Of a DNA stretch of 64,000 nt, positions 1 to 64,000 are shown one piece after another. A program made the position numbers and the translations under genes. Source of the DNA: Arthrobacter sp. zg-Y238 (lineage in GTDB: Bacteria; Actinomycetota; Actinomycetes; Actinomycetales; Micrococcaceae); the NCBI RefSeq assembly GCF_024385525.1, contig NZ_JANFLU010000001.1:310001-374000 (forward strand), read 5' to 3'. The notes under the pieces were generated by a model. The model saw nothing but the letters and a program-made list of their open reading frames with translations, was not told the origin of the DNA and did not search any database. Numbering within the stretch: position 1 is the stretch's first letter; each line of letters begins with the position of its first letter.

Positions 1-95
1 TGCTTTCGCAGCCGTGGCGCCCGTGGCGCTCCTACGCCCTGTTCCACCTCTGGACCCGGGCAGCCTACGCGGTGCCGGCCCCCGCTGCGCGGTAG
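1..95 (+). CDS. alkA: DNA-3-methyladenine glycosylase II-type protein, C-terminal end only
   Basis: The frame that begins at base 3 is open from the window edge to a TAG at 93-95 and gives about 30 residues containing the motif QPWRPWRSYALFHLW. A W-R-P-W-R-S-Y-A-x-x-H-L-W segment is the hallmark of the extreme C-terminus of AlkA/Ada-type HhH-GPD glycosylases, which remove alkylated purines in base-excision repair. Only this tail is visible, so the catalytic Asp and any N-terminal Ada domain lie outside the window. The gene is convergent with the next one. The identification rests on one short but distinctive motif. Confidence 0.72.
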   Translation, partial: LSQPWRPWRSYALFHLWTRAAYAVPAPAAR

Positions 96-117
96 CTTTC
101 GTCCGGCGGGCGGCTAG

Positions 118-504
118 TCAGGTCCCGAGCAGCGACAAGGCGAGGGACAACGCCGCCGGACCGCCCTGGACCAGGGACAGCCTGCCCAACCTCCGGTCGC
201 TGAGCACCAGGACCACCGCAGCGAGCAGCATGCAGGCGGTGGTGAAGGTCATCAGCGTCAGTCCGGCCACGGCGTTGCCGGCGACAAGCAAAACCACACC
301 CAGTCCTGCTCCCACCGCCAGGAACAGGTTGTAGAACCCCAGGTTGTACGCCAGTTGTGCGGTGGCGGAGGCATTGGCTCCCCGCAGCTGAAAGATCGCC
401 GCGGTTTCCGGCTCGGCCCAGCGCAGGGATTCGAGCATAAAGAAGTAGAACGCGACGGCGGCGGCTACTACGGCAAAAATCGCTGCGGCAATCAGCACGG
501 GCAC
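118..504 (-). CDS. DUF1304 family small integral membrane protein
   Basis: A 128-residue hydrophobic protein with four predicted membrane segments, at about residues 1-20, 48-70, 76-96 and 110-127. The N-terminal stretch FYFFMLESLRWAEP and the central YNLGFYNLFLA match the conserved aromatic/Glu pattern of DUF1304, a family of small inner-membrane proteins of unknown role. The start is a GTG at 504; GAGGAG lies about 20 bases upstream, which is far for a ribosome binding site, so the start is uncertain. It is convergent with the AlkA tail and divergent from the phosphate-binding lipoprotein gene. Confidence 0.82.
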   Translation of the reverse strand: MPVLIAAAIFAVVAAAVAFYFFMLESLRWAEPETAAIFQLRGANASATAQLAYNLGFYNLFLAVGAGLGVVLLVAGNAVAGLTLMTFTTACMLLAAVVLVLSDRRLGRLSLVQGGPAALSLALSLLGT

Positions 505-656
505 AATGCTGGCAGCAGGCCCCGGAACTCCTCAAGAGGGAAGTCGGTTTTCGGTTGGCAGGCGGGACCGATTGCCCGCTAGCCTTGAAAGGGCAGCTTT
601 TAGGATCTGCCTCCCCGGCGTTGGACGCCGTAGCCGCTTCTTTGGAAGGACACCCT

Positions 657-1772
657 TTGCGCCCAATCCGCCCCGCCCGTTCCCTGGCCACGGTGGTGCT
701 GGCAACGCTTGCCCTCACCGCCTGCGGATCCGATTATCCCCTCGGCGACGCCCAGCGCGAGGCAGCCGAGAACAGCACCTCCAACCTCAGCGGAGTGCTC
801 TCCGGCGCCGGATCGAGCGCCCAGGGCCCTGCAATGGATTCCTGGATTGCCGGTTTCGGGACGCTGCATCCCAAGGTCCAGCTTCAGTACTCCCCGGACG
901 GCTCCGGCGCCGGGCGCAGTGCACTGCTGGCCGGTGCCGTGAACTTCGCCGGCTCCGACGCCTATCTGCAGGAAGAGGAAATGGCAGACGCCAAGGCAGT
1001 CTGCGGGCCGGAGGGTGCACTGGACATTCCTGCCTACATTTCCCCGATTGCCGTGGCATTCAACCTCCCCGGCATCGAATCGCTGAACCTGGACGCCGTC
1101 ACCATTGCCCGGATGTTCCGCGGTGAGATTGAGTCCTGGAACGATCCGGCCATCGCCGCACTCAACCCGGGTGTCCAACTGCCAGAAACCCGGATCACTC
1201 CCGTCAGCCGGGCGGATGACTCGGGCACCACGGAGAACTTCACCGAATACCTGCACGAAGTCGCGCCCGATGCCTGGCCGGATGCACCGTCCGGAACCTG
1301 GCCGGGAGGGCTGCAGGGCGAGAACGCACAGGGAAGCTCCGGCGTCGTCAGCACCGTGACACGCACCGAGGGAGCCCTCACCTACGCCGACGACTCGGTG
1401 ATCGACGATTCCATGGGCACCGCCAACCTGCTGGTCGGGACCGAATTCGTGCCGATCAGCGCGGAAGCGGCGAGCACCGCCGTCGAACAGTCCAAGCGCG
1501 TCCCCGGACGCGGGGAACACGACATTGCGCTCCAACTGGACCGGCGGACGACGGCGCCGGGGGCCTACCCGCTGGTGCTGGTTTCCTACCAGATCTACTG
1601 CAGTTCCTATGACGACGCCGACCTCGTCGAGCGTGTGCGGACCTTCGGCCAGTATGTGGTCAGCGAGGAGGGACAGCAGACATCCGCAGAGGCAGCGAAG
1701 AGTGCCCCGATCCCCGAATCCCTGGCCGAAGAGGCCCGCGAGGCGCTGGAATCCATCACCGTCCGCGATTAG
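657..1772 (+). CDS. pstS: Phosphate ABC transporter substrate-binding lipoprotein PstS (orphan)
   Basis: PstS captures phosphate outside the membrane for the PstCAB importer. I place the start at TTG 657, preceded by GGAAGGA at a spacing of about five bases, because it gives a compact lipoprotein signal (MRPIRPARS... LALTACGS, lipobox Cys about residue 23). The upstream ATG at 555 would add a non-signal extension. Phosphate-ligand motifs are visible: SGAGSSAQGPAMDSW near residue 48, YSPDGSGAGRSALL near 78, and a PVSRADDSGTTENF block near 180. The length, 371 residues, is normal. No pstC, pstA or pstB gene follows, so it must work with a membrane complex encoded elsewhere or act alone. Confidence 0.9.
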   Translation: MRPIRPARSLATVVLATLALTACGSDYPLGDAQREAAENSTSNLSGVLSGAGSSAQGPAMDSWIAGFGTLHPKVQLQYSPDGSGAGRSALLAGAVNFAGSDAYLQEEEMADAKAVCGPEGALDIPAYISPIAVAFNLPGIESLNLDAVTIARMFRGEIESWNDPAIAALNPGVQLPETRITPVSRADDSGTTENFTEYLHEVAPDAWPDAPSGTWPGGLQGENAQGSSGVVSTVTRTEGALTYADDSVIDDSMGTANLLVGTEFVPISAEAASTAVEQSKRVPGRGEHDIALQLDRRTTAPGAYPLVLVSYQIYCSSYDDADLVERVRTFGQYVVSEEGQQTSAEAAKSAPIPESLAEEAREALESITVRD

Positions 1773-1898
1773 TTCCACGGTCCTGCGGTGCTACCTGCCG
1801 GTAGCACCGCAGCTTCCCCTGCAGCTCTTTCGTTGTCCTCTTGCGCCCCCTTAGTGCCGGTGTCACCGTGGATTTACGCAACGCTGAAGGGGGCTGCT

Positions 1899-2099
1899 GT
1901 GGAACCTATCCGAATCGAACGCTGGTGGCCTTACCTAGACGGTTCGGCCAAGGACTGGTTGAGGCACAATCTCCGCCAGGACGGCCTGCCGCCCAAGGTC
2001 CAGGACCGGATTGCCGAGGCCGGCGGCCCCGTCATGGACCCGATCCTCGCCGAGCCCGACTGGGTCTTCATCGAAATGGACGCCCAGGCCGTCGAGTAA
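1899..2099 (+). CDS. Small conserved-type hypothetical protein (66 aa)
   Basis: I do not recognise this gene. A GTG at 1899 preceded by GAAGGGGG opens a 66-residue acidic protein (MEPIRIERWWPYLD... to VFIEMDAQAVE). It has no signal peptide, membrane segment or cysteines, and its codon use matches the neighbouring genes. A longer reading from 1788 has no ribosome binding site and a low-complexity N-terminus. It sits between pstS and a polyol dehydrogenase with a short inverted repeat just downstream, so it may be monocistronic. Confidence 0.6.
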   Translation: MEPIRIERWWPYLDGSAKDWLRHNLRQDGLPPKVQDRIAEAGGPVMDPILAEPDWVFIEMDAQAVE

Positions 2100-2109
2100 G
2101 TGCGAGGCA

Positions 2110-2135
2110 CTCAGGCTTCTATGGGAGGGCCTGAG
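2110..2135. terminator. Short inverted repeat between the 66-aa gene and the polyol dehydrogenase
   Basis: CTCAGGC (2110-2116) and GCCTGAG (2129-2135) form a perfect seven-base stem with a 12-base loop, 11 bases after the stop codon of the small gene. There is no T-run, so it is either a weak factor-independent terminator or an operator for the dehydrogenase gene. A TAGATT at 2145-2150 could be that gene's -10 element. Confidence 0.35.
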
Positions 2136-2176
2136 CCGATCTGCTAGATTGGCGCACCCCGGCCTAAGGTGGCGTT

Positions 2177-3655
2177 ATGACCAAGCTCAGCGACGAGTCC
2201 CTTCCCCATCTTCCGCAGTCCATTGCCCGGCCCGTCTATGACCGCTCCCGTCTGCGCACCGGCATCGTGCATTTCGGTGTCGGAGGATTCCACCGGGCAC
2301 ACCAGGCAATGTACCTGGACCGGCTGATGAACGAAGGCAAAGCCCTGGACTGGGCCATCTGCGGCGTGGGTGTGCTCCCCTCCGATGCCGCGATGAAAAC
2401 CGTGATGGACAGCCAGGACTGCCTGTACACGCTGGTCCTGAAGCACCCCGACGGTGCCTTGGAAGCCCGCGTGATCGGCTCGATTGCCGAGTACCTGTTC
2501 GCCCCCGAAAACCCCGAAGCGGTCATTGAAAAAATGGCAGCCCCGGCCACCCGCATCGTCTCCCTGACCATCACCGAGGGCGGGTACAACATTAGTGACA
2601 CCACGGGGGAATTCGACGCCGGAAATGCCGGCGTCGCGGCGGATCTGCAACCGGGGGCGGTGCCGTCGAGCGTCTTCGGCCTCGTCATCGAGGCATTGCG
2701 GCGCCGGCGGGAACGGGGGCTGGAACCGTTCACCGTGATGTCCTGCGACAACGTTCCCGGCAACGGAGAGGTGGCCCGAAAGGCCTTCGGGGAGTTCGCG
2801 TGGCTGCGGGACCCGGAGCTGGGGAAGTGGGTGCAGGAGGCTGTTTCCTTCCCCTCCTCGATGGTGGACCGGATCACGCCGGCGACCACCGACGCCGACC
2901 GCACGCTGCTGGCCGATGAATTCGGAGTCGAGGATGCATGGCCGGTGGTGGCCGAGGACTTCGAGCAGTGGGCGCTGGAGGATGCGTTTCCGCAGGGCAG
3001 GCCGCCGTGGGAGGACGCCGGTGTGAACATGACGGCGGACGTTGAACCGTACGAACACATGAAACTGCGTCTGTTGAACTGTGGTCATCAGGCCCTGGCC
3101 TACTTGGGCTATCTCTCGGGCTACCGATACGTGCACGAGGCCGTGCGGGACCCTCAGATGGCGCAGTTCCTCCTGGACTACATGGACCGGGAAGCAACCC
3201 CCACCCTGCTCCCTGTCCCCGGCGTCGATCTGGGCGCCTACAAGCTGAGGCTGCTGCAGCGTTTCGGCAATGAACACGTCCGGGACACCCTCGCCCGCCT
3301 GTGCGCCGAAAGCTCGGACCGGATTCCGAAATGGCTGGTTCCGGTGGTCCGGGAGAATGTGGCCGCGGGCGGCGAAATCTCTCGTTCCGCCGCAATCATT
3401 GCCTCGTGGGCACGCTACGCCGAGGGCGTGGACGAGGCAGGCGAACCGATCCGGGTGGTCGATAACCGGCGTGATGAAGTGATGGCAGCGGCGGAGCGGA
3501 ACCGGGAGGATCCGCTGGCTTTTATTTCGCAGCAGCACTTCTTCGCGGACCTGTCTTCCGATGCAAGGTTCGCGCAGGAGTACCTGTCCGCCCTCGGAAC
3601 CCTGCACCGCAGCGGTGCCCGGGCAGCCGTCGCCGCGCTGGTGGACGAAGCCTGA
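2177..3655 (+). CDS. Mannitol dehydrogenase family protein (polyol 2-dehydrogenase), copy 1
   Basis: A 492-residue long-chain NAD(P)-dependent polyol dehydrogenase that would oxidise mannitol, arabitol or a similar sugar alcohol to the ketose. The N-terminal nucleotide-binding motif is VHFGVGGFHRAHQAMY (residues about 31-46). The family catalytic triad K-x4-N-x2-H is seen as KLRLLNCGH near residue 295. The start ATG at 2177 has AAGGTGG upstream. The whole length is collinear with the second copy at 24.5 kb, including the phrases FGVGGFHRAHQA, FPSSMVDRITP and EFGVEDxWPV. Unlike that copy, it stands alone with no phosphatase or transporter beside it. Exact substrate cannot be told from sequence. 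Confidence 0.92.
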   Translation: MTKLSDESLPHLPQSIARPVYDRSRLRTGIVHFGVGGFHRAHQAMYLDRLMNEGKALDWAICGVGVLPSDAAMKTVMDSQDCLYTLVLKHPDGALEARVIGSIAEYLFAPENPEAVIEKMAAPATRIVSLTITEGGYNISDTTGEFDAGNAGVAADLQPGAVPSSVFGLVIEALRRRRERGLEPFTVMSCDNVPGNGEVARKAFGEFAWLRDPELGKWVQEAVSFPSSMVDRITPATTDADRTLLADEFGVEDAWPVVAEDFEQWALEDAFPQGRPPWEDAGVNMTADVEPYEHMKLRLLNCGHQALAYLGYLSGYRYVHEAVRDPQMAQFLLDYMDREATPTLLPVPGVDLGAYKLRLLQRFGNEHVRDTLARLCAESSDRIPKWLVPVVRENVAAGGEISRSAAIIASWARYAEGVDEAGEPIRVVDNRRDEVMAAAERNREDPLAFISQQHFFADLSSDARFAQEYLSALGTLHRSGARAAVAALVDEA

Positions 3656-3674
3656 ATCGTCCCGGAGGCACGCC

Positions 3675-4406
3675 CTAGTCGATGAAGTGGGTTTCCACAC
3701 CCTGCGACGTTACGGACTTCACCACTTGCTCGGCGAGGCCGCGGAGTTTCACGTTCCGGTTGCTGGAGGCACCGCTCAGGATCTGGAAGGCCTCCTTCTG
3801 ACCGCATTTGTTCTGAGCCATGATAATCCCGACTGCAAGGTCGATGGTGGTCCGGGCTTCCATGGCCGCGCGGAGGTGATCGGCTGTGCTCTTGTGCCGG
3901 GCGATCTGGACGGCCAATTGCAGGGTGACTGCCGCCTCAGCGGCGAACGTTTCGGCTGACCGGATGATGTGCGGTGTGAAGTGACCGGCGTCCCGGGCAT
4001 ACAGGTTGAGCCCGGCACCGCCGTCGTTACCGAGGAGAAGCGGGACGCCGAGGATGGAATGGAAACCGCGGTCCCGGATGGCGTCCGTGTACTCCGGCCA
4101 CCGGGGGTCGGTGCGCACATCTTCCACCATGACTGTCCGCCCCGTCCGCGAGGCCCGCATGCACGGCCCGTCTCCGAAGCCGTACTGGACTTCATCCAGC
4201 GCCCGCGCCGCCTCGCTGCTGCTGGCCACGGTGGTGCCCTGCTTGTTCCGAAGCAGGGTCACCCCGGCCAGGACTTCGGCATCGCTGCTGAAAAGCTCAG
4301 CGGCACGCATAGCGAAGCCCTCAAGGAAGAACTCCACCGACTCGGTCTGCAGGATAAGCTGCTGCAATTCAGCTGCAACGGACTGCTGGTCCGCGGTTAG
4401 GCTCAT
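3675..4406 (-). CDS. GAF and ANTAR domain-containing RNA-binding response regulator
   Basis: A 243-residue soluble protein with an N-terminal GAF domain (about residues 20-165, with GFGDGPCMRASRTGRTVMVEDV and a LGVPLLL core strand). A C-terminal ANTAR domain (about 170-230) reads RTTIDLAVGIIMAQNKCGQKEAF, including the typical A-x-G-I-I-M-A and downstream hydrophobic helices. ANTAR domains bind tandem hairpins in nascent mRNA and act as antiterminators; GAF domains sense a small ligand. There is no receiver domain or kinase nearby, so the input is probably the GAF ligand. It is convergent with the polyol dehydrogenase and lies downstream of the LanB-like gene on the same strand, 56 bases away. 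Confidence 0.92.
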   Translation of the reverse strand: MSLTADQQSVAAELQQLILQTESVEFFLEGFAMRAAELFSSDAEVLAGVTLLRNKQGTTVASSSEAARALDEVQYGFGDGPCMRASRTGRTVMVEDVRTDPRWPEYTDAIRDRGFHSILGVPLLLGNDGGAGLNLYARDAGHFTPHIIRSAETFAAEAAVTLQLAVQIARHKSTADHLRAAMEARTTIDLAVGIIMAQNKCGQKEAFQILSGASSNRNVKLRGLAEQVVKSVTSQGVETHFID

Positions 4407-4462
4407 ACGTTGATTCTATCGTCGCCCGTCCCCCGCCCCCGCATCCGCTGCGCGCTCCACGC

Positions 4463-5413
4463 CTAGGTGGCCTCCGCCAACTCGGTTTCTTTTTCCCTGC
4501 TCCACGTCCGGGCATAGACCCCGATCAGTGCCTCCTGGCGAAGCGTGAATCCCAGCCGGTTCAACAGGCCGTGCGCCTGGTACACGGTGAGGTGCTGGGC
4601 ACTGCGGCTGGCTCCGGCCTTGTCTGCCCGGTAGAGATAGGTGTCAATGGTCCGCAGCCAGCGCCGGCGCCAGTTCGTGACGGCGGGTTCTGAGGCTGTG
4701 GCCATCATCAGCCTGTGTACCGGCATCAACTGGGCCTGGGCCTGCGCACCCGTGGCCTTCTGCACTCCGGCAGCCCGCGGATCGGAGGCCGTGCAGCTGT
4801 GGAGATGGCTGTCCCAGTAGTACTCCCAGGAGACCCGACGGCGGTCCGGCCACGTGGACGCACGCGGTCCCTTCATCATGGCGTAGGCCGAATCGAAGAG
4901 AAGCAGGGATGCCAGCGCCGACCGGTTCTGCGCCTTCGCAAACCGTGCGGTTGCCCAGAGGCAGAGATCGGAGGAAAGCTCGAAGACCTCCTCCGCCAAG
5001 GCCAGCCCGTCAACACCGCCGTAGCGGGCCACGTCTGCTTCGACCGACGGCAGCAGCGGGTCCGTGCCGATTGTCCGGTCCAGCACCGGTTCGCTGAATT
5101 CATGCTCCACCGTGAGACTTCGCACCGGATCTCCGGACTGCTCCTGCAGTGCCCCCAGCAGGGACTGCAGCCGGTCCAGGGTTTCCGCGGGGGCAAGTAC
5201 CCGAAGCCGGACCTGAGCATTGGACGGCTGCATGCGGCGGGTATAGAACCATCGCTTGGTTCCGCAAAGCCTCGCCTGCGCAACAAGGGGGGTCACAAGT
5301 TCACCGATGATCCGATCGGCCAGTTCAAAACCACCGGCATCAACAGTCAGGTTCCACCACGTGAGGTGGGGGGAGGGGCGGGAGGGAGTTCGGACTGCGG
5401 CTGGCTGAGTCAT
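4463..5413 (-). CDS. Stand-alone LanB C-terminal (glutamate-elimination-like) domain protein, copy 1
   Basis: A 316-residue protein of the thiopeptide-type bacteriocin biosynthesis/SpaB C-terminal domain family. In class I lanthipeptide and thiopeptide pathways this domain removes glutamate from glutamylated Ser/Thr or performs related chemistry. Landmarks include HLTWWNLTVDAGGF near residue 16, LVTPLVAQA, WFYTRRM, YGGVDGLALAEEVFELSSDL near 140 and DTYLYRADKAG near 265. I chose ATG 5413, preceded by GAAAGG at six bases; the frame stays open to 5893 without a convincing earlier start. No LanB N-terminal glutamylation domain, cyclase or obvious precursor lies nearby. It is closely similar throughout to the gene at 46.3 kb. 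Its reaction is unknown. Confidence 0.83.
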   Translation of the reverse strand: MTQPAAVRTPSRPSPHLTWWNLTVDAGGFELADRIIGELVTPLVAQARLCGTKRWFYTRRMQPSNAQVRLRVLAPAETLDRLQSLLGALQEQSGDPVRSLTVEHEFSEPVLDRTIGTDPLLPSVEADVARYGGVDGLALAEEVFELSSDLCLWATARFAKAQNRSALASLLLFDSAYAMMKGPRASTWPDRRRVSWEYYWDSHLHSCTASDPRAAGVQKATGAQAQAQLMPVHRLMMATASEPAVTNWRRRWLRTIDTYLYRADKAGASRSAQHLTVYQAHGLLNRLGFTLRQEALIGVYARTWSREKETELAEAT

Positions 5414-5779
5414 GGCCATCCTTTCGGTGCTGGTAGTGCTGGACCACCCCACCCGGAACACCCAGTTCAGCGTGTCCCGGGGATCGAAGTCTTTCCCAAT
5501 CCAGCGGCCGTGTCCACCACCCGAGGTTCCTCGCTGCGAAGACGGACGGAACCCATCCCGAAGCGCTCGATTAGTAGTAATATCTCCTGCTTGCGCACGC
5601 ACATCCGGGGGTACCGCAGCCATGCGCAGGGGCCGGAAATGGGGAAATCCCGTCATATTACGAATCAAACAAGCATGCTGATAAATTGTTTGGCCGGGCA
5701 CAAGCCTCAATCGAATACTCGACGAATGCGCGTCCCGGGAAATTGTCCCTGAGTAACTTGTTCTTCCAAAAGGTCCGGC
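5414..5779. promoter_or_regulatory. Divergent intergenic region between LanB-like copy 1 and the PAS kinase
   Basis: A 366-base region that is locally AT-rich (about 5575-5700) and should hold promoters for both flanking genes. An inverted repeat CAAACAA (5666-5672) / TTGTTTG (5686-5692) brackets a GCATGC palindrome and may be an operator. I looked for a tiny peptide ORF comparable to the one ahead of copy 2 and found none with a good ribosome binding site; a 17-codon GTG reading after GAGGA at about 5530 is the best but has no aromatic motif. Confidence 0.35.
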
Positions 5780-7327
5780 ATGCCCATGTTTTCCCGCCGT
5801 ATTCCCCGCATCGGACGCCGACGAACGTCCATTCCGGACTGGCCGACCCTTTTCCATCGTTCCCCGTCCGGGTACGTTCTGGTTTCCGGGCAAGGCGTCA
5901 TCCTGGAATCAAACTCCACCTTCGCGGCTTGGACCGGCAGGAACCGAAGTGCGCTGGCAGGCACCGTTTTTTCCGACCTGCTTTCACCCGAGGACCTGCT
6001 GGAATACCAACGCTGGAGCGCAGCACTCACTGCCGAACCAGCAACGTATCTCAGTGTCGACTTCAAGGGATCCGGTAACAGCAGACTGCCGGCTCACATT
6101 TCCGCGGTCCGGACTGCCTACCGCGGCCGCACCGTGGACCTGCTCACGGTCTTCCCCATGCCCGGAAGGCGCAGGTATGAACGCGACCTGGTTGACGCGC
6201 TCCAGCAGGCAGAAGCAGCAGAAGCCGCACGCGGCGTTGCCGAGCGTGCGGCCAGGGAACGGGAATCACTGCTGAAGACCATCCTGGACACGGTGGACGT
6301 GGGCGTGCTCGTGGTGGATGACGAAGGCCGGGAGATCCTCGCGAACGCCCATATGGAGGCCAGCCGGGCCATATTGGGTGCCCAGGACCTGAGTGACTTC
6401 AAGTCCGGAGCGTGGTCTGTTTACGGCCCCGACCGAATCACACCGCTTCCGGACGAGCTGCTCCCCATCCGCCGTGCCGCTTCCGGAGAATCCTTTTCGC
6501 AGCAGATCATGTGGATCGGCGCCGGCGAGGGCAAGATGGCGGTCAGTGTCTGTTCGCGCCCGGTGGTCGACGGTGGGGACTTCAAATGTTCGGTCCTGGC
6601 GTTCAGCGACGTCACTCAGTTGGTTCGTGCGCTGGCGGCACAGGGTGAGTTTGTGGGCAATGTGTCCCACGAGCTGCGCACGCCCCTGACATCCATCCTC
6701 GGTTACCTGGATATGGCCCTGGAAGAAGAGCAGTTGCCCGGCGCCGTCGAATCGGCCCTGCAGGCAGCGGTGCGGAATTCCGAGCGGCTGCTGCAGCTTG
6801 TTTCCGACCTGCTGTCCGTGGCGTCCGACAACGGCGCAATGGAACTGCAGGAAGTGGATCTGGCTTCCACTGTCGCAGCCGCCGCCGACTCCTTCCGCCC
6901 CCACGCCCGGATCAACGGGGTGGAAATCGGCGTCGAGCTGTCGGCAGGGCTACGGGCCGTGGTGGACGAAGGCCGGATCCGGCAGGTGCTGGAGAACCTG
7001 GTGTCCAATGCCGTGAAGTATTCACCCGGCGGCGGAACGGTGCAGATAGAGGCGCGGCGGCAGGATGAAACCGTGGTGATTGAGGTCGCCGACACCGGCA
7101 TCGGGATGACGCAGGCGGAGCAGGAACAGGTTTTCAACAAGTTCTTCAGGTCCGGCCAGGTTCTCACCGCGGCCATCCCCGGGGCCGGGTTGGGCCTGGT
7201 GATCACCCGCAGGATTGTGGAAGAGCACGGGGGGAGCATCGACTTCAGCAGCGAGGCGGGGCGGGGGAGCGTTTTCACCGTGAAGCTTCCGGCGGCTGGA
7301 CCGGGACCAGGGTTGCAAAGTTACTAA
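5780..7327 (+). CDS. Soluble PAS-domain sensor histidine kinase (orphan)
   Basis: A 515-residue kinase without membrane segments, so it probably senses a cytosolic signal. A first PAS-like region (about residues 28-130, GYVLVSGQGVILESNSTF) is followed by a coiled linker of Ala/Glu/Arg heptads (140-168). A second PAS domain covers about 170-285 (ILDTVDVGVLVVDDEGREIL). HisKA is NVSHELRTPLTSILGY with the phospho-His near residue 297. The HATPase core has the N-box ENLVSNAVKYSP, G1 box ADTGIGM and G2 box GAGLGLVI. The start is ATG 5780 after AAAGG; a second ATG six bases later is also possible. No response regulator is adjacent. Confidence 0.9.
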   Translation: MPMFSRRIPRIGRRRTSIPDWPTLFHRSPSGYVLVSGQGVILESNSTFAAWTGRNRSALAGTVFSDLLSPEDLLEYQRWSAALTAEPATYLSVDFKGSGNSRLPAHISAVRTAYRGRTVDLLTVFPMPGRRRYERDLVDALQQAEAAEAARGVAERAARERESLLKTILDTVDVGVLVVDDEGREILANAHMEASRAILGAQDLSDFKSGAWSVYGPDRITPLPDELLPIRRAASGESFSQQIMWIGAGEGKMAVSVCSRPVVDGGDFKCSVLAFSDVTQLVRALAAQGEFVGNVSHELRTPLTSILGYLDMALEEEQLPGAVESALQAAVRNSERLLQLVSDLLSVASDNGAMELQEVDLASTVAAAADSFRPHARINGVEIGVELSAGLRAVVDEGRIRQVLENLVSNAVKYSPGGGTVQIEARRQDETVVIEVADTGIGMTQAEQEQVFNKFFRSGQVLTAAIPGAGLGLVITRRIVEEHGGSIDFSSEAGRGSVFTVKLPAAGPGPGLQSY

Positions 7328-7379
7328 GTCTGCTTATTGTTAAGGGGCCAGATCCGGCTTCAGATGAGGAGACTGTCCA

Positions 7380-8525
7380 GTGCGAGCGATGGTGTACCGA
7401 GGGCCCTACAAGGTGAGGGTGGAAGAGAAGGACATGCCGCCGATCGAGCATCCCAACGATGCCATCGTGCGCGTCACCCGGGCGGCCATCTGCGGGTCCG
7501 ACCTGCACCTTTACCACGGACTAATGCCCGACACCCGGATCGGGCATACCTTCGGCCATGAGTTCATCGGAGTGGTCGAGGAAGTCGGATCGTCCGTGCA
7601 GAACCTCAATGTGGGCGACCGCGTTATGGTCCCGGCCAACATTTACTGCGGGTCCTGTTTCTTCTGCGCGCGGGGGATGTATTCGAACTGCCACAACGTC
7701 AACCCCAACGCCACCGCCGTGGGCAGCCTCTACGGCTATTCGCACACCACCGGCGGCTACGACGGCGGCCAGGCGGAGTTCGTCCGGGTCCCGTTTGCCG
7801 ACGTCGGACCCTCCATCATCCCCGACTGGATGGATGAAGAAGACGCCCTGATGTGCACCGATGCCCTGGCCACGGGCTACTTCGGCGCCCAGCTGGGGGA
7901 CATTGTGGAGGGCGACACCGTGATTGTCTTCGGCGCCGGCCCGGTGGGGCTGTATGCCGCCAAGTCAGCCTGGCTGATGGGTGCGGGCCGGGTCATCGTC
8001 ATTGACCACTTGGACTACCGGCTGGAAAAGGCGCGGACTTTCGCCCACGCCGAGACCTACAACTTCACCGAGTACGACGACATTGTGGTCCAGATGAAGA
8101 AAATCACCGACCATCTCGGTGCCGATGTCGCAATTGATGCGGTGGGGGCAGAGGCGGATGGTAATTTCCTGCAGCACGTGACCGCCACCAAACTCAAACT
8201 GCAGGGCGGCTCACCCGTGGCGCTCAACTGGGCCATCGATTCGGTCCGCAAGGCGGGCACCATTTCCGTGATGGGCGCGTACGGTCCGGTCTTCAGTGCC
8301 GTGAAGTTCGGTGACGCCATGAACAAGGGCCTGACCCTGAACATGAACCAGACTCCGATGAAGCGGCAGTGGCCGCGCCTGTTCGAGCACATCAAAGCCG
8401 GCTACCTCAAGCCCAGCGAGATCATCACGCACCGGATTCCGCTGGAACACATTGCCGAGGGCTATCACATGTTCTCCGCGAAGCTGGATAACTGCATCAA
8501 GCCCGTCATCATCCCCGGCTCCTGA
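7380..8525 (+). CDS. Zinc-dependent alcohol dehydrogenase (medium-chain, formaldehyde/threonine dehydrogenase-like)
   Basis: A 381-residue MDR-family enzyme. The catalytic-zinc region is CGSDLHLYHG with GHEFIG (residues about 40-65), and the structural-zinc loop is YCGSCFFCARGMYSNC (about 90-106). The Rossmann motif VFGAGPVGLYA lies near 183. The long form with an insert after the cofactor domain resembles the glutathione-independent formaldehyde dehydrogenase-like subgroup, so the substrate may be a short aldehyde or polyol. Translation starts at GTG 7380 with GAGGAG upstream. It is followed after 16 bases by a conserved partner gene in the same operon. Confidence 0.9.
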   Translation: MRAMVYRGPYKVRVEEKDMPPIEHPNDAIVRVTRAAICGSDLHLYHGLMPDTRIGHTFGHEFIGVVEEVGSSVQNLNVGDRVMVPANIYCGSCFFCARGMYSNCHNVNPNATAVGSLYGYSHTTGGYDGGQAEFVRVPFADVGPSIIPDWMDEEDALMCTDALATGYFGAQLGDIVEGDTVIVFGAGPVGLYAAKSAWLMGAGRVIVIDHLDYRLEKARTFAHAETYNFTEYDDIVVQMKKITDHLGADVAIDAVGAEADGNFLQHVTATKLKLQGGSPVALNWAIDSVRKAGTISVMGAYGPVFSAVKFGDAMNKGLTLNMNQTPMKRQWPRLFEHIKAGYLKPSEIITHRIPLEHIAEGYHMFSAKLDNCIKPVIIPGS

Positions 8526-8541
8526 AAGGAAGGACCCCGCA

Positions 8542-9117
8542 ATGGCCTATACGCCGCAAAAGCCGGCCCTGACTCCCACCAGCGAGGAACTGCGCGCGCG
8601 GATCCCGGGCTGGGGTGTCGACCTTGATCCCCGGGACCGTCCTGCGGTGCCCAAGCTGCAGTTTGACCCGACCCTCAGCGGCGCACACTGGGAATTCCCG
8701 GAGCGCCAGGAGGAAAAGTATCCGCGGGAGCGGTCCATCGAGCACAAGTTCCTCACCCCCGTGTTCGGCACCTCCTGCCCGCCCAAGGGACTGTCCGGCG
8801 TGATGCGCCGGTACGCCTACCGCCGGTTCAGTGAGGCCCGGGCCGCGCACCGGCTGATCCTGCTCGCCGCGGACCGGGTGGACGCGGTGGAGAGCCATCT
8901 GGCGTCCTTCGCTACCCTGCACCCGGACAACCCGATCACGGAGACCGGCGTGCTGAGCGAGTTCACCCGCCACGGCTTCTCCTCCCGGGCGGGCCGGAAG
9001 CGGGCGGACGTGAACCACCAGTGGATCGACCCGATCCTCGTCGGCGGCCCGTGGCTGCTGGCAGGCGCGGGGGCGGCCACCGCCGTCGGCGCCGTCGTGC
9101 GCAGGCTGCGGAAGTAA
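8542..9117 (+). CDS. Conserved hypothetical protein paired with the alcohol dehydrogenase
   Basis: 191 residues starting at ATG 8542 behind the strong site GAAAGGAAGGA, 16 bases after the dehydrogenase stop, so the two are almost certainly cotranscribed. A conserved-looking core reads KYPRERSIEHKFLTPVFGT (near residue 60) with CPPKGLSG after it. A basic-aromatic helix RRYAYRRFSEARAAHRL follows, and the C-terminal hydrophobic segment (about 165-185, GGPWLLAGAGAATAVGAVV) ends in RRLRK and could anchor it to the membrane. I do not know a function. Confidence 0.78.
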   Translation: MAYTPQKPALTPTSEELRARIPGWGVDLDPRDRPAVPKLQFDPTLSGAHWEFPERQEEKYPRERSIEHKFLTPVFGTSCPPKGLSGVMRRYAYRRFSEARAAHRLILLAADRVDAVESHLASFATLHPDNPITETGVLSEFTRHGFSSRAGRKRADVNHQWIDPILVGGPWLLAGAGAATAVGAVVRRLRK

Positions 9118-9228
9118 TCCGGGAACGGGCACGCTTTTGTCGCGTTTGCCGTTTCTCCTTAGTAGGAATACCGAAGAGGTCCGAACCGGTTGAAACACTA
9201 AACGGGACAGCTTAGGCGGCGGGAGATC

Positions 9229-9822
9229 ATGGACGGCAGGGGTGTTGAGCAGTACCGGCGCAGGATGGAACGGGCCGCGCAGCTGCGGGCCGCGGCGGCC
9301 GGCGGAGACCTGGACCAGGAAGACCTGGAACAGGCCGCGGCGGAGGACAAGCTGCGGCACAATCGCCGGAAGGTCGACGACACCGCGAAGGCCGATTACC
9401 TGGTCCGGGATGCCATGGCCCGGGGGGACTTCGACAACCTGAAGTACGCCGGAAAACCTATTCCGAACCTGGGTGACGGCCATGATCCGGAATGGTGGAT
9501 CAAGGGGCTGATGCAGCGCGAGAACGTGACGGGATTGGGGCCCAGGGCCATCCTGCTCCGCACGGAAGACGCGGAACTGGACGCCCGGCTGGACACCCGA
9601 TGGACCGAAAAGCAGGTTCGGGAGATCGTTCAGGATTTCAATGCGCGGGTCATCGATGCGCGCCGCCAGCTTGAAGGCGGTCCGCCCGTTATCACCCGCA
9701 CCCGCGACGTCGAGCAGGAAGTGCAGCGCTGGCGGGAACGGAAGGCTGAGGAAGCCGAAAAAGAAGCCGCCGCCGCTCCGGAACCGGAGCAGCGGCGGCC
9801 TTGGTGGAAGCTCTTTCGCTAG
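9229..9822 (+). CDS. DnaJ subfamily C28-like protein (DUF1992)
   Basis: 197 residues, charged and largely helical. The DUF1992 signature LVRDAMARGDFDNLKYAGKP with IPNL after it occurs at about residues 63-83, followed by DPEWWIKGLMQRE. DUF1992 proteins are small conserved proteins named after the human DNAJC28 C-terminal domain; no J domain is present here and the bacterial role is not established. The C-terminus is rich in Glu/Ala and ends PWWKLFR. It is convergent with the CNNM-family operon, three bases between stop codons. Confidence 0.87.
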   Translation: MDGRGVEQYRRRMERAAQLRAAAAGGDLDQEDLEQAAAEDKLRHNRRKVDDTAKADYLVRDAMARGDFDNLKYAGKPIPNLGDGHDPEWWIKGLMQRENVTGLGPRAILLRTEDAELDARLDTRWTEKQVREIVQDFNARVIDARRQLEGGPPVITRTRDVEQEVQRWRERKAEEAEKEAAAAPEPEQRRPWWKLFR

Positions 9823-9825
9823 GCG

Positions 9826-10866
9826 TTAAACGGTGGTGGCGTCGTGGACTTCGCCCACCAGTTCTTCGATGATGTCCTCGAGGAACAAGACGCCCGTGGT
9901 GTTGCCCTTGGCGTCAAAGACCCGGGCTACGTGGGCGCCGCTCCGGCGCATGGTGGCCAGGGCATCCTCCAGCTCGCTGCCCCGGTAAGCGGACGCCAGC
10001 CGGCGGATCCGCTTGGCCGGTACCGGTGCGGCGAACTCATCCGGCGTGGTGAGGTCCATGACGTCCTTCAGGTGAAGGTAGCCGTCGGGGTCGCCGTCGT
10101 CGTTGGTGAGGATGTACCGCGAGTAACCGTGGACGTCCACGGCCTGCTGCAGGTCCGCGGGGGTGGCGGTCTCGTGCAGCAGCACCATCTGGCTGATCGG
10201 AACCTCGACGTCGGCCACGGTCTTCTCCGTGAACTCGAAAGCGGCCGTCAGGGTGCCGCTGCGGTCCGTGAGCACCCCGTCACGCGTGGACTGCTCCACG
10301 ATGTTGGCCACCTCGTCCAAGGTGTAGGCGCTGGTGGCTTCGTCCTTGGGTTCGACCTTGAACAGGCGCAGGACGCCGTTCGCTATGCCGTTCAGCGTCC
10401 AGATGATCGGACGGACAATGCGGGACACCATCACCAGGGGCGGAGCCAGCAGCAGTGCAGCCCGGGTGGGCACGGAGAACGAGATGTTCTTCGGCACCAT
10501 TTCACCCACCACCACGTGCAGGAACGTCACCAGCAGCAGCGCCACCACAAAAGCGATAATGCCGATGGCGTCTGCGGACAGCGGAGTCAGCCCCAGCGGA
10601 ATCTCCAGCAGGTGGTGGATGGCCGGTTCCGAGACGTTCAGGATGACCAGGGAGCAGACGGTGATGCCAAGCTGGCTGGTCGCCAGCATCAGCGTGGCGT
10701 GCTCCATGGCCCATAAGGTGGTTTTTGCGGCCTTGCTACCGGCTTCGGCCTTCGGCTCAATCTGTGACCGTCGGGCGGAGATGACGGCGAATTCCGCGCC
10801 GACGAAGAACGCGTTGACCACCAGCAGCACTACGAGCCAGATGATTCCGGGCAGGTATTCACTCAT
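9826..10866 (-). CDS. Hemolysin C/CorC (CNNM-DUF21) family membrane protein, downstream copy
   Basis: 346 residues: an N-terminal DUF21 membrane domain with about four helices (residues 1-145, starting SEYLPGIIWLVVLLVVNAFFVGAEFAV) followed by tandem CBS domains (about 205-330, ending GVLFLEDIIEELVGEV). Family members are linked to magnesium/cobalt efflux or Mg homeostasis. There is no C-terminal transporter-associated CorC_HlyC domain after the CBS pair, so this copy is the shorter form. Its start overlaps the end of the upstream paralogue by eight bases, indicating translational coupling and probably a heteromeric pair. Confidence 0.92.
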   Translation of the reverse strand: MSEYLPGIIWLVVLLVVNAFFVGAEFAVISARRSQIEPKAEAGSKAAKTTLWAMEHATLMLATSQLGITVCSLVILNVSEPAIHHLLEIPLGLTPLSADAIGIIAFVVALLLVTFLHVVVGEMVPKNISFSVPTRAALLLAPPLVMVSRIVRPIIWTLNGIANGVLRLFKVEPKDEATSAYTLDEVANIVEQSTRDGVLTDRSGTLTAAFEFTEKTVADVEVPISQMVLLHETATPADLQQAVDVHGYSRYILTNDDGDPDGYLHLKDVMDLTTPDEFAAPVPAKRIRRLASAYRGSELEDALATMRRSGAHVARVFDAKGNTTGVLFLEDIIEELVGEVHDATTV

Positions 10867-12220
10867 GGGTCAGGTCCTTGGTCAGCGAGTCGACAATGCG
10901 GTCATGGGCGCTCACCGGGGTCTCCAGTGAGCCCGACGGGGTGAAGCGCAGGCGTTCTATATGGTTTCGGACCACCCGCTCCACGCGGAGCGTGCCACCC
11001 TCGATTTCCACTTCGTCGCCCAGTTCCGGCAACCGGTCCAGCACGTCCGTGACGAAGCCGGCGATGGTGTCATATTCCTCGCCGTCGGGAACCTCGACGC
11101 CGGTGCGGTCCAGGAGTTCGTCCGGCCGCAGCGCGGCGTCGAACGTGATGGCACGGCCCGTGCGGACGACGCCGACGCGCGCGCGGTCGTGTTCGTCCTC
11201 GAGTTCGCCGACGATTTCCTCCACGAGGTCTTCGAGGGTGACGATGCCGGCTGTACCGCCGTGCTCGTCGGAAACGATCGCGACCTGCAGGCCCTGGGCC
11301 CGCAGCAGTCCCAGCAGCGTGTCAACGCCCATGGACTCGGGTACATGCAGCGGTTCCACCATCAGTTCCGCGGCCGTGACGGAAGTCCGTGCGGCCAGCG
11401 GAACGGCGAAGGCCTGCTTGAGGTGCAGCACGCCCAGGACGTCGTCCGAATCGCGTCCGATCACGGGGAAGCGGGAATAGCCGGTTGCCGTGGCAACGGC
11501 GACCACTTGTTCCGCAGTGTCGGACTCATGAACCGTCCGCATGCGGACCCGGGGGGTCATAACGTCCGCGGCGGAGTGCTCGGCAAAGCGCAGGGTCCGG
11601 TTCAGGAGCACGGCGTGGTCCAGGTCCAGGACGCCTTCCAGCGCCGAACGCCGGACCAGGGAACTGAGCTCTTCCGCGCTGCGGGCACCCGATAGTTCTT
11701 CCTTGGGTTCGATGCCGAAGGAGCGGATGATCGCATTGGCAGTGTTGTTGAACAACAGGATTACGGGCTTGAACACCGTGGTGAAGACGGTCTGGAAGGG
11801 CACCACCAGCTTGGCGGTCGCCAGGGGGAGGGCCAGGGCAAAGTTCTTCGGTACCAGTTCGCCGATGATCATCGAGAAGATGGTGGCGAGGAAAATGCCG
11901 GCGACGGCACCGATCCCCGGCACCAGTCCTTCCGGCAGGCCCAGCGCCGTGAGCGGGGAGCGCAGCAGCGAACTAATCGCAGGCTCAAAGGTGTACCCGG
12001 TCAGCAGGGTGGTCAGCGTGATACCCAGCTGGGCGCTGGAAAGATGCGTGGAGGTGATCTTCAGCGCGTTGATCGTGGGATTGAGGCGTTTCTCGCCCTT
12101 GTCGCGGCGTGACTCAAGGTCCCCACGGTCCAGATTGACGAGCGCAAATTCGGAGGCGACAAACAGTCCGGTGCCGACGGTGAGGAGCAAACCTACGCCG
12201 ACCATGAGCCATTCATACAT
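10859..12220 (-). CDS. Hemolysin C/CorC (CNNM-DUF21) family membrane protein, full-length copy
   Basis: 453 residues with the same N-terminal DUF21 membrane domain (GTGLFVASEFALVNLDRGDLES near residue 18) and CBS pair (about 220-340). It also carries the C-terminal CorC_HlyC domain (about 355-435) with the typical FDAALRPDELLDRTG and GEEYDTIAGFVTDVLDRLPELGD pattern. It is the first gene of the two-gene operon. Putative role is Mg2+/Co2+ homeostasis by family membership. A TAATAT on the minus strand near 12340 is a possible -10 element; I see no convincing M-box riboswitch in the 188 bases before the next candidate gene. Confidence 0.92.
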   Translation of the reverse strand: MYEWLMVGVGLLLTVGTGLFVASEFALVNLDRGDLESRRDKGEKRLNPTINALKITSTHLSSAQLGITLTTLLTGYTFEPAISSLLRSPLTALGLPEGLVPGIGAVAGIFLATIFSMIIGELVPKNFALALPLATAKLVVPFQTVFTTVFKPVILLFNNTANAIIRSFGIEPKEELSGARSAEELSSLVRRSALEGVLDLDHAVLLNRTLRFAEHSAADVMTPRVRMRTVHESDTAEQVVAVATATGYSRFPVIGRDSDDVLGVLHLKQAFAVPLAARTSVTAAELMVEPLHVPESMGVDTLLGLLRAQGLQVAIVSDEHGGTAGIVTLEDLVEEIVGELEDEHDRARVGVVRTGRAITFDAALRPDELLDRTGVEVPDGEEYDTIAGFVTDVLDRLPELGDEVEIEGGTLRVERVVRNHIERLRFTPSGSLETPVSAHDRIVDSLTKDLTHE

Positions 12221-12408
12221 GGGTCTGCCCCTCTCTCGCGATAGCCGGTGCAGCCGGAGTGGGCACAGTCTGCAGGTCGGTTAGGACGGGGAGGGGCAAG
12301 GGTTTATGTGAGGGAGGGTCATCCATAGTCCAAGGAATATTACAGGATGGACCTGTTTGCTGTTCCAAGGTTTTATTCAGGTTGTGGTCAGAGACCATGC
12401 CAAACTGC

Positions 12409-12558
12409 CTACCAGCTACCCTGCCTGTAGTTGGGCTCATGGTTGGTGGAAGCCGCCACCCGGTGCTGGCGCACCAGACAGAACGGGTCATAGATCTCAA
12501 TCCCCAGCCGGCCGGTGCCGGGCACGGGCTGGCAAAAGCAGGTGCAGGGAAAGTTCAC
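12409..12558 (-). CDS. Candidate 49-aa cysteine-containing small protein
   Basis: In the 542-base gap between the HlyC/CorC operon and carD, a GTG at 12558 preceded by GGAAAGG at five bases opens 49 codons: MNFPCTCFCQPVPGTGRLG, then EIYDPFCLVRQHRV, then a Trp-terminated tail. Three cysteines lie in C-x-C-x-C and a fourth sits 25 residues later, so a metal-binding role is possible. Codon use is GC-rich at third positions like the neighbours. I recognise no named family and there is no independent support beyond the ribosome binding site and composition. Confidence 0.42.
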   Translation of the reverse strand: MNFPCTCFCQPVPGTGRLGIEIYDPFCLVRQHRVAASTNHEPNYRQGSW

Positions 12559-12702
12559 GGGCGCCTTTCCGGGCCCTCGCATCAAGGCCCTCGAAGTTCT
12601 CTTGATCCGCAGCGGAAGGCCCCCGCGGGAAGCGGAAAACCGTCCTACTCTCCTTGATACAACGCCTGCCCGCCCTGATCCAAAACGAGCAGTTACCACT
12701 GC

Positions 12703-12750
12703 CTTCCCGTGCGTCTGCACGCCGGCCGTGGCGTGCAGACGCAGGGGAAG
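12703..12750 (-). terminator. Long stem-loop downstream of carD
   Basis: A 21-base arm (12703-12723) pairs with 12730-12750 around a six-base loop with a single interruption (core TGCGTCTGCACGCC / GGCGTGCAGACGCA). It begins 13 bases beyond the carD stop codon on the minus strand. It lacks an immediate U-run, so it is either a non-canonical terminator or an mRNA 3'-end stabiliser. Confidence 0.45.
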
Positions 12751-12762
12751 CGGCAGCCGGAG

Positions 12763-13275
12763 CTAGCTGGTCGCCAGCTCCGGTTCCGCAATCGTTTCCA
12801 TCAGGACGGAATCGAGCAGGTCGCCGGCGTCCTCCGCCGACGAGGACCTGGCAAGGGCAAGTTCGGAGACGAGCAGTTGCCGGGCCTTCAGCAGCATCCG
12901 CTTCTCCCCGGTGGACAGCGGATGGGTCCGCTCGCGGCACCACAGATCGCGGACAACTTCTGCGATCAGGCGCAGTTCGCCGGTGGACATCTTGCCTTCG
13001 TTGGCCTTGAACCGGCGGGACCAGTTGTCCGGTTCCATCCCCACCGGTCCGCGCAGCACCGCGAAGACGGCTTCTACGCCGGCGTCATCAATGACGGAGC
13101 GCACGCCAACATCTTCGGCGTTGTCCGCCGGAAGCTTGATCGTCAATTCAGTGGCGTGGACGCGGAAGGTCAGGGTTTCCCGTTCCACCCCTTTGATGGT
13201 CATGGGGGAAATATCGGTAACGGTGACTGCGCCGTGGTGCGGGTACACCAGGGTCTGCCCGACGGTGAAATTCAA
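12763..13275 (-). CDS. carD: CarD family RNA polymerase-binding transcription regulator
   Basis: 170 residues. The N-terminal RNA-polymerase-interaction domain (about 1-60) opens FTVGQTLVYPHHGAVTVTDI, matching the Tudor-like fold of CarD/CdnL. The C-terminal helical DNA-binding domain (70-160) includes NWSRRFKANEGKMSTGELR and the E-x-R-x-L/LxxAR-type helices. CarD binds the RNAP beta subunit and stabilises open complexes, influencing rRNA and housekeeping promoters. Length and both domains are complete. The gene is monocistronic, with a stem-loop just downstream. Confidence 0.93.
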   Translation of the reverse strand: MNFTVGQTLVYPHHGAVTVTDISPMTIKGVERETLTFRVHATELTIKLPADNAEDVGVRSVIDDAGVEAVFAVLRGPVGMEPDNWSRRFKANEGKMSTGELRLIAEVVRDLWCRERTHPLSTGEKRMLLKARQLLVSELALARSSSAEDAGDLLDSVLMETIAEPELATS

Positions 13276-13571
13276 AATGACGTCCCTCTGTTCAAATGGT
13301 TCCGAGCATGCTTTTAGAAGCGGGCTCCCGAGACCGCTTGGAACTGTCCAGGCCGGTCACCAGTGAAGGGTGACGGCCGGGCGGGCGGGCAATAGAGAAG
13401 GAGTCAATTTCCAGGCGGGAGGTGCGGATCTTGCTGAAAAGGTTGACGGATTAGTCATTGACTGTCCGGCTCGCGGTCCCCACGCTGTCCCGTCAGCTTA
13501 TCCTCCCTGCGCAAGTGCCTTCTTTTCGGGGCCGCCGGCAGTGCTTGGGTTGCGCCGCACGGCGCACGTGC
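13276..13571. other. Intergenic region between carD and the FNT channel
   Basis: A 296-base gap. It should contain the carD promoter (minus strand, near 13290-13400). A short palindrome TGCGCCG/CGGCGCA lies around 13550-13566, just beyond the FNT gene's stop, possibly part of a terminator without a T-run. I see no credible ORF or RNA gene here. Confidence 0.4.
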
Positions 13572-14411
13572 TCAGGCCTTCCTCCGGGAAGCATCGGCGT
13601 CACCGGGCGCCTCCCTGCGCCGCTGCGCCACCAGTTCCTTGGTACGCACCAGCCGCAGTGCCGTGACCAGCACCAGGCCGCCGAGCATATTGAACAGCAG
13701 GGTGTAGCCGAACCAGCCCAGCCATTCGAGGTAGGTGATTTCCGCTCCGGAGATGATGGCGCCGAAGATCAGCAGTGAGTCCAGGATTGAGTGGAAAAGC
13801 TGGAGCCCGGCGAGCAGGAAACCGCCGATGACAGTTGCCACGATTTTTGCCGGATCCGAGGTGGTTCCCTGCTGCATGCGGCTCATCAGGGTGATGGTGC
13901 TGCCGCCCAGGACCGCCAGTGCCACGGTCTGGAGCGAGAAGGGCGCCTCGGTAAAGTGCGACGCCGATGTTGCCACTGTGGGCGCCCACTGCGGAAAGGC
14001 CTGCATCACTATCCACATGAATATCCAACCGCCGGCCAGGTTGGCCAGCAGGGTTCCGCCCCAGAGCTTGGCCAGCAGTTTCATGCTGCCTTCCTTGGCA
14101 GCAACGGCGGCGACCGGCATGAGGAAGTTCTCGGTGAACAGCTCGCTGTGCGCCAGGAAGAGGGCGATCAGGCCAACGCTGAACGCGACGCCCGCCAGGA
14201 GGTGGTCTCCGGTTTCATGCATCACGGCGAGATAGGCCATGACGCCCAGGCCGACCTCCATGCCGCCGAACACGCCGGTCACCAGGATGGTCCGAAAGGT
14301 GCGGTGCAGTCGTTCTGCACCTTCCGTCACCGTGTTGTCGAAGGATTCCTTAAGTTCGTCCTCCACCGGTGCTGAGGACTCTCCGATTTCGCTGCGGCGT
14401 TCCTCGCTCAT
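13572..14411 (-). CDS. Formate/nitrite transporter (FNT) family membrane channel
   Basis: 279 residues from ATG 14411; the frame remains open upstream but the preceding 97 codons carry the tandem repeat and look non-coding. Six membrane helices are expected, beginning at FRTILVTGVFGGMEVGLGV (about residue 40). The FNT-like motifs include GLIALFLAHSELFTENFLMPV (near 82), as in the FocA/YfdC branch where the pore loop reads T/S-E-N-F. The family passes formate, nitrite or other small monovalent anions. The substrate cannot be assigned, since no formate or nitrite genes adjoin it. Confidence 0.9.
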   Translation of the reverse strand: MSEERRSEIGESSAPVEDELKESFDNTVTEGAERLHRTFRTILVTGVFGGMEVGLGVMAYLAVMHETGDHLLAGVAFSVGLIALFLAHSELFTENFLMPVAAVAAKEGSMKLLAKLWGGTLLANLAGGWIFMWIVMQAFPQWAPTVATSASHFTEAPFSLQTVALAVLGGSTITLMSRMQQGTTSDPAKIVATVIGGFLLAGLQLFHSILDSLLIFGAIISGAEITYLEWLGWFGYTLLFNMLGGLVLVTALRLVRTKELVAQRRREAPGDADASRRKA

Positions 14412-14525
14412 GGCGTCCTTCCGGTGCGGCTGGATTTTTCTGGATACGGTCCTCTTAAACCATAAAGCGGCCGCGGTGCGTTCAATTCCCTGTCCCGTGG
14501 CCCGGTATCCGCACTGGTCCCACAA

Positions 14526-14558
14526 GCCCGGCACAGGCCCGGCACAGGCCCGGCACAG
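14526..14558. repeat. Three tandem copies of an 11-base unit
   Basis: GCCCGGCACAG is repeated exactly three times head to tail at 14526, 14537 and 14548, in the 239-base divergent region between the FNT gene and the OmpR-type regulator. An 11-base period is close to one helical turn, so the copies face the same side of DNA and could be a protein-binding array; simple slippage is the plain alternative. Confidence 0.8.
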
Positions 14559-14587
14559 GGTCGAGACAGCAGGGAAAAAATACCGGG

Positions 14588-14607
14588 ACGCAAAGGGAAC
14601 TTTGCGT
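14588..14607. promoter_or_regulatory. Perfect 20-base palindromic operator candidate
   Basis: ACGCAAAG and CTTTGCGT form perfect 8-base arms around GGAA, 43 bases upstream of the OmpR-type response-regulator start. Its symmetry and position fit an operator or an mRNA leader hairpin for the two-component operon. Confidence 0.55.
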
Positions 14608-14650
14608 TTACGCTGGACCCAGCCACGGCACCGAGCCAAAGGACGCATCC

Positions 14651-15400
14651 ATGGCACACGTTTCGTCCCAATCGCCCACAGGCAATCTTCCGCGCCTCGC
14701 ACGCCCCGACGGCAGTCCGATCCGGGCTCTGGTGGTGGACGACGAGACCAGCCTCGCGGAGCTCGTGAGCATGGGCCTGCGGATGCTGGGCTGGAACGTC
14801 GTTACTGCCGGTGATGGACTCGGTGCGGTCTCGGCCGCCCGCGAATTCCGGCCTGACGTCCTGGTGCTGGACGTAATGATGCCCGGGGTCGACGGGCTGG
14901 TGGCACTACAGAAAATCAGGGCCTTCCTACCGCAGGTTCCCGCCTTGTTCCTTACCGCCAAGGATGCGGTGGAGGACCGTATCTCCGGGCTGGCCGCCGG
15001 CGGGGATGACTACGTAACCAAGCCGTTCAGCATGGAAGAACTGATGCTCCGCCTGCACCGGCTGGTGCAGCGTTCCGGGGCCGCGGCGTCGGGCTCGGAC
15101 GAACTGGTGGTCGGCGACCTGGTGATGAACCTGGAAACCCGCGAGGTCAGTAGGGGCGGGGAAGATATTGTCCTCACGAACACCCAGTGGGAGCTGCTGC
15201 GGTACCTCATGGAGAACCCCCGGCGGGTGCTGAGTAAAGCGCAGATCCTGACGAACGTCTGGAACTACGATTTCGGCGGCCAGGCGAACATTGTCGAGCT
15301 GTACATTTCCTACCTGCGCAAGAAGATCGACATTGGACGCCCGCCCATGATCCACACGGTCCGGGGCGCCGGCTACGTGATTAAACCGGCGGCCCCATGA
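14651..15400 (+). CDS. OmpR/PhoB-family response regulator
   Basis: 249 residues. The receiver domain (about 24-135) has VVDDE, the phospho-acceptor in VLVLDVMMPG (Asp near 76), the switch Thr in FLTAKD and the lysine in YVTKPFS. The winged-helix DNA-binding domain (about 155-247) has LTNTQWELLRYLMENPRRVL and IVELYISYLRKKID. The stop overlaps the kinase start by four bases (ATGA), so the pair is translationally coupled. The signature resembles the MprA/TcrA group of Actinobacteria. The 20-base palindrome and the 11-base repeats upstream are candidate autoregulatory sites. Confidence 0.94.
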   Translation: MAHVSSQSPTGNLPRLARPDGSPIRALVVDDETSLAELVSMGLRMLGWNVVTAGDGLGAVSAAREFRPDVLVLDVMMPGVDGLVALQKIRAFLPQVPALFLTAKDAVEDRISGLAAGGDDYVTKPFSMEELMLRLHRLVQRSGAAASGSDELVVGDLVMNLETREVSRGGEDIVLTNTQWELLRYLMENPRRVLSKAQILTNVWNYDFGGQANIVELYISYLRKKIDIGRPPMIHTVRGAGYVIKPAAP

Positions 15401-16941
15401 TCCATTCGGATAACCGTCCGGCTGCCGGTCGATCGCAGATACGCAGTCATCCGCTGCGCACCAAGCTCATACTCGCCACGCTGGCACTCCTGACAGTGAC
15501 CTGTGCGGCGTTGGGCATTTTCAGCCACGTGGCCATGGACCGGTATCTCACCGGAGTGCTCGACGACGGCTTGGAACGTGCTGCGGCCCGGGCCGGGTTC
15601 CACCCCGGCCAGTCTTCGGGAGAGTATCAGTCACCCCAAAAGGAGCAGGCCCCGGGAGCCGCCGGTACGAACAACGGAGCCGGGGCGCGCGGGGACGGCA
15701 GCGACTACCAGCCCGGCCAACGCCCGGGCTCCCTGAATGCCTTCTTCGAGGACGGCGGTGTCCGCCGATCCGTGCTTGTGCTTGAGGACGGCACTGCCGT
15801 TTCCCTGAACGGAGCGGACCTGGACCTGCTGGCGGGAATGGATCCGGCCCGGGGCCCCCAGGACATGAACCTGTCCAGCGGGCATTACCGGCTGGATGCG
15901 TTCCCCGCCCCGCCCGGGGCGGGCGACCAAATGCTGGTCACAGGACTATCAACGGCGCAGCGGGAGAGCACCCTGGCCTCGCTCGATCTGACCATGGTTG
16001 TCCTGTCCCTGGCCGGCCTGCTTGTCACCGGATTTGCAGGCACGGTGATCATCCGCCGCTCGCTGCGCCCGCTGGACGAACTGGCCGCCGTCGCGACCTC
16101 TGTTTCCAAGCTGCCGCTGGCCTCCGGCGAAGTGGAAATTCCCGTCCGTGTGCCTCCTGCGGCGGCCCGCCCCGGGTCCGAAGTCGGAACGGTGGGGCTG
16201 GCCCTGAACGGCATGATCGATCACGTCACCAACGCCCTGCGCGCCCGGCATGCCAGCGAAACGAAGGTACGGCGGTTCGTTGCCGATGCCAGCCACGAGC
16301 TGCGCACGCCGCTTACCTCTATCCGCGGGTACACGGAGCTGGTCCTGCTCAGCGAACATGTCAGCCCACCGGGCCGTGCCGCGTTGGAACGGGTGGACAG
16401 CGAGTCCAAGCGCATGTCCGCGCTGGTTGAGGACCTGCTGCTGCTGGCGAGGCTGGACGAGGGCCAACGGGGCGAGTGGGCCGACGTCGACCTCACTGAA
16501 CTGATCGTGGAGGCAGTCAGCGATGCGCAGGTCTCCGCCCCGGAGTACCAGTGGACGCTGATGCTGCCCGATGAACCGGTAGTGGTGTCCGCCGTCGAGT
16601 CCGAGCTGCGGCAGGTGCTGATTAATCTGCTGTCCAATGCCCATAAGCACACTCCTCGGGGGACCCGCGTAGAGATCGGATTGCAGGCGGGAGCAACCTG
16701 GGCCACCTTGACGGTGACGGATGACGGCCAGGGGATTGATCCGGACTTCATCGATTCACTGTTCTCCCGGTTCAGCAAGGCCGATTCCGCCCGGACGGGG
16801 AATAGGAGCAACACGGGCCTCGGCTTGGCCATTGTCTATGCCCTCGTTGAGGCCAACGGGGGGACCATCGAGGCCGAGAGCAAACCCGGCCGCACCAGCT
16901 TCACCGTGCTGCTGCCGCTGGCTGGTGCGGTAGCGGGCTGA
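15397..16941 (+). CDS. Membrane sensor histidine kinase, partner of the OmpR-type regulator
   Basis: 514 residues. The first membrane helix (about 26-48, LRTKLILATLALLTVTCAAL) is followed by an extracytoplasmic sensor region with a Gly/Pro/Gln-rich stretch (about 75-112). The second helix (about 195-217) leads into a HAMP linker (IIRRSLRPLDEL). HisKA is DASHELRTPLTSIRGYTEL with the phospho-His near residue 300. HATPase motifs are NLLSNAHKHTP, VTDDGQGID and NTGLGLAIVYALVEANGG. It should autophosphorylate and signal to the regulator encoded immediately upstream. The signal is unknown. Confidence 0.94.
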   Translation: MIHSDNRPAAGRSQIRSHPLRTKLILATLALLTVTCAALGIFSHVAMDRYLTGVLDDGLERAAARAGFHPGQSSGEYQSPQKEQAPGAAGTNNGAGARGDGSDYQPGQRPGSLNAFFEDGGVRRSVLVLEDGTAVSLNGADLDLLAGMDPARGPQDMNLSSGHYRLDAFPAPPGAGDQMLVTGLSTAQRESTLASLDLTMVVLSLAGLLVTGFAGTVIIRRSLRPLDELAAVATSVSKLPLASGEVEIPVRVPPAAARPGSEVGTVGLALNGMIDHVTNALRARHASETKVRRFVADASHELRTPLTSIRGYTELVLLSEHVSPPGRAALERVDSESKRMSALVEDLLLLARLDEGQRGEWADVDLTELIVEAVSDAQVSAPEYQWTLMLPDEPVVVSAVESELRQVLINLLSNAHKHTPRGTRVEIGLQAGATWATLTVTDDGQGIDPDFIDSLFSRFSKADSARTGNRSNTGLGLAIVYALVEANGGTIEAESKPGRTSFTVLLPLAGAVAG

Positions 16942-16958
16942 TCCAACTCCCGCAGTCT

Positions 16959-17486
16959 TTAGGCCGGGTCGATCCAGTACCGGCGGGTGCCGTCCCGGCT
17001 GTCCTCATAAACGCCGCCGTTTTTCTCGATAACGGCGCGTGAACCGGTGTTGTCTTCGGTGCAGGTGACCAGCACCCGTGCAATGCCCAGCTCACGGGCA
17101 ACCGGCAGGGCGGCCTGAAGCGCGCGTGTGGCATGCCCCCGCCGGCGTGTGGAGGGCCGGACGCTGTAACCAATGTGGCCGCCCTGCTCGAACAGGAAAT
17201 CGTTCAGGGTGTGCCGGATGGCAAGCGAGCCGAGAAACTCCTCGCCCTCCACGAGCCAGAGATAGGTGCAGGGCACAAAACCGTCCTGCCGCGGTGTGTC
17301 CGGGAGACGCTCCTTAACCAGCCCGTCGACGAATCCGGGAAAGTCCCCGGCAATTTCCGTGTGAATGCGCTCTTTCGAGGTGTCCCCGTAGACGCCGGAA
17401 CCGTCCATCCATTCGCCGTTGAATTCTTCGGCCGCGGCCAGCCAGCTGTTCCGGAAACGGACGTCGGGGGTAATCAGGGTCGTCAT
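16959..17486 (-). CDS. GNAT family N-acetyltransferase
   Basis: 175 residues. The acetyl-CoA-binding motif is GYSVRPSTRRRGHATRAL (about 108-125), preceded by the beta-strand ending HTLNDFLFEQGGHI and followed by the VTCTEDNTGSRAVIEKNGG motif typical of GNAT motif B. This latter Asn/Ser/Arg pattern resembles the aminoglycoside/ribosomal-protein type, but the acceptor cannot be predicted. It is convergent with the histidine kinase and divergent from the next two-component pair. Confidence 0.88.
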   Translation of the reverse strand: MTTLITPDVRFRNSWLAAAEEFNGEWMDGSGVYGDTSKERIHTEIAGDFPGFVDGLVKERLPDTPRQDGFVPCTYLWLVEGEEFLGSLAIRHTLNDFLFEQGGHIGYSVRPSTRRRGHATRALQAALPVARELGIARVLVTCTEDNTGSRAVIEKNGGVYEDSRDGTRRYWIDPA

Positions 17487-17618
17487 GGGGGAATTGTACG
17501 GCCGTTTAATTTGGTGGGTTTATCGGAAATCAACCAAATGGGCAGGATTACCAGCCCCTGGGATGAAAGACTGCCGTTTCATCCGAAAGTCGGGTGGGGG
17601 CGGGATAGCTTCGGGGCC

Positions 17619-18899
17619 ATGACTCAATTCCTGAATTACACGCGTACCTGGGGCGCCCCGGCGGCAGCTGCAGTATTTCTGGTGCTCTGGATTATCGGCG
17701 AGGCAGGCCGGATGGGTGGAGACTTTCTAAGCTGGTCCGGTCTGTTCCCGCTGCTGGCCTTCACCTTGGCCATAGGGCTTGCCTCACGGTTTGCCTACGC
17801 TGCAATGCTCATTCCCGCTGCCGTCCTTGGTGCGCAGCTGCTCCGCGCGGTACCGCCATTGGAGCCCAACACCTGGCCCATTTACCTGGGCTCCGCCGTC
17901 GTTCTCTTTTTCGCCGCGTTCTCGGGAAGCAAGTGGCAGCAGGTGGCTGGAATTGCCACCGCGCCTTTCCTCGCCGCCACCATGTCCTACCTCATGCTGA
18001 ACAGAAGCTACTCGGGAGGAGTCGGTTGGCTGCCGGTTTACGGTGTCTCGTGGCACACCATGCGGGATTTCTGGATACTGTATTCCTCCTTCCTGCTGGT
18101 CATCCTGACCGTTGGGTGGCTGGCCGGCTATGCCCTTCGGGGCTGGGAGGAGCGCCGCACCCTGTCGGCGGAACGGACGGCGGCCGTGGACACGCTGAAG
18201 GCCACCGAAGTGGATCTGATCGTGGAACAGGAGCGCACCCGGATTTCCCGCGACCTGCACGATGTCCTGGCCCACTCGCTGGCGGTGATCGCCGCCCAGG
18301 CGGACGGCTCCCGGTATCTGGGCAAGGATCAGCCGCAGCCCGTGCTTGACGCGCTGGAGAACATCGCTTCGTCTGCCCGCCGCGCCCTGACGGATGCCCA
18401 GCGCGTGATCGAGGGGGTGGGCGACGGCGGGTCCGCTCTCCCGCAGCCGAGGCTGGCGGATATCGAGGAACTACTGGAACAGCAGGGCAGCAGCCTGCTC
18501 GTGGAGCGCACTGAATCCGGAACCCCGGTGGAACTTCCGGAGGGCCAGCAGATGGCCGTCTTCCGGATTGTCCAGGAGTCCTTGACCAATGCCCTGCGCC
18601 ACGGCGGGACAGGCACCCGGGTAACCGTGCATCTGGATTGGAGCGGTCCCGGACTTTCGCTGCAGATAGCCTCCTATCCGGATCAGCCCGGAAAGCCGGG
18701 CACCGGAGCAACCACGTCGGTTGGCACGGGCCGCGGCATCCCCGGCATGCGGGAGCGGGCTCACCTTGCCGGGGGATGGCTTACGGCCGGTCCGGACGGG
18801 GACAGCTTCCGGGTAACCGCGTTCCTTCCCTACGGCCTGGCACTGAGTGCTCCGGGTGCGGAGATTTATGCCGCGGAGCTGGTTGGCGCAGATGAGTGA
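17619..18899 (+). CDS. NarL/DesK-type membrane sensor histidine kinase
   Basis: 426 residues from ATG 17619; the frame is open much further upstream but that part is antisense to the acetyltransferase. Five or so hydrophobic segments fill residues 10-175 (AAAAVFLVLWIIGEA, LFPLLAFTLAIGLA, LGSAVVLFFAAF and others) with little outside the membrane. The HisKA_3 motif ERTRISRDLHDVLAHSLAVI has the phospho-His near residue 214, and the ATPase domain contains ESLTNALRHGG and GRGIPGMRERA. The eight-base overlap with the next gene marks a coupled operon with its response regulator. Confidence 0.92.
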   Translation: MTQFLNYTRTWGAPAAAAVFLVLWIIGEAGRMGGDFLSWSGLFPLLAFTLAIGLASRFAYAAMLIPAAVLGAQLLRAVPPLEPNTWPIYLGSAVVLFFAAFSGSKWQQVAGIATAPFLAATMSYLMLNRSYSGGVGWLPVYGVSWHTMRDFWILYSSFLLVILTVGWLAGYALRGWEERRTLSAERTAAVDTLKATEVDLIVEQERTRISRDLHDVLAHSLAVIAAQADGSRYLGKDQPQPVLDALENIASSARRALTDAQRVIEGVGDGGSALPQPRLADIEELLEQQGSSLLVERTESGTPVELPEGQQMAVFRIVQESLTNALRHGGTGTRVTVHLDWSGPGLSLQIASYPDQPGKPGTGATTSVGTGRGIPGMRERAHLAGGWLTAGPDGDSFRVTAFLPYGLALSAPGAEIYAAELVGADE

Positions 18900-19581
18900 G
18901 GCTGCGGCCGGCGCCGGACCAATCACCGTGGCGTTGGTGGATGACCAGCCGCTGTTCCGGACCGGTATCCAGATGCTGATCCGCTCGCAGCAGGATCTGG
19001 CCTACTGCGGCAGCGCCGGCAACGGGATGGAAGCCGTGGAACTGGCGGAAGCCGTGTGCCCGGACATCATGCTGATGGACCTGCGCATGCCCGTGGTGGA
19101 CGGCATCACAGCAACGCGTCGCATCATGGCAGCAGCGGACGAGGCCGGACGGGAACGGCCGAAGGTAATTGCCCTGACCACCTTCAACCGGGACCAGGCC
19201 GTGGTGGAAGCCGTCCGCGCCGGAGCCAGCGGCTACCTGCTCAAGAGCGCCGAACCGGAATTCCTGCTTTCCGCCATCCGGACCGTCTATGCGGGCTATT
19301 CCGTGGTGGCCCCCGGGTCAGCCCATGACCTCTTTGCGCATCTCACCCGCAGCGCGGATCCGGCGGAACCGGACACGGCGGCCATCGCCGAGCTGACCGC
19401 ACGGGAAAAGGATGTGTTCCTGCTCGTGGCCAAGGGGCTCAGCAATGCGGACATTGCGGGCAGCGTGTTCCTTTCAGAGGCCACGGTCAAGACGCATATC
19501 CGCCGTATCCAGGACCGGTTGGGTCTGGCTACGCGGATTTCGATGGTGGCCTTCGCGTATGAGCACCGGCTGCTGGGCTAA
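18892..19581 (+). CDS. NarL/LuxR-family response regulator
   Basis: 229 residues from ATG 18892. The receiver domain (about 11-125) has VDDQPLFRTG, phospho-Asp in IMLMDLRMPV (near 64), the Thr of ALTTFNRD and YLLKSAEP. A C-terminal LuxR HTH (about 162-225) reads LTAREKDVFLLVAKGLSNAD with VKTHIRRIQDRLG after it. It is the cognate partner of the overlapping kinase. Targets are not evident; this class often controls a nearby efflux or membrane gene, and the next gene encodes a membrane protein in the same direction 41 bases on. Confidence 0.94.
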   Translation: MSEAAAGAGPITVALVDDQPLFRTGIQMLIRSQQDLAYCGSAGNGMEAVELAEAVCPDIMLMDLRMPVVDGITATRRIMAAADEAGRERPKVIALTTFNRDQAVVEAVRAGASGYLLKSAEPEFLLSAIRTVYAGYSVVAPGSAHDLFAHLTRSADPAEPDTAAIAELTAREKDVFLLVAKGLSNADIAGSVFLSEATVKTHIRRIQDRLGLATRISMVAFAYEHRLLG

Positions 19582-19622
19582 GAGGGCTCCCGCTGACAGG
19601 AAACCGACCGTATCCTCCGAGG

Positions 19623-20438
19623 ATGGACCCGGTTCGCGTTTGTTTCGAGATATTCACTGCTGCCTGCGCCGGAACCTGGGTGCTCTCACTGCTCACCCGG
19701 GAATACTCCTGGACGGACCGCATCTGGTCCATAGTTCCGCTGGCCTATCTGTGGGTTTTTGCCGTTGCGTCCGACGGCGACCACAGGGTGACGCTGATGG
19801 CGGTCCTGGTTACGCTGTGGGGCGTCCGGCTGACGTTCAATTTTGCCCGCAAGGGCGGGTACTCCCCGGGCGGGGAGGACTACCGGTGGGGGATCCTGCG
19901 CCGACGGCTGAAGCCGTGGCAGTTCCAGGCCTTCAACCTGCTGTTCATCAGCGTCTACCAGAACGTCGTCGTCTGGATGATGACCCTGCCGGTGCTGACC
20001 GTCTATCAACACCCCGGAGCGCTTACGGGCTGGGACTGGCTGCTGGCGGTCCTGTTTCTGGCCGCACTGGCTTCAGAGACCCTGGCGGACCAGCAGCAGT
20101 GGAACTTCCAGCAGTGGAAAAAGGCCCTGCGGACTGCCGGACGGATTCCGCCGGCCGACTTTCTCCGGACGGGGTTGTTCCGATACTCCCGCCATCCGAA
20201 CTTCTTCTTTGAACAGCTCCAATGGTGGCTCTTCTACGGTTTCGCCGTCACTGCATCGGGGGAGTGGCTGCATTGGACGCTGGCGGGCCCGGTCCTCCTG
20301 ACTCTGCTCTTCGCCGGCTCCACCGCCTTCACCGAGAGCATTTCCCTGGCACGCTACCCGGACTACGCAGGGTACCGGCGCCGGACCTCCGCGATGATCC
20401 CGCTTCCCCCGCGGCTGGGTTCGAAGCACGCCCGTTAG
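19623..20438 (+). CDS. DUF1295 (steroid 5-alpha-reductase-like) membrane protein
   Basis: 271 residues with about six hydrophobic helices. The C-terminal region has the family signature GLFRYSRHPNFFFEQLQWW (about 183-201) and the late motif YPDYAGYRRRTSAMIPLPP. This is the S5AR/isoprenylcysteine-methyltransferase-like pattern for NAD(P)H or SAM binding near the membrane. The DUF1295 substrate is unknown. It lies 41 bases after the LuxR-type regulator and could be in its operon or regulon. Confidence 0.9.
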   Translation: MDPVRVCFEIFTAACAGTWVLSLLTREYSWTDRIWSIVPLAYLWVFAVASDGDHRVTLMAVLVTLWGVRLTFNFARKGGYSPGGEDYRWGILRRRLKPWQFQAFNLLFISVYQNVVVWMMTLPVLTVYQHPGALTGWDWLLAVLFLAALASETLADQQQWNFQQWKKALRTAGRIPPADFLRTGLFRYSRHPNFFFEQLQWWLFYGFAVTASGEWLHWTLAGPVLLTLLFAGSTAFTESISLARYPDYAGYRRRTSAMIPLPPRLGSKHAR

Positions 20439-20461
20439 GCGGGGAGGCAAGGCGGAATGTT

Positions 20462-20592
20462 GAGCGGGCCGCCGGGCCTCAACCCGGGCACAGCGTCCCA
20501 TTGGGTGGGGCGTCTGTTGCCTCCTGTTGTCCCAGCTTTCACAGGAGCACCAAATGGTGGGACCCTGTGCGGCGGAGCGGGCCGCCGGGCCC
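20462..20592. repeat. Compact intergenic element: imperfect long inverted repeat flanked by 17-base direct repeats
   Basis: In the 375-base gap before the TetR gene, GAGCGGGCCGCCGGGCC occurs exactly at 20462-20478 and again at 20576-20592. Between the copies, a left arm at 20488-20507 (GCACAGCGTCCCATTGGGTG) is largely complementary to 20549-20571 (ending GGTGGGACCCTGTGC) with one bulge and a few mismatches. This resembles a small non-autonomous element or a structured RNA. No transposase and no good ORF are present, so its nature is open. Confidence 0.5.
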
Positions 20593-20760
20593 GGTCCGCG
20601 CCGACGGATGTCTGCTCAGTCACATTCGACGGTTTCGGGGCTGGGAAGTTCTTCTACAGGTGTTGAATAGGGCAGGATAGAAACCAACCGGTGCTGTTCC
20701 TGGCGAACCACTGGGCCGGTTATATCTAAAAGCTTGCGGCGTCCCCCAGCGCCGCGGCAT

Positions 20761-20807
20761 GGAAGGGCTTCGCTTCGGCGGGGCCCTTCCGTGTATCTGA
20801 GAAGATA
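20761..20807. promoter_or_regulatory. Hairpin and small dyad immediately upstream of the TetR gene
   Basis: GGAAGGGC (20761-20768) pairs with GCCCTTCC (20783-20790). A second short dyad, TATCT (20794-20798) / AGATA (20803-20807), sits seven bases ahead of the TetR start. The latter is placed as an autorepressor site would be; the former may be a terminator-like or leader hairpin. Confidence 0.35.
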
Positions 20808-20813
20808 AGTCCC

Positions 20814-21443
20814 ATGCCCGGACTGCACAGCCCAAAGCCGCAACGGTACTCACCGTCGGATGAGCCGCGGATTACGCGCACCCGGGATGCGCTCGAGGCG
20901 GGACTGTGGGAGCTGCTTCGGGATCACGAGCTCGCGGAGATCAGCGTGGCTGCACTCTGCCGGCAGGCCGGGGTGCACCGCACCACCTTCTACGGACACC
21001 ACCGGAACATTTTCGACTTCGCCGGTTCGGTATACGCCGGCGTCGTGGATCGGCTTGGCACAGTTGAACTGGACCAACGCGGCACCGGCCGGACAATCGC
21101 GGAGATCGGGGACCTGTACGTCGAGTCCATCCGGCAGATCGTGCAGCACACCAAGGCCGAACAGCGGGTCTACCGGGCACTTTTCCACACCGAGACTTTT
21201 CTCGGGATCCTCGCTGACCAGCTAAACGTGCGGATTCTTCTGGCACTGCATGTCTGGCGGGCGCACAACGTGCCGCCGCCGGCCCTGGACCTGGACGCGA
21301 CCGCGGCCTTCCTGGGCGGCGCCTATGCCTCCTGGTTCGAACAGTGGGTGGTTAGCGACGACGACGACGTCGAAGCCCGGCTGGCCACGCTGCGTTACCT
21401 GCTCCCGTGCTGGTGGCCGAGGGACGGCTTCCCGGAGGCCTAG
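20814..21443 (+). CDS. TetR/AcrR family transcriptional regulator
   Basis: 209 residues. The N-terminal HTH (about 22-70) reads TRDALEAGLWELLRDHELAE with ISVAALCRQAGVHRTTFYGHH, the classic TetR helix 2-3 pattern. The C-terminal ligand domain (75-205) has the TetR_C_7-like ending FLGGAYASWFEQWV. It is convergent with the FMN-dependent oxidase, and its ligand and targets cannot be seen. A small dyad upstream suggests self-repression. Confidence 0.9.
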   Translation: MPGLHSPKPQRYSPSDEPRITRTRDALEAGLWELLRDHELAEISVAALCRQAGVHRTTFYGHHRNIFDFAGSVYAGVVDRLGTVELDQRGTGRTIAEIGDLYVESIRQIVQHTKAEQRVYRALFHTETFLGILADQLNVRILLALHVWRAHNVPPPALDLDATAAFLGGAYASWFEQWVVSDDDDVEARLATLRYLLPCWWPRDGFPEA

Positions 21444-21461
21444 CCCTTCGCCGCGCAGATC

Positions 21462-22619
21462 CTAGAGCCGGTGTAGGGATCCGCGCAGCGAGGCCAGGTC
21501 CGGGTAGCCGTTGACCGCCATGGTCAGGTCCGCTTCGGCGAGCAGGCTGCGCATGACATGGGTGATTCCCGCCTGCCCGCCCGCCGCCAGACCGTAGACG
21601 TAGGGCCGGCCGATGCCCACCGCCGTCGCGCCCAGTGCCAGCGCCCGCAGAGCGTCCACACCGGACCGCACGCCCGAGTCGAAGAGCACGGGTGCGCCGT
21701 CGGCGGCTTCGACGACGCCGGGCAGGCAATCGATCGCCGGGATGCCGCCGTTGGCCTGCCGCCCGCCGTGGTTGGAGCAGTAGATCCCGTCCATCCCGCC
21801 GTCCAGCGCGCGCCGGGTGTCTTCGGGGGAGCAGATGCCTTTAAGGATGATCGGCAGCGACGTCATGGACCGGAACCACTCCAGGTCCTCCCACGTCATC
21901 GTGGGATTCCCGAACAGCGAGGCCCACAGCATGACGGCCGCGGCGGGATCCGGTGACCCCTGGTCTGCCAGGAGCTTCCGGAACCGGTCATCGGTCAGGT
22001 AATTGGCCAGGCACTGGCCCGAGAGCATCGGCAGGTACGCGGCACTGAGGTCCCGGGGCCGCCAGCCATTCACCCACGTATCCAGGGTAATGACGATGCC
22101 CGAGTACCCGGCAGCTTCGGCACGGTGCACCAGATTTTCCGCCAGCTCCCGGTCGGCGGGCGGGTAGAGCTGGAAGAACCCGGGTGTTTCACCGGCGACT
22201 GCACGGACCTGTTCCAGCGGAGCTGAGGAGAGGGTGGAGGCAACCATTGGGATGCCCAGCTCCGCGGAAGCGGCAGCCGTCGCCAGGTCGCCGTCGTCGG
22301 CCACTGCACCCAGCACCCCCACTGGGGCGAAGAACAGGGGAGAAGGCAGCCGGTGGCCCAGCAGATCGATGCCCAGGCTGCGCTGGGCGGCTCCGACCAG
22401 CATGCGCGGCATGATGCCGAGCCGCTCAAAGGCAGCCACATTGACCCGTTGAGTGTGCTCGTTGCCGGCGCCGCCGGCCACGTAACCCAGAATCCGGGGA
22501 TCCATCCTGCTTTCGGCCAATTCCTCCATGCCGGCGAAGCTCATCGGCAGATCCGGCAGGACCCCGCGTGCGCCGTTCATGTAGATGCCAAGCTGATAAT
22601 CGCCGTAGTTCGTGCTCAT
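21462..22619 (-). CDS. FMN-dependent alpha-hydroxy acid oxidase, lactate 2-monooxygenase-like
   Basis: 385 residues with the FMN-dependent 2-hydroxyacid dehydrogenase fold. Family landmarks are FAPVGVLGAV, PMVASTLSSAPLEQV (about 120), FFQLYPPADRELAENLVHRA, VITLDTWVNGWRPRDLS, the catalytic-base motif YCSNHGGRQANG (His near 286) and VLFDSGVRSGVDALRALALG. The long N-terminus and the NGWRPRDL segment resemble the lactate 2-monooxygenase subgroup, which converts L-lactate plus O2 to acetate and CO2. Ordinary lactate oxidase or dehydrogenase activity remains possible. Confidence 0.9.
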   Translation of the reverse strand: MSTNYGDYQLGIYMNGARGVLPDLPMSFAGMEELAESRMDPRILGYVAGGAGNEHTQRVNVAAFERLGIMPRMLVGAAQRSLGIDLLGHRLPSPLFFAPVGVLGAVADDGDLATAAASAELGIPMVASTLSSAPLEQVRAVAGETPGFFQLYPPADRELAENLVHRAEAAGYSGIVITLDTWVNGWRPRDLSAAYLPMLSGQCLANYLTDDRFRKLLADQGSPDPAAAVMLWASLFGNPTMTWEDLEWFRSMTSLPIILKGICSPEDTRRALDGGMDGIYCSNHGGRQANGGIPAIDCLPGVVEAADGAPVLFDSGVRSGVDALRALALGATAVGIGRPYVYGLAAGGQAGITHVMRSLLAEADLTMAVNGYPDLASLRGSLHRL

Positions 22620-22676
22620 GGAGGCTCCGCCTTTTCTTTCCGGCCGCTTTGCCGTATTTCCGCTTTGTCCGGGATG

Positions 22677-23318
22677 CTACTCCAGCGGCGGCGGCGCATC
22701 GGGCAGGCCCGCTGCGAACCGTTCCACCCGTTCCTCGAGTCGGGCGCGGACTGCAGGCCATTCGTCGGACAGGACCGAGTACACCGCGGTGTCCCGCCAG
22801 CTGCCGTCGGCGCGGCGTTTGTCCCGGCGTCGGACGCCCTCGAAAACTGCACCGATTCCGCGGATCGCGGCACGGGAACGGGTGTTGAGCGAGTCTGCCT
22901 GGATGCTGATTCGTCCGAAACCGGCTGCAAAAGCGGAGCCGAGCAGGAGCAGCTTCGTTTCCGCGTTGACCACAGTGCCCCAGAAAGCGGGAGCATAGGC
23001 GGTCCACCCCAGCTGCGCCGACTCGCCGGGCAGGTCCAGGTCCGCAAGGCTGCTGGTTCCCACCACCGCCCCCGGCGTGTTGCCCTCGACCAGCCGCACC
23101 GCGAACGGCAGCTCGCCCCACGGGTAATAGGCACGGGCCCAGGCCGTGAACCCGTCCAGATCGGGGTGCAGCCCGGCCGGCCCGCCGCCGTATCCACCGG
23201 CGAAGACCTCCGGCACCGCAATGGCCCGGTGCAAGTCCGGGATCAGGTCCAAGGTGAGCGGCTCAAGCCGGACAAACCGGCCCGGAAGAACCGAGTGTTG
23301 GGGCCGCACGGCGTTCAT
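22677..23318 (-). CDS. GNAT family N-acetyltransferase (RimJ/RimL-like)
   Basis: 213 residues of the Acetyltransf_3 type: FVRLEPLTLDLIPDLHRAI at the N-terminus, GTSSLADLDLPGESAQLGWTAYAPAFWGT (split across about residues 92-120) as the strand-beta4 region, and DSLNTRSRAAIRGIGAVFEG as the C-terminal motif. These enzymes acetylate protein N-termini or small amines. It is probably cotranscribed with the lipoprotein gene just upstream on the same strand; only 28 bases separate them. Confidence 0.88.
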   Translation of the reverse strand: MNAVRPQHSVLPGRFVRLEPLTLDLIPDLHRAIAVPEVFAGGYGGGPAGLHPDLDGFTAWARAYYPWGELPFAVRLVEGNTPGAVVGTSSLADLDLPGESAQLGWTAYAPAFWGTVVNAETKLLLLGSAFAAGFGRISIQADSLNTRSRAAIRGIGAVFEGVRRRDKRRADGSWRDTAVYSVLSDEWPAVRARLEERVERFAAGLPDAPPPLE

Positions 23319-23346
23319 GCGGCCAACCCGGCATGGTCTGCCAGGC

Positions 23347-24213
23347 TCAACCCGCCGTGACCTGGAAGAGGTTGCGCCAGTCCGTGATCAGCCATTCGCC
23401 TGCGGTCTCCCCAGGCCGGGAACACAGCGTCATGGACGCCTCGATAACCTGTGTGTTGGTTCCCGGTTCGCCGGCACCGGGTGCGACCTCCATTTCCGCG
23501 TTTGCGGAAATCTCGGTGACGATGCTCTTGTTATCGTCGGCCAGCCACACCTCGAGGACTTCGATGTCCAGCTTTGTGAAGCGTGACCGGTCCTGTTCGT
23601 AGACATACCGGTAGGAGTCGCCGTAACGCTCCTGGTGGAAGGTGCTCTGCATAACGACTCCGCCAAAGGGCGAACCGTCGCTGAGGCTCTGCCGAGCCAT
23701 GCCTTGGAGCTCCGGAGCGATTCGCTGCCCATTCGCTGCCCACCATTGATCCGGCGTCCAGGCGCCGCCGTTAAGCGGGGAATCGAGCCCTTCCTCGACC
23801 ATAAAGGCCAGGTTGTTCCGGTGCGCTTCCTCGATTTGCGCCTGTGAGTACAGGGAAAGCAGCTTCGGCTCCACCAGCGCCGGATCGAGGGTCCACGCCG
23901 GATCATCTTCCGCCGGCGAAACCTGCAGGTAGGTTCCGTGGGCCGTCTCAAGGTTGCCCTTGACTCCCAGCCCGCGTTGGGAAGCGGACGACGCCGGCGC
24001 CGGACTCTTCGTCGCCGTTGCCGGGGAGGGCTTGGCCTTCGCTGATGCTTTTTCCGTCGATTTCACTGCGGGGGACGGGGAAGGTGAGCTGGAAGCGGTG
24101 AACCTGCTGGTGCCAGTGTCCGCCGGATCGGTGCCGCAGCCGGCAAGGACGGCTACCAGCAAGGCCAGACCCGCCGCCGTAAAAGCTGGGCGCGGGCCGG
24201 CTGAAATACCCAT
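23347..24213 (-). CDS. Secreted lipoprotein of unknown function
   Basis: I do not recognise the family. About 288 residues from ATG 24213, with GGGGGA upstream; a GTG six bases earlier is also possible. A lipoprotein signal peptide ends at VAVLAGCGT, and it is followed by a Ser/Pro/Lys/Ala-rich linker (about 28-78) that would span the cell wall. The folded C-terminal part (about 85-288) is acidic, with DSPLNGGAWTPDQWWAANG near the middle and WLITDWRNLFQ near the end. The linker plus domain layout is common for actinobacterial surface lipoproteins. Confidence 0.75.
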   Translation of the reverse strand: MGISAGPRPAFTAAGLALLVAVLAGCGTDPADTGTSRFTASSSPSPSPAVKSTEKASAKAKPSPATATKSPAPASSASQRGLGVKGNLETAHGTYLQVSPAEDDPAWTLDPALVEPKLLSLYSQAQIEEAHRNNLAFMVEEGLDSPLNGGAWTPDQWWAANGQRIAPELQGMARQSLSDGSPFGGVVMQSTFHQERYGDSYRYVYEQDRSRFTKLDIEVLEVWLADDNKSIVTEISANAEMEVAPGAGEPGTNTQVIEASMTLCSRPGETAGEWLITDWRNLFQVTAG

Positions 24214-24309
24214 GGTCACGATTCCCCCAATCGGAACACACCGATTCCCGGTGCGGAAAACGCCAGTATAGGGCGGGAATTCCGGCCAGTGTGACGGAAG
24301 GAACTAAGC

Positions 24310-24351
24310 ATGCTGCCATTTTGTGATCATCAGCACCCTTATAATTTATGA
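24310..24351 (+). CDS. Possible 13-codon upstream ORF ahead of the polyol operon
   Basis: ATG 24310 has GGAAGGA seven bases upstream and reads MLPFCDHQHPYNL before TGA. A 15-base stretch covering its ribosome binding site and start is identical to that at the HAD phosphatase start (26002-26016 region). It may be a leader peptide or a remnant of a duplicated start region. A TATAAT at 24340-24345 lies inside it, so if that is the true -10 element the ORF would not be transcribed whole. Confidence is low. Confidence 0.25.
   Translation: MLPFCDHQHPYNL
24340..24345 (+). promoter_or_regulatory. Candidate -10 element for the polyol dehydrogenase/phosphatase operon
   Basis: A consensus TATAAT in a locally AT-rich stretch about 145 bases upstream of the dehydrogenase start. 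No good -35 lies at 16-18 bases, which would fit an activator-dependent promoter. Confidence 0.4.
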
Positions 24352-24489
24352 AGGATGGGTTCAGAAGCGGGCCGTAGGAAAGATTTGGGCTGGAAGCAGC
24401 CATTTCCACCGTTTTTGGGTCCTTTTTCTGCGTCTTCAGCAGGGGGAATCCGGTCCATATGACGGACATGATGAGCAAGGAAAAGAAGA

Positions 24490-26013
24490 ATGACTGACGC
24501 AACACTGGAAACACCCAATGAATCCGCGGACGGTCCGACGACCGATGCGCTGCCGCTGGCCGTGGCAACCTTGCCGCTGCAAAGCAACGCAGTGGAGGTG
24601 CCGTCGTATGACCCCGAAAAGCTGCGCGCCGGCGTCGTCCACTTCGGAGTCGGCGGATTCCACCGGGCCCACCAGGCCGTTTACTTTGACGAGATTGCGG
24701 CCAAGGGCCTCAGCCAGGACTGGGGGATCATCGGCGTCGGACTGCACCGCCGCGAGATGAAGGACGTACTTTCAAGCCAGGACAACCTCTACACCGTGGT
24801 TGAACGGGGCGAAGACCACAACCATGCCCGGATTGTCGGTTCCATCGTTGACTACCTGTACGCGCCCGAAGATCCGGAAGCCGTGCTCACCGCGCTTGCT
24901 GCCGAGAGTACCCGCCTGGTGACACTCACCGTCACCGGCACCAGCTACCACGTGGACGCCCATACGGGGGAGTTCCTGCCCGAGGATGAGGAGATTGCCC
25001 GCGATCTGCAGGGCGACGGGCCGCCCGAAACCGTCTTTGGCTACCTCGTCGAGGGCCTGCGGCGGCGCCGCGCGGCCGGCATCAAACCGTTCACCATCCT
25101 GTCCTGCGACAACGTGCAGGAGAACGGCAAGACCACCCGCACCGCAGTGGTGTCCTTCGCCCGCCTGCAGGAGCCCGAGCTGGCGGACTGGATTGAGGAA
25201 AACGTCTGCTTCCCGTCCAGCATGGTGGACCGCATCACCCCGTCCACGTCCCCCGAGGACCGGGATGAGATCGCGGAGGAGTTCGGCGTCGAGGACGGCT
25301 GGCCCGTCCTGACCGAACCGTTCCGGCAGTGGATCATTGAAGACAAGTTCTGCAATGAGCGCCCGCCGCTGGACCAGGTCGGCGCGAAGCTGGTGCAGGA
25401 CGTCGAGCCCTTCGAACTGATGAAGACCCGGCTCCTGAACGGCAGCCACTGCGGCCTGGGCTACTTCGGCTCCCTGCTGGGGCACAGCAGCAGCGACGAG
25501 GCCATGCGCGACGACGAGATCCGCGCCTATGTGCGCGGGCTCATGGGCGAAATCATCCCGCTCCTGCCCGATGTGCCGGGAATGGACCTGGCAGACTACC
25601 GCGAGACGCTGATCAGCCGTTTCTCCAACCCTGAGATCAGTGACCAGCTGGAACGCCTGGCCCGCCGCAGCTCCACGAAGATGCCCTCCTACGTCCTGCC
25701 CTCATTGAAAGAAGCGCTCGCCGCCGGCAGTGAGCACCGCCTTCTGGTCCTCACTGTTGCCGGCTGGATCGAGTTCCTCGGAGGCGAGGACCTCAACGGA
25801 AATCCGATCGACGTCCAGGATGCACTCCTGGAGGACCTGCGCCCCGTGGCCGCCAACAAGGACGTCGCGGCCTTCGCGGCGGACGAGTCGATCTTCGGCG
25901 AGCTGGCCGACGATGCCCGCTTCATCGCAGAACTGCAGGAAGCAGTCGACAGCCTGCGGACCCGCGGACCCCGCGAGACGATTAAACAAAGCCTGAAAGT
26001 TGAGAGGAACTAA
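24490..26013 (+). CDS. Mannitol dehydrogenase family protein (polyol 2-dehydrogenase), copy 2
   Basis: 507 residues of the same long-chain polyol dehydrogenase family as the gene at 2.2 kb. The cofactor motif is VHFGVGGFHRAHQAVYFDE (about 49-67) and the catalytic Lys-Asn-His pattern is KTRLLNGSH (near 313). An N-terminal extension of some 18 residues distinguishes it. The start ATG 24490 follows AAGGAAAAGAAGA. It is followed two bases later by a HAD phosphatase and, after an intervening tRNA and one gene, by a polyol-type ABC importer, so a role in uptake and oxidation of mannitol, sorbitol or arabitol is likely. Confidence 0.92.
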   Translation: MTDATLETPNESADGPTTDALPLAVATLPLQSNAVEVPSYDPEKLRAGVVHFGVGGFHRAHQAVYFDEIAAKGLSQDWGIIGVGLHRREMKDVLSSQDNLYTVVERGEDHNHARIVGSIVDYLYAPEDPEAVLTALAAESTRLVTLTVTGTSYHVDAHTGEFLPEDEEIARDLQGDGPPETVFGYLVEGLRRRRAAGIKPFTILSCDNVQENGKTTRTAVVSFARLQEPELADWIEENVCFPSSMVDRITPSTSPEDRDEIAEEFGVEDGWPVLTEPFRQWIIEDKFCNERPPLDQVGAKLVQDVEPFELMKTRLLNGSHCGLGYFGSLLGHSSSDEAMRDDEIRAYVRGLMGEIIPLLPDVPGMDLADYRETLISRFSNPEISDQLERLARRSSTKMPSYVLPSLKEALAAGSEHRLLVLTVAGWIEFLGGEDLNGNPIDVQDALLEDLRPVAANKDVAAFAADESIFGELADDARFIAELQEAVDSLRTRGPRETIKQSLKVERN

Positions 26014-26015
26014 GC

Positions 26016-26774
26016 ATGCCTACGCAGACCAAGACACTCGATCCCGCAGCGGTGACCACCATCCTGTGCGACGCGGACGGGAACCTGTTTCCGTCCGAGG
26101 AAATAGCCTTCGAAGCTTCCGTGGGGGTCACCAATGACCTCGCCGCCGAACTGGGCATGGAGGAGCGCTTCGACTCGGAGCAGCTGCGTCTGGCCACCAC
26201 GGGCAAGAACTTCCGGACCCTGGCCAAGGAGCTCTCCGCCGGTACCGGGCAGTGGGAAAAGCCGCAGCGCGAGCTCAGCCAGGAAGACCTTGAGCGGTGG
26301 ATCGCCGAAGAGAAGCGTGTGGTCAGCGACTACCTGAACAAGCGGCTGGAACCGGACAGCGACGTCGTCGACGTCCTGGGTTCGCTCGCCAAGAGCTACG
26401 GGCTGGCAGTGGTCTCCTCCAGCGCCCTGTCGCGGCTGCATAAGTGCTTCGAAGCAACGGACCTTGAACAGTTCTTCGCGCCGGAGCGGGTTTTCAGTGC
26501 CGAAGACTCCCTGCCGACGCCGGTGAGTAAGCCGGACCCGGCCGTGTACCTGCAGGCCATCAAGGAACTGGGACTCACCGCCGGGGAAACGCTGGCCATC
26601 GAGGACTCGCTGCCCGGTGCACAGTCTGCGGTTGCTGCCGGTTGCCAGGTCATTGGAAACCTCCGCTTCGTAGCGCCGGCCGAACGCGAACAGCGCCGCC
26701 GGGAACTGGAGGAGGCCGGCGTCGCCGCCGTCATCAGTTCCTGGCCCGAGCTGCTTCCGCTGCTGCGGGGCTAA
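26016..26774 (+). CDS. HAD superfamily phosphatase
   Basis: 252 residues. Motif I is LCDADGNLFPSEE (nucleophile Asp near 19), motif II is the Ser in VVSSSALSR (near 130), the motif III lysine is in PVSKPDPAVYLQA, and motif IV is AIEDSLPGAQSAVAAG. A helical cap (about 30-100) marks subclass I. Motif I has Asn where DxDGT is usual, a tolerated substitution. The gene starts two bases after the dehydrogenase stop with GAGAGGA upstream, so the two work in one operon, and the phosphatase probably acts on a sugar or polyol phosphate. Confidence 0.88.
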   Translation: MPTQTKTLDPAAVTTILCDADGNLFPSEEIAFEASVGVTNDLAAELGMEERFDSEQLRLATTGKNFRTLAKELSAGTGQWEKPQRELSQEDLERWIAEEKRVVSDYLNKRLEPDSDVVDVLGSLAKSYGLAVVSSSALSRLHKCFEATDLEQFFAPERVFSAEDSLPTPVSKPDPAVYLQAIKELGLTAGETLAIEDSLPGAQSAVAAGCQVIGNLRFVAPAEREQRRRELEEAGVAAVISSWPELLPLLRG

Positions 26775-26787
26775 GGGCAGGCAGGAC

Positions 26788-26827
26788 AAAAAAGATCCCG
26801 ATCCGGGTTCCGGATCGGGATCTTTTT
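26788..26827. terminator. Bidirectional factor-independent terminator
   Basis: A perfect 17-base stem (GATCCCGATCCG core with A-rich foot at 26788-26805, matched by 26811-26827) with a five-base loop. It has an A-run on one side and a T-run on the other, so it ends both the polyol operon on the plus strand and the tRNA transcript on the minus strand. Confidence 0.92.
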
Positions 26828-26829
26828 CT

Positions 26830-26906
26830 TGGTTGCGGGGGCAAGATTTGAACTTGCGACCTCTGGGTTATGAGCCCAGCGAGCTACCGAACTGCTCCAC
26901 CCCGCG
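26830..26906 (-). tRNA. Initiator tRNA-fMet (anticodon CAT)
   Basis: 77 bases including the encoded CCA. The anticodon loop is CTCATAA flanked by three G-C pairs (GGG...CCC), and the acceptor stem begins CGCGGGG against CCCCGCA, giving the unpaired C1-A72 found only in bacterial initiator tRNAs. T-arm TTCAAAT is intact. Transcription runs on the minus strand into the terminator three bases beyond. Confidence 0.95.
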
Positions 26907-26999
26907 GCGTGGTCTCAACTTTACCGCAGATCCTCCGCACAGCGTAATCCAGTGGCGGGGCTCACAATTTCTCCGGTCCGGTTCGGTACGCTGGGGCGG

Positions 27000-27887
27000 A
27001 TGAGCCTGCCGAAAATCGATACCGCCGTCACCTATCCCGCCGGAGCCCTGACGGGCACGGGAGCCGTACTCCACGTGGAGACACTGCCGGATGGACGGCT
27101 TGCGGTGCTCCTGGACGCCACTCCTGTACACCCGGTGGACGCCGGCTGGCCGGACCAAGGGCCGGACCGGGCAACGCTAACGACGCCGGGCGGCCACGAG
27201 GTGCCGCTGCTGGACTGCGTGGTGGGCGCCACTGACGGGGCCGCACTGTTCCTCGGACGGGACATTCCGGTCCGCAAGGGCACCGAGGGCTGGGTGTCCG
27301 TGGTGGTACATGTGCTGCCGGGGGACTCCGGCATTGCGGAGGAGGACCGCGTGGAAGTCAGCGTGGACGGCGCACATCGGGCCGCGCTTTCGGCCGGGCA
27401 CACCGCTTGCCATCTCGCATCCCTGGCGCTGAACCGGCAGCTGGCGGGCGCCTGGAAAAAGGACGTGCAGGCAGATGCGGCAGGCAACCCGGACTTCGAC
27501 GCCCTGGCCATCGAAACAACGACGATTCTGCCCGGAGGCTCCCGGGACGTTTACCGGCTGGGAAAGTCCCTGCGCCGCAAGGGCTTCCTGCCGGACGCTC
27601 TGCTGGCGGACCTGGCAGCCGTGGAAAAGGGCGTGAACGCGACGCTGGCCGAGTGGGTGGCATCCGACGGAGAGGTCCGCATCGAGCGCGAATCGGACCT
27701 TCTTACCGGCATGCGCCGCTGGGTCTGCGAACTGCCCGACGGCACGGTCAGCATTCCCTGCGGCGGCACGCATCTAGACTCATTGGCCGTTGTTTCCGAA
27801 ATCGAAGTGCGGTTGAGCAGTGAACCCGGCGAGGGAGCTGCCGAAGTGGTTATGGATACCATTTGCACCCGCACCGACTCGGCTTAG
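27000..27887 (+). CDS. AlaX-like trans-editing / metal-dependent hydrolase
   Basis: 295 residues resembling the alanyl-tRNA synthetase editing domain (AlaX family), which deacylates mischarged Ser/Gly-tRNA-Ala. The two zinc-ligand motifs are present: HTACHLASLALN (H-x3-H, near residue 141) and CGGTHLDSL (C-x3-H, near 258). An N-terminal beta-barrel region of about 100 residues precedes them. ATG 27000 lacks a strong ribosome binding site and the frame is open to a GTG at 26952, so the start is uncertain. It is divergent from the initiator tRNA. The exact tRNA or other amide/ester substrate is not known. Confidence 0.78.
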   Translation: MSLPKIDTAVTYPAGALTGTGAVLHVETLPDGRLAVLLDATPVHPVDAGWPDQGPDRATLTTPGGHEVPLLDCVVGATDGAALFLGRDIPVRKGTEGWVSVVVHVLPGDSGIAEEDRVEVSVDGAHRAALSAGHTACHLASLALNRQLAGAWKKDVQADAAGNPDFDALAIETTTILPGGSRDVYRLGKSLRRKGFLPDALLADLAAVEKGVNATLAEWVASDGEVRIERESDLLTGMRRWVCELPDGTVSIPCGGTHLDSLAVVSEIEVRLSSEPGEGAAEVVMDTICTRTDSA

Positions 27888-28013
27888 TCAGCAAACGTTT
27901 CCCGGACTGCCGCCGCGGTTATTCCTCATTGCCCCATTCCGAAGCCATTCTTCTCTGCCAGTTGCCTCTGGAAGTGCTTTTCGCCGGTTGATCCGGTAAC
28001 TCACTGATAGCCC

Positions 28014-28042
28014 TTGTCCGCTCGAATGGATGAACGTAGTGT
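28014..28042 (+). promoter_or_regulatory. Promoter of the polyol ABC transporter operon
   Basis: TTGTCC (28014-28019) and TAGTGT (28037-28042) are separated by exactly 17 bases. The predicted transcription start near 28049 lies within the palindrome described next, about 43 bases ahead of the binding-protein start codon. Confidence 0.62.
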
Positions 28043-28062
28043 TCCGCCCACGTGAGCGGAAC
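28041..28062. promoter_or_regulatory. 22-base operator palindrome of the polyol ABC operon
   Basis: GTTCCGCCCAC (28041-28051) and GTGAGCGGAAC (28052-28062) match as inverted repeats at 10 of 11 positions around a central CACGTG. The site overlaps the -10 element and the predicted transcription start, the classic place for repressor binding. No regulator gene is adjacent, so the repressor is encoded elsewhere. A separate AAACGTTT palindrome at 27893-27900, just after the upstream gene, is a typical LacI-family half-site core and a second candidate. Confidence 0.65.
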
Positions 28063-28091
28063 CGCTGTCTCAAATGAGCAAAGGTGACCAG

Positions 28092-29474
28092 ATGAGATTT
28101 CGACGCAGCAGGGGGAATTACAGCCACCGCCGTTACCGGCTTCGAGCGGGTCTGGCATCCGCGGCAGCAGCAGCCCTGGTGCTGACCGGCTGCGGGGGCT
28201 CCGAGGCGGAGGGCAGGGACGAAATTGTCGTAGCCATTGTTTCCAATCCGCAGATGCAGGACGCGATCACGCTCCAGGATGAATTCAAGGCTCAGTATCC
28301 AGACATTGACGTCAGCTTCGTGTCCCTCCCGGAAAACGAGGCACGGGCAAAAATTACTGCTTCCGTCGCCACGCAGGGCGGCGAATTCGACGTCGTGATG
28401 ATCTCCAATTACGAAACGCCGATGTGGGCGGAAAACGGCTGGATCACCAATCTCCAGGAGTATGCCGATTCCACCGAGGGATATGATCCCGACGATTTCG
28501 TCCCCACAATCCGGGAGGCGCTGAGCTACGAAGGAGACCTGTATTCCGTTCCGTTCTATGGTGAATCCTCCTTCCTCGTGTACCGGCAGGACCTATTCGA
28601 CGACGCCGGCCTGACCATGCCGGAAACCCCCACCTGGGAGGACATCCGCGGCTTCGCCGAAGCGCTCAACGATCCGGAGAACAATATGTCCGGTGTCTGT
28701 CTGCGTGGGCTGGCCGGTTGGGGTGAGGTCATGGCGCCGCTGGACACCATGATCAACACCTACGGCGGCCGGTGGTTCGACGAGGACTGGAATGCCCGTT
28801 TGGATGAGCCCGTAGTGGAAGAAGCCGTCACCGATTACGTGGACCTGGTGCAGAACTACGGGCAGGCCGGGGCCGCGACCAGCGGCTACGGGGACTGCCT
28901 GACCCTCTACAGCCAGGGAAATACGGCCATGTGGTACGACGCCACGGCCATGGTTTCCGCCATTGAGGACCCGGCGTCCTCCCTCGTGGTCGGGAAAAGC
29001 GGATACGCGCCGGCACCCGTCAAGGAGACCGAGTCCGCCGGCTGGCTCTACAGCTGGTCCCTGGCCATCCCCACCACCAGCAACTCCAAGGACGCCGCCT
29101 GGGACTTTGTTTCCTGGATGACGGACAAGGAATACATCCGGCTTGTGGGCGAGGAGATCGGCTGGGAACGGGTGCCGCCGGGCAGTCGGCTCTCCACCTA
29201 TGAGATCCCGGAATACGCCGAGGTGGCCGAGGCCTATGCCGAGCCGACCCTGGACGCCATGGCCGGGGCATCCCAGGAAAACAGCATGGTCCGCGGTGTG
29301 CCCTACACCGGCCTCCAGTTCGTTGGTATCCCGGAGTTCCAGGATCTGGGCACACGGGTGGCGCAGCAGATTTCGGCAGCCATCGCCGGGCAGCAGACAG
29401 TCCAAGAAGCGCTGGAACAATCCCAGGGCTACGCCGAAACGGTGGCGGAAAGCTACCAGGACGGAGCGGGTTAA
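28092..29474 (+). CDS. Sugar/polyol ABC transporter substrate-binding lipoprotein
   Basis: 460 residues of the extracellular solute-binding family 1. I chose ATG 28092, preceded by AAAGGTGA, over the ATG 18 bases earlier. A basic N-terminus and hydrophobic core lead to the lipobox VLTGCGG (Cys about residue 34). Binding-fold landmarks include VSLPENEARAKITASVATQG, SYEGDLYSVPFYGESSFLVYRQDLFDDAG (spread over about 145-173) and AWDFVSWMTDKEY. The sequence style matches sorbitol/mannitol binding proteins. It forms one operon with two permease genes; the ATPase must come from a shared MsiK-type subunit elsewhere, usual in Actinobacteria. Confidence 0.92.
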   Translation: MRFRRSRGNYSHRRYRLRAGLASAAAAALVLTGCGGSEAEGRDEIVVAIVSNPQMQDAITLQDEFKAQYPDIDVSFVSLPENEARAKITASVATQGGEFDVVMISNYETPMWAENGWITNLQEYADSTEGYDPDDFVPTIREALSYEGDLYSVPFYGESSFLVYRQDLFDDAGLTMPETPTWEDIRGFAEALNDPENNMSGVCLRGLAGWGEVMAPLDTMINTYGGRWFDEDWNARLDEPVVEEAVTDYVDLVQNYGQAGAATSGYGDCLTLYSQGNTAMWYDATAMVSAIEDPASSLVVGKSGYAPAPVKETESAGWLYSWSLAIPTTSNSKDAAWDFVSWMTDKEYIRLVGEEIGWERVPPGSRLSTYEIPEYAEVAEAYAEPTLDAMAGASQENSMVRGVPYTGLQFVGIPEFQDLGTRVAQQISAAIAGQQTVQEALEQSQGYAETVAESYQDGAG

Positions 29475-30419
29475 ATGTCCACATTGGTAGAGCGGCAACA
29501 GGTCCGCGCCAGGAAGGCCGCAACGGAGCGCGAGGGTGGGGGAATGTCCTCTGCCGAGGGATGGCGGCGGCGCCTGCCGCTGTTGCCAGCCCTGATTTTC
29601 ACATTGATCGTGACGCAGGTGCCCTTCCTCTTTACTATCTGGTACTCCCTGCAGAACTGGAACCTGCTGCGTCCGGAGGGTAACAAGTTTGTCGGTTTGG
29701 CAAACTACGTGGACATCTTCTCCGATTCCACGTTCCGCGGGGCGGCTCTGAACAGCGTCCTCTTCACCGTGGCCTGTGTTTTCTTCGCGATGTTGCTGGG
29801 CATCATCTTTGCCCTGTTGCTGGACCGCAGTTTCGCCGGTCGGGGAGTGGTGCGTACTCTCCTGATCACCCCGTTCCTGATCATGCCGGTGGCCAGCTCC
29901 CTGCTGTGGTCCATTTCAATCCTCAATCCGAGCTACGGCCTGTTGAACTGGGTGATCGGGCTGGTGGGCATCCCTCCGGTGGACTGGACGTCGCAGCACC
30001 CGATCGTGTCCATCCTGATGGCACTGGTGTGGCAGTGGACGCCGTTCATGATGCTGCTGGTCCTGTCCGGGCTGCAGGCGCAGTCCAAGGACGTGCTGGA
30101 AGCGGCTCAGGTGGACGGCGCGGGGTGGTGGCGGACGTTCATCTCGGTGACTCTGCCGCAGTTGCGCCGGTACATCGAACTCGGAATCCTGCTTGGCGCC
30201 ATTTATGTGGTGAATACCTTCGACCAGATCTACCTCATGACCGCCGGCGGACCCGGGACGGCCAGTGCAAACCTGCCGTTCTACATCTACCAGCGGGCTT
30301 TCCTTGGCTTTGACATTGGCCAGGCCGCTGCCATGGGCGTGGTGGTTGTCATTGCCACCATCATTGTGGCCACCCTGGCCCTCCGCTTGATTTTCAAGAG
30401 CTTCGACGTAAAGGACTAA
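29475..30419 (+). CDS. Sugar/polyol ABC transporter permease (MalF type)
   Basis: 314 residues with six membrane helices. The EAA-type coupling loop is EAAQVDGAGWWRTFISVTLP (near residue 208), which docks onto the ATPase. The start ATG 29475 is directly adjacent to the stop of the binding-protein gene; an internal ATG at 29544 with GAGGGTGGGGGA just upstream is a reasonable alternative that would remove a 23-residue charged tail. It is the second gene of the importer operon. Confidence 0.93.
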   Translation: MSTLVERQQVRARKAATEREGGGMSSAEGWRRRLPLLPALIFTLIVTQVPFLFTIWYSLQNWNLLRPEGNKFVGLANYVDIFSDSTFRGAALNSVLFTVACVFFAMLLGIIFALLLDRSFAGRGVVRTLLITPFLIMPVASSLLWSISILNPSYGLLNWVIGLVGIPPVDWTSQHPIVSILMALVWQWTPFMMLLVLSGLQAQSKDVLEAAQVDGAGWWRTFISVTLPQLRRYIELGILLGAIYVVNTFDQIYLMTAGGPGTASANLPFYIYQRAFLGFDIGQAAAMGVVVVIATIIVATLALRLIFKSFDVKD

Positions 30420-30423
30420 CGAC

Positions 30424-31314
30424 GTGGCTACCCAGACTGCTGCACCTACTCCCGCGGGGAAAGAAACAACCCCCGCCGCCAATTCCGTCCGGAAACCCGC
30501 CCGGAAGTTCAACTCCGCACCAATTCTCACCACGGTGACGTGGGTGCTGGCGCTGATTTTCTTCTCGCCGGTGCTCTGGATGGTGCTGACCTCCTTCAAG
30601 CAGGAGTCCGCTGCCGCATCCGATCCGCCGGTGTTCTTCTTCGCTCCCACTCTGGACCAGTACCGTGCCGTGCTGGACAGCGGGGCCGGAAGCTATTTCG
30701 CCAACTCGGCGATTGCCACCGGTGTCTCCACCATCCTGGTGGTCATTCTGGCGGTGCCGGCGTCCTATGCCCTGAGTATCCGGCCGGTGAAGAAAACCTC
30801 GGACGTGCTGTTCTTCTTTATCTCCACCCGCATGCTGCCTGTTGTCGCGGTCATCATGCCGATCTACGTGATAGCCGGCCAGCTGAAGGTATTGGACAAC
30901 GTGTGGACGCTGGTGGTCCTGTACACCTCAATGAACCTGCCCATCGCTGTGTGGATGATGCGCTCGTTCTTTCTGGAAGTGCCCGGCGAGGTGCTTGAGG
31001 CAGCGCAGATGGACGGAGCCGGGCTCATGAAAACCCTCGTGCGGGTCTTGATGCCCATGGTCGCACCGGGCCTTGCCGCGACGGCCTTGATCTGCGTGAT
31101 CTTCGCCTGGAACGAGTTCTTCTTCGCACTGATCCTCACCGCGGGCCAATCGGCTACGGTTCCGGTCTTCCTGGTGTCCCAGATGACCAGTGAAGGCCTG
31201 TTCCTGGCGCAGCTCTCGGCGGCGTCCGTGCTGGCTTCGCTGCCTGTCGTCATTGCCGGCTGGGTGGCGCAGAAACAGCTGGTCCGCGGCCTGTCCATGG
31301 GCGCGGTCAAGTAA
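30424..31314 (+). CDS. Sugar/polyol ABC transporter permease (MalG type)
   Basis: 296 residues starting with GTG 30424, four bases after the previous stop. Six membrane helices; the coupling loop is EAAQMDGAGLMKTLVRVLMP (near residue 190). An N-terminal Ala/Pro/Thr-rich cytoplasmic stretch of about 35 residues precedes the first helix. It completes the heterodimeric channel of the importer and is the last gene of the operon, followed by a hairpin shared with the convergent VOC gene. Confidence 0.93.
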   Translation: MATQTAAPTPAGKETTPAANSVRKPARKFNSAPILTTVTWVLALIFFSPVLWMVLTSFKQESAAASDPPVFFFAPTLDQYRAVLDSGAGSYFANSAIATGVSTILVVILAVPASYALSIRPVKKTSDVLFFFISTRMLPVVAVIMPIYVIAGQLKVLDNVWTLVVLYTSMNLPIAVWMMRSFFLEVPGEVLEAAQMDGAGLMKTLVRVLMPMVAPGLAATALICVIFAWNEFFFALILTAGQSATVPVFLVSQMTSEGLFLAQLSAASVLASLPVVIAGWVAQKQLVRGLSMGAVK

Positions 31315-31323
31315 GCGGTTCAC

Positions 31324-31358
31324 GCTTTGGCCGGGCAGCATCCCGGTCCGGTCAAAGC
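31324..31358. terminator. Hairpin between convergent permease and VOC genes
   Basis: GCTTTGGCCGG (31324-31334) pairs with CCGGTCAAAGC (31348-31358) with one G-T wobble. It overlaps the stop codon of the minus-strand gene and lies ten bases past the permease stop. There is no T-run, so termination strength is uncertain. Confidence 0.45.
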
Positions 31359-31825
31359 GCGGAGTTCTGCTCCTGCACCGTGGCGTTGGAGGACACTTCG
31401 AAGGTCCGCTCGGGCGGCTCCACATTGGCGGGATCCATCCACATGAACTCCCAGACGTGTCCGTCCGGGTCGGTGGCCGAGCCGCTGTACATTCCGGGCA
31501 TGCGTTCCTCGGCCGGAGCGTAAAGGGCACCCCCGCCGGAGGTGCAGGCGGCCAGGAAACGGTCCACTTCGTCCCTGCTGTCGCAGCTGATGCCGTTCAG
31601 CACTTCCTTGCCGGCGGAAGCAAGGTGCGGTGTGTCTCCTTTGGGCAGGAACTCCTGGTAATAGTCCTGCTGCAGCAGCATCACCACAATGCTGTCCGAG
31701 ACGACAATGGCTGTGGTGCGTTCATCGCTGAACTGCGGATTCTTCGTGAATCCGAGACCCAGGTAGAAGTTCTCTGCCGTCTTCAGGTTTGCCACCGGCA
31801 GGTTGGGGAAAATCATGCGTTCCAT
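31352..31825 (-). CDS. VOC (glyoxalase/extradiol dioxygenase fold) family protein
   Basis: 157 residues from ATG 31825 with GAAGGAAGGA upstream. Two beta-alpha-beta-beta-beta modules: FPNLPVANLKTAENFYLGLGF at the start and the second with GISCDSRDEVDRFLAACTSGGG, ending SGSATDPDGHVWEFMWMDPA. This PhnB/glyoxalase-like form usually binds a metal or acts as a resistance-type protein; the function here is unknown. Confidence 0.88.
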   Translation of the reverse strand: MERMIFPNLPVANLKTAENFYLGLGFTKNPQFSDERTTAIVVSDSIVVMLLQQDYYQEFLPKGDTPHLASAGKEVLNGISCDSRDEVDRFLAACTSGGGALYAPAEERMPGMYSGSATDPDGHVWEFMWMDPANVEPPERTFEVSSNATVQEQNSAL

Positions 31826-32092
31826 GACGGGTCCTTCCTTCGAAGCCCGCAGGCGCGCATCGTGGCGGAGAGCCCACGGGGAATATGCGGGTAACACGCT
31901 GTTCCTTCACACTCCCACTGCCCGCCGCTGCTGACAACGGGTACCCGTTCCCCGGCCCGGCGGCCGCCGTGCCACCGAATATGACCAGCCCATATGCGTC
32001 CGCACAGCAACAACTGCTAGTCTCACTGCTGCGAAGGCGGGCCGGGGCATTTCCGGCTATCTACCTGGCATAAGCGGACCAAGGGAGAAGCC

Positions 32093-32578
32093 ATGAGCAG
32101 CACGTCGGACGATATTTACCTGGCCCAGGCCATTCGTCTTGCCACCGAGAACGTGGCCAACGACGGCGGACCGTTCGGCGCCGTCGTCGTGACCGCGGAA
32201 GGTGCCGCGTTTGAGGGCGTGAACCGGGTGACAGCGAACAACGACCCCACCGCACACGCCGAAGTAACGGCCATCCGCAACGCGTGCGCCACCCTGGGCA
32301 CCTTTGATCTCACGGGTGCGGTGCTCTACACCAGCTGTGAACCGTGCCCCATGTGCCTTGCGTCCTCGCTCTGGGCCCGCGTGGACCGCGTGGTTTTTGC
32401 TGCAGACCGGCACGACGCCGCCAGCGCGGGGTTCGATGATGCCGCCTTCTACGAGTACTTCGATATGCCGCAGGAGAAGCGTTCCATGCAGGTTGCCCAG
32501 CTGGCCGTGGAAGGCACTCCGGCGATGGCCCCGTTCGATGCCTGGACCGCGGCAGCGTCGGAACGGATCGACTACTAG
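32093..32578 (+). CDS. Nucleoside deaminase, guanine deaminase-like
   Basis: 161 residues of the cytidine/deoxycytidylate deaminase superfamily. The zinc site is HAEVTAIRNA (His near 55, catalytic Glu two residues on) and PCPMC (near 85). The C-terminal segment FDDAAFYEYFDMPQEKRSM resembles bacterial GuaD guanine deaminases rather than TadA, so deamination of guanine to xanthine is the best guess. The start ATG 32093 has AAGGGAGAAG upstream. The 267-base gap before it holds a promoter but no other gene I can support. Confidence 0.88.
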   Translation: MSSTSDDIYLAQAIRLATENVANDGGPFGAVVVTAEGAAFEGVNRVTANNDPTAHAEVTAIRNACATLGTFDLTGAVLYTSCEPCPMCLASSLWARVDRVVFAADRHDAASAGFDDAAFYEYFDMPQEKRSMQVAQLAVEGTPAMAPFDAWTAAASERIDY

Positions 32579-32626
32579 GCCCGTCCGGCGCTCGCAGCCG
32601 GCCCGGGACACCTGGAGCCGGGACGC

Positions 32627-33151
32627 CTAGAACCGGTGCTCCAGTGCGGCGCCGATGGTTTTGGAATAACAGGTAGACCCGTCGGAGGCGATGTACGGGC
32701 CGAAGTTCGGCACCACCCGGTAACCGGCATTCTCGTAAAAGCGGTGGCCGTCCGGCTGGGCGGAGCCGGCCTCAGCCGTGAGGACCGCGAATCCCATCTG
32801 CTTCGCGCGTGCCTCCAACGCCCCGAGGACCGCCGTCGCCACTCCTGAACCGCGAGCATACGGCAGGACATACACGCGCTTGATCTCCGCCGTCGTGGTA
32901 TCCAGCCGCCGAAGCCCGCCGCAGCCCAGCGGCTGGCCGGTGCTGCGCTCGTAGGCGATGAGGAAAACTGCGGAATCGCCGGCGCGGGGAGGGTTGGGGT
33001 CGTGTTCCATCGTGCCGTAACGGGCGTCCAGTTCGGCCTGCTGGGCCTCGCGCAGGTCAGCGCCCACGGGGTTGCTCCACGGCACTTCGCGGATCCGCAG
33101 GTGCGGGGTGGAGTAGGGGCGGAATCCGGAAAAGGGTCGCAAATCCGACAT
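32627..33151 (-). CDS. GNAT family N-acetyltransferase
   Basis: 174 residues. The GNAT core includes FLIAYERSTGQPLGCGGLRRLDT (interrupted here at about residues 58-80) and the acetyl-CoA loop KRVYVLPYARGSGVATAVLG (near 90), ending in HRFYENAGYRVVPNFGPY. This arrangement is typical of MarR-fusion-like or spermidine/amine acetyltransferases; the substrate is unknown. It is convergent with the deaminase. Confidence 0.88.
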   Translation of the reverse strand: MSDLRPFSGFRPYSTPHLRIREVPWSNPVGADLREAQQAELDARYGTMEHDPNPPRAGDSAVFLIAYERSTGQPLGCGGLRRLDTTTAEIKRVYVLPYARGSGVATAVLGALEARAKQMGFAVLTAEAGSAQPDGHRFYENAGYRVVPNFGPYIASDGSTCYSKTIGAALEHRF

Positions 33152-33276
33152 GCTGCCTCCAGCGTCAGGGGTAGTGCTTCCACGCTAGGAGTGCGGGGTT
33201 TCACCCGTGTTTCGGCCGTGTGCCGTCCCGGCAAAAGGAATGTTCCGGATATGCGAACCGTGCGAGAATAGTAGCG

Positions 33277-34539
33277 ATGTCAACTGTCGATTCTTCCCCT
33301 GATAAAAACTCCGCCAAAAAGTCCGAGCTGCGCCGTGTCCGCTCGGTTCCCACCGCCACCGGGCCGCAGGTCCGTCCCGCCACGGAGGGCTGGGAGCAGG
33401 CCAAGGAGCCCGACGGCCGCCCGCTGCTGCAGTTCAAATCGCCGCGCGTGTCCCAGCCGCCGGCCCATCTGGCCGATATGACGCTGGCCGAACGCCAGGA
33501 GAAGCTGAAGTCCCTGGGCCTGCCTGCGTTCCGCGCGAAGCAGCTGTCGGTGCATTACTTCCAGCACTACACCACTGATCCGGAAGCCATGAGCGACCTC
33601 CCCAAGGAGCGCCGTGACGAGCTGGTGGGTGAAATGTTCCCCACGCTGCTCACCGAGATCAAGCGCCTGACCACCGACAACGGCGACACGATCAAGTTCC
33701 TCTGGCGGCTATTCGACGGCTCCCTCGTCGAGTCCGTGCTGATGCGCTACCCGGGCCGCATCACCCTGTGCGTCTCCAGCCAGTGCGGCTGCGGCATGAA
33801 CTGCCCGTTCTGCGCCACCGGCCAGGCCGGCCTGACCCGCAACATGTCCGCCGCGGAAATCCTGGACCAGATTGTCCAGGCCAACCGGGTGATCAAGGAA
33901 GGCGGCCTCGGCGGCAAGCGGCGCGACGGCGGCCACGACGCCGAGCGCGTCACCAACATTGTCTTTATGGGCATGGGCGAGCCGCTGGCTAACTACAAGC
34001 GCGTGATGAACGCCGTGCACCGGATGGCCGCCGAGGTTCCCGAAGGCCTGGGCATGAGTGCCCGCAACATCACCGTCTCCACCGTGGGCCTGGTGCCGGC
34101 TATCAAGAAGCTTGCCGAGGAGAACATCCCGGTCACCTTCGCGCTGAGCCTGCACGCGCCGGACGACGAGCTGCGCGACGAGCTGATCCCGGTCAACAGC
34201 CGGTGGAAGGTGGACGAGGCCCTGGACGCCGCGTACAACTACTACCGCGTCACCGGCCGCCGCGTCTCCATCGAGTACGCGTTGATCAAGGACATGAACG
34301 ACCACGCCTGGCGTGCAGACCTGCTGGCCAAGAAGCTCAACGCCCGCGGCCGCGGCTGGGTGCACGTGAACCCGATTCCGCTGAACCCCACGCCCGGTTC
34401 CATCTGGACGTCGCCGGAGCCGGAGGTCATCCAGGAGTTCATCAACCACCTGATCGACGCCGGCATCCCCACCACCATCCGGGATACCCGCGGCAAGGAA
34501 ATCGACGGCGCCTGCGGCCAGCTCGCCGCGGCGGACTAG
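33277..34539 (+). CDS. rlmN: 23S rRNA/tRNA adenine C2-methyltransferase RlmN
   Basis: 420 residues. RlmN is a radical-SAM enzyme that methylates C2 of A2503 in 23S rRNA and A37 of some tRNAs. The iron-sulphur motif C-x3-C-x2-C is CGMNCPFC (near residue 172), and the two additional catalytic cysteines are in ITLCVSSQ and DTRGKEIDGACGQLA near the C-terminus. An N-terminal Lys/Arg-rich extension of about 60 residues is longer than usual. ATG 33277 has no ribosome binding site and an AT-rich -10-like sequence sits directly upstream, so the mRNA is probably leaderless. Confidence 0.95.
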   Translation: MSTVDSSPDKNSAKKSELRRVRSVPTATGPQVRPATEGWEQAKEPDGRPLLQFKSPRVSQPPAHLADMTLAERQEKLKSLGLPAFRAKQLSVHYFQHYTTDPEAMSDLPKERRDELVGEMFPTLLTEIKRLTTDNGDTIKFLWRLFDGSLVESVLMRYPGRITLCVSSQCGCGMNCPFCATGQAGLTRNMSAAEILDQIVQANRVIKEGGLGGKRRDGGHDAERVTNIVFMGMGEPLANYKRVMNAVHRMAAEVPEGLGMSARNITVSTVGLVPAIKKLAEENIPVTFALSLHAPDDELRDELIPVNSRWKVDEALDAAYNYYRVTGRRVSIEYALIKDMNDHAWRADLLAKKLNARGRGWVHVNPIPLNPTPGSIWTSPEPEVIQEFINHLIDAGIPTTIRDTRGKEIDGACGQLAAAD

Positions 34540-34567
34540 CGCCGGGATTTCGGTAACTTAGCTACCT

Positions 34568-34622
34568 AACGACGACGGCGGGAGGCCGGGCTGCGAGCCC
34601 GGCTCCCGCCGTCGTCGTTTTG
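34568..34622. terminator. Strong bidirectional terminator between rlmN and purB
   Basis: A stem of about 24 bases (AACGACGACGGCGGGAG followed by GCCGGGC on the left arm) with a TGCGA loop and a T-run on the plus side (34618-34622) and A's on the other. It ends both convergent genes. Confidence 0.9.
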
Positions 34623-34637
34623 GTTTTGCGCGGCAGC

Positions 34638-36053
34638 CTACTTGAGGTGGTCCACCAGGGTGTCCGCGATGCCCGTGTACTTTGCCGGGGTGAGGGCCTG
34701 CAGGCGGGCTTCGGCCTCGGCGGGAAGGCCAAGGCCGGCAATGAATTCCTTCATCCGTTCGGCGTCCACGCGGTGGCCGCGGGTGAGGTCCTTGAGCCGT
34801 TCGTAGGGGTTTTCCATGCCCTCAACGCCGGCTACGGCTTCGGCGCGCATCACCATCTGGATGGCTTCCCCGAGGACCTCCCAGTTGGAGTCCAGGTCTT
34901 CGGCCAGGACCTGCTCGGCGACGTGCAGCCGCTGGAGCCCCTTGGCGACGTTGGAAACGGCGAGCACCGAGTGTCCGAAGGCCACGCCGATGTTGCGCTG
35001 CGAGGAGGAGTCGGTGAGGTCGCGCTGCCAGCGGGAGGTGACCAGGGTAGAAGCCAGCGTGTCCAGCAGTCCGTTGGAGATTTCGAGGTTTGCTTCGGCG
35101 TTCTCGAAGCGGATCGGATTGACCTTGTGCGGCATGGTGGAGGAGCCGGTGGCGCCTTCCACCGGGACCTGCGCGAAGTAGCCAATGGAGATGTAGCTCC
35201 AGACGTCCGTGCAGAAGTTGTGCAGGATGCGGTTGAAGCGGGCAATGTCTGCGTAGAGCTCGGCCTGCCAGTCGTGGGATTCGATCTGCGTGGTCAGCGG
35301 ATTCCAGGCCAGGCCCAGGCCTTCCACGAAGCTGCGTGCCACCTGCTGCCAATCGGTCTGCGGGGCCGCTGCATAGTGTGCAGCGTAGGTTCCGGTGGCG
35401 CCGTTGATCTTGCCCAGGAACTCAGTGTTGCGGATCCGGCGCAGCTGGCGTGTGAGGCGGTGGACGGTGACAGCCAGTTCCTTGCCCAGGGTGGTGGGGG
35501 TGGCCGGCTGTCCGTGCGTCCGGGACAGCATGGGCACGGTGCGGGTGTCCTCCGCCATCGCGGCGATCTGGTCCACCAGGTCCTGCGCGGCCGGCAACCA
35601 GACGTTTTCGACGGCGCCCTTGATGCCGAGCGCGTAGGAAAGGTTGTTGATGTCTTCGGACGTGCAGCCGAAGTGCACAAGGCTCTTCAGGTTCTCGAGA
35701 CCGAGGGCCGGAAGCCGATCGGCAATGTAGTACTCGACGGCCTTGACGTCGTGCACGGTGCGCTTTTCGATTTCGCCCAGTTCGGCCACGGAGTTGCCGT
35801 CGAAGCTCGTGACGATTTCCCGCAGCCGGCTTTGCTGGTCTTCCGTAAGCGGCGCAGTGCCCGGCAGGACGGCGTTGGAGGTCAGGTGAATCAGCCATTC
35901 CACTTCCACATGGGTCCGGTCCCGGTTCAGGGCGGCTTCGGACAGGTAGTCCACCAACGGCGCGGTGGCGCTGCGGTAGCGGCCGTCCAGCGGGCCCAGG
36001 GCGATAGCGGGAGTTACGGAAGCGAGGGAGACACGGGATTCGGATTCGGCCAT
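34638..36053 (-). CDS. purB: Adenylosuccinate lyase
   Basis: 471 residues. PurB cleaves SAICAR and adenylosuccinate, releasing fumarate, in purine synthesis. The fumarase/aspartase superfamily signature GSSTMPHKVNPI occurs near residue 290. The first active-site region is THDVKA-like, seen as KRTVHDVKAVEYYIADRL (near 98), followed by HFGCTSEDINN (near 128) and SRTHGQPATPTTLGKEL (near 172). The form matches the E. coli-type enzyme. It is monocistronic between a strong terminator and the WXG-like locus. Confidence 0.96.
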   Translation of the reverse strand: MAESESRVSLASVTPAIALGPLDGRYRSATAPLVDYLSEAALNRDRTHVEVEWLIHLTSNAVLPGTAPLTEDQQSRLREIVTSFDGNSVAELGEIEKRTVHDVKAVEYYIADRLPALGLENLKSLVHFGCTSEDINNLSYALGIKGAVENVWLPAAQDLVDQIAAMAEDTRTVPMLSRTHGQPATPTTLGKELAVTVHRLTRQLRRIRNTEFLGKINGATGTYAAHYAAAPQTDWQQVARSFVEGLGLAWNPLTTQIESHDWQAELYADIARFNRILHNFCTDVWSYISIGYFAQVPVEGATGSSTMPHKVNPIRFENAEANLEISNGLLDTLASTLVTSRWQRDLTDSSSQRNIGVAFGHSVLAVSNVAKGLQRLHVAEQVLAEDLDSNWEVLGEAIQMVMRAEAVAGVEGMENPYERLKDLTRGHRVDAERMKEFIAGLGLPAEAEARLQALTPAKYTGIADTLVDHLK

Positions 36054-36349
36054 GCGGTAATTCTTTCATGCCGGTGCAGCGCTGTTGGTGTGTGACTCAT
36101 CGCTGTTCTGCATATCCGCCTGGGCGGACCACTGTCCCTCAACAGCCAGGGTTCGAAAGGAACAGGTCCTGGCCGTTTCCACTGGAGGTGCCCGGGGCGC
36201 TGCGGTCAGGTGACAGGCCCGGCACCCTTGACGGACCGGCGTCGTTCTTGAGGGTCCCCGTCCGGACCCCTCCACGCCGGGCCCGGTATCCGGAACCTCA
36301 GCCGGGGCCATACCGGATGGAGACAATCCGTCACCCGAGGGAGGAAATG
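36054..36349. other. Intergenic region upstream of the WXG-like pair
   Basis: A 296-base gap that must carry the purB promoter (minus strand) and the promoter of the plus-strand pair. TTGACG near 36228 is a possible -35 but I cannot pair it with a good -10. The open frame running through it on the plus strand lacks a start with a ribosome binding site and looks non-coding. Confidence 0.4.
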
Positions 36350-36601
36350 ATGGACCAAATGGCTGCTGCGGCCTACGCGGCGGAGACGCAGCGGTTGCTA
36401 CTGGCGTTTGCAGCAGAAACCGACGAGCTCGAGCGCGAGGTTGCCGCCTCCGCAGCTGTCCAGTGGGAGTCTCGCGCGGCGGATGCTTTCCGGCATGGAC
36501 TGACCGCAGCGGTGCAGGAGATGCCTGACGCTTCCGGGCAGTTGCGGTCCGCCGCCGGTGAACTGCTGCAGGATCCACTCATGTTGGCTACGGGGAGCTG
36601 A
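36350..36601 (+). CDS. WXG100-like small helical protein
   Basis: 83 residues from ATG 36350, which sits five bases after GGGAGG; an ATG immediately before it is also possible. The protein is two amphipathic helices around a turn reading VQWESRAADAFR, a W-x-S variant of the WXG turn of ESX/type VII substrates. It starts two bases before the hydrolase gene, whose N-terminus is also a helical-hairpin region, so the two may form a partner pair. No ESX secretion genes are in the window. Confidence 0.62.
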   Translation: MDQMAAAAYAAETQRLLLAFAAETDELEREVAASAAVQWESRAADAFRHGLTAAVQEMPDASGQLRSAAGELLQDPLMLATGS

Positions 36602-36603
36602 CA

Positions 36604-37992
36604 ATGGCAGAGATAGGAACCTGTGATGAGCGGATGTACCAGGTGAGGGGAGGGGCCGCGGGGCTTCTGGTCCAGTACGAGGACCTGGTCCGGATTGCCG
36701 GCAGGCTGGAATCGACGACGGACCGCCTGCGGCTGCTTGGGCAGAGGGTGACGGAGCTTTGGCTGGAGGTCGGGGCCGTTAGCGGCGGCTCGGGGTCGGC
36801 TGACCGGGTGCGGTTGCGGATGCAGGAGGCCGCGCACACCTTGAGGAGTTCCGCTTCCGCCGTCGACGCCCTTACGGACGGGGTCCGGGAGAGCGCCCGT
36901 GCCTATGCTGAAGCCGAAGGGCAAATCAAGGCGCGGCTGCCATATTTCTTTCTCATTCCACCGAATCCCTGGTCCACAGTCGGCCCGTATCCACGGGCCG
37001 AGGGGTTCCCTACTCTGCGTCAGGCGGAAACGGTCCTTGCCGATCCGGTCTCCGAAAACTTGATGCGCGCTGCCCTGCTCCTGCTTTACGGTGCGGGGAG
37101 GGGGAAGCTGCGGCCCGTGGAGGTGTCGGCGCTTCCGGGTGCACAGGAACGTGTACGCCTGGACGGAACTGCTGCCGGCCTGCTGGAGAGGTCGGAGGTA
37201 CTGTTGCGGGAAAACAGGCCAGGCGTGATCGAAGTCCTGCCGCTCACGGCGAGCGACGGAAAGAAGACATTCGTTGTCACTATTCCCGGTACGCAGAGCC
37301 CCGGCATTTCCCCCGGAAGCGAGAATCCGTTCGATGCCATGGGCGTCTTCGAACCGTCCCTGAAAGACAGTTTGTTTGTTGCTGCGGGAGTGCAGGAAGC
37401 CCTGCGGCTGGCCGGGGCTGAAGCGGAGGACGCCGTCATTCTTTCCGGCTACAGCCAGGGCGGCGACCACGCCACCCGTGTTGCCGCGTACCTGGCGGAG
37501 GAAAGCGACTACAACGTGGCGTTCCTGCTGACCGCAGGCAGCCACACGGGAGCTGCCGATCTACCCCCGGGTATCCACGCACTGCACCTGGAGCATGTGC
37601 AGGACTGGGTGTCCGGGATCGATGGCACCCCCAATCCTGATACACCGGACCGGGTCACCATGACCCTGACGAATCCGGCGGCCACGCCGGAGGGGGACGA
37701 CGCCGGTTTGGGTCCCGGGCACCGGCTGGAGAATTACCGTCGGGGTGCCGCGCTCGCAGACGCCAGTGATGATGCCTCGCTGCGGGCATCTGTGGGATCC
37801 CTCGGTGCCGCTGTTGCAGCCGGAAGCGTTGCAACCAGGCACCTGTACCGTCTCTCCCGGGAAGAACTGCCGCAGCGGGAAGTGAGGGTTGTGCCGAGAC
37901 CTTCGCCGGGGCCGGGCAAGGTCTACCGGCCGCCGGTCGGCCCTGGCCTCCGGCGGACCGAAGCCGATTCACCTCCCGTTTCAGGCGGCTAG
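36604..37992 (+). CDS. Alpha/beta hydrolase with N-terminal ESX-like helical domain
   Basis: 462 residues. Residues 1-110 form a helical, Arg/Ala-rich region resembling WXG/LXG-type substrates of type VII secretion. Residues 215-380 carry a lipase-like hydrolase core with VVTIPGTQSPG (strand and oxyanion area) and the nucleophile elbow GYSQGGDHATRVAAYLAE (Ser near 282), then a GIHALHLEHVQDWVSGID segment that may hold the acid. The Pro-rich C-terminus (about 420-462) is disordered. There is no signal peptide. Together with the WXG-like partner two bases upstream it could be a secreted effector or lipase; function is inferred only. Confidence 0.75.
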   Translation: MAEIGTCDERMYQVRGGAAGLLVQYEDLVRIAGRLESTTDRLRLLGQRVTELWLEVGAVSGGSGSADRVRLRMQEAAHTLRSSASAVDALTDGVRESARAYAEAEGQIKARLPYFFLIPPNPWSTVGPYPRAEGFPTLRQAETVLADPVSENLMRAALLLLYGAGRGKLRPVEVSALPGAQERVRLDGTAAGLLERSEVLLRENRPGVIEVLPLTASDGKKTFVVTIPGTQSPGISPGSENPFDAMGVFEPSLKDSLFVAAGVQEALRLAGAEAEDAVILSGYSQGGDHATRVAAYLAEESDYNVAFLLTAGSHTGAADLPPGIHALHLEHVQDWVSGIDGTPNPDTPDRVTMTLTNPAATPEGDDAGLGPGHRLENYRRGAALADASDDASLRASVGSLGAAVAAGSVATRHLYRLSREELPQREVRVVPRPSPGPGKVYRPPVGPGLRRTEADSPPVSGG

Positions 37993-38426
37993 CTACGGCT
38001 CCCGCTCCGGCTCCCGCTCCGGCTTCGCTTGCGGCTCCCGGTGACCGTATCCAGAACCAGCGACACGAGGCTGATGATAATTGCGCCCAGAATGGCGGTC
38101 CAGAAGAAGGAATCAACCTCGAAGCGGATGGGCGTGTAGCTGCTGAGCCAGGCGGTGAGCTCGAGCATGGCGGCATTGATGACTATGCGGAACAACCCAA
38201 GGGTCAGGATGGCCAGCGGCAAGGTCAGCCCCTGTGCGATGGGGCGGACCAGGGCGTTCACCACGCCGAAAATCAGGCCCACAAAAAGATACGCGAGCAC
38301 CGTATCGATAACCGGATCGCCGCTGAGGCTCCCCGTCGGCGCGCTCACCGTGAGGCCAGGCAAAAGCCAGCCGGCCACCCAGAGGGCAACGGCGTTCAAG
38401 ACTATCCGCAGCAACAGAGAGAACAT
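37989..38426 (-). CDS. Phage holin family 4 (DUF360) membrane protein
   Basis: 145 residues with four helices: RIVLNAVALWVAGWLLPGL, TVLAYLFVGLIFGVVNALV, LTLPLAILTLGLFRIVINAA and FFWTAILGAIIISLVSLVLD. The pattern GVVNALVRPIAQGLTLPL is diagnostic of the family, whose bacterial members are not phage holins in function and are often near cell-envelope genes. The cytoplasmic tail ends in a low-complexity RSRSGSRSGSRS made by a short tandem DNA repeat. It overlaps the stop of the convergent hydrolase by four bases. Confidence 0.88.
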   Translation of the reverse strand: MFSLLLRIVLNAVALWVAGWLLPGLTVSAPTGSLSGDPVIDTVLAYLFVGLIFGVVNALVRPIAQGLTLPLAILTLGLFRIVINAAMLELTAWLSSYTPIRFEVDSFFWTAILGAIIISLVSLVLDTVTGSRKRSRSGSRSGSRS

Positions 38427-38467
38427 GCCCCCATGCTGGCAGAAAACGGGCCATTACTGTTAACGCC

Positions 38468-39607
38468 ATGACCACTACCGAGAATGACACCGACGCAGCT
38501 GAAGTTCCCGCACCCGGCATCACCCCACGGCCCGTTATCGGGAAGCTGCCCCAATACGCCGCGGGCAAGCCGCCGGTGGTTGTAGAAGGACTTCAGAGCT
38601 ACAAACTTTCTTCCAATGAGAACCCGTTCCCGCCGCTGCCGGCCGTGTTGGATGCGATAAACGAGGCCGCAACGGTTAACCGCTATCCGGATCCGCTTTC
38701 CACTGCCCTGCGCAATGAACTCTCCACGTTCCTGGACGTTCCCGCGGAAGACATCGTTACCGGCGGCGGCAGCTTGGGAGCACTGAACCAGCTGCTCGCC
38801 ACCTTTGCCGGACAGAACCCGGACGGAGCAGCGGACGAGGTTATCTACCCCTGGCGCTCCTTTGAGGCATACCCCATCAGCGTCGGCCTGGCCGGTGCCG
38901 AGAGCGTCCAGGTGCCGCTGAACCCCGACGGCACACACAACCTGGCAGCCATGGCCGAAGCAGTCACTGAGCGCACCAAGGTGATTCTGCTGTGCACGCC
39001 CAACAACCCGACCGGCCCAGTCCTGACGACGGCACAGGTGGAGGACTTCCTCCAGCGGATTCCCACCCACATCATTGTGGTCATCGATGAAGCCTATGAG
39101 GATTTCGTGCGGGACGAGGACGCCGTCGACGGCGTCGAAATGTACCGCAAGCACCCCAACGTGGTGGTGCTCAGGACCTTCTCCAAGGGTGCAGGACTGG
39201 CCGGACTGCGCGTGGGCTATTCCATTGCGCACGCGCCGATCACCCGGCACCTCCGGGTAGCGGCAGTCCCGTTTGCCGTGTCCACCATCGCCGAGCAGGC
39301 TGCCGTGGCCTCCCTCCGGCACCACGACCAAATTGTGGAGAGAATACAAGGACTCGTTGCCGAACGGACCCGTGTGGTGGAGGGCCTGGAGGCGCTGGGA
39401 TGGTCCATTCCGGCTGCGCAGGGCAACTTCGTGTGGCTGGCCCTCGGGGAAGACACCCCCGGGTTTGCAGCTCTGGCGGGGCAGCAGGCACTGGCGGTAA
39501 GGGCCTTTGGCAACGAAGGTGTGAGAGTGACCATCGGCGAAGAGGAAGCAAACACGCGGTTCCTCGCGTTATGTGCGACTTATACAAAAGGCCCACGCGT
39601 TTCCTAG
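38468..39607 (+). CDS. Histidinol-phosphate / aromatic aminotransferase
   Basis: 379-residue fold-type I PLP enzyme of the HisC/Pat group. Landmarks are YKLSSNENPFPPLP (near 44), the TGGGSLGALNQ cofactor-phosphate loop, CTPNNPTGP (near 178), DEAYEDF (near 207) and the PLP lysine in RTFSKGAGLAGLRVGY (near 240). Because it lies just upstream of the 2-oxoacid dehydrogenase operon and not in a his operon, an aromatic-amino-acid aminotransferase (Pat) role is more likely than histidine synthesis. ATG 38468 has no ribosome binding site; leaderless translation is plausible. Confidence 0.88.
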   Translation: MTTTENDTDAAEVPAPGITPRPVIGKLPQYAAGKPPVVVEGLQSYKLSSNENPFPPLPAVLDAINEAATVNRYPDPLSTALRNELSTFLDVPAEDIVTGGGSLGALNQLLATFAGQNPDGAADEVIYPWRSFEAYPISVGLAGAESVQVPLNPDGTHNLAAMAEAVTERTKVILLCTPNNPTGPVLTTAQVEDFLQRIPTHIIVVIDEAYEDFVRDEDAVDGVEMYRKHPNVVVLRTFSKGAGLAGLRVGYSIAHAPITRHLRVAAVPFAVSTIAEQAAVASLRHHDQIVERIQGLVAERTRVVEGLEALGWSIPAAQGNFVWLALGEDTPGFAALAGQQALAVRAFGNEGVRVTIGEEEANTRFLALCATYTKGPRVS

Positions 39608-39650
39608 CGTGTCTTAGGTAGGGCCGGAAGCCGCGCCGTCGTTAGGCTTT

Positions 39651-39710
39651 GGAAGGTAACTTCCACTTATATGCGATGCAGGGAATGTATTCCCTCCGGA
39701 GCATATTTCC
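39651..39710. promoter_or_regulatory. Array of GGAA-TTCC dyads in front of the 2-oxoacid dehydrogenase operon
   Basis: Three similar inverted repeats precede the E1alpha gene: GGAAGGTAACTTCC (39651-39664), GGGAATGTATTCCC (39681-39694) and CGGAGCATATTTCC (39697-39710). The first two are centred exactly 30 bases apart, about three helical turns. A TTATAT -10-like element (about 39667) lies among them. Such arrays are typical of Lrp/AsnC-type regulators, which control bkd operons in other bacteria, but no such gene is in the window. Confidence 0.6.
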
Positions 39711-39750
39711 AGCGCGGTGCGGCTTTCGGCTGTCCAGGCAAGGAGAAGGC

Positions 39751-40974
39751 ATGGACGTAGGACACTTGCCGGCCAGTGAGTTCGACTCGGCCGGACTTGA
39801 GCAATCCCTCATGGGCGCTCCGGATGCGAACCCTGTCCCGGACATGGTTCAGCTGCTCACCATTGACGGAGAGCTCCTGCAGGACGACACCTATGGCAGC
39901 TATGTCCAGGGCCTGACTCCCGAGGAACTCCGCGGGTTCTACCGGGACATGTTCCTGGTCCGCCGCTTCGATGAAGAAGCCACTGCGCTTCAGCGGCAGG
40001 GTGAACTGGTGATGTGGGTTCCGCTCACCGGCCAGGAAGGCGCGCAGATCGGTTCCGGCAGGGCCCTGAAGCCGCAGGATTACGTATTCCCCACTTACCG
40101 GGAACACGGCGTCGCCTACACCCGGGGCCTGGAGCTCGCCCAGCTGCTCCGGCGATTCCGCGGCATCTCCCACGGAGGTTGGGACCCCCGCGAGGCCAAC
40201 TTCCACCTCTACACGCTGGTGCTGGCCGCCCAGGTGCCGCACGCCGTCGGCTATGCGATGGGAATGGCCCGCGACCGGCTGGTTAACCCCAAGCTGCCCG
40301 AGGCCGCCACCGTCGCGTACTTCGGCGACGGGGCGAGCTCCGAAGGCGACGTGCATGAAGGCATGGTCTTCGCCGCGTCCTACAACGCACCAGTGGTCTT
40401 CTTCTGCCAGAACAACCACTGGGCCATCTCCGTGCCCACCGAAGTCCAGTCACGCATCCCCTTGGCCAACCGGGCACAGGGCTACGGCTTCCCCGGGGTG
40501 CGCGTTGACGGCAACGACGTCCTGGCCGTCCACGCCGTAACTCGCTGGGCGCTGGAACACGCCCGTTCGGGCGGCGGTCCGGTGCTTATCGAGGCCTTCA
40601 CCTACCGGATGAGCGCGCATACGACGGCGGACGACCCCACCAAATACCGTCTCAGCGCCGACGAGGAAGCCTGGCTGGACCGGGACCCGCTGCTGCGGAT
40701 GGAAAAGTACCTGCGTAACCAGGGCCTGGCCGACGATGCGTTCTTTGAGGAACTCCGCGAGGAAGGCCGCAACATGGCCGTCCGGCTCCGCGAGAACGTC
40801 CAGCAGATGGAGGCGCCGGGCTTTGAAGACGCCTTCGCCGACGTCTATGCAGAGGCCCATCCTTTGATCCGCGAAGAGCTGGATGAGCATCGCCGGTATG
40901 AAGCCGGATTTGCCGGCGCCGACGACGCCAACCCCGCCACCACCGACCCCGCCGCCCGGGAGCACACCGCATGA
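39751..40974 (+). CDS. bkdA: 2-oxoacid dehydrogenase E1 component, alpha subunit
   Basis: 407 residues from ATG 39751, chosen for its AAGGAGAAGG site; the longer reading from 39649 would start inside the operator array. The thiamine-diphosphate motif GDG...NN is GDGASSEGDVHEGMVF followed by FFCQNNHWAISVP (residues about 192-230). The FPTYREHGVAYTRGLE segment and RMSAHTTADDPTKYR phosphorylation-loop-like region match branched-chain or pyruvate E1alpha. It forms an alpha2beta2 heterotetramer with the next gene product. No E3 gene is present, so dihydrolipoamide dehydrogenase is shared. Branched-chain specificity is inferred from the subunit layout. Confidence 0.92.
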   Translation: MDVGHLPASEFDSAGLEQSLMGAPDANPVPDMVQLLTIDGELLQDDTYGSYVQGLTPEELRGFYRDMFLVRRFDEEATALQRQGELVMWVPLTGQEGAQIGSGRALKPQDYVFPTYREHGVAYTRGLELAQLLRRFRGISHGGWDPREANFHLYTLVLAAQVPHAVGYAMGMARDRLVNPKLPEAATVAYFGDGASSEGDVHEGMVFAASYNAPVVFFCQNNHWAISVPTEVQSRIPLANRAQGYGFPGVRVDGNDVLAVHAVTRWALEHARSGGGPVLIEAFTYRMSAHTTADDPTKYRLSADEEAWLDRDPLLRMEKYLRNQGLADDAFFEELREEGRNMAVRLRENVQQMEAPGFEDAFADVYAEAHPLIREELDEHRRYEAGFAGADDANPATTDPAAREHTA

Positions 40975-41948
40975 GCACCACCATGACCATGGCCAAGGCC
41001 ATCAACGCCGGTCTGCGCGCAGCCCTCGAAAACCACCCGAACTCCCTGCTGATGGGCGAGGACATCGGCTCCCTCGGCGGCGTCTACCGGGTCACCGAGG
41101 GTCTGAAGGCCGACTTCGGTGCGGACCGCGTTATGGACACGCCGCTGGCCGAATCGGGAATCATCGGCACCGCCATCGGCCTGGCCCTGCGCGGCTACCT
41201 GCCCGTCTGTGAAATCCAGTTCGACGGCTTCGTCTTCCCCGGCTTCAACCAGATCACCACCCAGCTGGCGAAAATGCATTCCCGCAGCGAGGGCGCGCTC
41301 AGCGCACCCGTGGTCATCCGGATCCCGTACGGCGGCGGCATCGGCTCCATTGAGCACCACTCGGAATCCCCCGAGGCGCTCTTTGCCCACACTGCAGGCC
41401 TGCGCATCATCACGCCGTCGAACCCCCAGGACGCCTACTGGATGATCCAGCAGGCCGTTGCCTGCAAGGACCCCGTCATCGTCTTTGAGCCCAAGCGCCG
41501 TTACTGGCTTAAGGGCGACGTCGACACCACAGCACCCACGTCGGACCCGTTCTCTGCCCATATTGTCCGCGAAGGAACCGACGCAACCATCGTCGCCTAC
41601 GGGCCGCTGGTCCCGGTCGCCCTGGCGGCAGCCGCGGCGGCCGAGGAGGACGGACGGTCCGTCGAGGTGGTGGATCTGCGGTCCATTTCGCCCATCGACT
41701 TCGACACCGTGACCGAGTCCGTGCGCAAGACGGGACGACTGATTGTCACCCATGAGGCACCTACCTTCGGCGGAATCGGCGGCGAGATTGCCGCACGGGT
41801 GGCCGAACGCGCCTTCCTGTCCCTGGAAGCTCCGGTGCTCCGCGTAGGTGGCTTCCACATGCCCTACCCGGTAGCGAAGGTCGAGGAACATTACTTGCCG
41901 GACATCGACCGCCTGCTTGAGGCGCTGGACCGCTCCTTCGCCTACTGA
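40971..41948 (+). CDS. bkdB: 2-oxoacid dehydrogenase E1 component, beta subunit
   Basis: 325 residues starting at the ATGA overlap with the alpha gene. Family motifs: [20 protein letters not shown] (near 23), [20 protein letters not shown] (near 55), [14 protein letters not shown], and the C-terminal transketolase domain with [13 protein letters not shown]-type pattern [15 protein letters not shown] and [14 protein letters not shown]. It binds the thiamine cofactor together with the alpha subunit and contacts the E2 core. Confidence 0.93.
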
Positions 41949-41994
41949 TGAGCCTGCCCGCCCGCCTACACCCCATGACGAAGAACGAGTTGCA

Positions 41995-43443
41995 ATGACT
42001 GAAAAGACATTCCGCCTGCCGGACGTGGGCGAAGGCCTGACCGAAGCCGATATCGTGCAGTGGAAGGTTTCGCCGGGGGACACGGTTGCCGTCAACGACG
42101 TGATCGTGGAAATCGAAACCGCGAAGTCCCTGGTGGAACTTCCCTCCCCGTACGCCGGCACGGTCTCTTCCCTGATGGTTGCGGAAGGCGAAACGGTCGA
42201 CGTCGGCACGCCCATCATCAGCGTGACGGTCGACGACGGCGCCGGGGCGAAGGTGCCGGCGGCGGCAGGCGGGCCAGCAGCCGCCGCGCCGGAAGAAGTT
42301 CCCGCGGCACCCGATTCCACACCGCCCGAAACGGCAGGGGAAGCCCCGGCGGCCTCGCTGACCGGCACCGGTCCCAAGCCGGACGCCGTGCGCCGCCGCC
42401 CGCGTCGCCCCGTGTCCCCGGGTGCGGCGGCGACGCCGGAACCAGCCGCAGCACCGGCTCCCGCTGCACCTGCGCCCGCCCCCGCTGCCCCCGCTGCTCC
42501 CGCAGCACCGGCTCCCGCCCCGGCGTCGTCCGGAACCGCAGCAGTCCAGGACCGGGTCAACCGGCTGATCCAGCGCGTGCTGGCCAAACCCCCGGTACGC
42601 AAGGCCGCAAAGGATCTGGGCATCAACCTGGCGGACGTCACCGCCACCGGAGCCAGCGGCGAGGTGACCAAGCAGGACCTGATCAGCTACCAGGCCCAGC
42701 GTGAAGCAGAGCGCGAGTCGGCCGGAGAGTTCTGGTCCCCGGGTGCCGCCGATTCGCGGATCGAGCGGATCCCCGTCAGGGGAGTCCGCCGTGCCACCGC
42801 AAAGGCCATGGTGGAAAGCGCCTTCAGTGCACCCCACGTCAGCATCTTCGTCGACGTGGATGCGTCCCGGACCATGGAGTTCGTGAAGCGGCTGAAGGCG
42901 GCCAAGGACTTTGAAGGCATCCGGGTTTCACCGCTGCTGATCCTGGCGAAGGCCGTGATCTGGGCGGCCGCGCGGAACCCGTCCGTGAACGCCACCTGGG
43001 CCGGCGACGAGATCCTGGTGAAGCACTTCATGAATCTCGGTATTGCGGCGGCCACCCCGCGGGGACTGATGGTGCCCAACATCAAGGATGCGCAGGAACT
43101 CTCCCTGAAGGAGCTGGCCATCGCCCTCAACACCCTGGCGGCAACGGCCCGCGAGGGCCGGACTCCGCCGGCCGATATGCGCGGCGGCACGCTGACCGTC
43201 ACCAACATCGGTTCGCTGGGCATCGACACGGGCACCCCGATCATCAATCCCGGCGAGGTTGCCATCGTGGCGTTCGGCACCATCAAGCAGAAGCCCTGGG
43301 TGGTTGACGGCGAGGTGGTGCCGCGCTGGATCACCACCCTCGGCGGTTCCTTTGACCACCGCGTGGTCGACGGCGACCTGTCGGCCCGGTTCATGGCGGA
43401 CGTCGCTTCAATCCTGGAAGAGCCGGCCCTGCTCCTGGATTAG
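41995..43443 (+). CDS. bkdC: 2-oxoacid dehydrogenase E2, dihydrolipoamide acyltransferase
   Basis: 482 residues from ATG 41995. One lipoyl domain (1-80) has the lipoylated lysine in [15 protein letters not shown] (near 44). An Ala/Pro-rich flexible linker (about 85-185, very biased composition) leads to a peripheral-subunit-binding domain (about 197-232, [20 protein letters not shown]) and the catalytic core (about 250-480). The core ends with the active-site motif [15 protein letters not shown] (His near 454). It forms the core of the complex with the E1 subunits encoded upstream. Confidence 0.94.
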
Positions 43444-43467
43444 GCCCGGCGGCACTGGCGCGGGTGC

Positions 43468-44763
43468 CTAGCGGACCTTTACGGCGGCGACGGCGGCACT
43501 CAGGATCGGGGCGAGCCGGCGCACGCCCTCGGCAATGTCCTCGGAGGAGACAGCGCTGAAGGCCAGCCGGAGCTTGTTCGAGGCGCCTTCGCCGGGCGTG
43601 AACGCCGCGCCCGGGATGAAGACCGTCCCGGCGTCGATCGCTTCATAGAGCAGGGGATAGGTGTCCACACCCTCGGGCAGCGTCACCCAGATGAAGAATC
43701 CGCCGTCCGGCCGGGTCCACGTCACGCCTTCGGGCATGTGTTCATCCAGTGCGGCCAGCATCGAGGAACAACGCTCGGCGTAGAGGCTGCGGGAGCTGCG
43801 CACGTGGCCCATCCAGTCGTACTCGCGCAGGTACGCGGAGACCAGCATCTGGGTCAACGGCGAGGGGCACAGGACCACGGCTTCGCAGGCCAGGTAGAAC
43901 CGCCGGTAAAGGTGGCGGGGGACCAGCGCCCAGCCGAGCCGGACTCCGGGGGCGAAGATCTTGGAGAACGAGCCCAGGTACAGCACGTCCTGGGCGTTCC
44001 CTGCCCGCATCGGGGCCAGGGGTTCGCCGTCGAACCGGAGGAGGCCGTAGGGATTGTCCTCCAGGACCAGGATGTTGTTCCGCCGGCAGATTTCCACTAC
44101 CGCCTGGCGGCGCCCGGCGGTCAGGGTGACGCCGCTGGGATTGTTGAAGCTTGGGATCGTGTAAAGCAGCTTGATGGTTTTGCCTTCGGCGCGCACCTCG
44201 CGGATCCGCTGCTCGAGTGCCTCCGGGACGAGGCCGCCGTCGTCCATCGGAACGGTGCGTACGTCCACCTCGTAGGCCTCAAAGGCATTCAGCGCCCCTA
44301 CATAAGTGGGGTCCTCGCAGAGAATCACATCGCCCGGATCGCAGAAGACCTTGGCAGCAACGTCCTGCGCGGACTGTGAACCGGTGGTGATGACGATGTC
44401 CGCCGGATCGGCGTCGAGAATGCCTTCCGCGGCCATGACCTCGCATGCCTGCCTGCGCAGCTCTTCCATGCCCTGCCCGCCGCCGTACTGCAGTGCCTCC
44501 AGCCCGTGCTCGGCAATGATGCGCTGGGCGGTCCGGCCCAGTTCTTCCAGGGGGAGGGAACGCAGATAGGGACTCCCGCCTGCCAGGGAAATCAGGCCCG
44601 GACGGATGGAAATGTCGAAGACATCCCGTACCGCGGACTGCTTGATGTGGAAGGCGCGGTTGGAGAACAGCACCTCGTGGCGGTGGGAGCCGGCGGCGCG
44701 TTCCAAAGCAGCCATGGTGTCAACGGGCAGTTCTACGGCATCGGAGAATTCCTCGCGGGTCAT
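43468..44763 (-). CDS. PLP-dependent aminotransferase (2-aminoadipate/MocR-like type I)
   Basis: 431 residues of the aminotransferase class I/II family. Landmarks: GLISLAGGSPYLRSLPLEEL (near 56), LQYGGGQGMEELR, VITTGSQSAQDVAAKVFCDPGD, YTIPSFNNPSGVTL (near 205), the Asp-Asn-Pro-Tyr in LEDNPYGLLR and the PLP lysine in LGSFSKIFAPGVRLGW (near 270). The pattern resembles 2-aminoadipate or branched-chain/aromatic aminotransferases such as LysN/ARO8-type enzymes. Convergent with the 2-oxoacid dehydrogenase operon, it may supply or remove 2-oxoacids for the same metabolism. Confidence 0.9.
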   Translation of the reverse strand: MTREEFSDAVELPVDTMAALERAAGSHRHEVLFSNRAFHIKQSAVRDVFDISIRPGLISLAGGSPYLRSLPLEELGRTAQRIIAEHGLEALQYGGGQGMEELRRQACEVMAAEGILDADPADIVITTGSQSAQDVAAKVFCDPGDVILCEDPTYVGALNAFEAYEVDVRTVPMDDGGLVPEALEQRIREVRAEGKTIKLLYTIPSFNNPSGVTLTAGRRQAVVEICRRNNILVLEDNPYGLLRFDGEPLAPMRAGNAQDVLYLGSFSKIFAPGVRLGWALVPRHLYRRFYLACEAVVLCPSPLTQMLVSAYLREYDWMGHVRSSRSLYAERCSSMLAALDEHMPEGVTWTRPDGGFFIWVTLPEGVDTYPLLYEAIDAGTVFIPGAAFTPGEGASNKLRLAFSAVSSEDIAEGVRRLAPILSAAVAAVKVR

Positions 44764-44826
44764 GCCTCCAATGCTAACCCCGATAGTTGACCGTCAGGCA
44801 ACGGCTGTTTAGTACACCAAGGAGGT

Positions 44827-45795
44827 TTAGATCCAGCCGGCCTTGTGGGCCTTGATTCCGGCCTGGAACCGGCTCTCGGCACCCAACTCCTCCAGCATCC
44901 AGGCAATGTGGCGGCGGCAGGTCCGCACACTGATGCCAACCCGCCGGGCAATGGCTTCATCCGAGTAACCGGAGGCCAGCGCCGTGAGGACGGACCGCTG
45001 CGTGCTGGTGAGTCCCTCCCTGCCGGGATTGTCGGTCAGGAACGGCTCGGCCAAGCCCCACGCAAACTCGAAGAGCAACCCGAAAATGCGGATCAGGTTG
45101 GTATCCCGCACAACCAGTCCGGCAACGTCGCCGGGGTGCAGATCGCGTGCAACAACCGCCACTTTGTCATCGAAAATCAGGGTTCTCAGGGGCATGTAGG
45201 GAAGGGTGCGGAACTCCCCTCCTGCCTGGGTAATAACTTCCACTGCCTTGCGGGTGGGCACATGGTCCCGCGTGCTTGCGTGGTACAGCGTTTGCCTACG
45301 AACACCGCCGCGCAGGAGATCCAGATCCTTCTGCACGCTTTCCTCATGGATGTCTGCGTTGGCGCCCTGCCCCGGCCGGGCGATCAGGACACGGTCGGTG
45401 GCGCTGCGCCCATACTCGATCAGTACCCGCTGGACTTGCTCCTGGTCCTCGACCACCTCCACCGACGAATCGGCGGCCAGCCGCTTACGTGCCTCGACGT
45501 AGGCCGGGGTCAATGCGGCCATTTCCCGCCGGCGGTTACTGATTCTTCCGCGCAGTTCCAGCAGCGCCCGTTCATCCGGATCCACCAGTTCCGCGAGGGC
45601 AACATCAGGGGAAACCGCGGTGTAGCTTGGGCCGCCCGTGTTCTGCTGCAGCAGGAGGCAGCTGGCGGTCAGTTCGGATATGGCACCGTCGATCACCTTG
45701 CTGGTGTACCCCAAGGCCTCGGAAGCCTCCTTCGCCGTCCACCCCGGACGACTTACGGCAAAGCGGTAAACGTCGAGCGAAACCTGAGACAGCAC
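44827..45795 (-). CDS. TrmB-like/LuxR-type hybrid transcriptional regulator
   Basis: 322 residues from GTG 45795, preceded by GAAAGGA at six bases; the open frame continues upstream through the operator region and is not credible there. The N-terminal winged helix (about 1-65, VYRFAVSRPGWTAKEASEALGY) is of the TrmB type. The middle (about 110-230) resembles the phospholipase-D-like effector region found in this class. The C-terminal LuxR HTH (about 255-320) reads LTSTQRSVLTALASGYSDEA with RVGISVRTCRRHIAWMLEELG after it. It is divergent from the MKSWDWF/LanB-like operon and is the probable regulator of it; regulators of this form often neighbour RiPP-type genes in Actinobacteria. Confidence 0.85.
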   Translation of the reverse strand: MLSQVSLDVYRFAVSRPGWTAKEASEALGYTSKVIDGAISELTASCLLLQQNTGGPSYTAVSPDVALAELVDPDERALLELRGRISNRRREMAALTPAYVEARKRLAADSSVEVVEDQEQVQRVLIEYGRSATDRVLIARPGQGANADIHEESVQKDLDLLRGGVRRQTLYHASTRDHVPTRKAVEVITQAGGEFRTLPYMPLRTLIFDDKVAVVARDLHPGDVAGLVVRDTNLIRIFGLLFEFAWGLAEPFLTDNPGREGLTSTQRSVLTALASGYSDEAIARRVGISVRTCRRHIAWMLEELGAESRFQAGIKAHKAGWI

Positions 45796-45869
45796 GGCGA
45801 ATCCTTTCAACGCATCAGCTGTAGCCCCCACCGCTACCCTACCCAGCCAGCGCGGTTTCCGGGCCGCAC

Positions 45870-45902
45870 GTGACAAAAGTGTTTTGTGACCGCAACACAC
45901 TT
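45870..45902. promoter_or_regulatory. Overlapping palindromes in the regulator/peptide divergent region
   Basis: AAGTGTTTTG (45877-45886) and CAACACACTT (45893-45902) form a 26-base dyad matching at 9 of 10 positions around TGACCG. Overlapping it, GTGACAAAA (45870-45878) and TTTTGTGAC (45882-45890) match at 8 of 9 around GTG. The site lies 75 bases ahead of the regulator start and about 250 bases ahead of the heptapeptide ORF, so it is well placed for autoregulation. A perfect GGCCATGGCC palindrome follows at 45912-45921. Confidence 0.62.
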
Positions 45903-46113
45903 CGGAATTCAGGCCATGGCCGGTTAATGCCAACGACGGCGGCCCAGGGCCCCTGCCGCGGAAAACCTCAGGTCGTGGCGCATCCCGAGGCGGTTGCAGC
46001 CGGAGGCAGGAACCGGGAGGGTCCACATCCGGACATGTCAGGAACCGGGCAGCGGAGGCTATTTACAGGCCGTGCGGCGGCGGGGGAAGCTTTCGGAGTC
46101 AAATCAAGGCGCC

Positions 46114-46257
46114 GGCTGAGCATCAGCCCAAGACCCAAGGGGGATAGCGATCATGAAGAGCTGGGATTGGTTCTAACTGAGGGCCCCGGAGGGGCCAAAG
46201 GCAAGTAACTACACAACTGCAAAGGCCGCCCAGTGGCGGTAACCGCACCCCGAGGGG
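46114..46257 (+). promoter_or_regulatory. Structured leader around the heptapeptide ORF
   Basis: Four short hairpins are visible: GGCTGA/TCAGCC (46114-46128) before the ORF; GGCCCC/GGGGCC with a GGA loop (46182-46196) just after its stop; CCGCC/GGCGG (46226-46239); and CCCCGAGGGG (46248-46257), which includes the ribosome binding site of the LanB-like gene. The CCCC of the second hairpin could alternatively pair with that GGGG. This arrangement resembles a translation-coupled attenuator, although none of the hairpins has a T-run. Confidence 0.45.
46153..46176 (+). CDS. Seven-codon ORF MKSWDWF (candidate micro-precursor or leader peptide)
   Basis: ATG 46153 is preceded by AAGGGGGA with an eight-base spacing, one of the best ribosome binding sites in the region. 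It is followed by AAG AGC TGG GAT TGG TTC TAA. Two Trp codons and a terminal Phe in seven codons are unusual. It lies 91 bases upstream of the LanB-like gene on the same strand, with small hairpins between. It could be the substrate of that enzyme, a secreted or internal signal for the TrmB/LuxR regulator, or a Trp-responsive leader. I know of no named family for it. Confidence 0.5.
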   Translation: MKSWDWF

Positions 46258-46267
46258 AAAGACACAT

Positions 46268-47227
46268 ATGAGCCAGCTAGCTGCAGTTCGACCAGCCTCA
46301 CGGACGCAACCGAGTACTCATTGGTGGTCGCTCTCAATTCATACCGGGGGCTTTGATGTTGCGGACGGCATCATCGGAGAACTGGTTACCCCGCTGGCGG
46401 CTCAGGCCCAGGTTCTGGGTGCGCAGCGCTGGTATTTCACGCGGTGCTCGGATCCGGCTAACGCACACGTAAAACTCCGGGTGCTCGCCCCTACGAGTAC
46501 GTTGGACCGGCTGCAGTCGCTGTTGGTGGCCCTGCAGAACCAGTCCAGCGGTGTCATCGGGCACCTGGAAACCAGCCAGCAGTTCAGCGAGCCGGCTACG
46601 GACCGGCTCAGCCCGGGCGGCGGTGAGCCGCAGGACCTGCGTATCGAAGCGGACCTCGCGAAATACGGCGGCGTGGAGGGGCTCTCCCTCGCGGAAGAGG
46701 TTTTTGAGCTCTCTTCGGATCTGGCGAGTTGGGCCACGGCACGCTTTCCCAAGGTCCAGAACCGCTGGGCACTTGGATCGCTCCTGCTGTTTGATGCGGC
46801 CCGGAGCATGATGAAAGGTCCCCGGGCCTCAGCCTGGCCGGACCGGCGCCGCCTCTCCTGGGACTACTACTGGGACAGCCACCTGCGCAGCTGCACGGCG
46901 GGGTTCGGTCCCCGGGCCGCCGGTGTACGGCAGGCCATGACGGTCCAGGTTGGTGCGAAGGTCATGCCGACCCATCGGCTGATGGCAGCAACGGCAGCGG
47001 AATCCGCCGTCGAAAACTGGCGGCGGCGCTGGTTCCGGGGCATTGACACGTATTTGTACCGGGCGGACAAGGCCCGGCTGAGCCGAAGCGCCCAGCACCT
47101 AACGGTCTATCAGGCACACATGCTTCTGAACCGCCTCGGCCTGAGCCTCCGGGAGGAAGCGGCCATGGGATTGTACGCACGGACTTGGAGTCCGGAACGG
47201 GAATCAGTTCTGCTCGATAAGCGCTGA
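46268..47227 (+). CDS. Stand-alone LanB C-terminal (glutamate-elimination-like) domain protein, copy 2
   Basis: 319 residues of the thiopeptide-type bacteriocin biosynthesis/SpaB C-terminal family, closely similar to the protein at 4.5 kb. Shared blocks include GGFDVADGIIGELVTPLAAQ (near 29), YGGVEGLSLAEEVFELSSDL (near 138), PWDYYWDSHL-like LSWDYYWDSHLRSC (near 197) and GIDTYLYRADKARLSRSAQH (near 259). ATG 46268 has GAGGGGAAAG upstream. In LanB enzymes this domain carries out glutamate elimination and relies on a separate glutamylation domain; that domain is absent here, so the chemistry may differ. Context is regulator, heptapeptide ORF and a 62-residue protein. Confidence 0.87.
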   Translation: MSQLAAVRPASRTQPSTHWWSLSIHTGGFDVADGIIGELVTPLAAQAQVLGAQRWYFTRCSDPANAHVKLRVLAPTSTLDRLQSLLVALQNQSSGVIGHLETSQQFSEPATDRLSPGGGEPQDLRIEADLAKYGGVEGLSLAEEVFELSSDLASWATARFPKVQNRWALGSLLLFDAARSMMKGPRASAWPDRRRLSWDYYWDSHLRSCTAGFGPRAAGVRQAMTVQVGAKVMPTHRLMAATAAESAVENWRRRWFRGIDTYLYRADKARLSRSAQHLTVYQAHMLLNRLGLSLREEAAMGLYARTWSPERESVLLDKR

Positions 47228-47258
47228 ACCTGCGCGCAATGGGAAGGGGGCCCATCCG

Positions 47259-47447
47259 GTGGCCGATCATGAAGAAGTAGTGGTAGCGGACGCGCAGGAA
47301 CTCGGCTCGGTCCTTGGCTGCTCGGATGACGTCTTGGCCGATCTGCAGAACAGCGGGGTCCTGGCGCCCTACGGTGAAGCCTGGAATGTTGGCCCGGCGC
47401 GTGAATACCTGAGGGACGCGGCCTGGGCGGACGAGGTCTGGTACTAG
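47259..47447 (+). CDS. Small acidic protein (62 aa) ending in WY, candidate peptide partner
   Basis: GTG 47259 follows GGAAGGGGG and lies 31 bases after the LanB-like stop, in the same operon and before the terminator. The protein (MADHEEVVVADAQELGSVLG... ) is strongly acidic, mostly helical, has one Cys (GCSDD) and ends AAWADEVWY. It could be a RiPP precursor or carrier whose C-terminus is modified, or a small DNA-binding or accessory protein; its first half is faintly like a MerR-type helix-turn-helix. I do not recognise a family. Confidence 0.68.
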   Translation: MADHEEVVVADAQELGSVLGCSDDVLADLQNSGVLAPYGEAWNVGPAREYLRDAAWADEVWY

Positions 47448-47462
47448 AAGGACGCCGAACGC

Positions 47463-47500
47463 AGAAGAGGGACGGACCAGTGACGGTCCGTCCCTCTTTT
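47463..47500 (+). terminator. Factor-independent terminator of the LanB-like operon
   Basis: GAGGGACGGACC (47467-47478) pairs perfectly with GGTCCGTCCCTC (47485-47496) around AGTGAC, followed by TTTT. It closes the unit that begins with the heptapeptide ORF, and with the A's on the left side may serve the convergent FMN reductase gene too. Confidence 0.92.
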
Positions 47501-47513
47501 CTGTCTGCTTTGC

Positions 47514-48071
47514 CTAGGCTGCGGAGACAGAGGCTTCTGCGAGAACGCGGACGGCCTCGCCGAGCTGGGCAACGGTGTCCGGGTCATCCTGCGGGTGGAT
47601 GCCGTCGTAGCGCGTCACGGATCCGCCGATGGCGAGGCGGACTTCCTCGACCACGCGGGCGCCGGCGATGCCGACCGACTTGCGTGCATCGTCCTGTGCC
47701 CAAACACCGCCGTACTGGCCGAAGGCAGAGCCGATGACGGCGGTGGGCATGCCGGAGATGGCACCGGCACCGAAGGGGCGGGACAGCCAGTCAATCGCAT
47801 TCTTCAGCACGGCAGGCATGGTGCCGTTGTATTCGGGGCTGATCAGCAGCAGGCCGTCAGAAGCAGCGGCCGCGTTGCGCAGGGCCTGTGCTGCTTCGGG
47901 GACGAGCCCCTCTACGTCGATATCCTCGTTGTAGAACGGAATGTCGCCCAACCCCTCAAAGAGCTTCACCTCGACGCCTTCCGGAGCGCCGGCGGCGGCG
48001 GCTTCAGCGAGCTGGCGGTTGATGGAACCGACGCGGAGGCTGCCGACGAGGGTCAGGATGGTGGTGCTCAA
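47514..48071 (-). CDS. NAD(P)H-dependent FMN reductase / quinone reductase-like flavoprotein
   Basis: 185 residues from a TTG at 48071 with AGGAG eight bases upstream; there is no ATG or GTG alternative nearby. Family motifs: LVGSLRVGSINRQLAEAA (phosphate loop near 10) and LLISPEYNGTMPAVLKNAID with WLSRPFG after it (near 75), which bind FMN. This is the NADPH-dependent FMN reductase/azoreductase-like (SsuE/YhdA) family. The divergent TetR gene and the palindrome between them suggest induction by a quinone or similar compound. Confidence 0.9.
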   Translation of the reverse strand: MSTTILTLVGSLRVGSINRQLAEAAAAGAPEGVEVKLFEGLGDIPFYNEDIDVEGLVPEAAQALRNAAAASDGLLLISPEYNGTMPAVLKNAIDWLSRPFGAGAISGMPTAVIGSAFGQYGGVWAQDDARKSVGIAGARVVEEVRLAIGGSVTRYDGIHPQDDPDTVAQLGEAVRVLAEASVSAA

Positions 48072-48140
48072 AATTGGAACTCCTGTCTTGGCCGTGCCGC
48101 TTCTGGGGCACGGGCACGGATTCTTCTTCACGACCTTAAG

Positions 48141-48154
48141 CGGACTACAGTCCG
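48141..48154. promoter_or_regulatory. TetR operator candidate between FMN reductase and TetR gene
   Basis: CGGACT (48141-48146) and AGTCCG (48149-48154) are perfect inverted repeats with a two-base centre. The site is 69 bases from the reductase start and 33 from the TetR start. A TACACT -10 candidate at 48174-48179 is seven bases before the TetR ATG, which has no ribosome binding site, so that mRNA is probably leaderless and would be repressed from this site. Confidence 0.65.
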
Positions 48155-48186
48155 ATTTTATTCCCCGCGGCGCTACACTGGCCCGC

Positions 48187-48777
48187 ATGAGTGGGAGAGG
48201 ACCGTCACAAGCCGGTATCCGGGTGGACGCCGCCCGGAACCACCACCGCCTGCTCGAAGCAGCCCTGGAACTCGTTGCAGCCGGCGGTGCCGACGCCCTG
48301 ACGATGGATGATCTTGCCGAGCGGGCCCACGTGGGCAAGGGGACGGTATTCCGGCGCTTCGGCTCCCGCGCCGGCTTGATGCAGGCGCTTCTGGACCATG
48401 CCGAGCAGGGTTTCCGGACCGCCTACCAGTTCGGTCCGCCCCCGTTGGGGCCAGGGGCACCGCCCAGGGACCGGCTGTTGGCCTTCGGCCTGGCACGGTT
48501 GGCATCGCTGAACGTGACCGGGGAGCTGGCCCGGGCGGCCGACGTCGATCCCCGGACCCGCTACCAGCATCCGTCCCGAAGCCTTGCACGCCGGCACCTC
48601 GCCGGGCTGCTCCGCCTGACCGGCACGGTTCCGGACCCGGAACTCGCCGCCTACCAGTTGATGGCCTTCCTTGATGCAGGCCTGCTTCTCCACCTGCGCG
48701 GCGAGGAAGGCATGGGCCTGCCCCGCCTGGAGAAGGGATGGGAGGAGTTGGTGGGCGCGTTCGCGCGGCCCAGCTGA
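48187..48777 (+). CDS. TetR family transcriptional regulator
   Basis: 196 residues from ATG 48187; the frame is open far upstream but that part is antisense to the reductase. The HTH (about 17-62) reads HHRLLEAALELVAAGGADAL with TMDDLAERAHVGKGTVFRRFGS after it. The C-terminal domain is helical with a Pro/Gly-rich loop near 85-100. It is divergent from the FMN reductase across a perfect palindrome, so it most likely represses that gene and itself. Confidence 0.9.
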   Translation: MSGRGPSQAGIRVDAARNHHRLLEAALELVAAGGADALTMDDLAERAHVGKGTVFRRFGSRAGLMQALLDHAEQGFRTAYQFGPPPLGPGAPPRDRLLAFGLARLASLNVTGELARAADVDPRTRYQHPSRSLARRHLAGLLRLTGTVPDPELAAYQLMAFLDAGLLLHLRGEEGMGLPRLEKGWEELVGAFARPS

Positions 48778-48779
48778 GC

Positions 48780-49277
48780 TTAGAGTTTCTTCTGCGTCCC
48801 GCCGTCGGGCTGCTCGAGCCCAAGCGAGGAGATGAGGGAGCGCAGCGCCTGCCGCAGTTCCTGGCTGTCGTCCAGGGTCGTTTCCGCCTGGGCGAGATTT
48901 GCCCACTCGATGGCCTTGAGGCCTGCGTCGGTAACCGACCAGATCCCGGACTCGTCCCGGACGGAGTATCCGGAGGACTGGAGCTTCAGGAGGTGGACTC
49001 TAATAGCCGTTTCGGACTGGCCTTCCGCCTCGGCCAGCTCAGCTTCCGTAGCTGCCGCTGAGGCAAGGCATTCAAGCAGGTGAAAGCTGCCCTGGTTGAG
49101 GCCGAACCGATCCAGTGCACTGTCTGAGGCGATGTGTTTTACATGGGCAGCTGCCGAGAGGAGACGGGGGAAATAGCCCGGTGCCGTGGCGGGTTCGGAA
49201 CCGGATGCAGGGTTGGCGCCGGACGGGACGCGCGAAGCTGCTTCTTCGCCGCGGGCCGGAGTCACGCTGCCGCCCAC
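48780..49277 (-). CDS. MarR-like winged-helix regulator
   Basis: 165 residues. A flexible Gly/Ala/Ser-rich N-terminus (1-35) is followed by a winged-helix region (about 55-115) with LDRFGLNQGSFHLLECLASA and ESEAELAEAEGQSETAIRVHLLKLQSSGYSV-like content, then VTDAGLKAIEWA. It is related to MarR proteins by pattern, but with low certainty and possibly a later start than the GTG/ATG at 49277. It is divergent from the MFS transporter, with a palindrome between them. Its stop lies two bases from that of the TetR gene. Confidence 0.68.
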   Translation of the reverse strand: MGGSVTPARGEEAASRVPSGANPASGSEPATAPGYFPRLLSAAAHVKHIASDSALDRFGLNQGSFHLLECLASAAATEAELAEAEGQSETAIRVHLLKLQSSGYSVRDESGIWSVTDAGLKAIEWANLAQAETTLDDSQELRQALRSLISSLGLEQPDGGTQKKL

Positions 49278-49427
49278 GCTGTGCGGGAGCTGACGGAAAA
49301 GCCCGTAACCGTGGTCTTAGGGGCGCTTAGGAGAAAGGTGTCGCGGGGGCAGACGTGGTGAAACGGCACTGGTTCCTCGGAGGTATGAAGGTTGGGTGCG
49401 GCTGGCAAACAGCCTGTGGCCACGTCT

Positions 49428-49440
49428 TGACCAATGGTCA
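49428..49440. promoter_or_regulatory. Operator candidate in the MarR-like/MFS divergent region
   Basis: TGACCAATGGTCA is a 13-base palindrome with perfect five-base arms, lying in the 301-base gap between the divergent regulator and transporter genes. It fits a MarR-, IclR- or GntR-type binding site. No other gene is visible in this gap. Confidence 0.55.
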
Positions 49441-49578
49441 TCTTATTGTGAAGTATCCACGCCGGACAAACGGGATCGAGGGTTCACTGGAAGCTGACCG
49501 GCCGGTGCCCGGTCCGTAACGATTTCGACGTTCCGCGACATGGAATCCTTTAGTGACGCAGTTCTCAGTTAGCTTTGT

Positions 49579-50916
49579 TTGGTGCAAATCAAGGAACGGA
49601 TCGAAGATTCGCGGATGAGCCCGCGGCAGGTGGCTATTATTGCCATTTGCACCACCCTTTACATGATCGACGGCTTCGATGTCCTGGTCATGGCCTTCAG
49701 CGCCAGCCATGTGGCCGAAGAGTGGGGATTGAACGGCGCACAGCTGGGCTACCTGCTCAGCGCAGCACTGGTGGGCATGGCTGTCGGATCTATCTTCGTC
49801 TCGACGGTCGCGGACATTATCGGGCGGCAGAAAACGCTGCTGATCGGTGTCTGCATTGTTGCCGCAGGCATGCTGGCCTCCTACTTTGCCCCGAACTATG
49901 CGGTGCTGCTGATTCTCCGCCTCCTGACGGGCGTGGCCATTGGAACGCTCCAGTCCACCATCAGTGTCTTCGCCTCTGAGTTCTCCAATGCCAAGCGCCG
50001 ATCCACGGCCCTGTCCCTCGTCAGCATCGGGCAGCCAATCGGCGGCGTCCTCGGCGGCCTGATCAGCGGCGTTTTGATCAGCCAATACGGCTGGCGTTCG
50101 GCCTTCCTGTTCGGCGCCGTCGTCACCATCCTGATGATTCCGCTGGTGATGAAGGTATTCCCGGAATCGGTCGACTATCTGTTGACCCGCCGGCCTGCAG
50201 GCGCACTGGAACGGGTCAACCGCAGCCTGCGGGCCATCCGGCAGCCGGCCGTGGATGTGCTGCCGGAATCCGTGCTGGCGGAGCAGAACAAATCCCGTTT
50301 TGCGGACGTCCTTACCGGCTACAACGCCCGCCGAACCATCCTGCTGGCCCTGGCCTACTTTGTCCTTATGGCGAGCTTCTACTTCGCGAACTCCTGGACG
50401 CCCCGGCTGATTGCGGAAAGCGGTTTCACCGCCCAGGACGGCATCAATGCTGGAGTGCTGTTCAGCGTCGGGGCAATTGTCGGCGGCGTCCTGCTGGGCC
50501 TGCTCGGTGCACGCTTCCCCATGCGCAAGGTCCTGGCCGTGTTCTTCGTGATCGGGGCCGCCACTTTCGTCGTGTTCGCCAACTCGACCAACGGTTCGCT
50601 TGGCTGGGCCCTGTTCGCGGCAGCGCTGGTAGGGTTCGGCTCCAACGCGCCCATCGCCGGTATGTTGGCGATCAGCCCCACCTACTACACGAGTGAGGTC
50701 CGCGGCACGGCTCTGGGACTGGTGATCGGCATGGGCCGCATCGGCGCCATCATCTCGCCGATCCTGGCCGGTACCCTGATGGACGGCGGCTGGACGCCCG
50801 GTGACTTGTACTTCCTGTTCGTTATCCCGATGGCACTGGGCGCCGTCATCATTTCCATGCTCGGCCAGCCGGTCCTTCGCGGACCCAGCCCCAAGGCTGC
50901 CGCACCGGTTCACTGA
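49579..50916 (+). CDS. MFS transporter, aromatic acid:H+ symporter-like
   Basis: About 445 residues with twelve predicted membrane helices. The conserved MFS loop between helices 2 and 3 is STVADIIGRQKTLLIG (near 75), and the DGFD motif MIDGFDVLVMAF in helix 1 is typical of the AAHS group (PcaK/BenK), which imports benzoate-like acids. The start is uncertain: TTG 49579, GTG 49582 (leaderless after a TAGCTT -10-like element) or ATG 49615 are all possible. It is divergent from the MarR-like regulator. Confidence 0.88.
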   Translation: MVQIKERIEDSRMSPRQVAIIAICTTLYMIDGFDVLVMAFSASHVAEEWGLNGAQLGYLLSAALVGMAVGSIFVSTVADIIGRQKTLLIGVCIVAAGMLASYFAPNYAVLLILRLLTGVAIGTLQSTISVFASEFSNAKRRSTALSLVSIGQPIGGVLGGLISGVLISQYGWRSAFLFGAVVTILMIPLVMKVFPESVDYLLTRRPAGALERVNRSLRAIRQPAVDVLPESVLAEQNKSRFADVLTGYNARRTILLALAYFVLMASFYFANSWTPRLIAESGFTAQDGINAGVLFSVGAIVGGVLLGLLGARFPMRKVLAVFFVIGAATFVVFANSTNGSLGWALFAAALVGFGSNAPIAGMLAISPTYYTSEVRGTALGLVIGMGRIGAIISPILAGTLMDGGWTPGDLYFLFVIPMALGAVIISMLGQPVLRGPSPKAAAPVH

Positions 50917-50964
50917 TTGGCGCCGTCCGGTCCGCAGCCGCGGCGGACCGGACGGCCTGAAACG

Positions 50965-52083
50965 CTAGGAAGTCACCAGATCCGGCCATTCCGAGGTCAG
51001 CTCCAGCCCGTGGGCGGCAGAGACCGACGCGTGGGTGACCCGGCCACCGGCGATGTTGAGGCCGTGGGCGAGGTCCGGGTACTTCTCGAAGGCGCCTGCC
51101 ACGCCGAGGCTGGCCAGCGCCACTGCGTACGGCAGCGTCACGTTGGTCAAGGCGTAGGTGGACGTGTTGGGGACCGCGCCGGGCATGTTGGCCACGCAGT
51201 AAAACAGGGAGCCGTGCACGCGGAAGGTCGGATCTTCGTGCGTGGTGGGATGGCTGTCTTCAAAGCAGCCGCCCTGGTCCACCGCGATGTCCACCAGCAC
51301 GCTTCCCGGTTTCATGCGCGAAACCATGTCATTTGTGACCAGCTTCGGAGCACGGGCCCCGGGGATCAGCACCGAGCCGATCACCAGGTCCGCATCCACT
51401 ATGGCCCGCTCGATCTCGAAGGCGTTGGATGCCACCGTCTTGATCCGGCCGGCATACAGCTCATCGAGTTCCCGCAGCCGGTCAATATTAATGTCCAGGA
51501 CCGTGACGTCCGCATGGGCGCCGACGGCCGCCGCCGCCGCGTTGGTCCCGGCCACGCCGGCCCCCAGCACCACTACCTTGGCCGACCGGACACCCGGAAC
51601 GCCGCCCAGCAGCAGGCCCGGCCCACCCGCCGGGGCCATCATGGACTGCGCCCCCACCTGCACCGAAAGCCGTCCGGCTACTTCGGACATGGGTGCCAGC
51701 AGGGGGAGGGACCGGCCGCGCTGCACGGTCTCATAGGCGATCGCAGTGACTCCGCGTTCGAGCAGCGCAGCCGTCAGCTCCGGCTCGGCGGCCAGATGCA
51801 GGTAAGTGAAGAGGATCAGGCCCGGCCGGAAATGCCGGTATTCGGAGGCAACCGGCTCCTTGACCTTGAGAATCATGGCGGACTGGGCCCAGACGTCGTC
51901 GGCTGAGTCCAGAATCTGCGCTCCGGCGGCGGTGTATTCCGCGTCCGTAATGTTCGAGCCGGTGCCGGCACCGCTTTGTACCAGCACCTGATGGCCATGG
52001 GAGCGGAGTTCATGCACGCCCGAGGCGGTTATTGCTACACGGAATTCATTGTTCTTGATTTCCTTGGGGATACCGATGATCAC
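50965..52083 (-). CDS. ald: Alanine dehydrogenase
   Basis: 372 residues. Ald interconverts L-alanine and pyruvate with NAD+ and ammonium. Signatures: MIIGIPKEIKNNEFRVAI at the N-terminus (Arg15-equivalent substrate site), LILFTYLHLAAEPEL, the Rossmann motif VVVLGAGVAGTNAAAAAV (near 170), and VDIAVDQGGCFEDSHPTTH (near 268). Length and all motifs are normal. It has its own promoter region, with an excisionase-like gene upstream on the same strand after 127 bases. Confidence 0.96.
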   Translation of the reverse strand: MIIGIPKEIKNNEFRVAITASGVHELRSHGHQVLVQSGAGTGSNITDAEYTAAGAQILDSADDVWAQSAMILKVKEPVASEYRHFRPGLILFTYLHLAAEPELTAALLERGVTAIAYETVQRGRSLPLLAPMSEVAGRLSVQVGAQSMMAPAGGPGLLLGGVPGVRSAKVVVLGAGVAGTNAAAAAVGAHADVTVLDINIDRLRELDELYAGRIKTVASNAFEIERAIVDADLVIGSVLIPGARAPKLVTNDMVSRMKPGSVLVDIAVDQGGCFEDSHPTTHEDPTFRVHGSLFYCVANMPGAVPNTSTYALTNVTLPYAVALASLGVAGAFEKYPDLAHGLNIAGGRVTHASVSAAHGLELTSEWPDLVTS

Positions 52084-52210
52084 AGTATTGCTCCGTCAGT
52101 AGGGTCAGCCGGCGGGGTGTCCGCCGACACATCCCCAGCATAGGTCCCCTGCCGCGCGGCCGGGCAGGGGCACCGGGAGCCGGTTTTCCTCCGCCGGCCG
52201 GCTTCCGAGA

Positions 52211-52669
52211 TCAGGTGCCGGTGTTGTCCGCGCCGCTCTCCGTTGCTTCGCCCGCCGCTTTGGCTGCTCTCGCGGCCTGCTGCGATTCGAGCCAGGCCTG
52301 GACATCTTCCATCCGGATCCGGCGGTGCGAGCCGCGGTATTGGACCGGGATAACCCCGGCATCCGTCAGGTTGCGCAGGTAGGTGTGGGAAATGCCCGCT
52401 GCGGCGGCCGCCTGGGAAGTGGTCAGCAGGGGCACCGGTCCGGCCGGAAGCGGTGGATCCACCGGCGCGGCAGGCTCCGAGGACACCGTCACGGGGGCGC
52501 CCGCGGCGAGTCGGGACAGCAGGTCCAGCACAGCGTCCCGGGCGGCGTCGGGCAGCCGCAGCGCCGTGCCGTCCACGAAAACGGTGACGTCGCCGGCAGC
52601 CAGCGCGCGTTTCAGCGCAAGGGTGTCTTTGTCCGGCAGCGCCGGTACGGTCCTGGAACTCTTACTCAT
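52211..52669 (-). CDS. Excisionase/MerR-type helix-turn-helix protein
   Basis: 152 residues from ATG 52669. The N-terminal half (about 20-60, ALKRALAAGDVTVFVDGTAL with RLPDAARDAVLDLL) resembles the N-domain of antitoxin-like proteins. The C-terminal half (about 82-135) is a HTH_17 excisionase domain (LLTTSQAAAAAGISHTYLRN with GVIPVQYRGSHRRIRMEDV). Such proteins are often antitoxins of a downstream PIN toxin, but no PIN gene follows here. An AT-rich -10-like AAGATT lies just ahead of the start, so the mRNA may be leaderless. Confidence 0.82.
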   Translation of the reverse strand: MSKSSRTVPALPDKDTLALKRALAAGDVTVFVDGTALRLPDAARDAVLDLLSRLAAGAPVTVSSEPAAPVDPPLPAGPVPLLTTSQAAAAAGISHTYLRNLTDAGVIPVQYRGSHRRIRMEDVQAWLESQQAARAAKAAGEATESGADNTGT

Positions 52670-52835
52670 GGCCCTAATCTTGCCAAAGGAATGGCGGCGG
52701 GGCGGGCACCGATGCCGTGTTGAAGCGGTTCGGGCAGCGGAAACAGCGGGACGGCCCGGGTTGGTCGTGGTGGAATAGGGCTGGCGTATCGAAAGGGACC
52801 GGAAGCCGGTTCGAAATTTACTCGAGGGAGAGTTC

Positions 52836-53981
52836 ATGGGCACCGACAGCACCAGGTCCATCCGCGGCGCGGTCCTGCAGACCATCGGCGCCCCGCGCCC
52901 CTACGCGCAGTCCCGGCCGGTGGTGGTGCAGGACCTCCAGCTGCAGCCGCCCGGGCCGGGTGAAATCATGGTGCGCATCGAGGCGGCGAGCCTGTGCCAC
53001 TCGGACCTGTCGGTGGTGAACGGCAGCCGCGTTCGGCCGCTGCCCATGCTGCTCGGACACGAGGCCGCGGGCAAGGTGGAGGAGCTGGGCGAGGGCGTGG
53101 AGGACCTCGCCGTCGGACAGCGCGTGGTGATGGCCTTCCTGCCCCGCTGCGGTGAATGTGCAGGCTGCCGGACCGAGGGCAAGATGCCCTGCATCCCGGG
53201 ATCGGCAGCGAATAATGCGGGTACGCTGCTCGACGGCGGGATGCGCCTGACCTCCGCGGACGGCGGGGAAGTGCGCCACCACCTCGGCGTCTCCGGCTTC
53301 GCCACGCATGCCGTGGTCAACCGGAAGTCAGTGGTACCCGTGGATGACGACATTCCGCCCCACGTGGCGGCCCTGCTGGGGTGCGCCGTCCTCACCGGAG
53401 GCGGCGCGGTGCTGAACCCGGCCCGTCCGGGCAAGGACGACGACGTCGCGATCGTCGGGCTCGGCGGCGTCGGCATGGCGGCCCTGCTGACCGCACTGTC
53501 GCTGGACGTGCGCAGTGTGATCGGCATCGACTCATTGCCGGAGAAACTGGCACGCGCCCGGGAGCTCGGCGCCGACGCGGTGTACACGCCGCAGGAGGCC
53601 CTCGACGCCGGCATCCGCCCCGCGCTGGTGATCGAGGCTGCCGGGCATCCCCGTGCCTTCGAAACGGCCGTACGGATCACAGCCCCCGGGGGCACCACCG
53701 TCACGGTAGGGCTGCCGGCCCCGGACCAGACCTCCGAAATCACGCCGCTGACCTTGACCGCCGAAGCGCGGACCATCATCGGCAGCTATCTCGGTTCCGC
53801 TGTTCCTGCCCGGGACATCCCGGTTTACGCGCAGCTGTGGCGGGAGGGAAAACTGCCGGTGGAGGAACTTGTCTCCTCCACCATTGGGCTGGAGGACATC
53901 AACTCGGCCATGGACACTCTGGCGGACGGCCTCGCCATCCGCCAGGTCATCCGCTTCGAACCGGATGGCGGTTCTGCATGA
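52836..53981 (+). CDS. Zinc-dependent alcohol dehydrogenase (class III/AdhC-like)
   Basis: 381 residues of the MDR superfamily. The catalytic zinc ligands are in LCHSDLSVVNG and LGHEAAGKVE (residues about 52-75), the structural-zinc loop is CGECAGCRTEGKMPC (near 104), and the Rossmann motif is AIVGLGGVGMAALL (near 205). ATG 52836 follows GAGGGAGAG. It overlaps the following hydrolase gene by four bases (ATGA), so the two are coupled. Substrate is unknown; class III-like alcohol dehydrogenases act on S-adducts of formaldehyde or long-chain alcohols. Confidence 0.92.
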   Translation: MGTDSTRSIRGAVLQTIGAPRPYAQSRPVVVQDLQLQPPGPGEIMVRIEAASLCHSDLSVVNGSRVRPLPMLLGHEAAGKVEELGEGVEDLAVGQRVVMAFLPRCGECAGCRTEGKMPCIPGSAANNAGTLLDGGMRLTSADGGEVRHHLGVSGFATHAVVNRKSVVPVDDDIPPHVAALLGCAVLTGGGAVLNPARPGKDDDVAIVGLGGVGMAALLTALSLDVRSVIGIDSLPEKLARARELGADAVYTPQEALDAGIRPALVIEAAGHPRAFETAVRITAPGGTTVTVGLPAPDQTSEITPLTLTAEARTIIGSYLGSAVPARDIPVYAQLWREGKLPVEELVSSTIGLEDINSAMDTLADGLAIRQVIRFEPDGGSA

Positions 53982-54997
53982 GCAAACCGCACCCCCGGCG
54001 CCGGTGGGAGCCGGACTTCCTGGGCGAGGGATTCGACCAGCTGACCCTGGACCTGCCCGGCGGCAAGATTGCCACCCTGGTCCGCTACACACCGTCGGAT
54101 CCGCAGTCCGGCCCGGCGCCGTCAGGCACGACGGCGGATGTCCTCTACGTGCACGGCTGGTCGGACTACTTCTTCCAGACCGAACTGGCGAGCTACTGGG
54201 CCGGGCAGGGTGCGCGGTTCTTCGCCGTTGACCTGCACAACTACGGGCGGAGCCTGCGCCCGGGGGAGGAGCCCGGATACGTCCAGGACCTCAGTGACTA
54301 TGACGCGGATGTGGGAGCAGCCCTGGAAGCCATGGGGCAGAACGCTGCAGATGCCAGGCCGCTGATCCTGCTCGGGCACTCCACCGGCGGCTTGACCCTG
54401 GCGCTCTGGGCGCAGCGCCACCCCGGCCGGGCCGCAGCCCTGATCCTGAACAGTCCCTGGCTGGAATTCCAGGCCACGGAACTGGCGCGCCGGGTTATTT
54501 CACCGCTGGTCAGCCTGGAGGCACAGCACCACCCGCGCCGGCCGTTGCCGCCGGTCGACCCCGGGATCTACACCCGGACGGTGTCCGCCGCGTTCGGCGG
54601 GGAATGGCATTACGACACCGAATGGCGTCCGGTGCGGGGGTTCCCGGTCACGGTCGCTTTCCTGCATGCAGTGTTCTCCGCCCAGGCAACGGTCGCCGCG
54701 GGCCTGCAGCTGCAGCTGCCCGTACTGGTGCTGCTGTCAGACAACAGCTACCTGCATCCGCGCTGGTCGGAAGATGCGGCACGCTCCGACGTCGTGCTGG
54801 ACGTCAACGTCGTGGCCCACCGCGCGCTCTCCCTGGGCTCCACCGTGAGCGTGGACCGGATCCCCAATGCGATGCATGACGTGTTCCTGTCCGCACCGGC
54901 GGTCCGCGCACAGGCGTACAACGCAATCACCCGCTGGGGGAGCGGCTATCTGCGGGCCCTGCCGTCCTCCGGCAAGGCCCGCGTGCCGGAGGACTAG
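53978..54997 (+). CDS. Alpha/beta hydrolase (serine esterase/lysophospholipase-like)
   Basis: 339 residues from ATG 53978. The oxyanion region is VLYVHGWSDYFFQTELA (near 49), the nucleophile elbow is LLGHSTGGLTLALWA (Ser near 131), and the late His is in IPNAMHDVFLS (near 300). The YGRSLRPGEEPGY segment and length match Ser aminopeptidase/monoacylglycerol lipase-like hydrolases. It is translationally coupled to the alcohol dehydrogenase, suggesting hydrolysis and oxidation of one ester compound. Its stop codon shares CTAG with the stop of the convergent malate synthase. Confidence 0.88.
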   Translation: MSKPHPRRRWEPDFLGEGFDQLTLDLPGGKIATLVRYTPSDPQSGPAPSGTTADVLYVHGWSDYFFQTELASYWAGQGARFFAVDLHNYGRSLRPGEEPGYVQDLSDYDADVGAALEAMGQNAADARPLILLGHSTGGLTLALWAQRHPGRAAALILNSPWLEFQATELARRVISPLVSLEAQHHPRRPLPPVDPGIYTRTVSAAFGGEWHYDTEWRPVRGFPVTVAFLHAVFSAQATVAAGLQLQLPVLVLLSDNSYLHPRWSEDAARSDVVLDVNVVAHRALSLGSTVSVDRIPNAMHDVFLSAPAVRAQAYNAITRWGSGYLRALPSSGKARVPED

Positions 54998-56592
54998 TCG
55001 ATCAGCTCGTACGCCGGCAGGGTCAGGAAGTCCGTGTAGTCCTTGGACAGGCTGATCTCCCCGATGATCCGGCTGGCCGGCTCGAAGTAACCGGTGAACA
55101 TCTCATCCGACACTTCCCCGCGCAGCCGCTCCGTTTCTTCGGCCAGGAGCCGGCTGACCAATTCCTCGGTGACGGTCTCGCCGGTGTCCTCAAGCACCAC
55201 GCTGTTGCGCACCTGCTGCCAGACCTGGGAGCGGGAAATCTCCGCGGTGGCCGCGTCCTCCATCAGGTTCCGGATGGCGACGGCACCGTTGCCGGAGAGC
55301 CAGATGGCAACGTAGTTGATGGCTACATAGAGGTTGGACCGCAGCCCTGCCTCCGTGATGGAGCCTTCGGCCGTGCTGACATCGAGCAGGTCGGTGGCCG
55401 TCACGGACACATCCTCGCGCTGGCGGTCCACCTGGTTCGGCTTCTCGCCCAGGGCCTCGTCGAAGACGTCGCGGCACACGGGCACCAGATCCGGATGGGC
55501 CACCCAGGAACCGTCAAAGCCGTCACCGGCCTCACGGGTCTTGTCCGCCTTCACTTTCTCCAGCGCGCTCGCGGTGATTTCCGGTTCGCGGCGGTTGGGA
55601 ATGAAGGCTGCCATACCGCCCATGGCGAAGGCGCCGCGGCGGTGGCAGGTCTTCACGAGCAGTTCAGTGTAGGCACGCATAAAGGGTGCCGTCATGGAGA
55701 CATCGGCGCGGTCCGGCAGCAGATACGCCTTTCCGGCATCGCGGAAGACCTTGATCATGCTGAAAAGGTAATCCCAGCGTCCGGCGTTCAGCCCGGAGGC
55801 GTGGTCTCGCAGTTCGTAGAGGATCTCGTCCATTTCGAAGGCTGCCGGAATGGTTTCGATCAGGACGGTGGCGCGCACGGTGCCCTGCGGCACGCCCACA
55901 TACTCCTCGGAGAACGTGAAGACATCGTTCCAGAGACGGGCCTCCAGATGGCTTTCCATCTTGGGCAGGTAATAGTAGGGGCCCTGCCCGTTGTCCAGCA
56001 GTTGCCGGGCGTTGGCGAAGAAGTGCAGACCGAAGTCCACCAGCGCGCCAACGGCGGGTTCTCCGTCGATCAGCACGTGCTTTTCGGGCAGGTGCCATCC
56101 GCGCGGGCGCATTACGACGACGGCGAGTGGCGCATCGGTGCGCAGCGCGTACTCCTTGCCCTCGGGTGAGGTGAAGGAGAGGTCGTTGCGCGCAGCACGG
56201 TAGAGGTTCACCTGCGAATCCACCACGTTGTGCCAGGTGGGGGTGCAGGCATCTTCAAGGTCGGCCAGCCAGACTTTGGCACCGGAGTTCAGGGCGTTGA
56301 TGGCCATCTTGGCGGGGGACGCCGGGCCGGTCATTTCCACCCGGCGGTCCTGCAGCGCGGCGGGTGCCTCGGCCACCTTCCAGTCCCCGCTGCGGATGTC
56401 GGCGGTCTCGGGCAGGAAGTCCAGCCGGCCGGTGGTGGCGGCTTCCTGGCGGCGGACGGAGCGGGCGGCAAGGCGCTCGTCGCGGGTGCTGCGGAAGCGG
56501 CGGTGGAGTTCCTCGATGAATTCCAGCGCTTCGGGGGTCAGGATGTGTTCCGATCCTTCGGCGGGCGAGGAGTCGGTTACTTCAATGGCCAT
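54994..56592 (-). CDS. aceB: Malate synthase A
   Basis: 532 residues from ATG 56592 with AGGGAGA upstream. It condenses glyoxylate with acetyl-CoA in the glyoxylate cycle. Motifs include the active-site VVVMRPRGWHLPEKHVLIDG (Arg near 170), KMESHLEARLWNDVF (near 233), IETIPAAFEMDEILYELRDH with AGLNAGRWDYLFS-like SGLNAGRWDYLFS after it (near 260), and the C-terminal catalytic Asp region SEDITEAGLR-like EGSITEAGLRSNL. Isocitrate lyase is not in the window. Confidence 0.95.
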   Translation of the reverse strand: MAIEVTDSSPAEGSEHILTPEALEFIEELHRRFRSTRDERLAARSVRRQEAATTGRLDFLPETADIRSGDWKVAEAPAALQDRRVEMTGPASPAKMAINALNSGAKVWLADLEDACTPTWHNVVDSQVNLYRAARNDLSFTSPEGKEYALRTDAPLAVVVMRPRGWHLPEKHVLIDGEPAVGALVDFGLHFFANARQLLDNGQGPYYYLPKMESHLEARLWNDVFTFSEEYVGVPQGTVRATVLIETIPAAFEMDEILYELRDHASGLNAGRWDYLFSMIKVFRDAGKAYLLPDRADVSMTAPFMRAYTELLVKTCHRRGAFAMGGMAAFIPNRREPEITASALEKVKADKTREAGDGFDGSWVAHPDLVPVCRDVFDEALGEKPNQVDRQREDVSVTATDLLDVSTAEGSITEAGLRSNLYVAINYVAIWLSGNGAVAIRNLMEDAATAEISRSQVWQQVRNSVVLEDTGETVTEELVSRLLAEETERLRGEVSDEMFTGYFEPASRIIGEISLSKDYTDFLTLPAYELID

Positions 56593-56695
56593 AATGATTC
56601 TCCCTGTGGCAATGCCGGTGGACAGCAGTAAAGTGATGCCGGTTACTTCTTCCGTATCGTGGATATTATTGTCTGACACGTGGAATTACAAGGGA
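56593..56695. promoter_or_regulatory. aceB promoter region with 21-base-spaced direct repeats
   Basis: CGTGGATATTA (56658-56668) and CGTGGAATTA (56679-56688) are near-identical and start exactly 21 bases apart, two helical turns. Between them TGTCTGACA (56670-56678) is a nine-base palindrome. All lie 66-96 bases upstream of the aceB start and are candidate binding sites for a carbon-source regulator. Confidence 0.42.
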
Positions 56696-57337
56696 CTACC
56701 TCCACTGCGTCATGGCTGCTGACAGGTGTTCGCGGGCCCGGGACAACCGTCCGCGCACGGCCTGCGGGCTGATGCGCAGCGCAGCGCCGATCTCCGCATA
56801 GCTTTGCCCGTGGACCTCGCGCAGGAGCCAGCAGGCCCGCTGATCCGCAGGAAGCAGGGAGAGCGCCCGCCGCAGTGACTCCAATTCCGCCGCGACCTCC
56901 GCCGTGTGGTGCGGGTCCGCTTCCCGGTCCGAGTCCCGTGCGGTGGCAACGGCCGCCTCGTCAGCCAGCGGATCGGCGCCCGGCAGGTCCTGCGGGTGGG
57001 AGGTGCGGTGCCGAAGCACATCCAGGCAGCGGTTGGTCGCCGTCCGGTAGACCCAGCCGCCGAAGGCTTCCTCCCGGGTCAAGGTCGGGAGCATCCGCCA
57101 GCCGGCCGTCAGCGTGTCCTGGACGACGTCCTCTGCATCACCGCGGTCCCGAAGCATGCGGTAGGCGAGCCGGAACAACCTGCGCTGGTAAATGGCCACA
57201 AGGTACTCGAAGGCGGGCAGGTCTCCTGCGCGGGCCAGTGCGACCAGGGCCGCCTCGTCGGCGGGACCGTTCCCTGACCCGGCGCGCGGGGAACTCATAC
57301 CGTAATACGCCGCATGCGGCAGCTCGGATCCTGCCAT
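56696..57337 (-). CDS. RNA polymerase ECF sigma factor (RpoE/SigE-like)
   Basis: 213 residues from ATG 57337 with GGGACA upstream; a start at 57298 is possible. Sigma region 2 (about 40-105) has FEYLVAIYQRRLFRLAYRML and DAEDVVQDTLTAGWRMLPTL. Region 4 (about 150-210) has LSLLPADQRACWLLREVHGQ with SYAEIGAALRISPQAVRGRL after it. No anti-sigma gene adjoins. It is divergent from the Asp23 envelope-stress cluster, which may be one of its targets. Confidence 0.92.
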   Translation of the reverse strand: MAGSELPHAAYYGMSSPRAGSGNGPADEAALVALARAGDLPAFEYLVAIYQRRLFRLAYRMLRDRGDAEDVVQDTLTAGWRMLPTLTREEAFGGWVYRTATNRCLDVLRHRTSHPQDLPGADPLADEAAVATARDSDREADPHHTAEVAAELESLRRALSLLPADQRACWLLREVHGQSYAEIGAALRISPQAVRGRLSRAREHLSAAMTQWR

Positions 57338-57538
57338 GGTGTCCCTGTCCCGTCCGGCAGCGGCCGGACGTGGCTTGAGTGTCCCAGAACGGGGGCCATA
57401 ACGGAACAACCTCAGGACGGACTGGGCCAAAGGCAGTCGAAGTTCGGGGTTTGCCGTGACGATCCAGGTCTGGGCACGTCATTAACTCTGTAAGGGACGC
57501 GCGCGGTGCATCCGCAATGAACGCAGGAGACGATTCTC

Positions 57539-58099
57539 ATGGCAGATCCATCAAAGGCAGCGGGGGCAACGTCCGCTACGGCCAATCCGCAGGGTGCCCA
57601 GAGTATGCAGACCGGGCAGGGCTCGCCCCAGGGGCAGGGCGGCTCCCCGGCGTCGTCGTCGGTTGACGCCGAGCGCCGGACCGGGCCGCTGCACACACCC
57701 CGGGGCGACACCACCATCGAGGAAACCGTGGTGCAGAAGCTGGCCGGCATGGCCACCCGCGAGGTACCGGGGGTTTATGCCATGGGCAATGCCGCCCGGC
57801 GGGCTTTCAGTTCCATGACCGAACGGATCCCGGGTTCGCAGACCAACGTCAGCAACGGCGTCACGGTGGAAAAGGGTGAACGTCAGGCGGCGATCGACGT
57901 CAGCATCGTGGTGGAGTACGGCTTTTCCGTGGTGGAGGTGAGCCAGGGTATCCGGCGCAACGTCATCCGGTCCGTGGAAAACGCCACCGGCCTGGAAGTG
58001 CTGGAGGTGAACGTGAATGTCACCGATGTCCACCTGCCGGACGAGAACGAGGACCAGGACGACCAGCAGCCCTCCAGCCAGTCCAAGAGCCTGGAGTAA
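57539..58099 (+). CDS. Asp23/Gls24 family envelope stress protein, long form
   Basis: 186 residues. A Gln/Gly/Ser-rich disordered N-terminus (1-52) precedes the Asp23 domain (about 55-165): TTIEETVVQKLAGMATREVPGV (near 58) and QAAIDVSIVVEYGFSVVEVS with RRNVIRSVENATGLEVLEVNV after it, ending in an acidic tail. In Gram-positive bacteria Asp23 is membrane-tethered by AmaP and helps with cell-envelope stress. It opens a five-gene operon. Confidence 0.93.
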   Translation: MADPSKAAGATSATANPQGAQSMQTGQGSPQGQGGSPASSSVDAERRTGPLHTPRGDTTIEETVVQKLAGMATREVPGVYAMGNAARRAFSSMTERIPGSQTNVSNGVTVEKGERQAAIDVSIVVEYGFSVVEVSQGIRRNVIRSVENATGLEVLEVNVNVTDVHLPDENEDQDDQQPSSQSKSLE

Positions 58100-58129
58100 G
58101 GGCCGTACAACAAGCAGAAGGAGGACTCC

Positions 58130-58309
58130 ATGTCCGGAACGCGGTGGTGTTTGTTAATCGGGCTGGTGCTGGGAATCGTGCTGGCCTTCGGCGGTTGGCT
58201 GGCCTTCCTCATTACGCTGCTGTTCGGCCTGATCGGGCTGCTGGTGGGGTTGGTGGCGGATGGGAAGGTGGACGTCGCCGGGATGCTCGGTAAAGCGTCA
58301 AGCCGATGA
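58130..58309 (+). CDS. Small two-helix membrane protein of the Asp23 cluster (DUF2273-like)
   Basis: 59 residues behind AAGGAGGACTCC, one of the best ribosome binding sites in the window. Two membrane helices (about 8-24 LLIGLVLGIVLAFGGWL and 24-44 AFLITLLFGLIGLLVGLVA) end in a short basic/polar tail. The size, topology and position between two Asp23-domain genes match the DUF2273-type small membrane component of such clusters. Its stop overlaps the next start by four bases. Confidence 0.85.
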   Translation: MSGTRWCLLIGLVLGIVLAFGGWLAFLITLLFGLIGLLVGLVADGKVDVAGMLGKASSR

Positions 58310-58713
58310 GCATTCCCACGGCGCCGCCGTCGCTGCCTTCGGGGCGGGATGTCGATGACCGCGGGGAAACCGTCCTGGCCCGGCGGGTGCTGGAGAAAAC
58401 GGCCAGCCAGGTAGCCCGGGATGAGACGTTTGCGGGTGGAAGCTCCGGAGGGTTCCTCGGTATCGGCAGCCGCGCGGATCTGTCGGCACGGCCGGATGCC
58501 AGTGTGGAGTTGGCCGGAAATGTCGCCAGCCTCAAGGTCACCGTGGGGCTGCCGTATCCGATGCCGCTGCGTCAGACAACCGAACAACTGCGCCGCCGGA
58601 TCACGGAGCGGGTCACCGAGCTGACCGGAGTGCAGGTGAGGCAGGTGGACATTACGGTTTCCTGGCTGAAGCCGCCGCAGCGGGATCCGCGCGGTCGAAG
58701 GAAACTGCAATGA
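58306..58713 (+). CDS. Asp23/Gls24 family protein, short form
   Basis: 135 residues, an Asp23-domain protein without the disordered N-terminus: ETVLARRVLEKTASQVARDE (near 20), LKVTVGLPYPMPLRQTTEQL (near 75) and GVQVRQVDITVSWLKPP. It overlaps its neighbours on both sides by four bases, so it is made in step with them. Two Asp23 paralogues in one operon is the usual actinobacterial layout, possibly giving a hetero-oligomer. Confidence 0.9.
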   Translation: MSIPTAPPSLPSGRDVDDRGETVLARRVLEKTASQVARDETFAGGSSGGFLGIGSRADLSARPDASVELAGNVASLKVTVGLPYPMPLRQTTEQLRRRITERVTELTGVQVRQVDITVSWLKPPQRDPRGRRKLQ

Positions 58714-59324
58714 GCGCGAAGATCCCGCCGCCGGTGTCCATGCGGCGCAGGCCCAGCCGCTCCGTTCCCGCAACAATTTCGGCGATCGTGATGCTGGCGC
58801 TCGGTGTGGGGCTGGTTTGGGCCGCCGTCGCCCGCCTCATTCAGGGGAGTTGGCCGGCGTTCGTGACGGAACCGGTGCGTTGGCTTTCTGAGACCGGCTG
58901 GGACAGCACCCGGGGTTGGACCGGTGCCGTAGTGCTGCTCCTGATCGGGGTGATCCTGCTGCTGTGCGGGATGCTCCCAGGGGACTTCTCCGCGCTGCCG
59001 CTGCGGGCAAAACCGGTGAATATGCCGGGGCTGCCCGGAGCAGGGGAATCGGGCGGCGTTCCGTCGGTCCGGGGCGGGGAAACCGTGGTGATGAGCCGGC
59101 GCGCAGTCGCGCGGTTAGCGGCATCCACCTGCGACCACATTGACGGGGTCGCCTCCGCCTCCGCGACGGCGTCCTCACGCAAGGTCCATCTGGACGTGAC
59201 GACGGCGCTGCACGGCACCACCGATTTGCAGCACTGGGTGGTGGACGGGGTGCGCTCACGCCTTGCCGCCACCGGCCTGGATCCGGTGCCGGAAGTCACG
59301 GCAACCATTCGAACGCGGGACTGA
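58710..59324 (+). CDS. DUF6286 membrane protein of the Asp23 cluster
   Basis: 204 residues with two membrane helices (about 20-42 SVPATISAIVMLALGVGLVW and 68-90 GWTGAVVLLLIGVILLLCGM) followed by a cytoplasmic domain (about 115-204) with VVMSRRAVARLAASTCDHID. DUF6286 proteins are found in Asp23 clusters of Actinobacteria and the C-terminal domain resembles an Asp23-like ferredoxin fold. Role is inferred from context. Confidence 0.85.
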   Translation: MSAKIPPPVSMRRRPSRSVPATISAIVMLALGVGLVWAAVARLIQGSWPAFVTEPVRWLSETGWDSTRGWTGAVVLLLIGVILLLCGMLPGDFSALPLRAKPVNMPGLPGAGESGGVPSVRGGETVVMSRRAVARLAASTCDHIDGVASASATASSRKVHLDVTTALHGTTDLQHWVVDGVRSRLAATGLDPVPEVTATIRTRD

Positions 59325-59354
59325 CAGCCGGGACCAGCAGAGGAAGGCAGGGCA

Positions 59355-59984
59355 ATGAGGCACCATTCAGGAAAAGCCAACCGGACGTGGCTGATAATCC
59401 TTGGGGTCCTTTTCCTTGCTGCCGGAGTGCTGGCAGCACTTATTGCCGCCGGAGGCCTGGAGCGCTTCATCGGCGGCAGCCCGGGCCGTTCGGACCGGGT
59501 GCTGTCCGAAACCGACGGCCAGGGGTTCCTGGCCGGGGAGTACGTGCCGTGGGGCATGCTGCTTGCCGGAGTGATCCTCGGCGTCCTGGGCCTGTGGTGG
59601 CTTCTGGCCCAGATTCCCCGGTCCCGGCCGGCAGGGACATTTCGACTGCAGGAAGACCCCGCGCACGGCATCACCGTGTGTGATCCCCAGGAGCTGGCCT
59701 CCGCCGTCAGCCACGAGACGGAACAGCTGCCCGGAGTGGTGGGCTCAACCGTCCGCCTGCGCGGCAGTGCTGACGAGCCGGACCTGGCCATGAAGGTGAC
59801 GGTGAATTCCGACGCGGACGTGCAGGGCGTGATCGCCCGGATCCAGCAGGAAGTAGTGCCGCACCTGGTCTCAACACTGGAGGTGCCGCTGAATACCTTC
59901 GGCCTGGAGATAGACGCCAGCAACAAAGCCGGTGCCCCGGGAGGCGGCGCAACGGTCAGCTCCCGGGGGACGGTGGTGTACTAG
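59355..59984 (+). CDS. Alkaline-shock membrane anchor protein AmaP-like
   Basis: 209 residues with two helices (about 11-35 WLIILGVLFLAAGVLAALIA and 66-86 WGMLLAGVILGVLGLWWLLA) and an Asp23-interacting C-terminal domain (about 110-195, ASAVSHETEQLPGVVGSTVR). AmaP tethers Asp23 to the membrane. It has AGAGGAAGG upstream of ATG 59355 and closes the cluster, convergent with the amino-acid permease after eight bases. Confidence 0.85.
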   Translation: MRHHSGKANRTWLIILGVLFLAAGVLAALIAAGGLERFIGGSPGRSDRVLSETDGQGFLAGEYVPWGMLLAGVILGVLGLWWLLAQIPRSRPAGTFRLQEDPAHGITVCDPQELASAVSHETEQLPGVVGSTVRLRGSADEPDLAMKVTVNSDADVQGVIARIQQEVVPHLVSTLEVPLNTFGLEIDASNKAGAPGGGATVSSRGTVVY

Positions 59985-59992
59985 GAGCCCGT

Positions 59993-61483
59993 TTACGGCT
60001 TCGCGGCCGTGAGTGCGGCGCGTTCGCGGGCGACGTCGTCGTGGTGTGCCGCTACCCGCGCCTGATGCACGGGCGTCCGGCGCAGTACGGCGTAGACGAT
60101 GCCCAGCAGGACGAACCACACGGGGGTCACGAGGAGCGCCTGCAGGGTGTCTGTCTGGGTGGTGAGTGTCCACAGGATAAATGCGAAGAACGCCAGCACC
60201 AGGTAGGCCATCACGACGCCGCCGGGCATCTTAAACTTCGACGCCTCGTGCAGCTGCGGCCGGCGCTTCCGGTACACCAGGTAGCTGATCAGGATGATGG
60301 ACCAGACGAACATAAAGCACAGGGCCGAAATGGTGCTCACCAGGGTGAACGCGGCGCTGACGGATTCTCCCGCGTACAGCAGGGCGACGCCGGCCAGCAG
60401 GAAGGTGCAGGAGAAGAACAGGGCGTTTTGGGGCACTTTCCGCCGGGAGAGGCGGCCGAACTGCCGCGGAGCATCGCCTTCCTGCGCCAGGCCGAAAACC
60501 ATACGCGAAGTGGAATATATCCCGGAATTCGCTGAAGATGCCGCGGATGTCAGCACTACGAAGTTCACGATGGCTGCGGCGGTGCCGAGCCCGGCCAGGG
60601 TGAACATACCCACGAACGGGCTTTCATCGGCGCTGAATTCGTCCCAGGGGATCACGGCCATCAGCACCACCAGGGCGCCTACGTAGAAGAGCAGGATGCG
60701 GATCGGAATGGAGTTCACGGCCCGGGGCAGGTTCTTTTCCGGATCCTTGGTTTCCGCCGCGGTGGTGCCCACCAGTTCAATGCCGACAAACGCGAACACC
60801 GCAATCTGGAAGCCGGCGACAAAGCCCATGGGTCCGGTGGGGAAGAAGCCGCCGTGTTCCCAGAGGTTGCCGAAGCCGGCGGTAACCCCGTTGCCGTGCG
60901 TGAAGCCGGTAAGGATCATGACCAGTCCCACCACGATGAGCGTCAGGATGGCGATGATCTTGACCAGCGCAAACCAGAATTCGGTTTCACCGAACGCCTT
61001 GACGGTCGGCAGGTTCAAGGCCAGCAGCAGCAGGATGCAGGCCAGGGCCGGTATCCACAGGGGAGCGTTGCCCCACCAGAAGGTGACGTAATGGGCAATC
61101 GCCACCACGTCTGCAATACCGGTGACCACCCAGCAGAACCAGTAGGTCCAGCCGGTGAAGAAGCCGGCCCAGGGGCCCAGCAGGTCCGCCGAGAAGTCGG
61201 TGAAGGACTTGTAGCGAAGGTTGGAGAGCAGCAGTTCGCCCATGGCCCGCATAACGAAGAAGAGCATGAAGCCGATGATCGCGTAGACGAAGATCACTGA
61301 CGGGCCGGCTGCGGAGATGGTCTTGCCGGATCCCATGAACAAACCGGTACCGATGGCGCCGCCGATGGCCAGCAGCTGGATGTGCCGGCTGGACAGGGAA
61401 CGCGCGAGATGGGGTTCCTCTGCCCTGTTTTGCGGCGCGGGAACAGCGCTGTCGCTTGGTGGGCGGGTTCTGTGCTCAGACAT
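59993..61483 (-). CDS. Amino acid permease, CycA-like (APC superfamily)
   Basis: 496 residues with twelve helices. The APC substrate-binding motif AIGGAIGTGLFMGSGKTI lies in helix 1 (about 39-56), and later motifs are AETKDPEKNLPRAVNSIP and SANSGIYSTSRMVFGLAQEG (near 315). The pattern matches D-serine/D-alanine/glycine or GABA-type symporters. ATG 61483 follows AAAGAGAGAT. Being divergent from the riboswitch-controlled glycine decarboxylase gene, glycine is a reasonable substrate. Confidence 0.9.
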   Translation of the reverse strand: MSEHRTRPPSDSAVPAPQNRAEEPHLARSLSSRHIQLLAIGGAIGTGLFMGSGKTISAAGPSVIFVYAIIGFMLFFVMRAMGELLLSNLRYKSFTDFSADLLGPWAGFFTGWTYWFCWVVTGIADVVAIAHYVTFWWGNAPLWIPALACILLLLALNLPTVKAFGETEFWFALVKIIAILTLIVVGLVMILTGFTHGNGVTAGFGNLWEHGGFFPTGPMGFVAGFQIAVFAFVGIELVGTTAAETKDPEKNLPRAVNSIPIRILLFYVGALVVLMAVIPWDEFSADESPFVGMFTLAGLGTAAAIVNFVVLTSAASSANSGIYSTSRMVFGLAQEGDAPRQFGRLSRRKVPQNALFFSCTFLLAGVALLYAGESVSAAFTLVSTISALCFMFVWSIILISYLVYRKRRPQLHEASKFKMPGGVVMAYLVLAFFAFILWTLTTQTDTLQALLVTPVWFVLLGIVYAVLRRTPVHQARVAAHHDDVARERAALTAAKP

Positions 61484-61627
61484 TGAAATCTCTCTTTTAG
61501 GCACCCGCCGGCAGCTCATCCGCCGTAATCGCCTATGCCGCCTAAGAAAAGGCAACGCTGGATGTTGGCGCTGCCGCCGACATTTCAGTTTGGAAGCCGT
61601 TAACAGGCCCCGTCAAATTCAGGCAGC

Positions 61628-61646
61628 TGTGACGTTGCAGGTCACA
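61628..61646. promoter_or_regulatory. TGTGAC-N7-GTCACA dyad upstream of the glycine riboswitch
   Basis: Perfect six-base arms at 61628-61633 and 61641-61646. It resembles a GlxR/CRP site but is three bases longer than the usual TGTGA-N6-TCACA, so the binding protein is uncertain. It is placed to affect the permease, gcvP or both. Confidence 0.5.
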
Positions 61647-61780
61647 CGGGGGTCGGGGGCCTTTCCGGACGGCATCAGGCACCCGAGCCCGGGCGTGTCT
61701 GAGGGTTGAGGCGGTGCCGGGGGCAGGCTAAAGTTGGCCCTGTCACATCAGCAGTTCCAACTGAATATGCCTTTATCAGC

Positions 61781-61986
61781 CGTGGCGGGAGAGTCCCGCC
61801 GGATGCGCATCAGCATCGGCGGGCGCCGTAGGAGCAAACCCTCCCCGGGAATCTCTCAGGCCCCCGTACCGCCACAGCGAGGCAACTCTGGAAAGCAGTT
61901 CCCGGCCGTGCCGGAAACTCACCGACGGTGCAAGCGGAAGAACACCCGCGGAATCTCTCAGGTCCAATACAGAGCGGGGAGGAGCC
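61781..61986 (+). ncRNA. Tandem glycine riboswitch (two aptamers)
   Basis: Both aptamers carry the conserved core. In the first, GGAGAG at about 61788 is followed by GCGCCGTAGGAGCAAACCC, then AATCTCTCAGGC (from about 61850) and GAGGCAACTCTGGAAAGC. In the second, the core is CACCGACGGTGCAAGCGG, then AATCTCTCAGGTCCAATACAG (from about 61952). Glycine binding to tandem aptamers turns expression on; the output gene is gcvP, whose start is 44 bases downstream. Exact ends are estimates. No terminator hairpin is obvious after the second aptamer, so control may be translational. Confidence 0.93.
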
Positions 61987-62029
61987 GTCGCCGTCGACGT
62001 ACCCCCGTCTGCCTTTCCTGGAGCCTCAA

Positions 62030-64000
<1,971 letters not shown>

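Follow-up and report, generated by a model that had tools for sequence, protein, structure and literature searches.

A conserved Micrococcaceae gene cassette with a W-x-W peptide ORF and a stand-alone LanB-C-like protein: a candidate peptide signal locus

The locus described here lies in a 64,000-nt stretch of Arthrobacter sp. zg-Y238 DNA (the window; GCF_024385525.1, contig NZ_JANFLU010000001.1, positions 310,001–374,000 of the forward strand), and all coordinates are positions in the window. It appears to represent a cassette of the Micrococcaceae that centers on a ribosomal W-x-W peptide and that we read, with a probability of roughly one half, as an autoregulated signal, perhaps modified by a repurposed LanB-C-like protein. 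Comparison of loci showed that four genes occur as a set: those for the regulator, the peptide, the LanB-C-like protein, and a small protein whose tail reads R-D-x-x-W-A. The presence of a W-x-W family beside an unusual enzyme relative and a regulator points to a peptide signal or a modified-peptide system. The heptapeptide ORF, the 319-residue enzyme, the 62-residue ORF, and the divergent regulator reported in an earlier sequence-only reading were all located as follows.

44827–45795, minus strand: divergent TrmB-like/LuxR regulator, from a GTG (GerE 36.3 bits)
45914–45932, plus strand: operator-like element A, CCATGGCCGGTTAATGCCA (genome pattern search and locus alignments)
46034–46050, plus strand: operator-like element B, CATGTCAGGAACCGGGC (loose pattern, 31/52 loci)
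46153–46176, plus strand: peptide gene MKSWDWF with W-x-W core (recurrence, codon-position bias)
46182–46196, plus strand: hairpin GGCCCC-GGA-GGGGCC directly 3' of the peptide stop codon (fold)
46225–46244, plus strand: conserved element GCCGCCCAGTGGCGGTAACC, 5' of the enzyme gene (alignments)
46268–47227, plus strand: stand-alone Lant_dehydr_C (SpaB_C)-like protein, 319 aa (Pfam/NCBIfam profiles)
47259–47447, plus strand: 62-aa acidic protein, C-terminus RDAAWADEVWY (homologues 3' of the enzyme gene in relatives)
47466–47497, plus strand: strong terminator-like hairpin, 3' of the operon (fold)
4463–5413, minus strand: paralogous stand-alone Lant_dehydr_C gene (product 66% identical to that of 46268–47227)

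The terminator proposed to close the operon stands as a strong hairpin (13 pairs; −34.3 kcal/mol for 47455–47512, z −6.8), but the terminator scan listed none in this region. The fold of the region around GCCGCCCAGTGGCGGTAACC gave a z of only −1.2, and the five Rfam matches in 45700–47600 were all below their own gathering scores. A homologue of the window's aminotransferase gene was within 6 kb in 9 of the 12 loci compared, indicating that the genomic place is largely shared.

Recurrence and form of the W-x-W peptide ORF

In all 29 of 29 genus genomes, the enzyme gene is preceded by a W-x-W ORF that has a ribosome-binding-site-like sequence; the same holds for 19 of the 22 other family genomes bearing the enzyme, and a 20th has Y-D-W. 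Counted by locus, 50 of the 53 scanned carried this arrangement, as did locus L117, scanned separately. When enzyme-only paralog loci were put to the same test, 5/42 passed, and their ORFs, which resemble neither each other nor the family, were set aside as chance-like. The recurrence of the W-x-W ORF therefore exceeds chance. Since homologues of the 62-aa protein were also found downstream of the enzyme gene, with the R-D-x-x-W-A tail kept, the check named earlier, recurrence of a tiny ORF upstream and the 62-aa gene downstream in relatives, turned out in favor of the proposal that these genes and the divergent regulator form one peptide locus.

In 18 of those 19 non-genus genomes, the precursor has 44–93 residues, looks signal-peptide-like by eye, and contains one to six cores (SWDWPK, NWEWPK, VWDWPQQ, or AWDW). 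The window's clade (12 genomes) has the core only, in an ORF of 7 codons (8 in one genome, by another start), and these ORFs have no export signal. Including SWDWF, SWEWF, and VWDWI/L, the cores vary between clades and are largely fixed inside each. Codon position 3 was the substitution peak in all five precursor groups (positions 1/2/3: 138/94/289, 53/15/83, 193/169/376, 56/19/74, and 12/13/23), a bias consistent with coding selection on the peptide gene. The MKSWDWF gene, at first sight possibly a chance ORF, appears to be the shortest member of a conserved W-x-W peptide family. Two other sites in the same genome could code for [S/T/C..]WDWF; both lie within longer reading frames and were rejected. 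The enzyme ORF is broken in four genomes that retain the peptide ORF (G006, G022, G167, and L054).

Two Trp codons among seven and a hairpin directly after the stop codon are also what a Trp-codon leader peptide, attenuating the downstream genes, would have. The hairpin at 46182–46196 gave a z of −1.6, with 14/200 shuffles equally good, and genus relatives have, by eye, inverted repeats of differing sequence at the matching site. However, no T-run follows the hairpin, and the relatives' long signal-peptide-like precursors, some with repeated cores and all with the codon bias described above, make a leader very improbable.

It could also be supposed that the 62-aa protein, with its tail RDAAWADEVWY, is the real substrate and that the W-x-W peptide is merely its regulator or mimic. 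The tail is indeed the best-kept part of the protein, and in the g8 group (L109–L115) the N-terminal part has diverged while the tail is retained. On the other hand, with L118 set aside, more loci have kept W-x-W than were found to carry the tail, and the motif also persists in repeated cores, so that we regard this supposition as distinctly unlikely. For the two most divergent enzymes (L118 and L121), no neighboring copy of the small protein was found. Pfam has no family for the window's 62-aa protein, and its relatives gave weak below-cut-off matches, including HTH_17 at E 0.21.

The stand-alone LanB-C-like protein and the search for its partners

The 319-aa protein matched Pfam Lant_dehydr_C at 71.2 bits (cut-off 24.4) and NCBIfam TIGR03891 at 51.3 bits (cut-off 48.45). 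A sequence search of PDB with the enzyme profile returned one LanB at E 0.0095 and one chance match, and nothing else; with a split-LanB relative as the query, four LanB-type chains were matched. The enzyme had no match in the plasmid collection. The stand-alone elimination-like domain described earlier was thus confirmed as a gene, but it is not single in the window. The genome has three stand-alone Lant_dehydr_C genes, the second at 4463–5413 and the third elsewhere; within about 1.5 kb of the second, neither a regulator homologue nor a W-x-W ORF that passed the test was found. Separately, the aligned promoters of 15 third-type paralogs have another motif in common.

We compared NisB-equivalent residues across 62 rows of LanB-C-like proteins, in which some genomes are present twice. 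The equivalents of R784, R786, and R826, mapped via LanB-type PDB chains, were R33 K27 Q1 V1, R40 K14 S5 H3, and K49 R10 T3, respectively, and that of H961, whose role is taken from PMC4341554, was H58 Q4, mapped by motif and by eye. At the R826 equivalent, K is also what the split-LanB controls carry. Among 20 representative cores, none contains Cys, and nine lack Ser and Thr when counted over the stretch that starts one residue ahead of the first W-x-W and runs to the end; in some precursors, Ser/Thr stands just N-terminal to the core (e.g., MTSKVWDWI), and one Ser is present in the window's core. Because the active-site equivalents vary and nine cores offer no Ser/Thr, LanB-type dehydration seems unlikely as the general function of these proteins, and the elimination chemistry implied by the sequence-only reading was not upheld. 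The H961 equivalent, kept in 58/62 rows, would leave room for LanB-like catalysis.

The variation at these four positions could also mean that catalysis has been lost, with a short Trp-motif peptide as the whole, unmodified signal and the LanB-C-like protein as its binder, chaperone, or co-receptor. As in RRNPP/ComRS systems, a short conserved peptide ORF is tied to a regulator here. ComRS is not known to have a LanB-C-like partner, and its receptor is an HTH-TPR protein, unlike the TrmB-LuxR protein of this locus. The streptococcal ComRS pheromones are likewise encoded by very short ORFs beside a regulator and have WW near the C-terminus, or a Trp pair split by Gly in S. suis, according to PMC5131902. 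However, the 72 invariant positions across the 62 rows, together with the H961 equivalent, fit an enzyme, and the regulator has no match to TPR-type receptors among those listed. We consider an unmodified pheromone somewhat doubtful.

A search for the LanB-N glutamylation domain (PF04738) found none in this genome and none in a second genome of the species that consists of one contig, so that the partner gene elsewhere that would have counted against the earlier reading did not turn up; the same search found the domain in control genomes G033, above the curated cut-off, and G050, below it. LanC (PF05147) was detected in none of the four genomes searched, the own genome included, and in 1/14 control genomes. 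YcaO was likewise not found in this genome, in a search that covered G000 and G009 without a match, but was found in G033 and G050. These absences, together with cores that have no Cys, set the locus apart from class I lanthipeptides, and the absence of YcaO sets it apart from thiopeptide/azole RiPP systems. Two distant relatives, L158 and L159, are clusters with a split LanB; we take them to be of the goadsporin/thiopeptide type, and they would favor an ordinary split class I dehydratase with its LanB-N partner elsewhere. They resemble the locus in having a separate Lant_dehydr_C gene, followed in L159 by a homologous TrmB/LuxR regulator (32% identity). Unlike the locus, both carry LanB-N and YcaO as well as nitroreductase-like and M50 genes (by Pfam in L159, by eye in L158), and the peptide here is a W-x-W core. 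With LanB-N, LanC, and YcaO not found and cores without Cys and often without Ser/Thr, a split dehydratase is extremely improbable.

PEARLs rest on a LanB-N-type domain, which was not found here, and attach amino acids from aminoacyl-tRNA. They share with the locus a LanB-related enzyme put to other chemistry, as described in PMC11962472 and PMC11212132.

An antimicrobial micro-RiPP on a W-x-W scaffold, with the small protein acting in immunity or maturation, would suit the cores, several of which are W-x-W-P-K, and the kinship of the enzyme to RiPP enzymes; darobactin has a comparable WNW core. Bacteriocins are typically patchy in distribution, whereas the cassette is in 29/29 genus genomes. 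Additionally, reading the flanks of the loci compared turned up no gene for a radical SAM enzyme or a P450, and an MFS-type gene (labeled by eye) at 49579–50916 has a homologue in just 2/12 loci compared. An antimicrobial role is therefore unlikely. That the biarylitides have the smallest precursor reported, according to PMC12951456, makes a 7-residue precursor thinkable; they depend on P450 cross-linking, and the flanks read here showed no P450 gene.

The regulator and its candidate operators

The conserved part of the regulator starts with a GTG near 45795, picked as start codon by eye; the frame of the listed ORF extends beyond it on the upstream side. The designation of the regulator as a TrmB/LuxR hybrid held for the C-terminal domain, which is LuxR-type; the TrmB character is weak. 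Pfam Regulator_TrmB was matched by 4 of the 9 members scanned (best E 6.4e-4), with the window's protein not among the matches listed, and TrmBL2 structures were matched at E 0.03. The listed matches were to LuxR and weakly to TrmB. An ortholog is present in 29/29 genus genomes, lying about 9–12 kb off in the five where it is non-adjacent. Among 149 genomes, 29 had both regulator and enzyme, one had the enzyme alone (a split-LanB cluster), and two had the regulator alone, as partial weak matches. In the passages covered, an Arthrobacter luxR paper (PMC9659744) does not mention TrmB, lantibiotic, or thiopeptide.

Element A is the sole site in its genome at ≤3 mismatches. Its pattern, CATGNCNNNTTAATGNCA, picked after the alignments had been inspected, occurred in 38/52 cassette loci versus 0/44 control loci; the 14 loci in which it was not found include all seven of the AWDW/IWDW group. 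The loose pattern of element B was counted in cassette loci only.

Proposed signaling route and its meaning

In the autoregulated signal that we favor, the precursor would be exported and then processed into a short W-x-W peptide. Where the core only is left, as in the window's clade, the peptide would exit the cell by another route or act inside; no exporter, protease, or known-type peptide receptor was recognized in the cassette. The LanB-C-like protein, which is related to the split LanB proteins encoded in azole RiPP clusters, would bind the peptide and probably alter it in a reaction that is not Ser/Thr dehydration. Reading of the peptide, directly or via the small protein, may fall to the TrmB-LuxR protein, which may also control the operon at the CATG...TTAATG elements. 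Beyond this, we tentatively consider a new RiPP/pheromone class possible, though less likely than not, in which a lone LanB elimination-like enzyme, without a glutamyl-tRNA-dependent LanB-N, modifies W-x-W cores by Trp- or backbone-directed chemistry, the precursors range from six-core secreted-looking polyproteins to a seven-residue gene product, and the sensor of the product is a one-component regulator of the TrmB-LuxR type.

No description of this gene set was found in the literature covered, outside which most subscription papers fall. The comparison brings to light a peptide family, some of whose members are so short that ordinary gene finding would miss them. It also gives a type of stand-alone LanB-C protein, otherwise an orphan, a defined peptide partner, a candidate substrate in about 50 loci, making its function testable. 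Running from a six-core precursor down to a seven-codon gene, the series indicates how far a peptide gene can shrink. If the peptide is a signal, the cassette would represent peptide communication in the Micrococcaceae with a receptor type unlike RRNPP.

Recurrence of the peptide ORF and the small gene

The sequence-only reading had joined a heptapeptide, a LanB elimination-like enzyme, an acidic protein and a regulator into one locus, and all four features are present in the sequence at the positions it gave:

44827-45795 (-), TrmB-like/LuxR regulator, divergent
46153-46176, peptide ORF (MKSWDWF)
46225-46244, GCCGCCCAGTGGCGGTAACC-like element between the peptide ORF and the enzyme gene, kept across genera
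46268-47227, stand-alone Lant_dehydr_C (SpaB_C)-like protein of 319 residues (the enzyme)
47259-47447, protein of 62 residues

The GCCGCCCAGTGGCGGTAACC-like element may be an RNA control element; its fold is not exceptional. The Lant_dehydr_C match to the enzyme-like protein covered nearly the whole model, and the TIGR03891 match was barely over the cut-off. Among named records, those closest in the enzyme came from Arthrobacter (98-96% identity). Enzyme protein matches were obtained in 29/29 genus genomes and 23 named loci, and profile matches in 30 of 149 family genomes (8 of them in the genus) and 25 of 394 class genomes (two Micrococcaceae, five strong and 18 weak matches, the last with E above 1e-15).

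Loci were turned to the gene strand before the region upstream of the enzyme was read. In the comparison that the sequence-only reading proposed, a W-x-W ORF with a ribosome-binding-site-like sequence recurred upstream of the enzyme gene, in 29/29 genus genomes and in 19 of the 22 other family genomes with the enzyme; of the remaining three, one had Y-D-W and two had split-LanB clusters (separate LanB-N and LanB-C genes). Genus cores were MKSWDWF (n = 12), ...KSWEWF (n = 9) and ...KVWDWI/L (n = 8). Outside the genus, the ORF mostly encoded a longer precursor whose start looked signal-peptide-like by eye, as in locus L048 (GTG start; MKKIIGAAAGILVAAAALAPATPAVGAASWDWPKTVTASWDWPK); the precursors of L100 and L117 contained six copies of VWDWPQQ and three copies of NWEWPK, respectively. 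By locus, the site and ORF were found together in 50 of 53, and also in L117, which was scanned separately with an extended range. In the control set of 42 enzyme-only paralog loci they occurred five times, with ORFs unlike the family. The three loci lacking them were L118, whose peptide has IYDWP in place of W-x-W, and L119 and L120, members of RiPP clusters with YcaO and LanB-N. The sole short form among the 19 non-genus W-x-W genomes was the L121 ORF (22 residues, no signal-like start). This ORF (L121:1334-1402, turned to the gene strand) lies in a divergent cassette with MTASAARRIWAWPESWPILGRK and a regulator 40% identical to that of the window, close to a contig end in a fragmented genome.

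Pairwise precursor substitutions fell predominantly at codon position 3 in 5/5 groups, the pairs not being independent. Since the middle residue of W-x-W differs (D/E in most, G in L105, A in L121), what stays constant in the core is the Trp pair. The enzyme ORF was interrupted and the peptide ORF retained in four genomes (L056 of G006, L049 of G022, L117 of G167, and L054), reflecting either decay or assembly error.

Recurrence of the small downstream gene was likewise confirmed: a protein ending R-D-(A/Q)-(A/V)-W-A...W was encoded 3' of the enzyme in 29/29 genus loci and 20/20 other W-x-W loci inspected (L117 outside this count), these counts combining several inspections because a single tail pattern is by itself too narrow. 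At L118 and at L121, which lies at a contig end, no neighbouring small protein with the R-D-x-x-W-A tail was seen. Homologues of the aminotransferase and alanine dehydrogenase of the window flank (both named by eye) each lay within ~6 kb in 9 of 12 loci compared; in L053 and L055 the aminotransferase was more distant and the cassette still intact.

Enzyme paralogs and their origin

A second stand-alone Lant_dehydr_C gene in the window, overlooked earlier (4463-5413 (-), 66% identical to the first), had no adjoining peptide or regulator homologue, and a third lies elsewhere in the same genome. The neighbours of the second were labelled by eye as GAF-type regulator and PAS/histidine-kinase genes. 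Genus genomes contained up to seven enzyme matches, many of them enzyme-only paralogs and some clustered (e.g., G025:C1:440257-452057 and G018:C1:1756641-1784613). Upstream, third-type paralogs (L003:1310-1420 and relatives) have a stretch in common that contains TATGGACATT and AACACACTGTTG-like repeats; in the window, GCAACACACT also occurs near 45896, between the regulator and the peptide.

A tree built from 92 enzyme rows placed the 42 paralog rows among those linked to W-x-W, suggesting that being linked to a peptide is the older state and that the paralogs are later copies. A single paralog group was weakly supported (48/36); the tree was rooted at its midpoint, and several of its branches are long, which leaves the deep joins unsure. 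Among the distant relatives are LanB-C genes from RiPP clusters of the split-LanB type, and one such cluster also encodes a homologous regulator. In other Micrococcaceae, loci L158 and L159 are RiPP clusters carrying YcaO and a split LanB; the TrmB/LuxR regulator of L159 is related to that of the window.

Regulator and operator-like pattern

One near-full-length regulator ortholog was present in each of the 29 genus genomes, located ~9-12 kb from the enzyme rather than adjoining it in five (G002, G003, G022, G023 and G024). Of 149 family genomes, 29 had the enzyme together with the regulator (E at most 1e-25), one had the enzyme without the regulator (G033, a split-LanB cluster), and two had the regulator without the enzyme (G071 and G075, partial and weak matches). 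The enzyme and regulator samples were taken as the same 149 genomes, as their handles agree so far as listed; both profiles include rows from some of these (for the regulator, the window's own genome, G032, G050, G053 and G062), and those matches are not independent. The pattern CATGNCNNNTTAATGNCA, picked after the alignments had been viewed, occurred between regulator and peptide in 38/52 loci versus 0/44 control loci, and the operator-like site matching it is unique in the window's genome.

Chemistry and proposed role of the cassette

NisB R784, R786 and R826 were mapped via alignment of a split-LanB protein to chain 4wd9, and the H961 equivalent was located by eye from the HM..NR motif. Over 62 rows, some representing the same genome twice, the equivalents were R33 K27 Q1 V1 (R784), R40 K14 S5 H3 (R786), K49 R10 T3 (R826) and H58 Q4 (H961). 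The R826 site is little informative because split-LanB controls carry K there too; H961, whose replacement in NisB (H961A) is reported to abolish dehydration (PMC4341554), is mostly retained. Counting from the residue that precedes the first W-x-W through to the C-terminus, 9 of 20 representative precursors lacked Ser/Thr, and several of these had Ser or Thr directly upstream; the window's own core contains one Ser, and Cys occurred in none of the 20 cores. No LanB-N, LanC or YcaO gene was found in the window's genome, and hence no separately encoded LanB-N partner that would make the enzyme half of an ordinary split dehydratase. With varied NisB sites, cores free of Ser/Thr and none of these genes found, it is unlikely that the general function is to dehydrate Ser/Thr in the cores, but this may apply in single clades.

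We favour the cassette as a putative autoregulated peptide signal, autoregulation being suggested by gene position only. A short clade-specific peptide would work with the one-component regulator, which would control the operon through the operator-like element common to the loci. This pairing, the cassette in every genus genome examined, and the exported look (by eye) of most non-genus precursors argue for the peptide signal. Short Trp-motif peptides, including ones with a split Trp pair, are described as pheromones in ComRS (PMC5131902), a likeness that we use as a working analogy with no claim of membership. The LanB-C-like protein would either modify the peptide or only bind it.

The literature searched contained no account of this gene set, and we regard the cassette as a variant, so far undescribed there, of known peptide-signal/RiPP logic. 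If a lone LanB-C-like protein does modify W-x-W, this would be categorically new.
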